From contig QIKV01000150.1 of assembly GCA_003233115.1 (NCBI GenBank), positions 1-42,155 on the forward strand: a stretch of DNA of 42,155 bases, written 5' to 3'. The translations under genes and the position numbers were made by a program. Numbering within the stretch: position 1 is the stretch's first letter; each line of letters begins with the position of its first letter. Source of the stretch: Oceanospirillales bacterium (GTDB taxonomy: Bacteria; Pseudomonadota; Gammaproteobacteria; Xanthomonadales; SZUA-36). A model generated the notes under the pieces. It saw only the letters and a list, made by a program, of their open reading frames with translations. It was not told the origin of the DNA and searched no databases. This document shows positions 1 to 42,155 of the stretch, in pieces.

Positions 1-1
1 A

Positions 2-925
2 TTCCGAAGCTGGGGTGGCAGCAGTTTTGTATCGCCGGTGCCCCCCTATGGAACAATGCTGAAACTCAGCCAGCTTAGGCTGGCAAGTCTGTACGACTCA
101 GGTTTGCCTGCAGAATTCCTTGCACAACTGGCCGTCGATATACGATTTTGGAGGATGCTGCTGGAACAGGGTTCTGGGCTGCTGGATAAAATGGTAGGTG
201 TTGCTGGAATTTGGACGGATGTGCAATATCTATCTGAATATCTGACCGCTCGTGAACTGTCCCAGGATGAGACCCGGCTTGCAATGTCCCTGCTCAAGCC
301 GCTGACAGGGAATGAGTTAAACATTGGCGATGCATTCGAATCCGAGCAACGCACACTATTCCAGGTACTCACCACGACCTATGGGAAGGATTCACTGCGG
401 GCCTTTGGCCCGCTGGTGACCCACTGGTTGATACAAACCAATGCGACTCAAAACAGCTATTACCAAAATATCACCAGGCCCATGTTACGTTTGAGCGGGC
501 TTTCTGAAACAGGATTTACAGCGCAAGAGCGAACCCGTGAGCAGCAAAACAAGGGTATTAGAAAGCCCTACGGTCGCGATGCCATAGCTGCCAACTGGCC
601 AACCGGCCTTTACAACCTCAGCGGCAAAATTCTGCTGGCGAAAATGTTGGGCTATCCTGAGAACTATATTGCCCGCGTCCATGATGTGAACAGTATGATC
701 AGCTTAGTCAGATTACAGCTGTCTTTACAATCAGAAGGTGTGGCAGAAAACTTACAATCTATTGAAGACGTTTTAAGTCACCTGGATACTGCCGGTTCGC
801 TCTCAAGTGAAACACTGGTAAGCAAAGCACTGACATTCGAACCTGACGGGGGTTGGTTACAATTTGACTGCCTGGATAAATCTTCGTTATGCCAGATCAA
901 GCTTTATAGTGAAAAGACAGACTAA
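2..925 (+). CDS. Conserved hypothetical protein, 5' end outside window
   Basis: The reading frame is open from base 2 to the stop at 923-925, with no stop before the GTG at 38, so this is most likely the last 307 residues of a longer protein. The visible part has no clear membrane segment, signal peptide or catalytic motif that I recognise. It begins with a Gly/Ser/Pro-rich stretch (SWGGSSFVSPVPPYGT), then a mixed helical region rich in Leu, Trp and Arg (for example DIRFWRMLLEQG). Such a pattern is compatible with the periplasmic or cytoplasmic tail of a protein with N-terminal membrane helices, but that is a guess. The family is not identified. It is followed by a REP-like repeat and then a convergent gene, so it ends its transcription unit. 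Confidence 0.6.
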   Translation, partial: FRSWGGSSFVSPVPPYGTMLKLSQLRLASLYDSGLPAEFLAQLAVDIRFWRMLLEQGSGLLDKMVGVAGIWTDVQYLSEYLTARELSQDETRLAMSLLKPLTGNELNIGDAFESEQRTLFQVLTTTYGKDSLRAFGPLVTHWLIQTNATQNSYYQNITRPMLRLSGLSETGFTAQERTREQQNKGIRKPYGRDAIAANWPTGLYNLSGKILLAKMLGYPENYIARVHDVNSMISLVRLQLSLQSEGVAENLQSIEDVLSHLDTAGSLSSETLVSKALTFEPDGGWLQFDCLDKSSLCQIKLYSEKTD

Positions 926-975
926 AAACGAGGGTGTTCGGGAAACTTTAAGCCTGTTGCAGGTCAGCGGTCACT

Positions 976-1050
976 CCGGGGTCGGACTCAAATGCACGGA
1001 CCATGGAATATTTACTGATAGGTGTATGCCGCATTTGAATCTGACCCCTG
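976..1050. repeat. REP-like long inverted repeat
   Basis: Two 20-base arms (976-995 and 1031-1050) are inverted copies that match at 17 of 20 positions, separated by 35 bases. The arm core reads GGGGTC[AG]GA[CT]TCAAATGC. It lies between two convergent genes, the usual place for REP/BIME elements, and GGGGTCAGA-type arms resemble those I know from elements mobilised by REP-associated tyrosine transposases. No transposase gene is present in the window. A transcript through it could fold and act as a 3' boundary. Confidence 0.55.
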
Positions 1051-1065
1051 ACTTGCGGCAATTCT

Positions 1066-1920
1066 TTACTCTTCCTGCCACCGCTGCTCTTCCAGGTACG
1101 CCATTTTTTTAGCACCTGAATAGGCTAACCACAACATGCTGGCTAGAAACGGCACTTGCGTAGCGATGAACCAGAACCTGCCTGGGTAACCATGTACAAG
1201 GATAAAAATAATGCCCAGCGCAGATATCAAATAGGCAATTTGTGCAACCAGGAAGGATTGCATTCTCCCCTTCACAAATTGCCGCGTTTTTTCTGCAAAT
1301 TCAGCGGGGACGGAACTTCGCAGATCAATTGGGTCTTTAACAAGCTTTTGCATTTGCCAGTGCAAAAACAACGTAACGCATATGGCAACCAGGTATTGGA
1401 CAAACACCAATAACCCTCCCCAGCCGGGAGCTGACAGGCCATGTGAAGTGGCCCAGTACAGCAGATAAATTCCTGCACCGAGCAATATAAAATAGGGAAT
1501 CGAAAGCGCCGCTCCCGATAGGTGGTTGCGCAGGCGACGCACCTTCAGTTCTGCAACGCGGTCACCTTTGAGACCCAGTTGCTCGGACCTTGCCTGGTTT
1601 GCCCGTTCTCTAATTTTGTTCCAGCGCGGAATGCGGACCAGATACACCCACAGAAGATAACCGCCTATGCCGAAAAGGCCTCCGGTCGTATTCCACTTGA
1701 AACCAAAATAATCAGGGATAAGAAAAATCGCAATGCCGGCGACGGAAATTGCTATAAGTATGTTTTTAACACTGGATTGTGCTTTCAGATGCTGCGCAAT
1801 GTCTAAATTATCCTTTTTCTCCAGTCGTGCCAGTGCGATTGCTTCAAACACCCATAGCAATAACCACAAGCCCATGGCATAGATGAACTCGAAATTCATT
1901 GGTATCCCCCAATTGCTCAT
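1066..1920 (-). CDS. Polytopic membrane protein of unknown function
   Basis: A 284-residue protein with about seven hydrophobic segments by eye: roughly residues 9-29, 51-73, 75-97, 132-158, 168-190, 221-243 and 248-268. A charged loop (KIRERANQARSEQLGLKGDR) lies between the third and fourth. No transporter signature or catalytic motif is recognised. Its ATG overlaps the stop of the upstream GntR gene by ATGA, so the two are translated together and share the promoter at 2302-2327. YtrA-type GntR repressors often control the membrane or transport protein encoded next to them, so this is probably the regulator's target, perhaps in envelope stress or export. Function is not identified. Confidence 0.8.
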   Translation of the reverse strand: MSNWGIPMNFEFIYAMGLWLLLWVFEAIALARLEKKDNLDIAQHLKAQSSVKNILIAISVAGIAIFLIPDYFGFKWNTTGGLFGIGGYLLWVYLVRIPRWNKIRERANQARSEQLGLKGDRVAELKVRRLRNHLSGAALSIPYFILLGAGIYLLYWATSHGLSAPGWGGLLVFVQYLVAICVTLFLHWQMQKLVKDPIDLRSSVPAEFAEKTRQFVKGRMQSFLVAQIAYLISALGIIFILVHGYPGRFWFIATQVPFLASMLWLAYSGAKKMAYLEEQRWQEE

Positions 1921-2300
1921 GTTTTCCAGCTCAGTATTTCATTCTGAAAAACCGATTCAGTCACCTGTTTGTACATGCCATACAGGCGCGCCTGCGTCAG
2001 GCCTTCGCGAAATATCCGCCTGACATCTTCAATCTGATCAGCGGTTGGGCCACCCGCTGCGGTTGCCCTTTCCCTGACGAAGGCTTTGCGGCCCCGTGCT
2101 ACGAAAATAATATCGTTTTCAGCGAGTTGCCGGTAAGCCCGCGATACCGTGTTCCAGTGAATGCCCAGGTCGCCTCCCAGTTGCCTGGCCGATGGCAGTT
2201 CGTCCCCCGGGCGCAACGTTCCCGATGCGATTTCCTGCTTGAGCGCCTTGCAGATTTGCACGACCAGTGACTCGCGGCTTTGCATATCAATTTTGATCAT
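1917..2300 (-). CDS. GntR-family transcriptional regulator, YtrA type
   Basis: A short 127-residue regulator. Residues 1-70 form the GntR winged helix-turn-helix, with hallmarks PSARQLGGDLGIHWNTVSRAYRQL and the wing residues FVARGRKAFV. Only about 50 residues follow, too few for the FadR, HutC or MocR effector domains, which is the defining feature of the YtrA subfamily. It is the first gene of a two-gene operon, overlapping the membrane protein gene by 4 bases. A strong palindrome lies one base upstream of the ATG (2302-2327), so it should repress its own operon. No Shine-Dalgarno is seen: the likely -10 is so near the ATG that the message may be almost leaderless. Confidence 0.92.
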   Translation of the reverse strand: MIKIDMQSRESLVVQICKALKQEIASGTLRPGDELPSARQLGGDLGIHWNTVSRAYRQLAENDIIFVARGRKAFVRERATAAGGPTADQIEDVRRIFREGLTQARLYGMYKQVTESVFQNEILSWKT

Positions 2301-2301
2301 A

Positions 2302-2327
2302 GTATCACTGTATCATATAGTGATACA
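2302..2327 (-). promoter_or_regulatory. Palindromic GntR operator overlapping the gntR promoter
   Basis: Nested inverted repeats are seen: GTATCAC (2302-2308) with GTGATAC (2320-2326), and TGTATCA (2309-2315) with TGATACA (2321-2327). On the minus strand, TATGAT (2317-2312) inside the palindrome makes a good -10 element, and no good -35 is seen. A bound repressor would cover the -10 and the predicted transcript start, fitting autoregulation by the adjacent gene. The assignment to this regulator is inferred from position. Confidence 0.7.
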
Positions 2328-2354
2328 GATGATAAGGAAATTAATCCCAACGTG

Positions 2355-2470
2355 TCAGGGCGGGTAAATATCACCCAGTAAAACAGGATGCTCAGCACCC
2401 GTAATGGGCATCGTATGCTGCCTGCGCCCTGCCTGGCGATAGCAGCTCTGGCTATGTGGCGCTATACCGC
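2355..2470 (-). pseudogene. Decayed C-terminal fragment of an anmK gene
   Basis: Reading the minus strand from 2411 to 2355 gives MPITGAEHPVLLGDIYPP followed by TGA. This lines up without gaps with the last 18 residues of the intact AnmK encoded at 4939-6123 (RPITGAGVPVLLGEIHEP), with 12 identities. Farther upstream, other frames give GIAPHSQS and AIARQGAGS, which resemble the AnmK 'G-x-x-P-x-W-V-E-A / AWLARQ' stretch, so at least two frameshifts separate the pieces. The rest of the gene is missing. It appears to be the remnant of a duplicated or displaced anmK, now between the GntR operon and the APC permease. Confidence 0.6.
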
Positions 2471-2549
2471 CACGCAGTAAAGATCGATTTGGTATATGTA
2501 CTTGCCTTTCGGCACCAAAAAGAGGCAGGTTATCTTCAAAACCAGTGAT

Positions 2550-4244
2550 TCAGGCACTCGGCACGCCAGGCTCCGTTGTATCCTTGTCCCAGCTCCCATT
2601 CAGGTTTTCTTCGATACGATCGCGGCGCAAGCGCATGCTGTACGCCACCCACATGATCAGGGCTGAGAACACGGCAATCGTCGGCATCGCGGTGGGCATA
2701 TCGAGAATACCGAGATTGCCCTTGCCCATGGATGGATCCGGATACGAGCCCAGCCAGCTAATCAGGGTCAGTCCACCCAACCACGGGATTACCCAGAAGC
2801 CCGAACGCAGGTCCAGACGCGGTGTGCGCTTATGATAAAAGGCCTCGTGGATGATCAGTATGCTGAATCCCAGCAGTACGGCAATAGCCAGCTTCCAGTC
2901 AACGTCCCAACCCGACCAGTAGACAATCAGGTTAGAGGACAGGAACGCGAGATAAGGAATAATGATACCGCCGGGTAAGCGGAACGGGCGCTCGTATCCG
3001 GGTAGTTCCTTGCGCAGTGTCATCAACACCAGGGGGCCGGATCCGAATGACAGCACGGTGGCTGAGGTCACAAAACCGACCAGTTTCTGCCAACTTGGAA
3101 ACGGCAAAAAGAAGATCAGGCCAACGACGAATGCCACGATCACGCTGACCCAGGGTACGCCGTGATCATTGACCCTGGCTAGCGATGCCGGGGCATTGCC
3201 ATTGCGACCCATGGCGTAGGACAAGCGCGCCGTGACGGTGGTGTAGATCAGCCCGGTGTCGGCGGGGGAGATGAAGGCATCGATGTACAACAGTAGTGCC
3301 AGCCAGGTCATGCCAAGGGTCATTGACAGGGTGGCTAGCGGTCCGAAAGCCATGGCCTTGTTCTCAATGCCACCGGAAAAGGTGGTGCCGATATTGGCCC
3401 AGCCATTGGCGAGGGCCACATCGGGCAGGGCCCCGATGAAAGCTATTTGCAGGCCGATGTAGATCACAGCGCAGCCCAGCACCGAGCCGATAATGGCAAT
3501 TGGCACATTGCGGCTGGGGTTGTCGGTTTCACCGGCCAATTCCACACCTTGTCGGAAGCCAAGGTAGGAAAAGATGATACCGGCGGTGGCGATGGACGAG
3601 AACACACCGTGCCATCCAAATGGCATGAACCCGCCATGCTTGGCGTAGGTGAAATGACTGCTGTTGAATTCGGCGCTGAAGAAAGCGACGACCACCAGCA
3701 TGATGATGGCGATCTTCCACCACACCAGGGCATTGTTGAGTCGCGCAAACCAGCGGATACCCACCACGTTGACCAGGCTAAACAGAAACATCAATGCGGC
3801 TGCGGCGATATAGCCCACTGGGGTCAGTACGGCAACGCCATCAACGAGCACCTGCAGATTGGGGATGTAGTTGTTGGCGTATTGCAACGCGGCCAGTACC
3901 TCAATCGGTGCTGTAGATGCGGCCGCCAGCCAGGTGATCCAACCGGTGGTGTAACTGGCGAATGAGCCGAATGCGAAATGGGGAAAGCGCACGACGCCAC
4001 CCGACAACGGAAACATGGTACCGAGTTCGGCGTAGGTGAGGCCGATGAACAGGATCATGACCGCGCCGAGCAGCCACGAAATGATTGAGGCCGGGCCGGC
4101 CTGCTGGGCTGCGTTCAAGGCGCCGAACAGCCAGCCCGAGCCAATGATCGAGCCCACCGCAGTAAACAGCAGGCCGACCAGGCCAACATGGCGCTTCAGT
4201 CGTTTGTCATCGCTGCCACTGGCAAGAGTCGAGGGCGTTTGCAT
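2550..4244 (-). CDS. APC-superfamily amino acid permease
   Basis: A 564-residue inner-membrane transporter of the amino acid-polyamine-organocation superfamily, expected to import an amino acid or related compound with protons. About 12 to 14 hydrophobic helices are visible. The first carries the unwound-helix motif GSIIGSG (residues 31-37) that binds the substrate amino and carboxyl groups. The GVELAGETDNPSRNVP stretch after the sixth helix is a family signature. Its length and the tail helices resemble aspartate:proton symporters of the YveA/AspP type, but substrate cannot be read from sequence. A clear ribosome site (GGAAGGGA) precedes the ATG at 4244. It is apparently transcribed alone. 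Confidence 0.9.
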   Translation of the reverse strand: MQTPSTLASGSDDKRLKRHVGLVGLLFTAVGSIIGSGWLFGALNAAQQAGPASIISWLLGAVMILFIGLTYAELGTMFPLSGGVVRFPHFAFGSFASYTTGWITWLAAASTAPIEVLAALQYANNYIPNLQVLVDGVAVLTPVGYIAAAALMFLFSLVNVVGIRWFARLNNALVWWKIAIIMLVVVAFFSAEFNSSHFTYAKHGGFMPFGWHGVFSSIATAGIIFSYLGFRQGVELAGETDNPSRNVPIAIIGSVLGCAVIYIGLQIAFIGALPDVALANGWANIGTTFSGGIENKAMAFGPLATLSMTLGMTWLALLLYIDAFISPADTGLIYTTVTARLSYAMGRNGNAPASLARVNDHGVPWVSVIVAFVVGLIFFLPFPSWQKLVGFVTSATVLSFGSGPLVLMTLRKELPGYERPFRLPGGIIIPYLAFLSSNLIVYWSGWDVDWKLAIAVLLGFSILIIHEAFYHKRTPRLDLRSGFWVIPWLGGLTLISWLGSYPDPSMGKGNLGILDMPTAMPTIAVFSALIMWVAYSMRLRRDRIEENLNGSWDKDTTEPGVPSA

Positions 4245-4417
4245 CGGATTTCCCTTCCTTAATATAAAGTCAATGAATCAGGCGTCAGGGCATCGTCTGA
4301 AGCCGAGCCCGGCATCAATATAGAACATGATGGGCTGGGAGTCCCAGAGAATGCGGGCATTGCACCAGTAATTACAATGCAATATACCAGGGTCTGGCAT
4401 GCCAACTGTATCCGTAA

Positions 4418-4741
4418 TTATTCTGTTGAAGGCGTACTGGTGTTACAAGGGTGTTCACGAGTATAGGTAATGAAAAACCCCTGTAAATCACCATCTTCTA
4501 TGTAGACCGACATTTCATCAAAACTCCAGCCCTGCGCCTCGGCAACTTTGTGTGCTTCGCTGATTTTTTTGGCGCTGCCTTTTTTCCGGTTAAACGACTT
4601 GTCTGGGACAAATATAGTTGATGCCTGTAGTTTGGGGCACTTTTTCGGGCCCGGTGTAGCCGCATCCCTGTCATCTTGCCCAGCAAAAGACAGGTTTGCA
4701 GCCAGGGCCAATGTCATAACGACTAAAGTCAATTTACGCAT
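4418..4741 (-). CDS. Small exported protein of unknown function
   Basis: A 107-residue protein with a clear Sec signal peptide: positive start MRK, hydrophobic LTLVVMTLALAANLSF and an Ala-x-x-x-Ala-like cleavage zone near residues 20-21 (SFAG). The mature part is about 85 residues, strongly charged, with two cysteines (KKCPK near residue 35 and HPCNT near residue 98) that could form a disulphide in the periplasm. A Lys-rich stretch (SFNRKKGSAKKISEAHK) is followed by a short alpha/beta-looking domain. No family is recognised. It lies downstream of anmK on the same strand, with a 197-base gap, so it probably has its own promoter. In Pseudomonas-type genomes this place is taken by erpA. Confidence 0.7.
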   Translation of the reverse strand: MRKLTLVVMTLALAANLSFAGQDDRDAATPGPKKCPKLQASTIFVPDKSFNRKKGSAKKISEAHKVAEAQGWSFDEMSVYIEDGDLQGFFITYTREHPCNTSTPSTE

Positions 4742-4849
4742 TTGAATCTGTCTCCGTTTAAGTGAATCAGCATTGTCACATTAAGCAGTTGGCTGGACAA
4801 CAACGAGATGAGCAATCAAATAATGGATGGATATCAAGTTATGTTCACT

Positions 4850-4864
4850 GTTGTTCGTAACAAC
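4850..4864. repeat. Perfect 6-3-6 inverted repeat upstream of the small exported protein
   Basis: GTTGTT-CGT-AACAAC sits in the 197-base gap between anmK and the small exported protein gene, about 109 bases upstream of the latter's ATG. Size and symmetry suit a protein-binding site. No regulator is assigned, and it is not followed by a T-run, so it is not a terminator. Confidence 0.3.
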
Positions 4865-4938
4865 CTGGACCCAAATATCAGCATGGCAAGTCGAGCTCAA
4901 ACTACAGAATGATTGAGTAAAGTTGCTATATTAATAGG

Positions 4939-6123
4939 TCAGGGCTCATGAATTTCACCGAGCAAAACCGGCACACCAGCACCGGTAATTGGCCGTGTGT
5001 TCTGAACACGGTTATTTAGCCGCTCACGTGCCAGCCACGCAAACAACAAGCCTTCCACCCAATCGGGGTCTGCGCCGCAGCGGGCGGTGGATTCAACGAT
5101 CACGTCCGGCAGAGCGGCCGCCAGCCTGCGCATCAGAAAGGTGTTGTGTATCCCGCCGCCGCACACCAGCAGGCGGTCGGGCTGGCCGGGTTTGCACAGG
5201 CAATCTGCAACACTGACAGCGGTGAGTTCTGCCAGTGTGGTTTGCACGTCCACTTCCTTCCGGTTGGCATCACCCAGTAAGTTTTCCAGCCAGGGCGCAT
5301 TGAAGGTTTCCAGGCCGGTGCTTTTGGGTGATGGCAGGCTGAAGTAAGGGTCTGCAAGCAGGCTGTGCAGCAATTCTTTATCCACCTGGCCTTTGCTTGC
5401 CCAGCGGCCATGGTCGTCATAGTCCTTTTGCAGGTGGCGGCGGGTCCAGGCATCCAGCAGGCAATTGCCGGGACCGCAGTCAAAGCCGGTGACGGCACCC
5501 GCTTTATTGGCTGGTAACAATGTGAGGTTGGCGATACCACCGAGGTTAAGGATGGCGCGGTCTTCGGTGTCATCGCGGAATAACGCCTGGTGCAGCAAGG
5601 GTGCCAGTGGTGCGCCCTGACCGCCTGCCTGCACATCCGCGCTACGGAAATTGGCGACCACGGTACACTGTGTGCCGCTGGCAATCAGCGCTGGCTTACC
5701 GAGTTGGATGGTGACGGGGGGATCGCCTTCAGGTGCATGCCATACCGTCTGCCCGTGTGAGCCTATGGCGTGAATATCGCGCATTTCCATACCGGCTTCT
5801 CGCACCAGGTTTTGCGCGATGCGGGCAAAAAAGCGGCCCAGGTTTTCATCCAGCAGGTTCGCTACGCCCCTGTCGGGTGGCCGGCCCGTTGCCAGCAATT
5901 GGTCGAGGGTCAGTTTGATGGCGGTTGGGTAGGGTGTACATATCGCGTGTAACAGGTTCATTGAGCCGTGGCTGAAATTCACCAGTACCGCATCTACGCC
6001 ATCACGGCTGGTGCCGGATAGCATGCCGATGACATATTCATCACTACCGGGTGCATCGTTACCGGGCCCATCTTTGCCGGGTTGGTCTTTGCCGGGTTGG
6101 CGAGTATTGGTTGCGTCGCTCAT
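4939..6123 (-). CDS. anmK: Anhydro-N-acetylmuramic acid kinase
   Basis: AnmK phosphorylates and opens 1,6-anhydro-N-acetylmuramic acid from cell-wall turnover, giving MurNAc-6-phosphate for recycling. The 394-residue protein carries the family motifs YVIGMLSGTSRDGVDAVLVNF (ATP/sugar site, residues 30-50), IGSHGQTVWH, NLGGIANLTLL, GFDCGPGNCLLD with the catalytic Asp region, and LVCGGGIHNTFLM near the C-terminus. The ATG overlaps the stop of the M23 peptidase gene by ATGA, so the two peptidoglycan enzymes form an operon. The N-terminus is odd: residues 10-29 are four tandem pentapeptides (PGKDQ, PGKDG, PGNDA, PGSDE) ahead of the normal domain start. A decayed second copy of its 3' end lies at 2355-2470. 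Confidence 0.96.
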   Translation of the reverse strand: MSDATNTRQPGKDQPGKDGPGNDAPGSDEYVIGMLSGTSRDGVDAVLVNFSHGSMNLLHAICTPYPTAIKLTLDQLLATGRPPDRGVANLLDENLGRFFARIAQNLVREAGMEMRDIHAIGSHGQTVWHAPEGDPPVTIQLGKPALIASGTQCTVVANFRSADVQAGGQGAPLAPLLHQALFRDDTEDRAILNLGGIANLTLLPANKAGAVTGFDCGPGNCLLDAWTRRHLQKDYDDHGRWASKGQVDKELLHSLLADPYFSLPSPKSTGLETFNAPWLENLLGDANRKEVDVQTTLAELTAVSVADCLCKPGQPDRLLVCGGGIHNTFLMRRLAAALPDVIVESTARCGADPDWVEGLLFAWLARERLNNRVQNTRPITGAGVPVLLGEIHEP

Positions 6124-7457
6124 TGGCTGGCGTACAGGGAAGCAGACTCCAGGCGATTGAGCTGGGACAGTACCGGTGCTGCTGCGAGCCGGAAATCAGC
6201 CAGTTGCGTGGCCGCGAGGGCATCCGCCTTTGGCAAAGGAACCGTGCGGGGATTGCGGTGCACGCCGTTGACGACGAATTCATAGTGCAGGTGGGGCGCC
6301 TGCGCCAGCCCGGTTGCTCCGACATAGCCGATGACCTGGCCCTGTTTGACCCGCTGACCTTTTTTGACCGCACGTTTGCTGAAGTGCAGGTACTTCGTGA
6401 CGATGTTGTTGGCATGTTGGATAAACACGTAGTTGCCGTTGTACTTGCTGTAGCTGGCCTTGATGACCTTGCCATCACCGGCCGCGTATACAGGTGTTCC
6501 CTTGGGCGCTTTGTAGTCAATGCCGTTGTGCGGTCTGACCGTTTTGAGAATCGGGTGGAAGCGCTTGGGGTTGAAGTTCGAACTGATGTAGGAAAAATTC
6601 AGTGGTGCGCGCAGGAAGGCCTTGCGCATATTGCGCCCGTCCGGTGCAAAATACTGTGTGCGCCCATCAATCACAAAGCGGATGGCCTGAAATTTTTCAC
6701 CCTGGTTGACGAAGGTTGCGCCGATGATTTCACCATCGCGCAGGAAGCTGCCGTCCCGGTAAATCTTTTCATAAATGAGTATAAAGCGGTCACCCGCACG
6801 GATATCGAGTACAAAATCGATATCCCAGCCGAACAGGCTTGCGAGTTTCATCACCATGCCATCGCTAAGGCCAGCCTGTTTACCCGCCAGGAAAAGGGAA
6901 GAGCTTATGGTACCGCTGGTCTCCTCAATGCGGGTGATGATGTCGCGTGCTTCGGTGCTGGCAAAGGCCTGTCGCCCGTCGTAATCGACGATCAGGTAGT
7001 GGGCTTCATCCACAGCGTAGCGCATGCGCTTGAGTGAGCCATCTTCATGATACTGGAACTCAAACAGGTCGCCGGGGCGAATTTTCTTGAGTTGGCGGGT
7101 TTCCTTATTAAGCGCCATGATCCTGAACAGGGTGGTTGCGCTGAAGCCCTGTTGACGGAAAATGGCGTCCAGGGACTGGCCGTCGCGCACGGTAACTGCA
7201 TCCCAGGGTTCAGTTCTGACCGGGTCCACGGTGCTGCCAACAGCCTGGCCGGTATGGAACGCGTGCCGGTTGGGTAAACTCAGGCTGACGACCTTGCTGG
7301 CCGCAGTAGCATCATTCGGGCTGCTTCCCAGCCCACCCAGCGCGAGACCAACGGCAATCAGGGTAAAGGCGAACAGCAGCAGTTTGGTGCGGGTCAGCCT
7401 GAAATTGATTTGCTGTATTTTTCCCATCAGGTCGGGAAAGGATTTCTTATTGTGCAT
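6120..7457 (-). CDS. mepM: Murein DD-endopeptidase, M23 family (MepM-like)
   Basis: A periplasmic, inner-membrane-anchored peptidase that cuts peptidoglycan cross-links. I prefer the ATG at 7457 (445 residues) over a TTG at 7493. Near the N-terminus a single hydrophobic helix (LLLFAFTLIAVGLALGGL) follows a positive stretch. Next come a LysM/OapA-like domain (DGQSLDAIFRQQGF to DLFEFQY) and the C-terminal LytM domain. The zinc motifs are complete: HxxxD in RPHNGIDY and HxH in APHLHYEF, with the usual VYAAGDGKV and GYVGATG stretches. It overlaps anmK by 4 bases and diverges from tyrS, the order known around anmK in Pseudomonas-type genomes. The gene symbol is by similarity of architecture. Confidence 0.93.
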   Translation of the reverse strand: MHNKKSFPDLMGKIQQINFRLTRTKLLLFAFTLIAVGLALGGLGSSPNDATAASKVVSLSLPNRHAFHTGQAVGSTVDPVRTEPWDAVTVRDGQSLDAIFRQQGFSATTLFRIMALNKETRQLKKIRPGDLFEFQYHEDGSLKRMRYAVDEAHYLIVDYDGRQAFASTEARDIITRIEETSGTISSSLFLAGKQAGLSDGMVMKLASLFGWDIDFVLDIRAGDRFILIYEKIYRDGSFLRDGEIIGATFVNQGEKFQAIRFVIDGRTQYFAPDGRNMRKAFLRAPLNFSYISSNFNPKRFHPILKTVRPHNGIDYKAPKGTPVYAAGDGKVIKASYSKYNGNYVFIQHANNIVTKYLHFSKRAVKKGQRVKQGQVIGYVGATGLAQAPHLHYEFVVNGVHRNPRTVPLPKADALAATQLADFRLAAAPVLSQLNRLESASLYASQ

Positions 7458-7597
7458 GCTGAGTAAAGACCAGTAACAGGGCCCCAGGTTCAAGCAGTGT
7501 TAAAGATAACATAAGAAGGCGTAATTTTGAGTGTGAATTTGCTGCGCCTTGGTGCAATATGCGGGTTTGGCCAGACGGATTTAAAACGGACCGGAAT

Positions 7598-8797
7598 ATG
7601 ATCGATGTCAAACAAGCCCTCGAGCTGATCGCACGGGGCACTGAGGAAATCATCAAGGTCGAAGACCTGCAGCAGAAACTCGAGTCCGGCAAGCCGCTGC
7701 AGATCAAGGTTGGATTTGATCCAACGGCGCCTGACCTGCACATAGGCCATACCGTGGTCATCAACAAGATGCGCCAGTTTCAGGACCTGGGCCACGAGGT
7801 TACCTTCCTGATTGGTGATTTTACCGGCATGATCGGTGACCCGACCGGTAAAAGTGTGACCCGCAAGCCGCTGACAGCGGAGCAGATCAAGGACAACGCG
7901 GATACCTATGCGACCCAGGTATTCAAGGTGCTGGACCGCGACAAGACCAGGATCCGCTTCAATTCGGAGTGGATGAGTCAACTGGGTTCTGAAGGTATGA
8001 TCCGGTTGGCAGCGAAATATACACTTGCGCGCATGCTCGAGCGGGATGATTTCGAGAACCGTTATCGCAAAGGCCAGCCGATCGGCATGCACGAACTCCT
8101 TTACCCACTGGTGCAGGGCTACGATTCGGTCATGTTGAAATCCGACGTGGAAATGGGCGGCACTGACCAGAAGTTCAATCTGCTGGTCGGGCGTCACCTG
8201 CAACAACATTACGGCCAGCAGCCACAGGTCATCATCACCCTGCCATTGCTGGAGGGGCTGGACGGTGTGCAGAAAATGTCCAAGTCGCTCAACAATTATG
8301 TCGGCATTACCGAGGCGCCGGATGAGATGTTCGGCAAGCTGATGTCGATCTCTGATGAGATGATGTGGCGCTACTTTGAGCTGCTGAGTTTTCGCAGTAA
8401 TGCCGAGCTGGCCGGGCTTAAACAACAGGTTGCAGACGGTAGCAACCCCAGGGATATCAAGTTCCTGTTGTGCGAGGAAATCGTTGCGCGATTTCATGAC
8501 CGTGCCGTCGCCGATGCCGCCAGAGACACCTTTATTGCCCGCTTCAGCGGCGGGGCAATGCCCGCAGACATCCCGGACAGAACCCTGGCGACCGGCGGGC
8601 AGGGTATTGGCATCGCTGCAGCATTGACCCAGTGTGGCCTGACCGCCAGTCATTCCGATGCTTTCCGTATGCTCAAGCAGGGTGGCGTGCGCATAGATGG
8701 CGAGAAAATCTCCGACCGCTCATTGCAACTTGAAGTTGGCTTCGAGGGTATCCTGCAGGTTGGCAAGCGCAGGTTCTGCAAAGCACATGTCGAATGA
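7598..8797 (+). CDS. tyrS: Tyrosine--tRNA ligase
   Basis: Charges tRNA-Tyr with tyrosine in the cytoplasm. The start chosen is ATG 7598 (MIDVKQAL, 399 residues), preceded by GGACCGGA. An in-frame GTG farther upstream would add 13 unsupported residues. Class I synthetase signatures are present: HIGH at residues 48-51 and KMSKS at 226-230, plus [14 protein letters not shown] and the tyrosine-binding stretch [10 protein letters not shown] with [11 protein letters not shown]-terminal S4-like RNA-binding domain (residues about 335-399, [12 protein letters not shown]) completes the protein. The 3' end overlaps tyrA by 11 bases, so synthesis and charging of tyrosine are encoded together. Confidence 0.97.
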
Positions 8798-9926
8798 CTC
8801 AACACTAACGGCAGCCGAGCTGCTCGAACTGCGCCAGCGGCTGGACGCGATCGATACGGGTATCATCGACCTGATTGCCGAACGCCAGGCGGTCGTAACA
8901 ACCATTGCCGAACACAAATTGAAGACCGGCCTGCCGCTGCGCCACTATGAACGTGAACGTGAAGTCATTGACCGCGGTATGGCACGTGCCGAATCCCTGG
9001 GCCTGCCCGGTTCGGTGGCGCGCGACATACTGGAGACACTGATCCACCATTCGCTCAGCAACCAGGAAACACACAAACTGGTCCAGTCGGATCATGGCCA
9101 GGGCCAGCGGGCACTGGTCATTGGCGGCCTGGGCAGAATGGGTGTGTGGATGTCGCGCTACCTGGATATGGTGGGTTACGGCGTGGATGTTGCAGACCAG
9201 GTGGACGTTGAGTCGCCCTATGCGCGGGTGGATGACTGGCAAAGTGCAGTGCATGACTACGACTTGATCGTTGTCGCCGTGCCGCTGAGGCCCAGCAACG
9301 ACATTCTTTTGCAGTTGGCTGAAATACGCCCGCAATGCCTTGTATTCGACATTGGTTCACTAAAAAGCCCGATGCGTGAAGGGCTGGACGCCATGCGCAG
9401 GAGTGGTTGCCGCGTGTGCTCGGTGCACCCCATGTTCGGCCCCGATGAAATCGGCCTTTCAGGGCGCCACATTCTTTTCGTTGATGTGGGCGACCCGCAG
9501 GCCGTGAGTGAAGCCCGTGCGCTGTTCTCCCACACGGCGGCTGATTGTGTTGAATTGAGCCTTGAAGAACACGATGAGGTCATGGCCTGGGTGCTGGGGC
9601 TGTCGCATCTGGTCAATATTGCTTTTGCCGGTGCTTTGGCGGGCAGCGGGGAAGCGGTACCACTGCTGAAGCAGATATCCAGTTCTACTTTCAGTGCGCA
9701 GTTGAATGTGGCCACCCAGGTCGTTAACGAGAACCCGCACCTGTACTATGAAATCCAGCAGGGCAACGAGAACACCACCGCAGTGAGCAACCAGTTTCGC
9801 AAGGTTCTGGATGAGCTGGTGAGTTCAGTTGTTGAGAATGACGAAGCCGTATTTACCCGTCATATGGGGGCTGCACAAGAGCGACTGGCAGCGAAAAAAG
9901 ATGGCAAGGGTATCGGCCAGCCATGA
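8787..9926 (+). CDS. tyrA: Bifunctional chorismate mutase/prephenate dehydrogenase
   Basis: Converts chorismate to prephenate and then to 4-hydroxyphenylpyruvate, the precursor of tyrosine. The start at ATG 8787 (379 residues) overlaps the end of tyrS by 11 bases. Residues about 8-90 form an AroQ-type chorismate mutase ([22 protein letters not shown], with HYEREREV). Residues about 107-375 form the dehydrogenase, with the NAD motif VIGGLGRMG, a VVAVPL turn, DIGSLK and the conserved HPMFGPD stretch. This is the E. coli TyrA architecture and length. The location directly behind tyrS is unusual and suggests co-expression of the tyrosine genes. Feedback control by tyrosine is expected from the family but cannot be seen here. 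Confidence 0.95.
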
Positions 9927-9936
9927 AAATACCGTT

Positions 9937-10437
9937 ATGAAAATACTGGCGGATGTTGACTGGGAAACCTGGCAGGCTACCGATCCGGCGACGCTGGTGT
10001 TTGTCATACGGGACGGCAATATATTGCTGATCAATAAAAAAACCGGCCTCGGCAAAGGCAAGGTCAACGCGCCCGGCGGCAAAGTTGAAAAGGGTGAAAC
10101 CCCGCAGGCCGGTGCGGTCAGGGAGTGCCAGGAAGAATTGGGGATTACGGTTTCCAACCTGGAGTACTGCGGCCAGCACCGTTTCCAGTTCGTCGATGGT
10201 TACGCCATCCACGTGTGGGTGTACCGCACGGCTGACTATGAGGGGGTGCCGACGGAATCGGCAGAGGCAGCGCCGTTGTGGGTGCCGCTTGACGAGATTC
10301 CCTATGAGCAGATGTGGGAGGATGACCGGCTCTGGATACCGATGATGCTGCGTGGCGAGCGCTTCCAGAGCCGCTGGATTTTTGATGGCGACAGGATGCT
10401 TGATTACGAGTTGTTGCCTGAAACCGGGAAGGCATAA
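9937..10437 (+). CDS. NUDIX hydrolase, MutT/8-oxo-dGTPase type
   Basis: A 166-residue nucleoside-diphosphate-linked hydrolase. The complete Nudix box GX5EX7REUXEEXGU is at residues 48-70, with the metal-binding glutamates E63, E66 and E67. LINKKTGLGKGKVNAPGGK just before it resembles 8-oxo-dGTP/oxidised-purine hydrolases (MTH1-like), so a role in cleaning oxidised nucleotides is likely but not proven. The ATG at 9937, ten bases after the tyrA stop, is preferred over upstream in-frame starts inside tyrA. It is the last gene of the tyrS-tyrA-nudix unit and converges with the DUF3501 gene. Confidence 0.9.
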   Translation: MKILADVDWETWQATDPATLVFVIRDGNILLINKKTGLGKGKVNAPGGKVEKGETPQAGAVRECQEELGITVSNLEYCGQHRFQFVDGYAIHVWVYRTADYEGVPTESAEAAPLWVPLDEIPYEQMWEDDRLWIPMMLRGERFQSRWIFDGDRMLDYELLPETGKA

Positions 10438-10483
10438 ATGAATTTACTGAAAATATCCATGGCCATGAGCCTTGTGCGGGAAT

Positions 10484-11104
10484 TCAACCAAGTGCGGGAT
10501 CGTGCGGCAAGTTATCGTCCAGGTCGGCGCACAGCGCGGCGCGCGCAGCGGGCTCGACTTCGGTACTGTGGGTATAGAATTTGTGGCTAGAGCCCAGCAC
10601 CAGTTTGGCACCGGATCGCAAAGCTCTGATCATGTCCGCTGCAAGCTCAAAACGCATAAAATGCACGGCTGAGGTTTTGTCTTCATTGCTGCGTTCCAGG
10701 TCCTCGTTTGCAATGGCATAGACCGGTTCGAACCCTCCCACCTGTATCCAAACCAGATCCTCAATGCCCCGGAGCAGGGCCAGTTGCTGTTTGCGCTCCT
10801 CAACATCCTGGTATTCCAGCATGGCGGTTGCTTTCAGGTTCCTGCCGTTCGGGATCAGCGGGTTATATGCGCTGAGTTCATCTTCGATACCGTCGGCCGC
10901 GAAGATCTTTTCAATACGCAGCATTTCCTGGATTTGATACTGGACCGTCAGGCGGTCTTCAAAATACAGGTGCAAATACCGGCCGATGGATATACGGCGG
11001 TTTTTCTTGTGTGCAATGACACGGGCCCTGAAGCTTTCACGCTCGCTGGCGTATTGCTCCAGGCTCATCAGGTCTGACCGTGCCAAAGGTGTTGTCATAT
11101 TCAT
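10484..11104 (-). CDS. DUF3501 family protein
   Basis: A soluble 206-residue protein of the DUF3501 family, recognised from the N-terminal MSLEQYASERESFRARVIAHKKNRRISIG and the central RIEKIF..DGIEDELSAYNPLIPNGRNLKATAMLEY. Function is unknown. The ATG at 11104 overlaps the stop of the Fe-S protein by ATGA, so a longer upstream start is rejected. The family recurs downstream of rubrerythrin and a GlpC/HdrD-like Fe-S protein, as here, so it is probably a partner in that peroxide- or redox-related system. No metal-binding motif or membrane segment is seen. Confidence 0.88.
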   Translation of the reverse strand: MNMTTPLARSDLMSLEQYASERESFRARVIAHKKNRRISIGRYLHLYFEDRLTVQYQIQEMLRIEKIFAADGIEDELSAYNPLIPNGRNLKATAMLEYQDVEERKQQLALLRGIEDLVWIQVGGFEPVYAIANEDLERSNEDKTSAVHFMRFELAADMIRALRSGAKLVLGSSHKFYTHSTEVEPAARAALCADLDDNLPHDPALG

Positions 11105-12447
11105 ATTCCGTATGCTTTTCTTAGCAGCGACAGCGGATTGGTCTCGCCATGTTTCAGCTCCAACCCAGCGGCAATCTGCGTGGCGGCCATGGGGCAATCG
11201 GAGACCAGGTAGTCTGCCTCCATTTTTTTGGCACGGGTGATCACCGGGCGGGCAATTTTTTGGGACTTGGCGTACGTGCTGTTGCGCACACCGTAGGTGC
11301 CGTCATGACCGGAGCAACGCTCAATGGCGTTGATTTCTGTGCCGGGTATCAGTGACAGGACCTGTTTGGTCTTGGGACCGATGTTTTGCACGCGCTGATG
11401 GCAGGGCACATGCCAGGCCACGGTTCCCAGTGACTGGTGGAAATCGGTGCGCAACAATTTTGCCTTGTGGCGGTGCAGCAGGTATTCAAACGGGTCAAAA
11501 ATATGTTTTTTGACCTTTAACACGTCCGTGTCTGTGGGAAACATCAATGGCAGTTCCTGCTTGAACATCAGTACGCAGGAAGGTACGGCTGCGACGATGT
11601 CCCAGCCCGCATCAATCAGCCTGATCAGTTGTGGAATATTCCTTTCCTTGTATTTCTGCACGGTTTTGAGATCACCCTGTTCGAGTTTGGGCATACCGCA
11701 GCAGGTCTCCTTATCGACCAACCTCACAGGGATGCTATTGTGTTCAAATACCGCGACCAGGTCTTCGCCGATGCCCGGCTCATTGAAATTGCAGTAGCAG
11801 GTGGCAAACAGCGCCGCCTGGCCCCGTGTCGGGCCGGCCTCAGTGGCTTCAATGGCGCGTGGTTGATGGTTTCTGAGGCGTTTCCTGAGCGTATGTGTAT
11901 GGAATTCCGGCAAGTGGGCCTGGGGATGGATATCCAGCATCCTGGCGGTCATTTTGCGCATGGCAGGGCTCTTGCTGGCTGCATTGACCACCTGGTTAAT
12001 GACCGGCAGGCTTGCAACACGACCGTTGAGGGTCGTACTGCTGATCAGCTTGTGGCTGATTTTGCGCTCACCCCGGTTAAACTGAACGGCCTTGGCTCTG
12101 AGCATCAGGTGCGGAAAATCCACATTCCATTCATGCGGTGGCACATACGGGCATTTGACCTGGTAGCACAGATCACAGAGAAAGCACTCATCAACCACTT
12201 TCCAGTAGTCGGTTTTGGCAACACCATCAACCTCAAAGGTGTCAGATTCGTCGACCAGGTCAAACAGAGTCGGAAAAGCGTCACATAAAGATACACACCG
12301 CCGGCACCCGTGGCAGATGTCGTAGACCCGCTCCAGTTCTTCCAGCAACGGTGCTTCGTTGTAGAATTCCGGATCTTGCCAGTTTAGCGGATGCCGGGTG
12401 GGTGCTTCGAGGCTGCCCTCGCGCGATGCTGTTGGCGATTTACTCAT
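11101..12447 (-). CDS. GlpC/HdrD-like iron-sulfur oxidoreductase
   Basis: A 448-residue cytoplasmic Fe-S protein, started at ATG 12447 behind an AGGGAA ribosome site. The N-terminus holds two [4Fe-4S] motifs: CHGCRRCVSLC and CFLCDLCYQVKCP. The C-terminal half has the CCG-domain layout of heterodisulfide reductase subunit D and GlpC. The first CCG motif is intact (ETCCGMP), whereas the second reads ERCSGHDG, so one active-site Cys is lost. It probably passes electrons from a donor to a partner such as the adjacent rubrerythrin; this is inference from neighbours. It is co-transcribed with DUF3501 (4-base overlap) and separated from rubrerythrin by a hairpin at 12477-12494. Confidence 0.9.
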   Translation of the reverse strand: MSKSPTASREGSLEAPTRHPLNWQDPEFYNEAPLLEELERVYDICHGCRRCVSLCDAFPTLFDLVDESDTFEVDGVAKTDYWKVVDECFLCDLCYQVKCPYVPPHEWNVDFPHLMLRAKAVQFNRGERKISHKLISSTTLNGRVASLPVINQVVNAASKSPAMRKMTARMLDIHPQAHLPEFHTHTLRKRLRNHQPRAIEATEAGPTRGQAALFATCYCNFNEPGIGEDLVAVFEHNSIPVRLVDKETCCGMPKLEQGDLKTVQKYKERNIPQLIRLIDAGWDIVAAVPSCVLMFKQELPLMFPTDTDVLKVKKHIFDPFEYLLHRHKAKLLRTDFHQSLGTVAWHVPCHQRVQNIGPKTKQVLSLIPGTEINAIERCSGHDGTYGVRNSTYAKSQKIARPVITRAKKMEADYLVSDCPMAATQIAAGLELKHGETNPLSLLRKAYGI

Positions 12448-12476
12448 ATTCCCTGGCCTTCCGGAACAAATAAAGA

Positions 12477-12494
12477 GGGGCGCCAATGCGCCCC
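12477..12494 (-). terminator. Intercistronic hairpin after rubrerythrin (leaky terminator candidate)
   Basis: Perfect 7-base stem GGGGCGC / GCGCCCC with a four-base loop. On the minus strand it is followed by TCTTTATTTG, a weak T-run. Lying between the rubrerythrin stop and the ATG of the Fe-S protein, it could end most transcripts after the abundant rubrerythrin while letting some continue, or protect the 3' end of the shorter message. Confidence 0.55.
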
Positions 12495-12527
12495 ATCAAT
12501 TATGAAAGCAAATGGGGTGGTTGCTTT

Positions 12528-12944
12528 TTAGTCTAGTTCGTCCAGGGCTTTCTGGAAGCGGTTAGCATGCGAGCGTTCCGCCTTACCCAGGGTTTCAAAC
12601 CAGTCAGCGATCTCATCAAAGCCTTCCTCACGCGCTGAACTTGCCATACCCGGGTACATATCCGTGTATTCGTGCGTCTCACCTGCAATCGCTGCCTTGA
12701 GGTTGTCCCCGGTGCTGCCGATGGGTAAGCCGGTGGCCGGGTCGCCGGTCTCTTCAAGGTACTCGAGGTGGCCGTGTGCATGGCCGGTTTCGCCTTCCGC
12801 AGTTGAGCGGAACACCGTTGCTACATCGTTATATCCCTCGATGTCAGCACGCTGTGCGAAGTAGAGATAACGCCGGTTTGCCTGGGATTCACCGGCAAAA
12901 GCGTCTTTCAGATTCTGTTCGGTTTTGCTGCCTTTCAATGACAT
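12528..12944 (-). CDS. Rubrerythrin (single-domain, no rubredoxin)
   Basis: A 138-residue ferritin-like di-iron protein that reduces hydrogen peroxide or stores iron. The four-helix bundle with two EXXH-type iron ligand sets is visible: E-S-Q-A-N-R-R-Y near residue 19, [11 protein letters not shown] near 49-59, [12 protein letters not shown] near 86-97 and [11 protein letters not shown] near 120-130. The C-terminal rubredoxin domain of classical rubrerythrins is missing, so it needs an external electron donor. The GlpC-like Fe-S protein downstream is a candidate. It has a GAGGAC ribosome site and is the first gene of a three-gene unit, diverging from tspO. Confidence 0.94.
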
Positions 12945-13104
12945 TTTGATGTGTCCTCTGTTGTTTCGTTGGAAATCTGGTGAGTAGGCTCAAAGCATAG
13001 TCGCTCAAAGGCAATTGGTGAAATTGATTTTTACAATCGTTTCGATAGGCAACGCCAATAGAGTGGGGTAGCATAGGTTTTTCCTCCGGGTTCTCAGAAA
13101 TTTT

Positions 13105-13587
13105 ATGAATCGACTGGTTTCGCTTGCTGTATTTCTATTGATCGTGGTGGCGGTTGCTGCCGTGAGTGGCCAGTTTGTCGGCGGCGAGTGGTATCAGGCC
13201 ATGAACCAGCCCGCGTGGAACCCGCCTGCGATGGTGATGGCCTTTGTGTGGGCAGTCGTGTATGTACTGCTGGCGGTGTCTGCATGGTTGGTGTGGGACA
13301 CCGTGCGTAGCCTGGCGCAGGTTGCCCTCGGTTGGTGGGGTTTGCAATTACTGCTGGGTGTCATGTGGTCCTGGACTTTTTTTGGACTGAACCGAATTGG
13401 CTGGTCACTGGGGGTGATGGGCCTGTGGTTGCTGGTAGTTTTAGCAACCCTGGTTTCTTTCAGGTCAATCAGACTTGGGGCCTCCAGCCTGATGATGCCG
13501 GTAGTGGTATGGCTGCTGTTTGTATTGCTACTGAATTTCGCTCAATGGCTTATGAATGGCGGCGGGGTGGGCTCTATCCTGTCATGA
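13105..13587 (+). CDS. TspO/MBR family membrane protein
   Basis: A 160-residue protein with five transmembrane helices, the TspO (translocator protein) fold that binds porphyrins and other tetrapyrroles and in bacteria links oxygen or light to gene expression. Family hallmarks seen: WYQAMNQPAWNPP after helix 1, AVVYVLLAVSAWLVW in helix 2, GVMWSWTFFGLNRIGWSL in helix 3 and a final hydrophobic helix with NFAQWLMN. Its length is typical. It stands alone, facing away from rubrerythrin and converging with the methyltransferase gene. Proximity to oxygen-defence genes fits a redox role, but no direct link is visible. Confidence 0.93.
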   Translation: MNRLVSLAVFLLIVVAVAAVSGQFVGGEWYQAMNQPAWNPPAMVMAFVWAVVYVLLAVSAWLVWDTVRSLAQVALGWWGLQLLLGVMWSWTFFGLNRIGWSLGVMGLWLLVVLATLVSFRSIRLGASSLMMPVVVWLLFVLLLNFAQWLMNGGGVGSILS

Positions 13588-13603
13588 CCTGGTTCTTTTT
13601 CTA

Positions 13604-14218
13604 TCAATAACCCGCTGTACCCCAATAATTAAAACTCGCCGGTCTCCAGCCAGGCAGATACATGGTCTGCATATCACTGGATTTAAAGCCGGATTGCTCG
13701 AGCAGTCCGGGAATGGGACGGTTGAGATGGCAGCCACCACCTATCTTGCCCCACAGTGGATTGATACGATTCTGCCAGCGCTGAACACTTTCATCAGGCG
13801 CTTTGCCGTGCTCGCAGAAAACCAGCTTGCCGCCGGGTTTCAGGACACGCCTGATTTCATCCAGGGCTGCGCGGACGTCGGGAATCGTACACATGGTGTA
13901 AGTCATCATGACCGTGTCAGCGCAATGGTTATCCAGTGGAATGGATTCGGCGCCGGACTGGATAAACTCTGCGTTGATTCGATGCCGGTCGGCATTTTTC
14001 TGCGCAATCGCCCACATTTCTGCTGATGGGTCCAGACCCCACAGATGCTGCACCTTGTGTGGATCATAAAACGGGATATTGAGCCCGGAACCAATGCCGA
14101 TCTCCAGTACCCGGCCTTCAGCCAGTGGCACGACCTTTTCACGCTGCCTGGCGGCCGGCTTCAGGCCACAGGCGAAGTGCACGACTTTCGGTAGCAGGTA
14201 TTTAGCGTAAATGCCCAT
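13604..14218 (-). CDS. Class I SAM-dependent methyltransferase
   Basis: A 204-residue Rossmann-fold methyltransferase, started at ATG 14218 (MGIYAKYLLPKVVHF). Motif I VLEIGIGSGLNIPFY (residues 37-51) binds S-adenosylmethionine, the acidic LWGLDPSAEM ends strand 2, and VMMTYTMCTIPD plus EIRRVLKPGGKLVFCEHG are the later Methyltransf_11 motifs. The substrate is unknown. The short C-terminal region with GCHLNRPIPGLLEQSGF resembles small-molecule or lipid methyltransferases of the UbiE/METTL7 kind. It is transcribed alone, diverging from the catabolic operon that begins at 14397. Confidence 0.88.
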   Translation of the reverse strand: MGIYAKYLLPKVVHFACGLKPAARQREKVVPLAEGRVLEIGIGSGLNIPFYDPHKVQHLWGLDPSAEMWAIAQKNADRHRINAEFIQSGAESIPLDNHCADTVMMTYTMCTIPDVRAALDEIRRVLKPGGKLVFCEHGKAPDESVQRWQNRINPLWGKIGGGCHLNRPIPGLLEQSGFKSSDMQTMYLPGWRPASFNYWGTAGY

Positions 14219-14337
14219 GGCTGCAAGCGTATCACTATATTTACAAGTTTGCCCCTGCGCAGGAGGCGAAGGTGAGAGTGGCAACCCATCGCGAGATTGG
14301 CCCGGGTCGCTAACTTTACCGGTCAGACTACATCGGG

Positions 14338-14381
14338 TTCACAGACATGGATAATTAGTTTAGACTTAAACTAATTATCCA
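14338..14381 (+). promoter_or_regulatory. Promoter with embedded palindromic operator, site 1
   Basis: A perfect inverted repeat with 15-base arms (14348-14362 and 14367-14381) and spacer GACT lies 16 bases upstream of the monooxygenase ATG. A sigma-70-like promoter overlaps it: TTCACA (14338-14343), 17 bases, TAGACT (14361-14366). The -10 is made from the last TA of the left arm plus the spacer, so a bound dimer would block RNA polymerase. The same core and geometry recur at 33279-33304. The MarR regulator encoded two genes down is the probable binder. Confidence 0.8.
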
Positions 14382-14396
14382 GGCTGGTTGTAAAAA

Positions 14397-16703
14397 ATGA
14401 AAATTGCTTGTGTCGGGGGTGGGCCTGCAGGTCTGTATTTCGCTATTTCCATGAAACTGCGTTCACAGGAGCATCAACTGACAGTGTTTGAGCGCAACCG
14501 GCCTGATGACACTTTTGGCTGGGGCGTGGTTTTCTCGGATGGCGTACTGGCCAACCTGGCAAAGAATGATGTGCCATCAGCCGACATGATAACCGATGGT
14601 TTCATTCACTGGGATGATATAGACGTTCACTACCGGGGCGAGGTCATGTCGTCCGGGGGGCATGGATTTTGTGGTATCGGTCGTCAGCATTTGTTGAATA
14701 TCCTCTATCAGCGGGCGGCCGAGCTGGGTGTGGAACTGGTATTTGAAACCGAGGTGGAACCGGATATTGAGCAGTTTTCTGATTATGACCTGGTGATTGC
14801 TTCCGATGGAATTAACAGTCGTTTCCGGGAGGCTTACAAGGCGCACCTGGATGTAGATATCGATATGCGGCCCAACAAGTTTATCTGGCTGGGTACGCAC
14901 AAGTTGTTCGATGCGTTTACCTTTATCTTCAAGGAGACACCGGCAGGCTGGATATGGGTGCATGCCTATCGCTTCGACCAGGATACCTCAACCTTCATTG
15001 TCGAATGCCAGCAATCAACCTGGCAGGCACTGGGCCTTGGCGAAATGAGCCAGCAGGAATGTTCACGCTACCTGGGGGATCTGTTCAGTGAGTGCCTGGA
15101 CGGCAATGCCCTGATGAGCAACGCCAAACACATTCGCGGCTCAGCCTGGATCAGTTTTCCACGCGTGTTGTGTGGTCAATGGCGCTACCGGAATCTGGTG
15201 CTGATCGGTGATGCTGCCCACACGGCACATTTTTCGATTGGTTCAGGTACCCGGCTTGGGTTTGAGGATGCTGTTCACCTGGCCAATGCTTTGAATTCGA
15301 ATACGGATATTGACCAGGCGCTGGAGGATTATCGCGCGACCCGCACGATTGAAGTTTTGCGCTTGCAGAGTGCTGCACGCAACTCGATGGGGTGGTTCGA
15401 AAACCTGCCTCGTTATACGCACCTTGAGCCGATGCAGTTCAACTATGCGTTGCTGACCCGCAGCCAGCGTGTCAGTCATGAGAACCTCCGCTTACGTGAT
15501 GCCGGCTGGCTGGGGCGCATGGAGTTGTGGTTTGCCAACCAGGCTGCCGATAAAAGCAGCGAAAGCACAGTAACGGATGGTGCTGCTGCGCCACCCATGT
15601 TCACGCCATTCAAGCTGCGGGATATGCTGCTGAAGAACCGCGTCGTCGTCTCGCCGATGGCCATGTACAGCGCAGTTGATGGTACGCCCAATGATTTCCA
15701 CCTGGTACACCTGGGTGCGAGGGCGCAGGGTGGAGCCGGGCTGATCATTACCGAGATGATCGGTGTTTCAGCCAATGGCCGCATCACGCCCGCCTGCGCG
15801 GGCCTGTACCATGACGGGCATATCGGACCGTGGCAAAGGGTGGTTGATTTTGTTCACGGCATCGACGGGGCCATGATTTGCGCACAACTGGGCCATTCCG
15901 GCCCAAAAGGCGCGACCAAAATACTTTCAGAAGGCGCGGACAAGCCCCTGGATGAGGGGGCCTGGGAAGTCATGGCGCCGTCCCCGCTTGCCTGGTCACC
16001 TGAAAACCAGGTGCCCAGGGAAATGACGCGCGAGGATATGCGCCAGGTACGTGACGCGTTTGTGGCCGCGGCTGAGCGGGCGGAAACCTGCGGTTTCGAC
16101 ATGCTTGAAATGCATTTTGCGCATGGTTACCTGATGTCCTCATTCATCTCGCCACTGACGAATAAACGCGGCGATGAATATGGTGGGAGCCTCGACAACA
16201 GGCTGCGTTTCCCACTGGAAGTTTTTACGGCAGTACGTGAGATATGGCCGCAGGCTAAACCAATGGCCGTTCGCATTTCCGCGACAGACTGGGTCGAAGG
16301 CGCGCTGGATGGGAATGACGCCGTGCACATTGCGCGCGCATTTTCTGACGCAGGTGTTGATATCATGGATATCTCTGCAGGCGGGACCAGCACCGCTGCC
16401 CGGCCGGTGTACGGACGCATGTTCCAGACACCGTTGAGCGACCAGGTTCGACTGGAGGCAGGTGTGGCCACCATGGCGGTGGGAAATATTTACGAGACCG
16501 ATCATGTCAACAGCATCATCGCAGCGGGACGTGCTGACCTGTGCTGTCTGGCCCGGCCACACCTGGCCGATCCGTACTGGACGCTGCATGCTGCTGCGCA
16601 GCTTGGCTATAAAGGTCAAACCTGGCCGGTGCAATATCTGTCCGGGCGTAGCCAGTACGAACGTAATCTCGCCCGTGCGGCAGAAATGGTTCTCAATGCA
16701 TAG
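14397..16703 (+). CDS. Bifunctional flavin monooxygenase/Old Yellow Enzyme (2-aminobenzoyl-CoA or salicylyl-CoA type)
   Basis: A 768-residue fusion. Residues 1-390 form a class A flavin monooxygenase, with the FAD motif [12 protein letters not shown] at the N-terminus and the second FAD motif at [10 protein letters not shown] (GD at 271-272). From about residue 401 ([15 protein letters not shown]) an Old Yellow Enzyme barrel follows, with [14 protein letters not shown] (H573, H576) and the FMN-binding end. This architecture is that of 2-aminobenzoyl-CoA monooxygenase/reductase of Azoarcus evansii and of 'salicylyl-CoA 5-hydroxylase/oxidoreductase' proteins: O2-dependent hydroxylation of an aryl-CoA, then ring reduction by the second domain. 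The RidA gene in the operon favours an amino-aryl substrate. It heads the operon behind the operator at 14348-14381. No CoA ligase is in view. Confidence 0.9.
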
Positions 16704-16727
16704 GGCTATCGCAAAGGGAGTAGAAAG

Positions 16728-17219
16728 ATGCCGGGTAAAGCACAAACAGCGATAGACAAACTGGAACAAACGCCGCGCAGAAAGATGGCTTTGCGTATCT
16801 GGCTGCGCTTGCTCACTTCGTCGCAGTTGATTGAAAAGCGGGTACGGGGACGTTTCCGGATCGAGTTTGATACCACCCTGCCCCGCTTTGATGTAATGGC
16901 GGCGCTGGCACGTGAACCGACCGGCCAGACCATGGGCGACGTGTCCCGCTGGTTACTGGTATCAAGTGGCAATATCACAGGCATCATCTCGCGGCTTGAA
17001 GAGGATGGGTTGGTAACACGCGCCCGCAGTACCGATGACCGGCGTTCACATTTGGTCAGGCTCAGCCGCAAAGGCGCACATGAGTTCGAAAGTTTGTCTC
17101 TGGCACATGAGAAATGGATAAGAAATATGCTGTCCGGGATGACAAGACAGGAAATGGCAACGCTCGATGAATTGCTGACCAAGGTCAAGGTTTCGCTGGC
17201 CAAAGAGGAAGCCTCATGA
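16728..17219 (+). CDS. MarR-family transcriptional regulator
   Basis: A 163-residue winged-helix regulator. The helix-turn-helix ([28 protein letters not shown]) and the wing ([19 protein letters not shown]) are typical MarR features, flanked by helices for dimerisation. MarR proteins controlling aromatic degradation usually release DNA on binding an aryl-CoA or acid. The gene sits inside the operon, 24 bases after the monooxygenase with an AAAGGGAG ribosome site, and overlaps the crotonase gene by ATGA. It is the only regulator in the catabolic island, which makes it the best candidate to bind the palindromes at 14348 and 33279. That link is inference. Confidence 0.93.
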
Positions 17220-18016
17220 CTGTCAGGGCCGAGCACTTTGACTGGCAGCAGGATGGTGACGTTGGCCTGGTCACGCTCAACCGGCCGGACCGGAAAAACC
17301 CGCTGACATTCGAGTCTTATGCAGAGTTACGTGATACTTTCCGGAGCCTCTGCGGGACTGGTTCAGTCAAGGCGATCGTTATTTCCGGTCAGGGCGGTAA
17401 TTTCTGCTCCGGCGGCGATGTGCACGAAATAATCGGGCCGTTAACAAAGATGGATATGGGGGGGTTATTGGATTTTACCCGCCTGACGGGTGACCTGGTC
17501 AAAGCAATTCGCCATTGCCCGCAGCCGGTTATTGCAGCCATTGATGGTGTCTGTGTTGGTGCAGGTGCGGCGGTCGCAATGGCGGCAGATATGCGTTTTG
17601 GTACAGCCCAAAGCAAGACGGCGTTCTTGTTCACCCGGGTCGGCCTGGCAGGCTGTGATATGGGTGCCTGCGCAATGCTGCCACGGCTGATCGGACAGGG
17701 CCGGGCGTCGGAACTGTTGTTTACCGGTCGTTCGATGTCCGGTGATGAGGCGTTTGACTGGGGTTTCTTTAACCGGCTATGTGAGCCGGAAGAGGTGAAT
17801 GCACAAGCGCTTGCCATGGCGCGCCGGCTGGCAGGCGGCCCTAATTTTGCGCATGGAATAACCAAGAACCAGCTAAATATCGAGTGGGATATGCCGCTGG
17901 ATACCGCGATTGAAGCGGAAGCACAGGCACAGGCGATGTGTATGCAGACCGAGGACTTCAAGCGTGCCTACCGCGCATTCGTTGCCAGGCAAAGACCGGA
18001 ATTCAAGGGTAACTGA
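17216..18016 (+). CDS. Enoyl-CoA hydratase/isomerase family protein (crotonase)
   Basis: A 266-residue crotonase-fold enzyme acting on CoA thioesters. The oxyanion-hole segments are present: [17 protein letters not shown] (residues about 58-74) and [18 protein letters not shown] (about 111-128). Of the two catalytic glutamates of rat hydratase, the one in PEI is replaced ([12 protein letters not shown], Arg at the Glu position), while the second appears kept in [10 protein letters not shown]. The reaction may therefore differ from simple hydration, for example hydrolytic ring opening of a cyclic oxo-acyl-CoA, as proposed for other aromatic pathways. It overlaps marR by 4 bases and the next gene by 1 base. 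Confidence 0.9.
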
Positions 18017-19200
18017 TGCCAGATCTGAGTTATCTTGAGTGGCCGTTCCTGGGCGAGTCACACCGCCGACTCAAGGGTGAACTTGACCGCTGGTGCAAGG
18101 CAAATTCTGCCGCGCTGGAATCGATGCCTGGACGGGGAGAAGCAGGTCTTGATGCAAGCTGTCACAAGCTGGTCAGGCTGCTGGGTGAAGGTGGCTGGCT
18201 GACCCATGCCGTTGCGGCTACGGTGAGTGAGGCAGATCAGCAACTGGAAGTGCGCAATCTGTGCCTGCTCCGGGAAGCACTCGCCTACCATTCTGGTCTG
18301 GCTGATTTCTGTTTTGCAATGCAGGGGCTTGGAAGTGGCCCGATCAGCTTGTTCGGTAGCCTGGCACAAAGGTCGGAGTGGCTCCCCGGCGTTGCGTCTG
18401 GTGCTAGCATCGCCGCGTTTGCTTTGTCTGAGAAGCAGGCCGGTTCTGATGTCAGTGCAATAAGAACGAGGGCCGAGCGTGACGGTGGGCACTACATTCT
18501 CAATGGCCAAAAGTGCTGGATTTCCAATGCCGGGATTGCCGATTTCTACACGGTTTTTGTACGCACCGGTGAAGCGCCAGGTACCAGGGGCCTGAGTGCT
18601 TTTGTGCTGGCAGCCGACACCCCCGGACTCACTGTCAGTGAGCGCATCGACATCATTGCACCGCATCCGCTGGGAACGCTTGAGTTTGAAAATTGCCGGA
18701 TTCCTGCCAGCCAGATGCTGGGTGAACCGGCACAGGGATTCCAGGTTGCGATGGCAACGCTGGACGTGTTCCGCACGACCGTTGCCGCTGCCGCATTGGG
18801 TTTTGCCCGGCGCGCCTGTGATGCGGTTTTGGGCCACGTGCTGAACCGGGAGTTGTTTGGTGCGCCATTGGCGGAGTTACAGATGACGCAGGCGTCCGTT
18901 GCGGCTATGGCACTGGATATTGATACCAGCGCGCTGCTGGTTTATCGTTCGGCCTGGGCTAAAGACGGAGGCCAGCAACGGGTCACGCGGGAAGCGGCGA
19001 TGGCCAAATTGCACGCCACCGAACAGGCACAGCAGGTTATTGATCGTACCGTGCAATTATTTGGTGGACTGGGCGTGACCTCCGGCCATGTGGCAGAGCG
19101 TCTGTATCGTGAAATACGCGCGCTAAGAATCTACGAAGGTGCCAGCGAAGTTCAGAAAGTGATCATCGCCCGCAATGAATACAAACGCTTTGCAAAATAG
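18016..19200 (+). CDS. Acyl-CoA dehydrogenase
   Basis: A 394-residue FAD enzyme that puts a double bond into an acyl-CoA, passing electrons to ETF. Family stretches are in order: [17 protein letters not shown] and [22 protein letters not shown] (FAD and substrate binding), [35 protein letters not shown], and [11 protein letters not shown] near the end, where Glu374 is the expected catalytic base. The ATG overlaps the crotonase stop by one base (TGATG). In this operon it would oxidise the product of the monooxygenase/reductase or an open-chain dicarboxyl-CoA. The exact substrate is not known. Confidence 0.93.
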
Positions 19201-19241
19201 CCTGATTTTGAAAAATATCAAGGGCGATTGGAGGTAGCAAT

Positions 19242-19646
19242 ATGTCCCAGAAAATTCTCTTGCCACCCGGCTGGCCGCGGCCGCATGGTTATTCCAACGG
19301 CATAGCTGCCGAAGGCCGGATGGTATTCGTTGCAGGACAAATCGGCTGGGATGAATCCCAGGTAATTCGTGACCACAGCATGGCTGGTCAGGTGGAGCAA
19401 ACGCTGAAAAACACCGTTGCCGTGCTGGCTGAAGCAGGTGCCGAACCCCGGCATATTGTCAGGATGACCTGGTATATCACCAGCCGCTCCGGGTATCTTG
19501 ATGAAGTTAAGGAGATTGGCAGGGTCTGGCGGGAAGTTATGGGGAAGCACTATCCAGCCATGGCAGTTGTGCAGGTATCCGCACTGATTGAAAGCTCAGC
19601 CAGGGTCGAGATTGAAACCACCGCAGTGGTTCCTGAAAACGGCTAA
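19242..19646 (+). CDS. RidA/YjgF family protein (enamine/imine deaminase)
   Basis: A 134-residue trimeric-barrel protein of the Rid family. Archetypal RidA hydrolyses reactive enamines and imines to the ketone and ammonia. Family motifs seen: VFVAGQIGWDE, TLKNTVAVLAEAGAEPRHIVRMTWYIT and the C-terminal SARVEIETTAVV, where the conserved Arg (ARVEIE) contacts the substrate carboxylate. A strong GGAGG ribosome site precedes it. Its presence in the operon points to a pathway intermediate bearing an amino group, as expected if the ring substrate is 2-aminobenzoyl-CoA and the reduced product is an enamine or imine. This is inference from context. Confidence 0.92.
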   Translation: MSQKILLPPGWPRPHGYSNGIAAEGRMVFVAGQIGWDESQVIRDHSMAGQVEQTLKNTVAVLAEAGAEPRHIVRMTWYITSRSGYLDEVKEIGRVWREVMGKHYPAMAVVQVSALIESSARVEIETTAVVPENG

Positions 19647-19675
19647 TTGAGAACGCCCCCGGGTAGTCAGTGTAG

Positions 19676-21142
19676 ATGTTCAGGCCATCGCAGCGAATCA
19701 AATACCAGCCCGACCCCGGGAAATCACCTTCTGCTGGCCGGGCGGAGGCTTCCAGGCTCTTCAGCCCGGTCAGCTATCACAACCTGCACCTGGAGCAGAG
19801 AACCTGGGTGCCGGCGATGGTGCCCTGGCGCGCCAGTGAAGAGGGCTGCGTCACCGATGATATTCTGGATTGGTATGAGCGCATGGCGTACGGCCGGCCA
19901 GGTGCGCTGGTTGTCGAGGCGACCGGAATACGTGATATCGCAAGCGGTCCATTGCTGCGCATGGGTCATGACCGCTATATCCCCGGCTTGAAGGAGCTGG
20001 CAGATGTTGTGCGCCACGCCAGTGAAGGGCACACACGACTGTTTATCCAGATCATTGATTTCCTTTCAATCCGGCGGCGCCCACAACGCGGTAAGTTTCT
20101 GGGCCGTTTTCTTGAGATCACGCCGTCACATTGTCGGCTGCTGCGTGCACAGGGCTGTGACGAGGCTGAAATCCGGGCACAGCTATTGGCTCTTTCAGAC
20201 CAGGAATTGCAGGACATTCTCACAGCAAGGGAGTTTGAAAGCCTTACCCGGGGTTACCGCGAGCGTGTAACCGATACACACCTGCCGCATATCCGGGCGT
20301 TGCCTGGCATACTGCCGGATTTATTTGCTGCTGCGGCAGGGCGCGCACAACAAGCCGGTATGGACGGGGTGGAATTGCACTATGCCCATGCCTATACCAT
20401 GGCGTCATTCCTGTCCGCACGAAACCGGCGTGATGATGGCTACGGTGGCGCGAAGGAGCAGCGTATACGGTTGCCGCTGGAAGTTTATCGGCAGGTCAGG
20501 CAAGTGGTTGGTGATGATTACACCGTTGGCTGTCGCTATCTCAGTGATGATTGTATTGATAATGGCAGTGATGTTGAGGATGCGAAATTTTTTGGTATTG
20601 AATTTGCACGTGCCGGCATGGACTTTCTGTCGCTTTCACGCGGCGGTAAATTCGAAGATGCAGCACAGCCAAAACCGGGTTGGTCAGCTTACCCGTACAC
20701 GGGCTTGAGCGGTTATGAATGCATGCCGTCGTATATTTCTGATGAGCAGGGTCCATTTGGCCGTAACTTCGAACCGGCCTCGGCCGTACGTGCAGCGATC
20801 CGCCAGGCAGGCTTCGCAACACCGCTTGTTGTTGCCGGCGGTATCCACGGGTTTGAACAGGCCGAAGCGGTACTCGCAAACGGCATAGCCGATATCGTTG
20901 GCGCGGCGCGGCAAAGCCTCGCAGACCCGGATTGGTTTCTGAAGCTGTATCTTGGCTGTGGTGATGAAATTAACGTGTGCCAATACACCAATTCCTGTGA
21001 AGGACTGGATCAGAAACACAAGCAGGTTACCTGCAAATTATGGGATCGTACCTGCCTTGATCAAGCCGGCGTTAAGCTGAGCAAGGATGGCCGGCGACGG
21101 CTTACCGCCCCTGTTTGGAAGCGAACCCCCCGGCGAACTTGA
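19676..21142 (+). CDS. NADH:flavin oxidoreductase, Old Yellow Enzyme family
   Basis: A 488-residue FMN enzyme with the TIM barrel of Old Yellow Enzymes: LFSPVSYHNLHLEQRTWVPAMVPW at the domain start, GVELHYAHAYTMASFLSARNRRDDGYGG with H235 in the active site, and VVAGGIHGFEQAE for FMN phosphate. A Cys-rich tail (NVCQYTNSCEGLDQKH) recalls enoate reductases that carry an Fe-S cluster, but here the spacing is not the classical four-Cys motif. It is the second Old Yellow Enzyme in the operon. The N-terminus is unusual: about 28 low-complexity residues precede the normal start, a stop directly precedes the ATG, and no ribosome site is seen. Confidence 0.88.
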   Translation: MFRPSQRIKYQPDPGKSPSAGRAEASRLFSPVSYHNLHLEQRTWVPAMVPWRASEEGCVTDDILDWYERMAYGRPGALVVEATGIRDIASGPLLRMGHDRYIPGLKELADVVRHASEGHTRLFIQIIDFLSIRRRPQRGKFLGRFLEITPSHCRLLRAQGCDEAEIRAQLLALSDQELQDILTAREFESLTRGYRERVTDTHLPHIRALPGILPDLFAAAAGRAQQAGMDGVELHYAHAYTMASFLSARNRRDDGYGGAKEQRIRLPLEVYRQVRQVVGDDYTVGCRYLSDDCIDNGSDVEDAKFFGIEFARAGMDFLSLSRGGKFEDAAQPKPGWSAYPYTGLSGYECMPSYISDEQGPFGRNFEPASAVRAAIRQAGFATPLVVAGGIHGFEQAEAVLANGIADIVGAARQSLADPDWFLKLYLGCGDEINVCQYTNSCEGLDQKHKQVTCKLWDRTCLDQAGVKLSKDGRRRLTAPVWKRTPRRT

Positions 21143-21178
21143 ATCGGTCAAAGTATCCGCTATGCTAAACTCTGCCAA

Positions 21179-21313
21179 ATGCTGGAAATGAACCCTCAGA
21201 TGGCTCAGTTATTTTTGTATTTAATCATTCTTGTCACCTCCACTCAGATCATAATCTGGACAACCATCAGGTTGACATATATAGGCGTCAGTCCAGTGAG
21301 TGCTGGCCTTTGA
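21179..21313 (+). CDS. Possible 44-residue single-pass membrane protein
   Basis: In the 273-base gap after the operon an ATG opens a 44-codon frame. Its middle is one hydrophobic segment (LFLYLIILVTSTQIIIW) followed by Thr/Arg, a plausible single membrane helix with a short polar tail. No convincing ribosome site precedes ATG 21179. Met4 and Met8 are alternative starts. It may be a real small membrane protein or chance coding. Apart from it the gap holds nothing recognised. Confidence 0.28.
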   Translation: MLEMNPQMAQLFLYLIILVTSTQIIIWTTIRLTYIGVSPVSAGL

Positions 21314-21415
21314 CAGGGTAAAAGCATGAGTGATTGGGAGTTATCAAGCCTGCGAATCCAGCTTCACGGTGCAACAAGCGGCACTTTGGTAGTTTGAGAA
21401 CAAGAGACCAAATAT

Positions 21416-21976
21416 ATGAAAAGTTTAAATTTATATAATACAGATGAAATAGATGAGCTGGCACAGCCGACAGAAACCAGGGAGATAACAACAGACTCTC
21501 CTGCCATGGAGGTTTTTACTGACTTTAATGAGCACAGGCCATTGGTCCTGGACGCCACAACATTAGCCGTTGAAGCGGAAAGATTGATGCAAATGGCGCA
21601 TGTCCGGCTCAAGTTTGTGGTTGACAAGAATAATCATTTCCTGGGCGTTGTCAGTCTTGATGATTTGAATAATCAGGAGATTGTTAAAAAGACCTCCCAG
21701 GGATTTAACCGGGATGAGCTGTCGATAACAGATTTCATGAGGTCAAGGCATGAACTGAAAGCATTTGACTACGCCGAGGTATCCAGGGTGAAGATCAACG
21801 ATATTGTTAAAGCACTCAAGGATAGCGGGCATCAACATTGCCTGGTTATTGATCATGAAAAACATAAAATCCGGGGTATTTTTTCTGCCAGCGATATGGC
21901 GAGAAAGCTGCGCTTGCCGATCAATATTGAAAATCGATCCAGCTTTGCACATGTATTCAAAGTGCTAAACCAGTAA
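21416..21976 (+). CDS. CBS-domain protein
   Basis: A 186-residue soluble protein with a pair of CBS motifs, modules that bind adenine nucleotides and sense energy state. The first runs about residues 40-80 (RPLVLDATTLAVEAERLMQMAHVRLKFVVD, FLGVVSLDDL). The second runs about 98-165 (SITDFMRSRHELKAFDYAEV, IVKALKDSGHQHCLVID, IRGIFSASDMARKL). No fused enzyme or transporter domain is present. The first 35 residues are acidic and Thr-rich. The AT-richer sequence and poor fit to the pathway suggest that it is a stand-alone gene within the island rather than a catabolic component. A role in the pathway is not supported. Confidence 0.85.
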   Translation: MKSLNLYNTDEIDELAQPTETREITTDSPAMEVFTDFNEHRPLVLDATTLAVEAERLMQMAHVRLKFVVDKNNHFLGVVSLDDLNNQEIVKKTSQGFNRDELSITDFMRSRHELKAFDYAEVSRVKINDIVKALKDSGHQHCLVIDHEKHKIRGIFSASDMARKLRLPINIENRSSFAHVFKVLNQ

Positions 21977-22055
21977 CGTAACCTGCGGGCGTCCCTATCT
22001 GTATCCCGGCTGTTTGTCTTCGGTCTGTGCGGCCGGCTATTTTAAGGACTAAAAT

Positions 22056-24515
22056 ATGAAAATTGGTGTGTATTTCCTGACCTGTATGTTATTGGGTATC
22101 GCAACCATTCCAACTGCATTGGCAGCCGACCCGGAGCTGCAGACAACTGCGGGCGGGACGGATTCCGCCCGACAGCCCGGGAGACAGACCGAGACAACCA
22201 TCCGCGGCCTGCAAGAGGAACTGTCGGCGGCAAAAGACAAGGTGACCGAATTGGAAGCCGCGCTTACCGAGGCGCAGAACACCATCGACAAACTGCAGAA
22301 TTCACCCGCTGTTCCGGCGACCGGCAGTACCCAGGCGGTTGCCCAAACGGTCTACGGCCAAGCCCTTTACGATAGTAAAAACCAGCGCTTGCCGATAAAA
22401 CAGCGTACTGTCATTACCCAAAAATTCACACCGGCAACGCAAACACAAGCGAATGCAGTGACACGCTTACTGGCGGACGATATCGAACGCGGTGGCATCA
22501 GGAATATTCGGCGGATTTCTGACCTGGTTCCCGGTATGCAATATGGCCAGTCAGGCAATGAAGCCAGAATCTCCATGCGCGGTGCGCGTACCAACCGCAC
22601 CGGGCCGGAAGCAGAGCAGGTCGTCGGCATATTCGAAGACGGCATCAGCGTCCCGACCACCACCCAGGCACTGGGGCCCTACGTGGATATCAAACAGATC
22701 GAAGTACTGCGTGGCCCGCAGGGTGTCATGTATGGCCGCAACGCATTTGGTGGAGTGATCAATATCATCAGTAACGAACCCGATTTACGTGGCTGGGACG
22801 CGTCTGTGGAAGGCACCCTCGGCTACTCGGATCGCACGCGTTTCGAAGGTATGCTGAATATGCCCATACTGGACACGCTTGCCATACGCCTGGCGGCCAG
22901 ATCTGATGTGCATTCCGGTTATGTCAACAACCATGTCCTGGAAGGCGATGCAGACGATCTGCGTGACCGTAAACAGCAGTACGCACGCCTGATGGTCAAG
23001 TGGCAGCCGGCAGATAATTTCAACATGATGCTGAGCCTGGCTTCATTCGACCAGAACCAGACCGGCTCGGGTATGTGGGGTTACCAGCAAATCGGCGCCT
23101 ATATTGACGGCCAATACCGCCTGGGACACCAGTTTGCGCCGCCTGGCGCGGTAACAGATTTTGGCCCGCTGAACGTGGCCAGGAACTTTGCCTCGCTTGA
23201 AGACCAGGAAAACCTGAGTGGTACGCTCACGGTGAACTGGGACATGGGCTTTGCCAAACTGAAATGGCTTGCCAATGCGTCAAGATTTGAAAGCCAGGAA
23301 GTTTTCGACAGCGATTTCAGCAGCGGCGGCGACCCGTTTAACAGCGATTTTAATGGCTGGAACTCGTTCAGGGATACCCTGTCAAGTGAAGTCCGTCTCA
23401 GTTCCAACCGCAACGGTCGTTTTGACTGGATGGCCGGTCTGTCCATATTCGATATGGAATCGGATTGGGGCTGGCTGGAAACCAGGGATGGTAACTATCA
23501 GCAGCCTGCCTGGGACGCTACCGGCCTGTACACGACCGATTCGACCGCGGCATTTGCCAGTGCAGGTTTCAGGGTCAGTGACAAACTGCGTGTGTTCGGC
23601 GGCTTGCGCTGGTATGACGACAGCAAGCAACTCAGGGATGGCAGCAAGGACAGTTGGAGCGGAACGCTGTGGAAAGCCGGAATTGAATATGCGTTCAGTG
23701 AAACACTGAACTCGTACTTCAAGGCCTCGACCGGGTACCGCCCAGGCGGTATCAATGAACGCAAGCTCACGGCCAGACCCGGCATACCTGTCAGCTATGG
23801 CCAGGAAAATGTCACTGCATATGAAGTTGGGCTGAAAAGCATGCTGGCAGACGATACCCTGGTCATTAACCTGTCTGCTTTCTACAATGACTATTCCGAT
23901 GTCCAGGCACAATCATTTACGCTGCTGCCTTTGCCAGGTACCGCGGGGCTGATGGAGTATATGGGCACCGCGGGTGATATGGAATCCAAAGGTGTCGAGG
24001 CTGAAATGCAGTGGTTGCCGGGTTCCCGCTGGAATATCTCCGCCAACCTGGCCTGGCTGGATGCGCAATTTACCCGTTACCAGGTTCCGGCCATCGACGG
24101 ACTGGGCGACCTCGAGGGTCGTAATACCGGCAACGGCCTGTCCCTTGACGGCTGGCGGCCGGCCCTGTCGCCCGAGTGGTCATTCGGCTTGCAGGCCAGC
24201 TATATCGCCAATATGGGTCGTTGGGGTACGCTAACACCGATGCTGCAAACAACCTATACCAGTGCGTACTACGCTAATGACCTGAACCTGTCGGGTGCCT
24301 TGCAGGCCGCGCAGAGCAAAATCGACCTGCGGTTCTTCTGGGACCTGCCTGGCGACAAAATCCGGATGCAGGGTTATATAGAAAATGTCAGTGATCAGAA
24401 CACGCTGAATAACGTCACGATCTACAACCCGCAGGAACGGCCGGAGATTGCGACCTTGCTGGCGAACTGGGGTAATCCACGCACTTACGGAGTGATTTTT
24501 TCGTACCGTTATTAG
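22056..24515 (+). CDS. TonB-dependent outer-membrane receptor with coiled-coil N-terminus
   Basis: An 819-residue outer-membrane transporter. A signal peptide (residues 1-24, ending ALAA) is followed by about 20 polar residues. Then comes a heptad-patterned stretch TTIRGLQEELSAAKDKV...LEAALTEAQNTIDKLQ (about 47-82), which looks like a coiled coil. The plug domain follows (IRRISDLVPGM, VGIFEDGIS, IEVLRGPQGVMYGRNAFGGVINI), then a 22-strand-type barrel ending TYGVIFSYRY with a terminal aromatic residue. No standard TonB box of the 'ETIVVTA' type is visible before the plug. An AAGGA ribosome site precedes the ATG. It probably imports the substrate or a metal complex used by the island. Specificity cannot be read from sequence. 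Confidence 0.9.
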   Translation: MKIGVYFLTCMLLGIATIPTALAADPELQTTAGGTDSARQPGRQTETTIRGLQEELSAAKDKVTELEAALTEAQNTIDKLQNSPAVPATGSTQAVAQTVYGQALYDSKNQRLPIKQRTVITQKFTPATQTQANAVTRLLADDIERGGIRNIRRISDLVPGMQYGQSGNEARISMRGARTNRTGPEAEQVVGIFEDGISVPTTTQALGPYVDIKQIEVLRGPQGVMYGRNAFGGVINIISNEPDLRGWDASVEGTLGYSDRTRFEGMLNMPILDTLAIRLAARSDVHSGYVNNHVLEGDADDLRDRKQQYARLMVKWQPADNFNMMLSLASFDQNQTGSGMWGYQQIGAYIDGQYRLGHQFAPPGAVTDFGPLNVARNFASLEDQENLSGTLTVNWDMGFAKLKWLANASRFESQEVFDSDFSSGGDPFNSDFNGWNSFRDTLSSEVRLSSNRNGRFDWMAGLSIFDMESDWGWLETRDGNYQQPAWDATGLYTTDSTAAFASAGFRVSDKLRVFGGLRWYDDSKQLRDGSKDSWSGTLWKAGIEYAFSETLNSYFKASTGYRPGGINERKLTARPGIPVSYGQENVTAYEVGLKSMLADDTLVINLSAFYNDYSDVQAQSFTLLPLPGTAGLMEYMGTAGDMESKGVEAEMQWLPGSRWNISANLAWLDAQFTRYQVPAIDGLGDLEGRNTGNGLSLDGWRPALSPEWSFGLQASYIANMGRWGTLTPMLQTTYTSAYYANDLNLSGALQAAQSKIDLRFFWDLPGDKIRMQGYIENVSDQNTLNNVTIYNPQERPEIATLLANWGNPRTYGVIFSYRY

Positions 24516-24564
24516 ACTTCCATAGTGATGCTGCCAGCAGCGTCAGCTTGGTGAAATGTTCGGG

Positions 24565-26298
24565 TTAGCCCGTCACTTTCCTGATTAAAGCGCGGCCGAT
24601 AAACCTGGCTTTGTTGCCGATGCTAAAGCGCTCCAGGTTAGTTTTCACGACGCCTTTGGTGAAGCGGGTGCGTTTTGAGTAGTCAATTTTAACTTCTACG
24701 ATCACAGGTTTGTTCCGCGCAGCAAATGCAAGGGCGCTTTTTATACCTGCCTCAATGGCGGTGTCATCCGCGATGGCAACGAATTCACAGCCGGTCGCCT
24801 CAGCAATACCCTTGATTCTCAGCGGGTGTAAAACTGAGCAGGTCTTTCGGTTATAGGGGATTTCCTGAGCCTGGGAAATTTGCGACAACTCACCGTCGTT
24901 AAACACAAAGTAGACGCCGCCGACCTGGAGCGAGGAGGCTGTCAGTGTTTCCATGCAGGTCATCAAAAAGGCACCATCGCCGACAATACCCACGACCTGC
25001 CTGCCTGGGTTAACGAGCTTGCTGGCAGTCACGGCAGGCACGCAATACCCCATGCAGTTAAAGTCGGTGGGAGAGATGAAGCCTTGCGCATTATGGATGG
25101 GCATCAGCTCGGCCGCCAGGAAGGTATGATTCCCATCGTCGGCCACCACGATGGCGTCATCGTCCAGTTGATTACGCAGTGCCACAAAAAACCGGGCCGG
25201 ATTGACGCGGCCCTTGCTGTCATGCCTGAACCACTCTTCCAGGTAGGCCCGCTTGTCTTTCGCAATGGCAGCCTTGAGCGTGCCATTGTCAGGTTTTGGC
25301 CCACCCAGTGCTTCAAGTTCTTTGCGGAGTTCCGCCAGTACAACCCTGGAATCACCCTCAATGGCAATCCTGGCCGCGTAATTGGCACTGAAGACAGCAG
25401 GATTTATATCGATATGGATCAGGTTAGCCGGCGGCTTGACAGCAAAACTACCGGTGGCGATTTCGCTGAAGCGAGTACCCACAGCCAGCATGCAATCACA
25501 GCCTTTGAAAGCATTTTCTGCAGCCGGAACGGCTGCCTGGCCAAAACCCATGCCGGTATGTAACGGGTTGTTGGCCGGAAATGCACTTAGCCCCTGCAAG
25601 GTGGTTGCCACCGGCGCATTCAGAAACCGGGCTATTTGTACGGATTCATCGCTGGCATGAACGGCACCCCAGCCCAGAAACAGCACCGGTTTGCTGGCCG
25701 CATACAGCGTTTTGGCTGCCTGCTGAATCATGCCGGGGTCAGTCCCGGCATCTTTGCTGGTGGCACTAAAGGGCCTGAGCTCTGAAACATCCCCCGGGAA
25801 CAACTGTAAATTGACAGGCACTTCTACAAAAACCGGTCCCGGTTCACCTTCTGTAGCGATATGGTAAGCCTCGTAAATGGCGGGGACCAGTTCCTCATGC
25901 GTTTCAATTTTGTAGGTCTTCTTGGTGATTGGTGCCAGCAGGGCATGCTGGTCAATCTCATGTAATTGATAGGTTTTATCGCTGTCAGTACGGATGCCAC
26001 CAGAGATTATCAGCATTGCGATACCATCGAGAAATGCTTCGCCAATGCCGCTCGCGGCATGGGTGACACCGGCTGCCGGGACAATCAGTATGGTGCCAAT
26101 GCTGCTGGATGTCCGGCTGATCGCATCGGCCATAAAAGCTGCGCCCCCCTCATGGGTAACAAGAACAGGGCGAATTAACTCAGATTTATTGAGTTCATCG
26201 TATATTTCAGTGTTGTGAACACCGGGAATGCCGAAAGTATATTTAACGCCTATTTGCTCAAGAGCGTAGCGTACTAACCATGCGCCTGTCTTTTTCAT
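24565..26298 (-). CDS. Thiamine-diphosphate-dependent enzyme, acetolactate synthase-like
   Basis: A 577-residue enzyme with the three-domain fold of acetolactate synthase, benzaldehyde lyase and 2-oxoacid decarboxylases. The N-terminal domain has the catalytic Glu50 in VTHEGGAAFMADA. The central Rossmann domain starts near residue 190. The C-terminal domain has the ThDP motif GDGAFL (440-445), with a later FNDGELSQ closing the motif (ND where NN is usual). MGYCVPAV replaces the usual MGYGLPAA. The natural reaction is unknown; decarboxylation or carboligation of an aryl 2-oxoacid would suit the neighbouring oxidoreductase. A GAGGA ribosome site precedes the ATG. It diverges from the acyl-CoA dehydrogenase at 26428. 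Confidence 0.85.
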   Translation of the reverse strand: MKKTGAWLVRYALEQIGVKYTFGIPGVHNTEIYDELNKSELIRPVLVTHEGGAAFMADAISRTSSSIGTILIVPAAGVTHAASGIGEAFLDGIAMLIISGGIRTDSDKTYQLHEIDQHALLAPITKKTYKIETHEELVPAIYEAYHIATEGEPGPVFVEVPVNLQLFPGDVSELRPFSATSKDAGTDPGMIQQAAKTLYAASKPVLFLGWGAVHASDESVQIARFLNAPVATTLQGLSAFPANNPLHTGMGFGQAAVPAAENAFKGCDCMLAVGTRFSEIATGSFAVKPPANLIHIDINPAVFSANYAARIAIEGDSRVVLAELRKELEALGGPKPDNGTLKAAIAKDKRAYLEEWFRHDSKGRVNPARFFVALRNQLDDDAIVVADDGNHTFLAAELMPIHNAQGFISPTDFNCMGYCVPAVTASKLVNPGRQVVGIVGDGAFLMTCMETLTASSLQVGGVYFVFNDGELSQISQAQEIPYNRKTCSVLHPLRIKGIAEATGCEFVAIADDTAIEAGIKSALAFAARNKPVIVEVKIDYSKRTRFTKGVVKTNLERFSIGNKARFIGRALIRKVTG

Positions 26299-26427
26299 TT
26301 CTGTCCTCGCAGGTAGCCATTGTGGCCTGGATATTTAGTGCTGCAGATCATTTTCCCGGACCCTGAAATCGTCCATAATAAAGGTATCGATTTACCACCA
26401 TAGTATTGTTAGCAGGAATTGTATCTG

Positions 26428-28206
26428 ATGAGTGACTACCGTTTCCCCTATAAAGACGCTGCGTTTATATTGAATGAGGTACTTGGCTTCGAGCAAATGT
26501 GCTCGGATGCCGGGCTGGAAGAGGTAAACGCCGAGTTGGCTACTGCCATTTTGGAAGAGGCCGGCCGGCTGGGCAGCGAAGTGTTTGCCCCTTTAAATGC
26601 CGTTGGTGATCGTGAGGGTGCCACGCTTGGTGAGAATGGTGTGCAGGAGTCCCCGGGGTTTGCCGATGCCTACCGCCAGTATGTGGACAATGGCTGGGCG
26701 TCGCTTGCAGCCGACCAGCAGTATGGTGGTCAGGATATGCCAAAGATGCTGGCGGCGGCTGTGGTGGAGATCTGGGACAGTTCCAATCTCGGCTTGTCGC
26801 TGTGTCCCTTGTTGACCACCGGGGCCGTCACGGCCCTTGCGGCGCATGGTTCGGATGAACTGAAAAACACCTATTTGCCGGCTATGGTGAGTGGTCAATG
26901 GTCTGGTTCGATGTGCCTGACAGAACCTGCTGCGGGTTCTGACCTCGCTGCCGTGACGTCTAAAGCGGTGCCGGAAGGAGATCATTTCCTGGTGACCGGT
27001 CAGAAAATATTCATCACCTGGGGCGACCACCAGATGACGGAAAATATCATTCACCTGGTGCTGGCTCGTCTGCCGGATGCGCCGGCGGGGGTCAAGGGGA
27101 TCTCCCTGTTCCTGGTACCCAAGTTTCTGCTGGATGAAAATGGTCAACCGGGTGAGCGCAATGATGTGTACTGCGTGGGGATCGAACACAAGCTGGGTAT
27201 TCACGGCAGCCCGACCTGCAGCATGAACTTTGGTGACAACGGTGGTGCCATCGGTTATCTCGTTGGTAAGCCACACAATGGCCTGATGGCCATGTTTACC
27301 ATGATGAATGAGGCTCGCCAGGGCGTTGGCATACAGGGCCTGGGTGTCTCAGAGCGTTCCTATCAGCAGGCTTTGACTTATGCCAAAGAGCGCCTGCAGG
27401 GCACCCGCAGCGATGGCTCCCGCTTTCCAATCATTGAATTTCCGAACGTACGGCGGATGCTGATGCTGATGAAATCGGTGACCGAAGCGATGCGTGGTTT
27501 GATCTATATTGCCGCGGCGCAGGCTGACCGCACACGTTGGGCGAAGCGTCCGGAAGAAGCGCACAGACAGGCTGCGCGAACTGCCTTATATACGCCGATC
27601 GTCAAGGGCTGGATTTCGGAGTTGTCACAGGAAATTACCTCTTATGGCATTCAGGTTCATGGCGGCATGGGCTACGTTGAAGAAACCGGCAGTGCCCAGC
27701 ACTACCGCGATGCGCGCATTCTGACCATATATGAAGGCACAACCGGTATCCAGGGCCTGGATCTGGCTGGACGTAAAATCCTCGCGGACAAGGGTATGGC
27801 CTTGCAGGAACTGCTGGATGAGATCCAGGCGACGGCTGACGACCTGTCGAGTGTGACGGGCCTGGCCGGCATGGCTGCCGCTTTGCGGGAGGCCGTGCAG
27901 ACCGGCGGGGAGGCGCGGGCATGGTTGCTCGAATACGCCTCGCGGGACCGCGATGCCGTCGGTGGCGCCAGTGTCAATTTCCTGATGCTGCTGGGTTATG
28001 TTTGTGGCGGTTGGGTCATGGGGCAATCTGCACTCAAGGCAGCCCGCCTGTTGGAGGCCGGTGGTGGTGATGAGGCATTTTTATGTACCAAACAGGTGAC
28101 GGCACAATTTTACTTTGATCATGTACTGCCGCGTGCCGGTAGCTGCCTGGCAACGATCAAGTCAGGCAGCGACAGCATGATGGCACTGGCAGCGGAGCAG
28201 TTCTGA
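26428..28206 (+). CDS. Acyl-CoA dehydrogenase, long DmdC/FadE-like type
   Basis: A 592-residue flavoprotein, started at ATG 26428 behind AGCAGGAATT rather than the TTG nine bases upstream. It has the usual dehydrogenase core (LTEPAAGSDLAAVTSKA, VTGQKIFITWGDHQMTENI, LGIHGSPTCSMNFGD, VHGGMGYVEETGSAQHYRDARI, IYEGTTGIQ with Glu436 as catalytic base) and a 130-residue C-terminal extension. Extended forms of this kind include 3-methylmercaptopropionyl-CoA dehydrogenase (DmdC) and are also common in fatty-acid and aromatic side-chain oxidation. The substrate is not known. It lies between the ThDP enzyme and the oxidoreductase operon, so a role on an acyl-CoA made by that oxidoreductase is reasonable. 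Confidence 0.93.
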   Translation: MSDYRFPYKDAAFILNEVLGFEQMCSDAGLEEVNAELATAILEEAGRLGSEVFAPLNAVGDREGATLGENGVQESPGFADAYRQYVDNGWASLAADQQYGGQDMPKMLAAAVVEIWDSSNLGLSLCPLLTTGAVTALAAHGSDELKNTYLPAMVSGQWSGSMCLTEPAAGSDLAAVTSKAVPEGDHFLVTGQKIFITWGDHQMTENIIHLVLARLPDAPAGVKGISLFLVPKFLLDENGQPGERNDVYCVGIEHKLGIHGSPTCSMNFGDNGGAIGYLVGKPHNGLMAMFTMMNEARQGVGIQGLGVSERSYQQALTYAKERLQGTRSDGSRFPIIEFPNVRRMLMLMKSVTEAMRGLIYIAAAQADRTRWAKRPEEAHRQAARTALYTPIVKGWISELSQEITSYGIQVHGGMGYVEETGSAQHYRDARILTIYEGTTGIQGLDLAGRKILADKGMALQELLDEIQATADDLSSVTGLAGMAAALREAVQTGGEARAWLLEYASRDRDAVGGASVNFLMLLGYVCGGWVMGQSALKAARLLEAGGGDEAFLCTKQVTAQFYFDHVLPRAGSCLATIKSGSDSMMALAAEQF

Positions 28207-28239
28207 ATCAGAGTTAGTCATTGCGCTAAGAATTTCCTG

Positions 28240-29643
28240 CTACTTTGGTGCCCCGCTTGAGGAAGTTTTGTCCGTGGAGGAAACACCGGGATCAGTCATT
28301 GGCGCCTTGAACACCAGGCCCCCTTTCACCACTACTTTGACGTCTTCGAGTATCGAAATATCATCCAGCGGATTACCCTTGACCGCTATCAGATCACCCA
28401 GCAGACCAGGCTCGATGGCGCCGACACGGTGCTCCCAACCCAGGTAGTGTGCCGCCACCGAGGTGGCAGCCTGGATGGCTTCCATGGGGGTCATGCCCCA
28501 CTCCACCATGTAGGGGAACTGGATGGCGTTCATGCCGTGGGGGAAAATCGAAACATCGGTGCCGAAGCCAAGCGCTACGCCGGCTGCATGCGCGCGCTTG
28601 AAATTTTCGCGCTGTACCTGGGTGGTTTCGATGGTTTTGCGCAGGAATTCTTCAACCCATCCCTGCTTCCGGCCCTGCTCAATCATCCAGTCGCCTGCCC
28701 CGATGTCCATGACGAGCGCAACATCATGCTCAATCGCCAGCGCAATACCTTCATCATCGATATAGGTTGCGTGCTCAATGGTGTCCACACCGGCCCGAAT
28801 CGCATCCTTGATGGACTGGGCACCGTGCGCATGTGCGGCTACTTTCAGTCCCGCTGCATGTGCCACTTCCACCACCGCCGCGATCTCCGCAAAGGTCATC
28901 TCAGGATCCCCGGGCACACCGCCATAGGCCAGTACTGCACCCGAGGCGATTACTTTCAGCACGTCCGCTCCCCCGTCAACCAGGGCTTGAGCATTTTTTC
29001 GGAACTCATCGACAGAGCGGGACACGCCCATGCGCAGATGTGCCGGAATGGCATCCTCGTCGCCACCGGGTTCCAGCAGATCACCACCGCCGCCAGGAAT
29101 CGTCAGATAGAAGCCTGAAACCAGTAACCGCGGGCCAACCGTGTCACCACGATTGATTTCATCGCGCAGGTCGCGATCCACCCAGCCATAGTAATTGCCG
29201 AGATTTCGCACAGTCGTAAAGCCTGCGTTGATAGCCAGTTGTGAATATTTTCGACCGGCCTGCATGAAGTCTTCATGGGTATAGTCGAAATACAAGGTCA
29301 GATCGACCAGTTCTTCAAAACTTTCCAGCATGTGGGCATGCATTTCGATCAAGCCGGGCAGACAGGTGTATGCAGACAGGTCGAGAACCCTGACACCGGG
29401 TGGCGTTTCAATCCGGGTGCCAATCCTGCTGAACCGACCTGCTTCAATCAGCACGGACATATTTTTCAATACGTCGTCGGAACGACCATCAATAAGTGTA
29501 CCGCAACGAATCAGGACGTTACCGCTATCGACCTGGTTTGGAGTGCTGGCTAACCCGGGCTGTGGCGAATTATCAACCGCGGGACTGGAGCAGGCCACCA
29601 GCAGGATCGACGCCAGGCCATAGAGTAGTTTATTTCCAATCAT
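28240..29643 (-). CDS. Lipoprotein amidohydrolase (imidazolonepropionase-like)
   Basis: A 467-residue metal-dependent hydrolase of the amidohydrolase superfamily. It carries a lipoprotein signal peptide with lipobox LVAC (Cys18), so it should sit on the periplasmic face of a membrane. The full metal site is visible: H102 and H104 (MHAHM), K230 as likely carboxylated lysine (DVLKVIASG), H271 (AAHAHG), H291 (TIEHATY) and D363 (GTDVS). Relatives include Xaa-Pro, Xaa-Arg and hydrophobic dipeptidases and N-acyl-amino-acid hydrolases. The ATG overlaps the stop of the 2-oxoacid oxidoreductase by ATGA. That pairing suggests it frees an amino acid or amine from an amide outside the cytoplasm, with its 2-oxoacid used by the oxidoreductase; this is inference. 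Confidence 0.9.
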   Translation of the reverse strand: MIGNKLLYGLASILLVACSSPAVDNSPQPGLASTPNQVDSGNVLIRCGTLIDGRSDDVLKNMSVLIEAGRFSRIGTRIETPPGVRVLDLSAYTCLPGLIEMHAHMLESFEELVDLTLYFDYTHEDFMQAGRKYSQLAINAGFTTVRNLGNYYGWVDRDLRDEINRGDTVGPRLLVSGFYLTIPGGGGDLLEPGGDEDAIPAHLRMGVSRSVDEFRKNAQALVDGGADVLKVIASGAVLAYGGVPGDPEMTFAEIAAVVEVAHAAGLKVAAHAHGAQSIKDAIRAGVDTIEHATYIDDEGIALAIEHDVALVMDIGAGDWMIEQGRKQGWVEEFLRKTIETTQVQRENFKRAHAAGVALGFGTDVSIFPHGMNAIQFPYMVEWGMTPMEAIQAATSVAAHYLGWEHRVGAIEPGLLGDLIAVKGNPLDDISILEDVKVVVKGGLVFKAPMTDPGVSSTDKTSSSGAPK

Positions 29644-32600
29644 GCTATTTTTCCCAGTAGGTGTTGCAGTTGTTTGTCTGCTTTTTCAGCATGACGTAGC
29701 TTGACGTGACCGTACCCGCGAATGGTCGTGGCCAGTGCTGCAATCTGTGTCGCAGTGTCCAGTTTGTCGATGGCAAGCGCAGCACAAATTTCAGTGATAA
29801 TTTGCTCGTACTGATCAATGCGTGCACGTTCATCACGGCGTTCGCGGGTATAGCCAAACATATCAAAAGGGGTTCCACGCAGAAATTTAAAGCGCGCGAG
29901 CAGGCGCATAAATGGCCTGATCCAGGAACCAAAAGCAAGCTTGCGTATGTGTCCCGTTTTACTGTCGCGGCGGGTTAAAAAGGGTGGTGCCAGATGGTAG
30001 GTGATTTTATATTTTCCAGAGATCGTCGCCTGCAGTTGGCGTGTGAACGCTTCGCTCGTGTGCAGTCTCGCTACTTCATATTCGTCTTTATATGCCATGG
30101 TGTGAAAAAAACCTTCGGCCACCGCGCGGCAGAATACTTCACTGTTGGCGTTAACCCGCTGCTCTGCTTGCCGGGCCGTATCAACCAGTGACCGGTAACG
30201 CCTCGCGTAGGCGGAATCCTGATAATCGATCAGGTAGTTTTCATGTAAAACAATGCTGTCATCCAGTGAAATGTGTGCAGGCAAAGCTGCTGATTTACCC
30301 ATTCCGGTAAGCTCCTGCATCAGAGCAGGGTCGTGTGCAGCCAGGCGTCCGTAGGTAAAACAACGGGTATTGGTGTCAGAGCCGGCACCGTTGAGGCGTA
30401 TGGCCTGGTTGATGGCCTCGGCACTGATGGGAATGGTGCCTGCCTGCCAGGCAAAACCCAGCAGCAGCATATTGGCCGTAATGGTATCCCCGGCAAGTTT
30501 TTCACTTAGCCTGGTGGCATTTACAAACAGCGGTCCGGGCTCGCCAATGGCAGCCGAGATGCCGCTTTTGAGTTGTGCTGCGTCGATCAGGCTGTTTGGA
30601 TCCAGCACGTTGCTGCCGGTTGGAGAAACATGGGTGTTGACGACCGCGCGGGTGACATTTTTACTAATCCGGCCAATGGTTTCAGTAGCCAGTGCGGTCA
30701 CCATGTCACCGGCCAGCAACAGGTCGGCCTTCCCCATCGGGACACGCGATGCCTGCACCTTTTCCTGGTGCCCGCTAACTCGCACATAGGACATAACACC
30801 GCCGCCTTTTTGTGCCAACCCCGGAAAATCGAGGACCGAACAACCCAGGCCCTGCAGGTGAGCGGCCATGCCAACAATGCGGCCGATGGTAACGACACCC
30901 TGGCCGCCGATACCGGTGATAACCATATCGAATGAATCCTGCAGATCCGGCAGTTGAGGTTGGGGCAGGCCGGCGATTGCCTGTTCCAGGTGGCTGCTCT
31001 CGTTGGCCAGGATGGTGGCCGGCCTGGCCCCGGTAATGCTGACAAAACTGGGGCAAAATCCCAGCAGGCATGACCTGTCGATATTGCATGAAGACTGGTC
31101 AATCTGGCGCTTTATGCCGAACGCTGTTTGCCTGGGAACGACGGACAGGCAATTAGACTGCTCTACACAATCACCGCAACCCTCACACACCGCCTCGTTA
31201 ATAAACAGGCGGGTCTCTACACCAGGTAATTTCTGGCGCCGTTTACGGCGGCGCTTTTCTGCGGCGCAAAGCTGGTCGTAAATCAGCGCGGTTACACCAC
31301 TGATGCTACTCAGCTCCCTTTCAACTGACTCCAGTTCATCGCGGTGATGCGTGGTGACGCCGGGTGCAAATCCGGTCACCTGCGAATATTTACCCGGCTC
31401 ATCCGACAGTACCGCGATGCGCCTTACCCCCTCGGCATGCAGTTGTCGAGTGACCTGGGGTACAGTGAAATGGCCGTCTACCAATTGGCCGCCGGTCATG
31501 GCCACGGCATCGTTATGCAAGATCCGGTAGGTAATGTTGACATCGGCGGCCACCGCCTGGCGTATCGCGAGTGAGCCGGAATGTGTGTAAGTACCATCGC
31601 CCAGGTTCTGGAACATGTGCGTCGTTCTACAAAAGGGTGCCTGGCCAACCCAGTTGGCACCTTCAGCACCCATGTGCAGAAATCCGGAGGTATCCCGATC
31701 CATGAAAACCGCCATCAGGTGACAGCCAGTGCCTGCGAGCACACGACTGCCATCTGGTGGCACCGTTGAACGGTTGTGCGGACAACCGGAGCAGAAAAAG
31801 GGCGTGCGCGGGGTGCCAGCCAGGGCGATCACACTTTCCTGCTGTGCAATGCGGGCAAAATACTCCTGGCTACGTTGTTGCGGCGCGACTCCGGGCCACT
31901 GCTGGGTGATGACCCTTGCAATTAATTCGGGTGAAAGTATGCCGGTTCCCGGTAACAGTGGCTGGCCTTGTGCACCTGCTTTCCCAGACACCCTGGGTCG
32001 GCTTGACTCGGGTAAGCCGTAAAGTGCTTCCTTTAGCTGGCTTTCGATGAAACTGCGTTTTTCCTCGATGACCAGTACTTCTTCAAGACCGCTAGCAAAA
32101 TCGATGGCACCGCTGCTTTCAAGCGGCCATGGCATGCCAACCTTGTAAATGCCCAGGCCGGTTTCAGCGGCGCGAGCTTCATCTATGCCCAGGTCAGCCA
32201 GGGCCTGACGGACCGAAAGATAGGCCTTGCCGCTGGTGATGATGCCAAAGCGCCTGTTTTTCGTACCCCATACCACCTGGTCTACCGCATTTGCAGCCGC
32301 AAACGCCAGCGCGGCGGGGAGCTTGAAATTCTGCAATCTGGCTTCCGCTTCAAGTTGCTGGTAGGGCCAGCGGTAGTGAAGGCCTCCCGGCGGGCTGTCA
32401 AAATCAGGCAGGAAGATTTTCGGCCGCTCACTGTCGATTAGTACAGATGCTGCTGACTCAATGATTTCACTTTCAATCTTCAGACCAACATAACAGCCCG
32501 AGAAGCGTGACATGGCCCAACCAAGCAGGCCGAAATCCAGTATTTCGGCAATGTTGGATGCATGCAGAACCGGCATCATCCAGGAGGCAAACAGTTGCTC

Positions 32601-33080
32601 GCTCTGGTGGGCCATGGCGGATGATATGGCATTGTGATCATCCCCGACGACAATGAGTGCACCACCATTGGGTGTCGAGCCCATGGAGTTCGCATGTTTC
32701 AGCGCATCGCCAGCGCGATCAAGACCGGGGCCCTTGCCGTACCACAGGGAGAAGACACCATCACAGGCAGCATCGGTCTGGGCCGCGACCTGCTGTGTGC
32801 CAATAATGGCTGTGGCCGCCAGTTCCTCGTTTATCGCTGGCACGAAGGTGATTTGCCGGGCGTCGAGCAAATGCCTTATCCTGGCCAGGATCATGTCGTA
32901 GCCGGCTATAGGTGAGCCGCGATAGCCTGAGATAAACCCGCCCGTGTTCAATCCTGCCTGGATATCCCGCAGCCGCTGCTGCAGGGGCAGGCGGGCCAGC
33001 GCCTGGGTGCCGCTCATGAAGACGCGACCGTGGTTCAGAGTGAAGGTATCTTCAAGCGTGGCTTGCTGTTGCAATTTCAT
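29640..33080 (-). CDS. Indolepyruvate:ferredoxin oxidoreductase family, fused subunits
   Basis: An 1146-residue cytoplasmic enzyme oxidising aryl or branched 2-oxoacids to acyl-CoA, with ferredoxin or a similar acceptor. In order: the alpha-like half with GFISGYRGSPIAGYDM and the ThDP-binding region; CSGCPHNRST; a ThDP motif zone with DRDTSGFLHMGAEG; a ferredoxin-like segment CEGCGDCVEQSNC (about 630) with further Cys (SSCNIDRSCLLGFCPSF); then the gamma-like domain GIGGQGVVTIGRIVGMAAHLQG and FPGLAQKGGGVMSYVR. Fusion and length match proteobacterial IorAB-type single-chain enzymes, which work aerobically. It overlaps the lipoprotein amidohydrolase and has its own promoter at 33151-33179. Substrate is likely an aryl pyruvate, given the neighbours, but unproven. 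Confidence 0.92.
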   Translation of the reverse strand: MKLQQQATLEDTFTLNHGRVFMSGTQALARLPLQQRLRDIQAGLNTGGFISGYRGSPIAGYDMILARIRHLLDARQITFVPAINEELAATAIIGTQQVAAQTDAACDGVFSLWYGKGPGLDRAGDALKHANSMGSTPNGGALIVVGDDHNAISSAMAHQSEQLFASWMMPVLHASNIAEILDFGLLGWAMSRFSGCYVGLKIESEIIESAASVLIDSERPKIFLPDFDSPPGGLHYRWPYQQLEAEARLQNFKLPAALAFAAANAVDQVVWGTKNRRFGIITSGKAYLSVRQALADLGIDEARAAETGLGIYKVGMPWPLESSGAIDFASGLEEVLVIEEKRSFIESQLKEALYGLPESSRPRVSGKAGAQGQPLLPGTGILSPELIARVITQQWPGVAPQQRSQEYFARIAQQESVIALAGTPRTPFFCSGCPHNRSTVPPDGSRVLAGTGCHLMAVFMDRDTSGFLHMGAEGANWVGQAPFCRTTHMFQNLGDGTYTHSGSLAIRQAVAADVNITYRILHNDAVAMTGGQLVDGHFTVPQVTRQLHAEGVRRIAVLSDEPGKYSQVTGFAPGVTTHHRDELESVERELSSISGVTALIYDQLCAAEKRRRKRRQKLPGVETRLFINEAVCEGCGDCVEQSNCLSVVPRQTAFGIKRQIDQSSCNIDRSCLLGFCPSFVSITGARPATILANESSHLEQAIAGLPQPQLPDLQDSFDMVITGIGGQGVVTIGRIVGMAAHLQGLGCSVLDFPGLAQKGGGVMSYVRVSGHQEKVQASRVPMGKADLLLAGDMVTALATETIGRISKNVTRAVVNTHVSPTGSNVLDPNSLIDAAQLKSGISAAIGEPGPLFVNATRLSEKLAGDTITANMLLLGFAWQAGTIPISAEAINQAIRLNGAGSDTNTRCFTYGRLAAHDPALMQELTGMGKSAALPAHISLDDSIVLHENYLIDYQDSAYARRYRSLVDTARQAEQRVNANSEVFCRAVAEGFFHTMAYKDEYEVARLHTSEAFTRQLQATISGKYKITYHLAPPFLTRRDSKTGHIRKLAFGSWIRPFMRLLARFKFLRGTPFDMFGYTRERRDERARIDQYEQIITEICAALAIDKLDTATQIAALATTIRGYGHVKLRHAEKADKQLQHLLGKIA

Positions 33081-33137
33081 TCTTTTGCCTGGTAACTGGT
33101 TCCAGGCAGGCCCTGCCCAGGGTTTTGCGTGGTCAAA

Positions 33138-33179
33138 ATTTATCGTAAATATTATATGGCAGTGCTGGCAGATGGTAAA
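33138..33179 (-). promoter_or_regulatory. Promoter of the oxidoreductase-amidohydrolase operon
   Basis: On the minus strand TTTACC (33179-33174), a 17-base spacer and a perfect TATAAT (33156-33151) form a strong sigma-70-like promoter about 70 bases upstream of the ATG at 33080. Just downstream of and touching the -10 is the inverted repeat ATTTA-TCG-TAAAT (33138-33150), placed where a repressor would block transcript start. It does not match the AATTAGTTTA-type operator. Confidence 0.55.
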
Positions 33180-33265
33180 TGCCGCGTGAGGAAACTACTG
33201 TCCTCCTTTATGTTGACAATGAGAAATAACGCTATGCACTAGTATTGGAGGGCGTGCGAAGTACC

Positions 33266-33304
33266 TTGAGTTTTGCATAAATTAGTTTATGCTTAAACTA
33301 GTTT
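33266..33304 (+). promoter_or_regulatory. Promoter with embedded palindromic operator, site 2
   Basis: AATTAGTTTA (33280-33289), spacer TGCT, then TAAACTAGTT (33294-33303) repeat the operator of 14348-14381: seven perfect core base pairs, one mismatch, then three more pairs. A promoter fits across it: TTGAGT (33266-33271), 16 bases, TATGCT (33288-33293). As at site 1, the -10 consists of the last TA of the left arm plus the four spacer bases. It lies 42 bases upstream of the TonB receptor ATG and about 19 kb from site 1. Confidence 0.78.
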
Positions 33305-33345
33305 GTATCAATCTTATTTTGTAGACAGTGTGGGAGTAGCACAAA

Positions 33346-35532
33346 ATGAAAACCAGCGTATTTTTTACTGCCAGGAGTACCCCCGGGGTTTTACTGGCTG
33401 TAACACTGATCGTGACTGGCGGCAGCGTATTCAGTACGCCGCTGCTGGCCCGATCCGAAAATGTACTCGAAGAGATTATCGTTACCGCACAAAAACGCGA
33501 GCAAAGCCTGCAGGAGACACCGGTTTCCGTCACCGCGTTTTCCGGTGAAGCGCTACGGCAACTAAACCTGACCAACAGTGTGGATGTCGCTTCGCAAACA
33601 CCCAATTTCAGTATTGGTACACCGGTTGGCGCCGGCAATAACCCTTCGATTGTAATACGCGGTGTTGGTCTGAATGATTTCAATGACAACAACGAGAGCA
33701 ATATCGCCGTGTATATCGACGATGTTTATCAGAGCGCAATGGCCGGCCTGACGTTCCAGTTATATGACATCGAGCGCGTTGAGGTATTGCGGGGGCCGCA
33801 GGGGACACTCTATGGACGCAATGCAACCGGTGGACTGGTCCACTATGTGACCAAAAGACCAACGGCGGGTTTCGATGCTTATGGTGATCTGACGTATGGA
33901 AGCTATAACCAGGTCAAGTTTGAAGGCGCGATAGGCGGTGGCACGGAGAAGGTCTCGGCCCGTTTGTCGGTCGCCTCCAACCGGGCGGATGGCTACGTGC
34001 ACAACCGTGTGGGCAAGAATCCGAATAATGCGGACAATATCGCAGTTCGCGGGCAGGTTCTGTTGCAACTAGCCGACGACTGGTCGCTGCTGGTCAACGG
34101 GCATTATTCCGACTCCGATGCACGGGCCGCAGCCTATCAGCATCAGGGTACGGCCGGAGACGGTTTCGACTTTTTTGGTTACCGGGATACCGATGGCAAC
34201 CCATGGGCCGGTGACTATGACCGGGTCGGGCCACTGAAAATTAAAAACAAGGGCGGTTTTTTTGACCTGACTTATCAGGGAGATGACTTTGCCATGAAGT
34301 GGATCACCGGCGTGGAAAACGTCAAAAAGTTCCACCAGGAAGATACCGACATGGGCAATGTGGACTTCGGTGCGGGTTCACTGGTGCGTCCTGACTTTGC
34401 CGCTGAGACCGACCAACTGACCAGTGAACTGAGATTTTCTGGTGAAGGCGACAAGACCAATTGGGTGGCCGGTCTTTACTATTTTGACAATGAAGTTGAT
34501 GGCACCGGAACCCGGCTTGATCTGAGCGGGCTCTTCGATATCAATTTCGATGTTACCTACTTGCAGAAGACGAAATCGTACGCTGCATTCGGCCAGGTAG
34601 AATATGCAATGACTGATCGTTGGGACCTGATTGGCGGTATTCGCTATACCAGCGAGAAAAAGGACTATACCTATACCAACACAGAGACGAATTTTAACGC
34701 GTTTGTGTATGAATTTTCCCCCAGAACAGCGGGGGACCTGACCCATCAGAGCGAAGATGTCGTAACCGGCAAGGTGGGGATTAATTTTCACGCCAATGAT
34801 GACCTGCTGTTTTTCGGCAGCATCTCCTCGTCTTTCAAAAGCGGTGGTTTCAACGCGGGTTTTCTCGACCCGTCGCTGGCGCTGAAGAACCTGCCCTTTG
34901 GCAGGGAGCAACTCATTTCCTATGAAACTGGCATGAAATTAACTTTTGCCGGTGGCCGGGCGCGCTTCAACACCACGGCATTTTATTATAACTACACCGA
35001 TTTGCAGGCGCTGACTTTCGAGGGTGTCAGTTCGTTCATCAGCAATGCTTCAGATGCCAGCATTAAGGGTATAGAGTTTGAGTTGTTTGCCAACCCTACC
35101 GATGCCCTGGAGCTTGGGCTTGGTATGGGCCTGCTGGATGCAACCGCCGACGGCATCGCATTGCCGGATGGAACGGTGCTCCAGAACCGCAACCTGGTGC
35201 TGGCTCCGGATGTCCAGTTCAACGGCCTTGGCCGTTATACGATTCCGATGGGCACGGGTGCGCTGACCTTCCAGGTGGATACGAATTATTCCAGCAAGGT
35301 ATTTTTCGACATCGTCAACCAACCCGTGGCGAGCCAGAAGCCATACTGGGTCTGGAATGGTGCAATTACTTACCGGTTTAACGACAAATTCCAGATATCG
35401 GCTTGGGGCAAGAACCTGCTGGAGGAAGAATATAAAGTTTATACCTTTGATTTCTCGAGTTTCTTTGGGTTTAATCAGCAGATGTATGGTCCACCCCGCT
35501 GGTGGGGCGTGACTTTCCGCTACCAGTACTAG
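33346..35532 (+). CDS. TonB-dependent outer-membrane receptor
   Basis: A 728-residue outer-membrane transporter of the type abundant in marine gammaproteobacteria and sphingomonads. Signal peptide to about residue 36 (LLARS), TonB box EEIIVTAQKR (42-51), plug domain (VSVTAFSGEALRQL, VIRGVGLNDF, VAVYIDDVYQS-like, IERVEVLRGPQGTLYGRNATGGLVHYVTKRP), and barrel ending VTFRYQY. A GGGAG ribosome site lies just upstream. The operator in its promoter is the one controlling the aryl-CoA monooxygenase operon, so this receptor is the best candidate for uptake of that pathway's substrate. The ligand is not known. Confidence 0.95.
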   Translation: MKTSVFFTARSTPGVLLAVTLIVTGGSVFSTPLLARSENVLEEIIVTAQKREQSLQETPVSVTAFSGEALRQLNLTNSVDVASQTPNFSIGTPVGAGNNPSIVIRGVGLNDFNDNNESNIAVYIDDVYQSAMAGLTFQLYDIERVEVLRGPQGTLYGRNATGGLVHYVTKRPTAGFDAYGDLTYGSYNQVKFEGAIGGGTEKVSARLSVASNRADGYVHNRVGKNPNNADNIAVRGQVLLQLADDWSLLVNGHYSDSDARAAAYQHQGTAGDGFDFFGYRDTDGNPWAGDYDRVGPLKIKNKGGFFDLTYQGDDFAMKWITGVENVKKFHQEDTDMGNVDFGAGSLVRPDFAAETDQLTSELRFSGEGDKTNWVAGLYYFDNEVDGTGTRLDLSGLFDINFDVTYLQKTKSYAAFGQVEYAMTDRWDLIGGIRYTSEKKDYTYTNTETNFNAFVYEFSPRTAGDLTHQSEDVVTGKVGINFHANDDLLFFGSISSSFKSGGFNAGFLDPSLALKNLPFGREQLISYETGMKLTFAGGRARFNTTAFYYNYTDLQALTFEGVSSFISNASDASIKGIEFELFANPTDALELGLGMGLLDATADGIALPDGTVLQNRNLVLAPDVQFNGLGRYTIPMGTGALTFQVDTNYSSKVFFDIVNQPVASQKPYWVWNGAITYRFNDKFQISAWGKNLLEEEYKVYTFDFSSFFGFNQQMYGPPRWWGVTFRYQY

Positions 35533-35577
35533 TGTAGTGTCAACCCTGTAACGTAGGATCAGCGAGCACACAAGTAG

Positions 35578-35597
35578 GGTGGGCATTTATGCCCACC
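35578..35597. repeat. REP-like hairpin after the TonB receptor gene
   Basis: A perfect 9-base inverted repeat GGTGGGCAT / ATGCCCACC with a two-base loop, 45 bases after the receptor stop. GTAGGGTGGGCA...TGCCCACC is a form I know from dispersed repeats in several proteobacteria. There is no T-run, so it is not a classical terminator, but it could mark or protect the 3' end. The ATG at 35589 lies in the right arm and is not a likely gene start. Confidence 0.5.
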
Positions 35598-35639
35598 GGG
35601 TCGCTGTTCGTTCTGAGAGGATTACTACATAATAGGCTG

Positions 35640-36677
35640 ATGGGCAATCCCGCCAACTCAATCTCCTACGCATACGATTTTCAACCGGAAATCAGTGCTG
35701 CCATTGAAATTTTTCCAGGCCTGAAGTGGCTGCGTTTACCTTTGCCGTTCCTGCTGGGGCACATCAATGTCTGGCTGTTGCGCGACGGTGATGGCTGGGT
35801 CATAGCAGATACCGGTATTTTTACCTCTACGACGCGCGAAGTATGGGAAACAGTATTCAGGCGCTACCTGGATAACGCCCCGGTCACGCGGGTGATTGTT
35901 ACCCACCTGCACCCCGATCACGTGGGTTGCGCGGGTTGGCTGTGTGAGCGGTTCGGTGTTGAGTTGTTGATGTCCCGTGATGAATACCTGTTGTGCCGCT
36001 TGCTGGTGTCCGATACCGGCTTGCCAGCGCCGGCCGAAGGACAGCGTTTTTATCGCGGGGCCGGGTTCTGTGAAGATCGTCTGTTTCGTTACATCGAGAT
36101 GTTTGGTTCATTTGGCAAGGTGGTGGCGCCATTGCCACAATCCTACCATCGTCTTTTTGAAGGGCTCACACTCACTATTGGTGACCACGAATGGCAGGTG
36201 ATCGTCGGCTATGGCCACTCCCCCGAGCACGCCTGTCTGTACTGCCCGGCACAAAATGTGCTGATCTCAGGGGACCAGATACTGCCCACTATTTCATCCA
36301 ATGTCAGTGTCTTCCCCACCGAACCGGCCGCCGACCCGCTCACTGGCTGGTTTGAATCACTGCACCGTCTGAAAGATGTTTTGCCGGATGATGTGCTGGT
36401 CCTGCCGGCCCATGGAAAGCCTTTTCGCGGTGTCAAAACACGCCTGGATGCACTGATCGCGGAACATGAAAGCGGGCTGGAGAAACTCAAAGAATGCTGC
36501 CGGGAGCCACAGCGTGCGGTGGATGTATTTCCCGCATTGTTCAAAAGCAGGATTACCGACAGCAACGTCCTGATGGCAACCGGCGAGGCCATTGCACACC
36601 TGAACTACCTCCTGTACAAGGGTGAACTGCAAGTCGCCAGGGTTGAAAGTGGCGTTCGCTGGTACCAGGCTAGATAA
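35640..36677 (+). CDS. Metallo-beta-lactamase-fold hydrolase
   Basis: A 345-residue soluble hydrolase, started at ATG 35640 because the earlier ATG at 35589 lies in a repeat. The zinc motif THLHPDH (about residue 96-102) is intact, followed by the His in GYGHSPEHACLY, the Asp in LISGDQILP and the His in LPAHGKPF, the full two-metal set. The family includes glyoxalase II and thioesterases. The C-terminal 100 residues (RLDALIAEHESGLEKL to AIAHLNYLLYKG) form a helical domain of the BLACT/LACTB2-like kind, which often fits acyl-thioester substrates. A CoA-thioester hydrolase serving the island is therefore possible but unproven. It converges with the NnrS-like gene. Confidence 0.88.
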   Translation: MGNPANSISYAYDFQPEISAAIEIFPGLKWLRLPLPFLLGHINVWLLRDGDGWVIADTGIFTSTTREVWETVFRRYLDNAPVTRVIVTHLHPDHVGCAGWLCERFGVELLMSRDEYLLCRLLVSDTGLPAPAEGQRFYRGAGFCEDRLFRYIEMFGSFGKVVAPLPQSYHRLFEGLTLTIGDHEWQVIVGYGHSPEHACLYCPAQNVLISGDQILPTISSNVSVFPTEPAADPLTGWFESLHRLKDVLPDDVLVLPAHGKPFRGVKTRLDALIAEHESGLEKLKECCREPQRAVDVFPALFKSRITDSNVLMATGEAIAHLNYLLYKGELQVARVESGVRWYQAR

Positions 36678-36702
36678 CACTGCTACTGGCATTTCACCGA
36701 TA

Positions 36703-37992
36703 TTAACCCACTGAATTACTGGGCCTCAAAACATGGATTAGCATACTGGCCAGGCTGATTGCAGTACCCACCAGTAACAGTCCGGTCAGCCTCGCCAGCG
36801 AGTCTGTTTGTGTAACAATTGCGGCAGCGCCGGCAATAACCGAACTTGTATGCAATATAAACCCGGCCTGTATGCGTTTTTGTGGTAGCAGGCTGCGCAT
36901 CGAGGGCACCGGTTGCAGCCCAACCTGTGCTGCAAAGCGGTGAAACCAGACCAGGAACGGCAGGATGCGGCTTAGCATGCCGTGAATGATCACTCCCGCC
37001 CATCCCCAGATAGCGACCCAGCCAAACAGAACCTGCCAGCGCGGGTCCGGTAGCGCCAGGGCGGCGATCGCGAGGGGAACCAACAGCAAAGCGGTGCCAA
37101 GGCCGGTATTCCAGAACAACAATGAGGCGTCACTCCGCTTGCGCTTACGGCGTGAGATATTTTGCAGCACGAGGGCAGGGTGCAATACCCAGATCACCAA
37201 CGCTGCCGGCAGTGCGCTGATGGCGATGACTGTGCCGGGTGACAACAGTTCACCGGTTTCCGCGGCCGTAAACAGCGCCACAAAAGGCAGGACCAGGCCC
37301 AGCATCAGCGTACCAAACAGCCAGCGCTTTGTCGTTTGACCAACTGCAGGCGCCAGGTAAAACATGGGTATCACCTGCCAGGACACGGCCATAATCAGCC
37401 CGCCCACCCAGCCGAGCAGGGCCAGCGTCAGGTGAATTTGCATCCACAGGGTCCGGTTTTGCGAAAATGTTTCACCGGCATACCCCGCTGCCATCAGCAG
37501 GCCGATCAGTGTAATGGCTGCCAGGCTCAGCACGGCCAACCGCATGCCCTGGACCGTTTCACTATGCGTAGCCGGGCGTAGCAAGGCCCAGCCCAGCGGC
37601 AACAGGAAGGCGGCCAGGGCCAGCTTGAAACTGGTAATCGCCCACAGCATTGCTGCCAACGGCCCCCCCAGCAAGCGCCAGATAAACCCGGCCAGGCCAG
37701 CCAGTAACAATAGGTGTACAAGGTGGGCAATGCGGATAAACGGCACCGGTGTCCCGGCGATTACAGGTGTCATCTGGTAGAGCGCACCGACCATCGCCAT
37801 GGCAAGAACACCCAGCGTTCCGGCATGCACCAACGCCAAAGTCTCACTGGCCCAGGGGGAGGCCAGTGCCATTGTGCCATAGATGAGCAGGATCAAGGCT
37901 GCGGCCAGGATACCAAGCGGTATGGTCAGAAAAAAGCTGGCGGGGATGGATAATGGCGGTGCCTGGTCAAGGCTCAGACCGCTGGTCTTCAA
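36703..37992 (-). CDS. Polytopic membrane protein, NnrS-like
   Basis: A 429-residue inner-membrane protein with about twelve hydrophobic helices. Conserved-looking histidines lie in or near helices: LVHAGTLGVLAMAMVGALYQMTPV, HLVHLLLLAG, IHLTLALLGWVGGLIMAVSWQVIPM, GVIIHGMLSRILPFLVWFHRFA. This resembles NnrS and other haem- or copper-linked proteins of nitric oxide stress, and the partner genes (DUF2249, hemerythrin) support the link. Family assignment is by appearance and context, not certain. The start is a TTG that overlaps the DUF2249 stop (TTGA), and no nearby ATG exists, so translation should depend on coupling. Confidence 0.7.
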   Translation of the reverse strand: MKTSGLSLDQAPPLSIPASFFLTIPLGILAAALILLIYGTMALASPWASETLALVHAGTLGVLAMAMVGALYQMTPVIAGTPVPFIRIAHLVHLLLLAGLAGFIWRLLGGPLAAMLWAITSFKLALAAFLLPLGWALLRPATHSETVQGMRLAVLSLAAITLIGLLMAAGYAGETFSQNRTLWMQIHLTLALLGWVGGLIMAVSWQVIPMFYLAPAVGQTTKRWLFGTLMLGLVLPFVALFTAAETGELLSPGTVIAISALPAALVIWVLHPALVLQNISRRKRKRSDASLLFWNTGLGTALLLVPLAIAALALPDPRWQVLFGWVAIWGWAGVIIHGMLSRILPFLVWFHRFAAQVGLQPVPSMRSLLPQKRIQAGFILHTSSVIAGAAAIVTQTDSLARLTGLLLVGTAISLASMLIHVLRPSNSVG

Positions 37993-38252
37993 GAGCCGGC
38001 CCTGATCAGCAGCAAGGCGCTCTGGTCAGCCTCTTCATGCACCCACCAACGCAGCCCACGGGATTCCAGGTGTGGAAACAGCATAACGGGCACGCGGGGC
38101 AGGTGCGCCAGGAAAAACTCACCATTATCCAACTGTGCGCAGGCCAGCAGCACTTTTTCCATGGGGCCGGGTGCTTCCAGATCCCGAAGATCGACGATTT
38201 CCGGTATTTGGCCACCCAGTACAGCAAATTTATCTGATACAGTTTTAGCCAT
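37989..38252 (-). CDS. DUF2249 domain protein
   Basis: An 87-residue protein matching DUF2249: EIVDLRDLEAPGPMEKVLLACAQLDNGEFFLAHLPRVPVMLFPHLESRGLRWWVHEE. Such small TusA-like domains often occur beside or fused to hemerythrin domains and nitric oxide genes, and their function is not established. It is the first gene of the unit reading leftwards, overlapping the NnrS-like gene by 4 bases and diverging from the hemerythrin gene across a 101-base AT-rich gap. No cysteine of a sulfur carrier type is seen, so a direct sulfur-transfer role is unlikely. Confidence 0.82.
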   Translation of the reverse strand: MAKTVSDKFAVLGGQIPEIVDLRDLEAPGPMEKVLLACAQLDNGEFFLAHLPRVPVMLFPHLESRGLRWWVHEEADQSALLLIRAGS

Positions 38253-38261
38253 TAAGTCTGC

Positions 38262-38290
38262 AAATTTTGTAACATTTCGTTAAAATAAGC
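38262..38290. promoter_or_regulatory. AT-rich imperfect inverted repeat in divergent promoter region
   Basis: GTAAC-ATTTC-GTTAA with flanking T- and A-runs lies midway between the DUF2249 and hemerythrin starts, matching at 7 of 8 central pairs. It could be a shared operator for the divergent genes. It does not fit the FNR (TTGAT-N4-ATCAA) or NsrR consensus closely, so no regulator is named. Confidence 0.3.
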
Positions 38291-38353
38291 TATCCGACAT
38301 AAATTTACCAGAGTCCGCCTGAATCGTGTGCGGAATCTGTACAGGAGACAGCT

Positions 38354-38809
38354 ATGACAGTCATAGACATTGAAGCCGGTCTGGCGGGCTTTTTCACCCA
38401 GGATCACCAGGATTGTGATGGCCGCTGGGCTGATGTTGAAGAATTGCTCGACGGTGCAGATACAGCCCTGGCCACGCAAGCCTGGCAGCAGTTCGAAAGT
38501 GGCATGCGCAGGCATTTTGCGATGGAGGAAGACGTCCTGTTTCCGGCCTTTGAATCCCGCAGCGGGATGGCTGGTGGTGGACCGACCGCAATGATGAGAA
38601 TAGAGCACCAGCAGATGCGCGGTCTGCTCGACCAGATCAGCGCCTCAATTGATGCCGGTGAACTCGAGGATGCACTCGATACCGGCGATACCCTGCTGAT
38701 GTTGATTCAACAGCACAACATCAAAGAGGAAGGTATGCTGTACCCGATGGCTCAGAATATGCTGTCCGGGGAGTGGGCTGAATTGGCCAGCCAGCTCGAA
38801 AAGTACTGA
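38354..38809 (+). CDS. Hemerythrin HHE-domain protein
   Basis: A 151-residue four-helix protein binding a di-iron centre. Ligand positions are visible in order: TQDHQDCDGRW (first His), MRRHFAMEEDVLFP (His and Glu), RIEHQQMRG (His) and QQHNIKEEGMLYP (His and Glu). This is the HHE arrangement used to bind O2 or NO, or to repair Fe-S centres. A Shine-Dalgarno ACAGGAGACAG precedes the ATG. It diverges from the DUF2249/NnrS-like pair, and the three probably act together in NO or oxygen handling. The cobS gene starts 30 bases after its stop on the same strand, so cotranscription is possible. Confidence 0.92.
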   Translation: MTVIDIEAGLAGFFTQDHQDCDGRWADVEELLDGADTALATQAWQQFESGMRRHFAMEEDVLFPAFESRSGMAGGGPTAMMRIEHQQMRGLLDQISASIDAGELEDALDTGDTLLMLIQQHNIKEEGMLYPMAQNMLSGEWAELASQLEKY

Positions 38810-38839
38810 CCCGAATATCGGTACGCGCTGTAGTGCGGT

Positions 38840-39844
38840 ATGAAAAATCCTGACGTAAACCCCGACTATGACAATTTACCGGATAGAAAGGTCGCCGTGC
38901 GTGACCTGTTCGGTATCGATTCAGATATGCAGGTGCCGATGTTTTCATCGGCCAATGACTATGTGCCGGTGACGGACGAAACCTACCGGTTCGATCCGGA
39001 GACCACACTTGCGATCCTGGCCGGCTTCGCCTACAACGCCCGGGTGATGGTGCAGGGCTATCACGGCAGCGGCAAAACCACACACATTGAGCAGGTGGCA
39101 GCACGGTTGAACTGGGCTTGTGTGCGTATCAACCTCGACAGCTATATCAGCCGGGTAGACCTGATTGGCCGCGATGCCATTGTGCTGCAGGATGGAAAAC
39201 AGGTTACCGAATTTCGCGAAGGTATTCTGCCCTGGTCTTTGCAAACACCGACTGCACTGGTGTTTGATGAGTATGATGCCGGCCGCCCCGATGTGATGTT
39301 TGTCATCCAGCGGGTACTGGAGGCTGAAGGTCGATTAACGCTGCTGGACCAAAACCGCATCATCCAGCCACACCCGGCATTTCGATTATTCGCTACCAGC
39401 AACACCATCGGGCTCGGTGATACTACCGGCCTTTACCACGGCACACAGCAGATCAACCAGGGCCAGTTGGATCGCTGGAACATCATCGCCACGCTGAATT
39501 ATCTGCCGCACGACGAAGAACTCGACATCGCACTGGCCAAGGCACCCGGCTATCAGAATGAAGAAGGCCGTGCGCTATTGAGCAGGATGGTGCAGGTCGC
39601 CAACCTCACGCGGCAGGGTTTTATGCAGGGTGACCTGTCTACCGTCATGTCGTTACGTACCATTATCAACTGGTCCCGCAACGCGGAAATATTTATCGAT
39701 GTCGGCTACGCATTCAAAGTGACCTTTGTGAACCGTTGCGACGAACTCGAGCGGCCTGTCGTGGCTGAATATTACCAGCGCTGTTTCGGTCAGGATCTGC
39801 CGGGGTCGGTTAGCGCCATTGACCCGGATGTGGCGGGCCGGTGA
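38840..39844 (+). CDS. cobS: Cobaltochelatase subunit CobS (AAA+ ATPase)
   Basis: A 334-residue MoxR-related AAA+ ATPase. It powers cobalt insertion into hydrogenobyrinic acid a,c-diamide in the aerobic B12 route, together with CobT and the large subunit CobN. Walker A GYHGSGKT is at residues 73-80 and Walker [11 protein letters not shown] at about 139-148. CobS-specific stretches include [46 protein letters not shown] and [19 protein letters not shown], which exclude the related NorQ/CbbQ ATPases. It overlaps cobT by GTGA. No cobN or other B12 gene is in the window, so the pair may be separated from its large subunit or serve another chelation. Confidence 0.94.
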
Positions 39845-41790
39845 TTCTTCCTGCGGCGTGCCCATCACCTGAACAGTTTCAGCGTGCGCTTGCATGCAGC
39901 AGTCGCGCATTGGCACGTGATCCAGGTTTGCGGCTCAACTTCTCTGCACAGCAGGATAGTGGGGGCAGCATACCAATTCAGTGGCCAGCGGAAGCCGAAA
40001 ACATGGCCGCAGAGCAGCTGGCAACTGTTCGTGGCAGGTGTGACGCGGTTGCTATGAAAGTTCGCTTCCACGACGCCGGTTTGCACCGTGCAATGGCGCC
40101 GGCGGGGCCTGTATCGCACGCGCTTTATGATGCACTAGAGGATTTGCGCGTCGAGGCCTGTGCTGCCCGGTCCATGCTCGGCGTTGCCGGCAACCTGTTG
40201 GCAGTGTTTGCCTATAAATTCCAGTTATGTGGCACCAATGTGCTTGAGATGGATGCCGCTACATCACTCGCAAATGCAGTTGTGCTGGCAGTTCGGGCCC
40301 GCCTGCTGGGTAAACCGTTGCCAGCGCCCGCGAAACGCCTGGTCAGTCGTTGGCAGGACGAAATTATACGGCTTAGCGGCAATGGCATTGACTTGCTTGG
40401 CGCGGTAGCCGGCAACCAGGCAGCCTATGCCCGGCAGTCGCGGCGCCTGATTGAAGACCTGGAACTGGTTGATGACCCGCAGCAAGGGCCACAGGCGAAA
40501 CCGGTGGAGGTGGCGGCGGAGCATGCGGAGGAAGCGCCCGCACTTGACCACAGTGGCGGTGAGGGCAGTGGTGATGATGGGCCGGAAAGCCTGGACGCAG
40601 GTCCGGCGACATCTGACCACGGCGAGGGCGATGACCAGCAAGCAGCGGGCCATGGGGATCACGACCCCGAAGCGGGTGCGTCCGGCCAGGTCATTCCTTT
40701 CCCGCCAATGCGTGATTCAGAACCACCCGCATCCCCTCCTGATTTCATGGCGGATCCAACGGAAGGCTCCCCAGAGCCGCCGGAAGACGCAGAGTACAGC
40801 CCGGCACATGTATCGGCTTACCACGTATACACAAAACGTTTTGACGAGGTGGTGCATGCCCGCGATATGATCGGCAAGGGCCAGTTGGTGCATCTGCGCC
40901 GGCAGCTTGACCAGGAAATTTCCGAACACCGGCGGGTCGCAATGAAACTTGCCAACCGCTTACAAAACAGCCTCAGGGTGTTACAGAAGAGAGCGTGGAC
41001 CTTTGACCTGGATGATGGTTTGTTGAATACCACCCGCCTGTCCCGCCTGGTCATTGACCCCACCAGTCCGTTGGTCTACAAGCAGGAGCGGGACAGCCAG
41101 ACCCGCGACACGGTGGTCTCCTTCCTGGTAGACAATTCCGGCTCAATGCGTGGCCGACCGATTGCGCTGGCCGCAATGTTTACCAGTATTCTCGCCCAGG
41201 CTCTGGAGCGATGCCAGGTTAGCACCGAGATACTGGGTTTTACTACCCGTCAATGGCGCGGTGGCCAATCCGGTAAACGCTGGCGCTCGAGCGGCAGGCC
41301 GGACAGCCCGGGGAGACTGAGTGATTTACGCCACGTTATTTACAAGACGGCGGACGAGCCATGGCGCAGAGCCCGGCAATCGCTGGCTACCATGCTATGG
41401 CCGGATCTGCTCAAGGAAAACGTCGACGGTGAGGCGCTGCTGTGGGCACACAGCCGTTTGGCCGGGCGGGTGGAACAACGACGCATACTGTTGGTCATTT
41501 CAGACGGTGTGCCGGCAGACGATGCGACCCTGACAGCCAATACCCGCGACTACCTGGAAAAGCACCTGCACCTGGTCGTCGACTGGATTGAAGCAAGATC
41601 ATCTGTGGAATTGCTCGCTATTGGTATCGGCCATGACGTCGGGGCAATATATGCACGCAGTGTCACCATTGCCGACAGTGAGCAGCTTGGTGAGGCAATG
41701 GCGCACGAACTCATTGAATTATTGGCCACGCGGCAGGTTAACCGTCCGCCGGCAACCACCGGACAGCAACGACTGAACATCAACTATTAG
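39841..41790 (+). CDS. cobT: Cobaltochelatase subunit CobT (vWA domain)
   Basis: A 649-residue partner of CobS. The start is a GTG overlapping the cobS stop. Residues about 1-215 are the CobT N-terminal domain. Residues 220-325 form a low-complexity acidic, His- and Pro-rich linker (for example [16 protein letters not shown]) typical of CobT. The C-terminal von Willebrand A domain carries the MIDAS motif DNSGSM, with D431 first. [32 protein letters not shown] and [18 protein letters not shown] are CobT-specific and rule out NorD. CobT joins CobS in a ring complex acting on CobN. An AGGAA ribosome site for the next gene follows 12 bases before its ATG. Confidence 0.94.
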
Positions 41791-41802
41791 CAGGAAAAAC
41801 AC

Positions 41803-42155
41803 ATGAGCTATCAATTCAAGGATATATGCCTTTCCAAAATTACCATTATTGGTGCCGGCAATATCGGCCCGGATATCTGCCTTCATTTCGCCAAGGTTTT
41901 CGCCGCTGATGGCGTAAAAATGGTGCTCGTGGATATTGCAGAGGCTGCCCTGGAAAGTGCCAGGGCGCGTATTGATAAGAAAATCGACAGCGGTGTTAAA
42001 GCGCACGCCTTCCGGGCTGATCACGCGGAATTGATGCGCGCCAGCATCAGCTACACAGGCAACTATGACGATATCGCAGGTTCCGCGCTGGTGCTTGAAG
42101 CAGCTACCGAGGATGAGAACATCAAAGATGCCATCTTCAGGCAAGTCGATGAGAT
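41803..42155 (+). CDS. 3-hydroxyacyl-CoA dehydrogenase, NAD-binding domain, 3' end outside window
   Basis: The first 117 codons of a gene running off the end. It starts at ATG 41803 behind AGGAA, 12 bases after the cobT stop. The N-terminus reads ITIIGAGNIGPDICLHFAK, then VKMVLVDIAEAALESARARIDKKI, then LVLEAATEDENIKDAIFRQVDE, the pattern of the NAD-binding domain of 3-hydroxyacyl-CoA dehydrogenases. The glycine loop is GAGNIGPDI instead of the usual GAGTMGxGI, a variant form. It could supply the beta-oxidation step lacking in the catabolic island, but it lies 5 kb away behind cobT and is probably cotranscribed with it. Confidence 0.9.
   Translation, partial: MSYQFKDICLSKITIIGAGNIGPDICLHFAKVFAADGVKMVLVDIAEAALESARARIDKKIDSGVKAHAFRADHAELMRASISYTGNYDDIAGSALVLEAATEDENIKDAIFRQVDE

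Follow-up and report, generated by a model that had tools for sequence, protein, structure and literature searches.

Introduction

The closest described counterpart of the genes studied here is the aerobic 2-aminobenzoyl-CoA pathway of Azoarcus evansii, Arthrobacter Rue61a and Cupriavidus SHE. For anthranilate-grown Arthrobacter, the part of one report drawn on here describes a C7H8O4 acyl-CoA that was suggested to be a cyclohexanedione-carboxyl-CoA (PMC3534580). Related chemistry is encoded by the iad-type auxin-degradation loci of Variovorax, Bradyrhizobium and Achromobacter, where iadA and iadB are used as exclusive markers of the locus type and, in those parts of the two reports that we use, have no reaction assigned to them (PMC9613470, PMC12633357). 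According to a portion of the latter, nine Variovorax genes (iadC-K2) restore free anthranilate without iadAB (PMC12633357), and, as far as that portion goes, isatinate can therefore reach anthranilate without IorAB. Isatin hydrolases, of which 5nmp, 5nna/5nnb and 4j0n are solved, are in turn recognised by the signature HxG[TA]HxDxPxH together with GLQC/GLAS (PMC6117287).

A putative operon with the gene set of aerobic anthranilate degradation

The window, a 42,155-nucleotide stretch (contig QIKV01000150.1) from an Oceanospirillales bacterium, carries at 14397-21142 six open reading frames, all on the forward strand and of the families that an earlier note had assigned to them. The run opens with an FAD monooxygenase/Old Yellow Enzyme (OYE) fusion of 768 aa (14397..16703; PF01494 and PF00724; 1235 bits against NF006101 at a cut-off of 1078), and continues with a MarR-family regulator recognised by family match (16728..17219, 163 aa) and a crotonase-family protein (17216..18016, 266 aa; NF006107 at 466 bits, cut-off 330) whose Asp148 aligns with an Asp of PaaG. 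An acyl-CoA dehydrogenase (ACAD) with Glu374 within a YEG motif (18016..19200, 394 aa) and a Rid-family protein (19242..19646, 134 aa) follow, and a second Old Yellow Enzyme (OYE2; 19676..21142, 488 aa; PF00724) closes the run. The overlaps claimed in that note are confined to two junctions: MarR runs into the crotonase by 4 nt and the crotonase into ACAD by 1 nt. The other junctions are gaps of 24, 41 and 29 nt. The same six genes recur in identical order in three relatives (G005, G007, G014) and, minus the crotonase, in two more (G003, G006), and it is because of this recurrence that we regard the set as beyond chance. The run of six genes is thus real and the operon putative; a scan for promoters and terminators (7 and 13 matches against 4.9 and 7.4 by chance) was uninformative.

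Five of the six genes (fusion, MarR, crotonase, ACAD, Rid) make up the set typical of aerobic 2-aminobenzoyl-CoA clusters and are shared with the pathway named above, as they are in relatives linked to kynurenine genes; from that pathway the operon differs by having neither cluster ligase nor SDR, by the added OYE2 and by the ligase-free supply proposed below. None of the six encodes an aryl-CoA ligase, whose absence nearby had been noted before, nor a gentisate dioxygenase or an SDR.

Substrate of the fusion enzyme

In annotated named relatives, kynurenine genes adjoin the fusion cluster at 3 of 13 loci; the gene set plus ligase lies next to kynU/kynA in Thalassospira and Sagittula and next to kynA in Ruegeria. 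To place the window fusion among these we relied on a tree with named rows whose substrate labels are gene neighbours rather than characterised enzymes of either kind. There it groups with these three kyn-linked fusions and away from the one gentisate-dioxygenase-linked fusion (Cupriavidus taiwanensis), yet the phylogeny that the earlier note had suggested as a check does not separate the neighbours cleanly, as a fourth kyn-linked fusion (G228) joins the Cupriavidus protein. The amino-aromatic substrate favoured by that note is nonetheless supported, both by the three named kyn-linked clusters and by the clade that holds the window fusion. Anthranilate is hence favoured, not proven, over salicylate as the operon's substrate, and we propose that the fusion may act as a 2-aminobenzoyl-CoA monooxygenase/reductase.

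An IorA label set on one side of a branch in a preceding tree was dropped as an artefact because 57 of its rows had no group. With named rows included, no fewer than 6 changes are required for the label, and its clustering does not clearly exceed that of shuffled labels (46/500 were as low), with L260 scored as KYN though it also occurs with IorA, and with L077 and L132 scored as IOR from an IorB at the edge of the locus.

A possible ligase-free route to 2-aminobenzoyl-CoA

Elsewhere in the window genome (G000), contig C7 carries in a row genes for MarR, a TonB receptor, a predicted isatin hydrolase, and IorA and IorB of the iadAB kind; hydrolase, IorA and IorB also stand in a row in G003. The C7 hydrolase matches solved isatin hydrolase 5nmp at E 7e-105 as opposed to 8e-9 for kynurenine formamidase, and carries HxGTHxDxPxH plus GLAS. 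It resembles 5nmp, 5nna/5nnb and 4j0n in sequence and in its metal and GLAS motifs, and differs from them in that its gene is followed by IorA-IorB. Against pairs from other loci, C7 IorA is 67% and IorB 44-48% identical; gene order in G443 follows the iadA-I letters. Our IadA/IadB assignment runs via locus pairs, not published IadA sequences. C7 IorA reaches 272 bits with the model for true indolepyruvate oxidoreductase alpha (TIGR03336), far below its cut-off of 651, IorB passes only the subfamily model NF006179, and a PDB sequence search with IorA gave no match. Compared to the iad loci, the window genome shares IadA/IadB-like genes and an isatin hydrolase (IadI position), whereas no match to Rieske IadD/IadE or to iadF-like and iadG-like genes was found in the first 20 kb of C7 (1-20000), and the lower pathway in the window lies on another contig. 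A TPP enzyme inside the window (24565-26298), considered as a candidate isatinate decarboxylase, shares only 24% identity with a Deinococcus TPP protein whose gene adjoins an isatin-hydrolase-like one.

Across 397 genomes of the phylum, 83 have the fusion, 32 IorA and 30 both, and all 28 genomes with a close IorA (at least 61% identity) hold the fusion as well; the corresponding Fisher values carry no kinship correction. Isatin hydrolase is encoded within 10.6-20 kb around IorA in 17 of these 28. The cluster ligase is present in 77/83 fusion genomes, among them 25 of the 30 that combine IorA and fusion; six fusion genomes lack it, and IorA is present in five of these. In G377, where a genome search did not find the cluster ligase, a single locus unites the fusion set with isatin hydrolase and the IorA-IorB pair, and in Azospirillum thermophilum an iadA-F-like run is followed directly, and on the same strand, by the fusion set. 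Within the window's own clade (n=6), close IorA and isatin hydrolase occur only in G000 and G003; in G005, close IorA, isatin hydrolase, kynureninase and cluster ligase were all looked for and none was found.

Based on this gene order, the co-occurrence and the absence of the cluster ligase, we lean, on balance, to the view that the six genes encode a CoA-bound lower anthranilate pathway whose 2-aminobenzoyl-CoA may arise at least partly ligase-free via isatinate and IorA-IorB. The C7H8O4 acyl-CoA of Arthrobacter also speaks for this view; the Variovorax result on free anthranilate, the cluster ligase in most genomes that combine IorA and fusion, the sparse occurrence of close IorA in the window's clade, the label clustering in the named tree and the missing arginine of Rid speak against it. 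Isatin would be hydrolysed to isatinate (2-aminophenylglyoxylate), from which IorA-IorB would form 2-aminobenzoyl-CoA by oxidative decarboxylation. Once the fusion has acted, Rid might convert the enamine of the ring hydrolytically into a beta-keto thioester, hydrolytic ring opening would fall to the crotonase, and ACAD would start beta-oxidation. A wider proposal, which we put forward tentatively, is that IadA-IadB (annotated as indolepyruvate ferredoxin oxidoreductase) may be an isatinate:acceptor oxidoreductase yielding 2-aminobenzoyl-CoA and CO2, thereby linking auxin, indole or isatin to dearomatising anthranilate degradation without a ligase, with the free anthranilate of iad strains as a side product and OYE2 as a new CoA-ester flavoenzyme family of the pathway. 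If true, this would give a function to two auxin-degradation genes, iadA and iadB, and auxin breakdown could reach central metabolism without free anthranilate.

Other origins of the thioester and other substrates

Could an ordinary ligase encoded elsewhere activate anthranilate, for instance a promiscuous benzoate-CoA ligase, with IorAB making something else? The Ruegeria cluster ligase, searched against the window genome, has its best match at 37% (E 4.6e-90; 19 candidates scored) and none at E 1e-110. That best match sits on contig C90 in a box operon with BoxC, BoxB and benzoate-CoA ligase, for which reason it was dropped as the dedicated cluster ligase. To our minds the missing ligase lowers the claim to a complete classical pathway, not that to handling of 2-aminobenzoyl-CoA. 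The box operon, 18 AMP-ligase matches in the genome, the prevalence of the cluster ligase in fusion genomes and a kynureninase above cut-off in 4/6 clade genomes, the window genome not among them, all speak for such a ligase. Given a match of only 37%, and a close IorA that in our sample was never seen apart from the fusion and that often neighbours both it and isatin hydrolase, we consider this origin rather unlikely. Ligase-free supply of 2-aminobenzoyl-CoA from isatinate remains our preferred reading, also over the 2-oxoacid oxidoreductase that the earlier note had offered as CoA source. That note's idea of a thioester source other than a ligase is supported, but the enzyme it named, a fused protein at 29640-33080 (NF009589, 1519 bits, cut-off 816), is a poor candidate and IorA-IorB on C7 a likelier one. 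A different aryl-CoA ester as the operon's substrate, produced by this enzyme, is suggested by the enzyme's position 8.5 kb away and by a 78% identical protein about 20 kb from the operon on the same contig in G005. However, while a fused enzyme of this length is present in 6/6 clade genomes, the other four of five relatives have it on another contig than the operon, and the window's copy shares 22-28% identity with those fusion-linked IorA and IorB proteins that were compared. It was set aside because it is not kept near the operon in relatives, and we deem its involvement improbable.

The most improbable alternative, to our minds, is that the operon serves salicylate breakdown via gentisyl-CoA, with the fusion as a salicylyl-CoA 5-hydroxylase. 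This is the NCBI name of NF006101, which the window fusion matches above cut-off; the match does not discriminate since kyn-linked fusions bear the same name, and the label may mislead readers to salicylate where the pathway is that of anthranilate. Support also comes from the Cupriavidus taiwanensis fusion (55%), which adjoins a cupin, scoring 312 bits and below the cut-off of 442 with the gentisate 1,2-dioxygenase model, and an FAH-family hydrolase. Yet a gentisate-dioxygenase-like neighbour is seen at just 1/13 annotated named loci (fewer than the kyn genes), no such dioxygenase lies among the six genes, and the Cupriavidus fusion sits elsewhere in the tree than the window fusion with its three kyn-linked partners, albeit joined by G228. 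Moreover, gentisate formation does not require a reductase half, Rid, crotonase or ACAD, which also counts against salicylate.

OYE2 and Rid as candidate proteins of the later steps

For the steps after dearomatisation, OYE2 and the arginine-less Rid would be the proteins to look at. OYE2 is a conserved family, and 73 of 80 OYE2-bearing genomes also have the fusion, mostly at another place than OYE2. Its predicted model has the OYE fold (Foldseek places 6qkg at rank 16 and 1ps9 at rank 47), a fold it would share with 2-naphthoyl-CoA and 2,4-dienoyl-CoA reductases, with which it has about 20% identity and from which it differs by a shorter chain, roughly 100 inserted residues following position 116 and three invariant cysteines. 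These (Cys435, 441 and 453) are invariant in 27 rows, the model being weak at 441-448; the FadH/NCR-type [4Fe-4S] motif has four, and the fourth is not at its expected place in OYE2. We think of OYE2 as a likely added flavoprotein of the anthranilate pathway, and a weakly supported candidate role would be to return 2-amino-5-hydroxybenzoyl-CoA, an aromatised by-product, to this pathway by reducing it. A general replacement of the SDR by OYE2 was rejected because an SDR is encoded at 18 (strict) to 28 (loose) of the 80 OYE2 loci. Members of the window's clade have none between fusion and MarR, but G014 has one nearby.

As for Rid, the earlier note had seen in it a RidA dealing with an enamine or imine. 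A Rid-family protein is indeed encoded and shares PF01042 and Tyr17 with archetypal RidA, but the arginine required there for imine hydrolysis (Arg105/Arg107) is replaced by Met107, and the protein is therefore not a standard RidA. Met or Ile takes the place of this arginine in all 49 homologues counted (at least 40% identity and at least 85% length). We propose that Rid may be an enamine hydrolase for a CoA-bound substrate. A distant Rid from a Sulfitobacter cluster (25%), outside the count, does carry Arg at this position.

The six-gene run and its probable aryl-CoA substrate

In the window, ORF and profile searches located all six genes on the forward strand at 14397-21142, matching the families and order that the earlier note had read there: a fusion of FAD monooxygenase and Old Yellow Enzyme (14397-16703), MarR, crotonase, acyl-CoA dehydrogenase (ACAD), a Rid protein and a second Old Yellow Enzyme (OYE2, 19676-21142). 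Spacing along the run (24, -4, -1, 41 and 29 nt) bears out the MarR/crotonase and crotonase/ACAD overlaps, the other three gaps being positive. Gene order is identical in the clade relatives G005, G007 and G014; G003 and G006 share it except for the crotonase, and the run proteins are 72-89% identical between the window and these five; in G006 (L053) and G003 (L054) no crotonase was found between MarR and ACAD or elsewhere in the surrounding 19-20 kb. The conserved run is most likely an operon. Its source genome is a draft (3.19 Mb, 94.7% complete, 5.9% contaminated) in which the window is contig C17. At the edge of contig C181 (1-3727; L058) lies a second, partial copy of fusion-MarR-crotonase-ACAD, 83-93% identical, which is either strain mixture or a true paralogue. 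Also close to the operon in relatives are an ALS-like TPP enzyme (window 24565-26298, reverse strand; G005, G006, G007) and a long acyl-CoA dehydrogenase (26419-28206, forward strand; G005, G007).

On named plasmids, fusion, MarR, crotonase (NF006107), ACAD and Rid form the usual neighbourhood of fusions of this kind, to which these versions add an SDR and an AMP ligase. Clusters with both additions occur in Ruegeria pomeroyi (kynA present), Thalassospira (kynU, kynA), Sagittula (kynA, kynU), Phyllobacterium, Sulfitobacter (Rid distant), Paracoccus, Deinococcus, Comamonas (Rid not annotated), Pseudochrobactrum and Gemmobacter; Azospirillum is without the cluster ligase and, in the stretch shown, MarR, and crotonase and ACAD are missing from the stretches shown for Cupriavidus taiwanensis and Rhizobium leguminosarum. 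Thus 3/13 annotated named fusion loci have kyn genes and 1/13 a gentisate-dioxygenase-like cupin. The phylogeny that the earlier note had proposed as a check, judged by gene neighbours, favours its amino-aromatic reading: in a 52-row fusion tree, a 20-row group (support 100/99) unites the window's clade with the three named kyn-linked fusions, and the gentisate-linked Cupriavidus fusion falls in another group. A clean kyn/gentisate split is nevertheless contradicted by the fusion of G228 (kynA, kynU and ligase at its locus), which groups with the Cupriavidus one. Since kyn-linked members bear it too, the NCBI name 'salicylyl-CoA 5-hydroxylase' does not discriminate. On the C. taiwanensis plasmid (L311, 8001-12533) the fusion adjoins the cupin and an FAH-family hydrolase, the usual set being absent, and is possibly a version for another aryl-CoA.

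Passages of PMC3534580 describe 5-hydroxyanthraniloyl-CoA when NADH is limiting and, in Arthrobacter grown on anthranilate, a C7H8O4 acyl-CoA; a review, in the part available (PMC6221969), states that anthranilate degradation by Cupriavidus SHE needs a 2-aminobenzoyl-CoA cluster. In our view the window operon is of known kind, an anthranilate-type CoA operon whose accessory enzyme is a variant. SdgC, which a section of PMC13215587 reports as salicylate degradation in 98% of Massilia strains, may, at a guess, be a fusion of the window's kind under a misleading name.

Accessory enzymes and OYE2

The window fusion is predicted to hydroxylate and reduce an aryl-CoA, an activity reported for its family, and Rid would then hydrolyse a ring enamine. 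That a Rid family member stands beside the fusion, as the earlier note had it, holds; the catalytic Arg of archetypal RidA is replaced, its position being Met in 47/49 and Ile in 2/49 matches of at least 40% identity in the loci examined (about four of them repeats, from G003, G005, G007 and G014 counted twice), all 49 of which conserve Tyr17. The distant Sulfitobacter Rid (25%), outside that identity limit, carries Arg. In archetypal RidA this Arg binds carboxylate and its change to Ala nearly abolishes imine hydrolysis, according to passages of PMC4433059. Judged from residues, its loss would suit a thioester substrate. The crotonase may act as a ring hydrolase after the manner of BadI and MenB; it has Arg or Lys at the position that holds the first catalytic Glu in classical hydratases. 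Its Asp148 is invariant (46/46 matches) and aligns with an Asp of PaaG (4fzw). ACAD has Glu374 (YEG motif) in 48/49 matches, the remaining one being unread.

Profile search of OYE2 gave no NCBIfam model at or above cut-off. It belongs to a close-knit family present in 7/61 genomes, its own included, and rare (2/397) in the phylum sample used below. A genome scan found at least 548 relatives, the best 80 of which are 61-81% identical; of these 80 loci, 31 hold a fusion, and 42 of the other 49 genomes have a fusion match elsewhere (E below 1e-150; one a fragment). Fusions thus accompany 73/80 of the best relatives as against 83/397 genomes in that separate sample of different make-up. Nine of the 80 loci place OYE2 next to the cluster ligase with no fusion nearby, the fusion being elsewhere in eight of these genomes. 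OYE2 is likely to belong to the operon's pathway. Its AlphaFold model (mean pLDDT 82) retrieves ene-reductases on top in Foldseek, with 2-naphthoyl-CoA and 2,4-dienoyl-CoA reductases lower, and three invariant Cys (residues 435, 441 and 453) resemble an Fe-S motif one ligand short. OYE2 is also close to tryptophanase in Limnohabitans and L088; on the Limnohabitans plasmid (L045, 15001-20173), which bears a type II CRISPR system, an orthologue (55%) lies near tryptophanase and kynurenine genes.

Supply of the CoA thioester

The genome search for an aryl-CoA ligase suggested by the earlier note returned 18 AMP-ligase matches, none nearer than 37% identity to the cluster ligase (the 2-aminobenzoate-CoA ligase of classical clusters); the closest sits in a box operon, where BoxC scores 872 bits, BoxB 832 bits and the benzoate-CoA ligase 687 bits. 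On contig C7, the forward strand reads MarR, TonB receptor, isatin hydrolase, IorA, IorB, the last two a pair of the iadAB kind. IorA, 67% identical to that of L101, stays at 272 bits where the indolepyruvate alpha-subunit model has its cut-off at 651; IorB, 44-48% identical to IorB of other loci, scores 627 bits against a subfamily model (cut-off 348). The hydrolase matches solved isatin hydrolases at E 7e-105 versus 8e-9 for kynurenine formamidases; across the loci examined, the metal motif occurs in 33/33 isatin hydrolase matches and GLAS or GLQC in 32/33. Contig C7, similar in G+C to the rest compared, is unlikely to be a contaminant because G003 carries the same trio of isatin hydrolase, IorA and IorB. 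Encoded divergently from this trio on C7 (L180, 905-4150, reverse strand) are another IorA-like protein and one of class-V aminotransferase/kynureninase type; at the matching place G003 encodes a similar aminotransferase.

We consider a ligase-free feed of 2-aminobenzoyl-CoA into the window operon plausible. Among 397 genomes of the phylum, drawn evenly with at least 90% completeness requested and scored on the best two or three candidates each (E thresholds: fusion 1e-150, ligase 1e-110, IorA 1e-120), 83 had the fusion, 79 the ligase and 32 IorA; fusion and ligase coincided in 77, fusion and IorA in 30, spanning 20 genera and 11 families (Fisher p 1e-20, kinship ignored). IorA of at least 61% identity was accompanied by the fusion in 28/28 genomes, the two IorA genomes without fusion (G191, G233) having a 55-56% identical form. 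Six fusion genomes were without the cluster ligase (G000, the window's own, G114, G256, G297, G350, G377) and five of them had IorA (p 0.02 among fusion genomes, kinship ignored); the G256 locus has a different AMP ligase (34%). The named fusion tree requires 6 or more changes of the IorA label, against a shuffled mean of 8.2. In 17/30 genomes the same contig bears IorA and fusion no more than 40 kb apart, and isatin hydrolase falls within the stretch examined around IorA (10.6-20 kb) in 17/28, four of the other 11 stretches holding Rieske alpha and beta. Against a ligase-free supply, the cluster ligase is also present in 25 of the 30 fusion and IorA genomes, and the window's clade is uneven: close IorA plus isatin hydrolase in 2/6, kynureninase above cut-off in 4/6, and none of the three found by genome search in G005.

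The indole-3-acetate (iad) literature bears on the same pair. In the parts available, PMC9613470 regards iorB/iadB and iotA/iadA as markers exclusive to iad-like operons and has the path run through isatin and isatinic acid, leaving the IadAB reaction unstated there. Formulae in the accessible text of a 2025 preprint (PMC12633357) fit, on our own reading, isatinate (2-aminophenylglyoxylate) and 2-aminobenzaldehyde; one of its constructs, by gene letters, lacks iadAB, and the build-up is therefore as expected from a missing isatinate consumer. That construct also formed anthranilate, which speaks against IadAB being required for it. A full-text literature search, with subscription journals largely outside its reach, returned nothing linking isatinate, an IorAB-type oxidoreductase and 2-aminobenzoyl-CoA.

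Other loci combine these genes variously. The order in G443 (IorA, IorB, 330-aa ORF, Rieske alpha, beta, AMP ligase, thiolase-like, SDR-like, isatin hydrolase) matches the letters iadA-I in the available parts of both papers. In Azospirillum thermophilum a single strand carries IorA, IorB, a VanB-type reductase, the two Rieske subunits (alpha, then beta), an AMP ligase that is 61% identical to the iadF-like protein and 28% to the cluster ligase, and an SDR; fusion, SDR, crotonase, ACAD, thioesterase and Rid follow directly. A single locus of G377 unites IorA, IorB and isatin hydrolase with fusion, Rid, ACAD, crotonase, MarR and SDR. On a Deinococcus psychrotolerans plasmid (L312, 7986-18210), the fusion cluster and ligase stand with a TPP enzyme and an isatin-hydrolase-like gene (47% identity; GLTS where others have GLAS or GLQC), perhaps a non-oxidative isatinate route that would then need the ligase.
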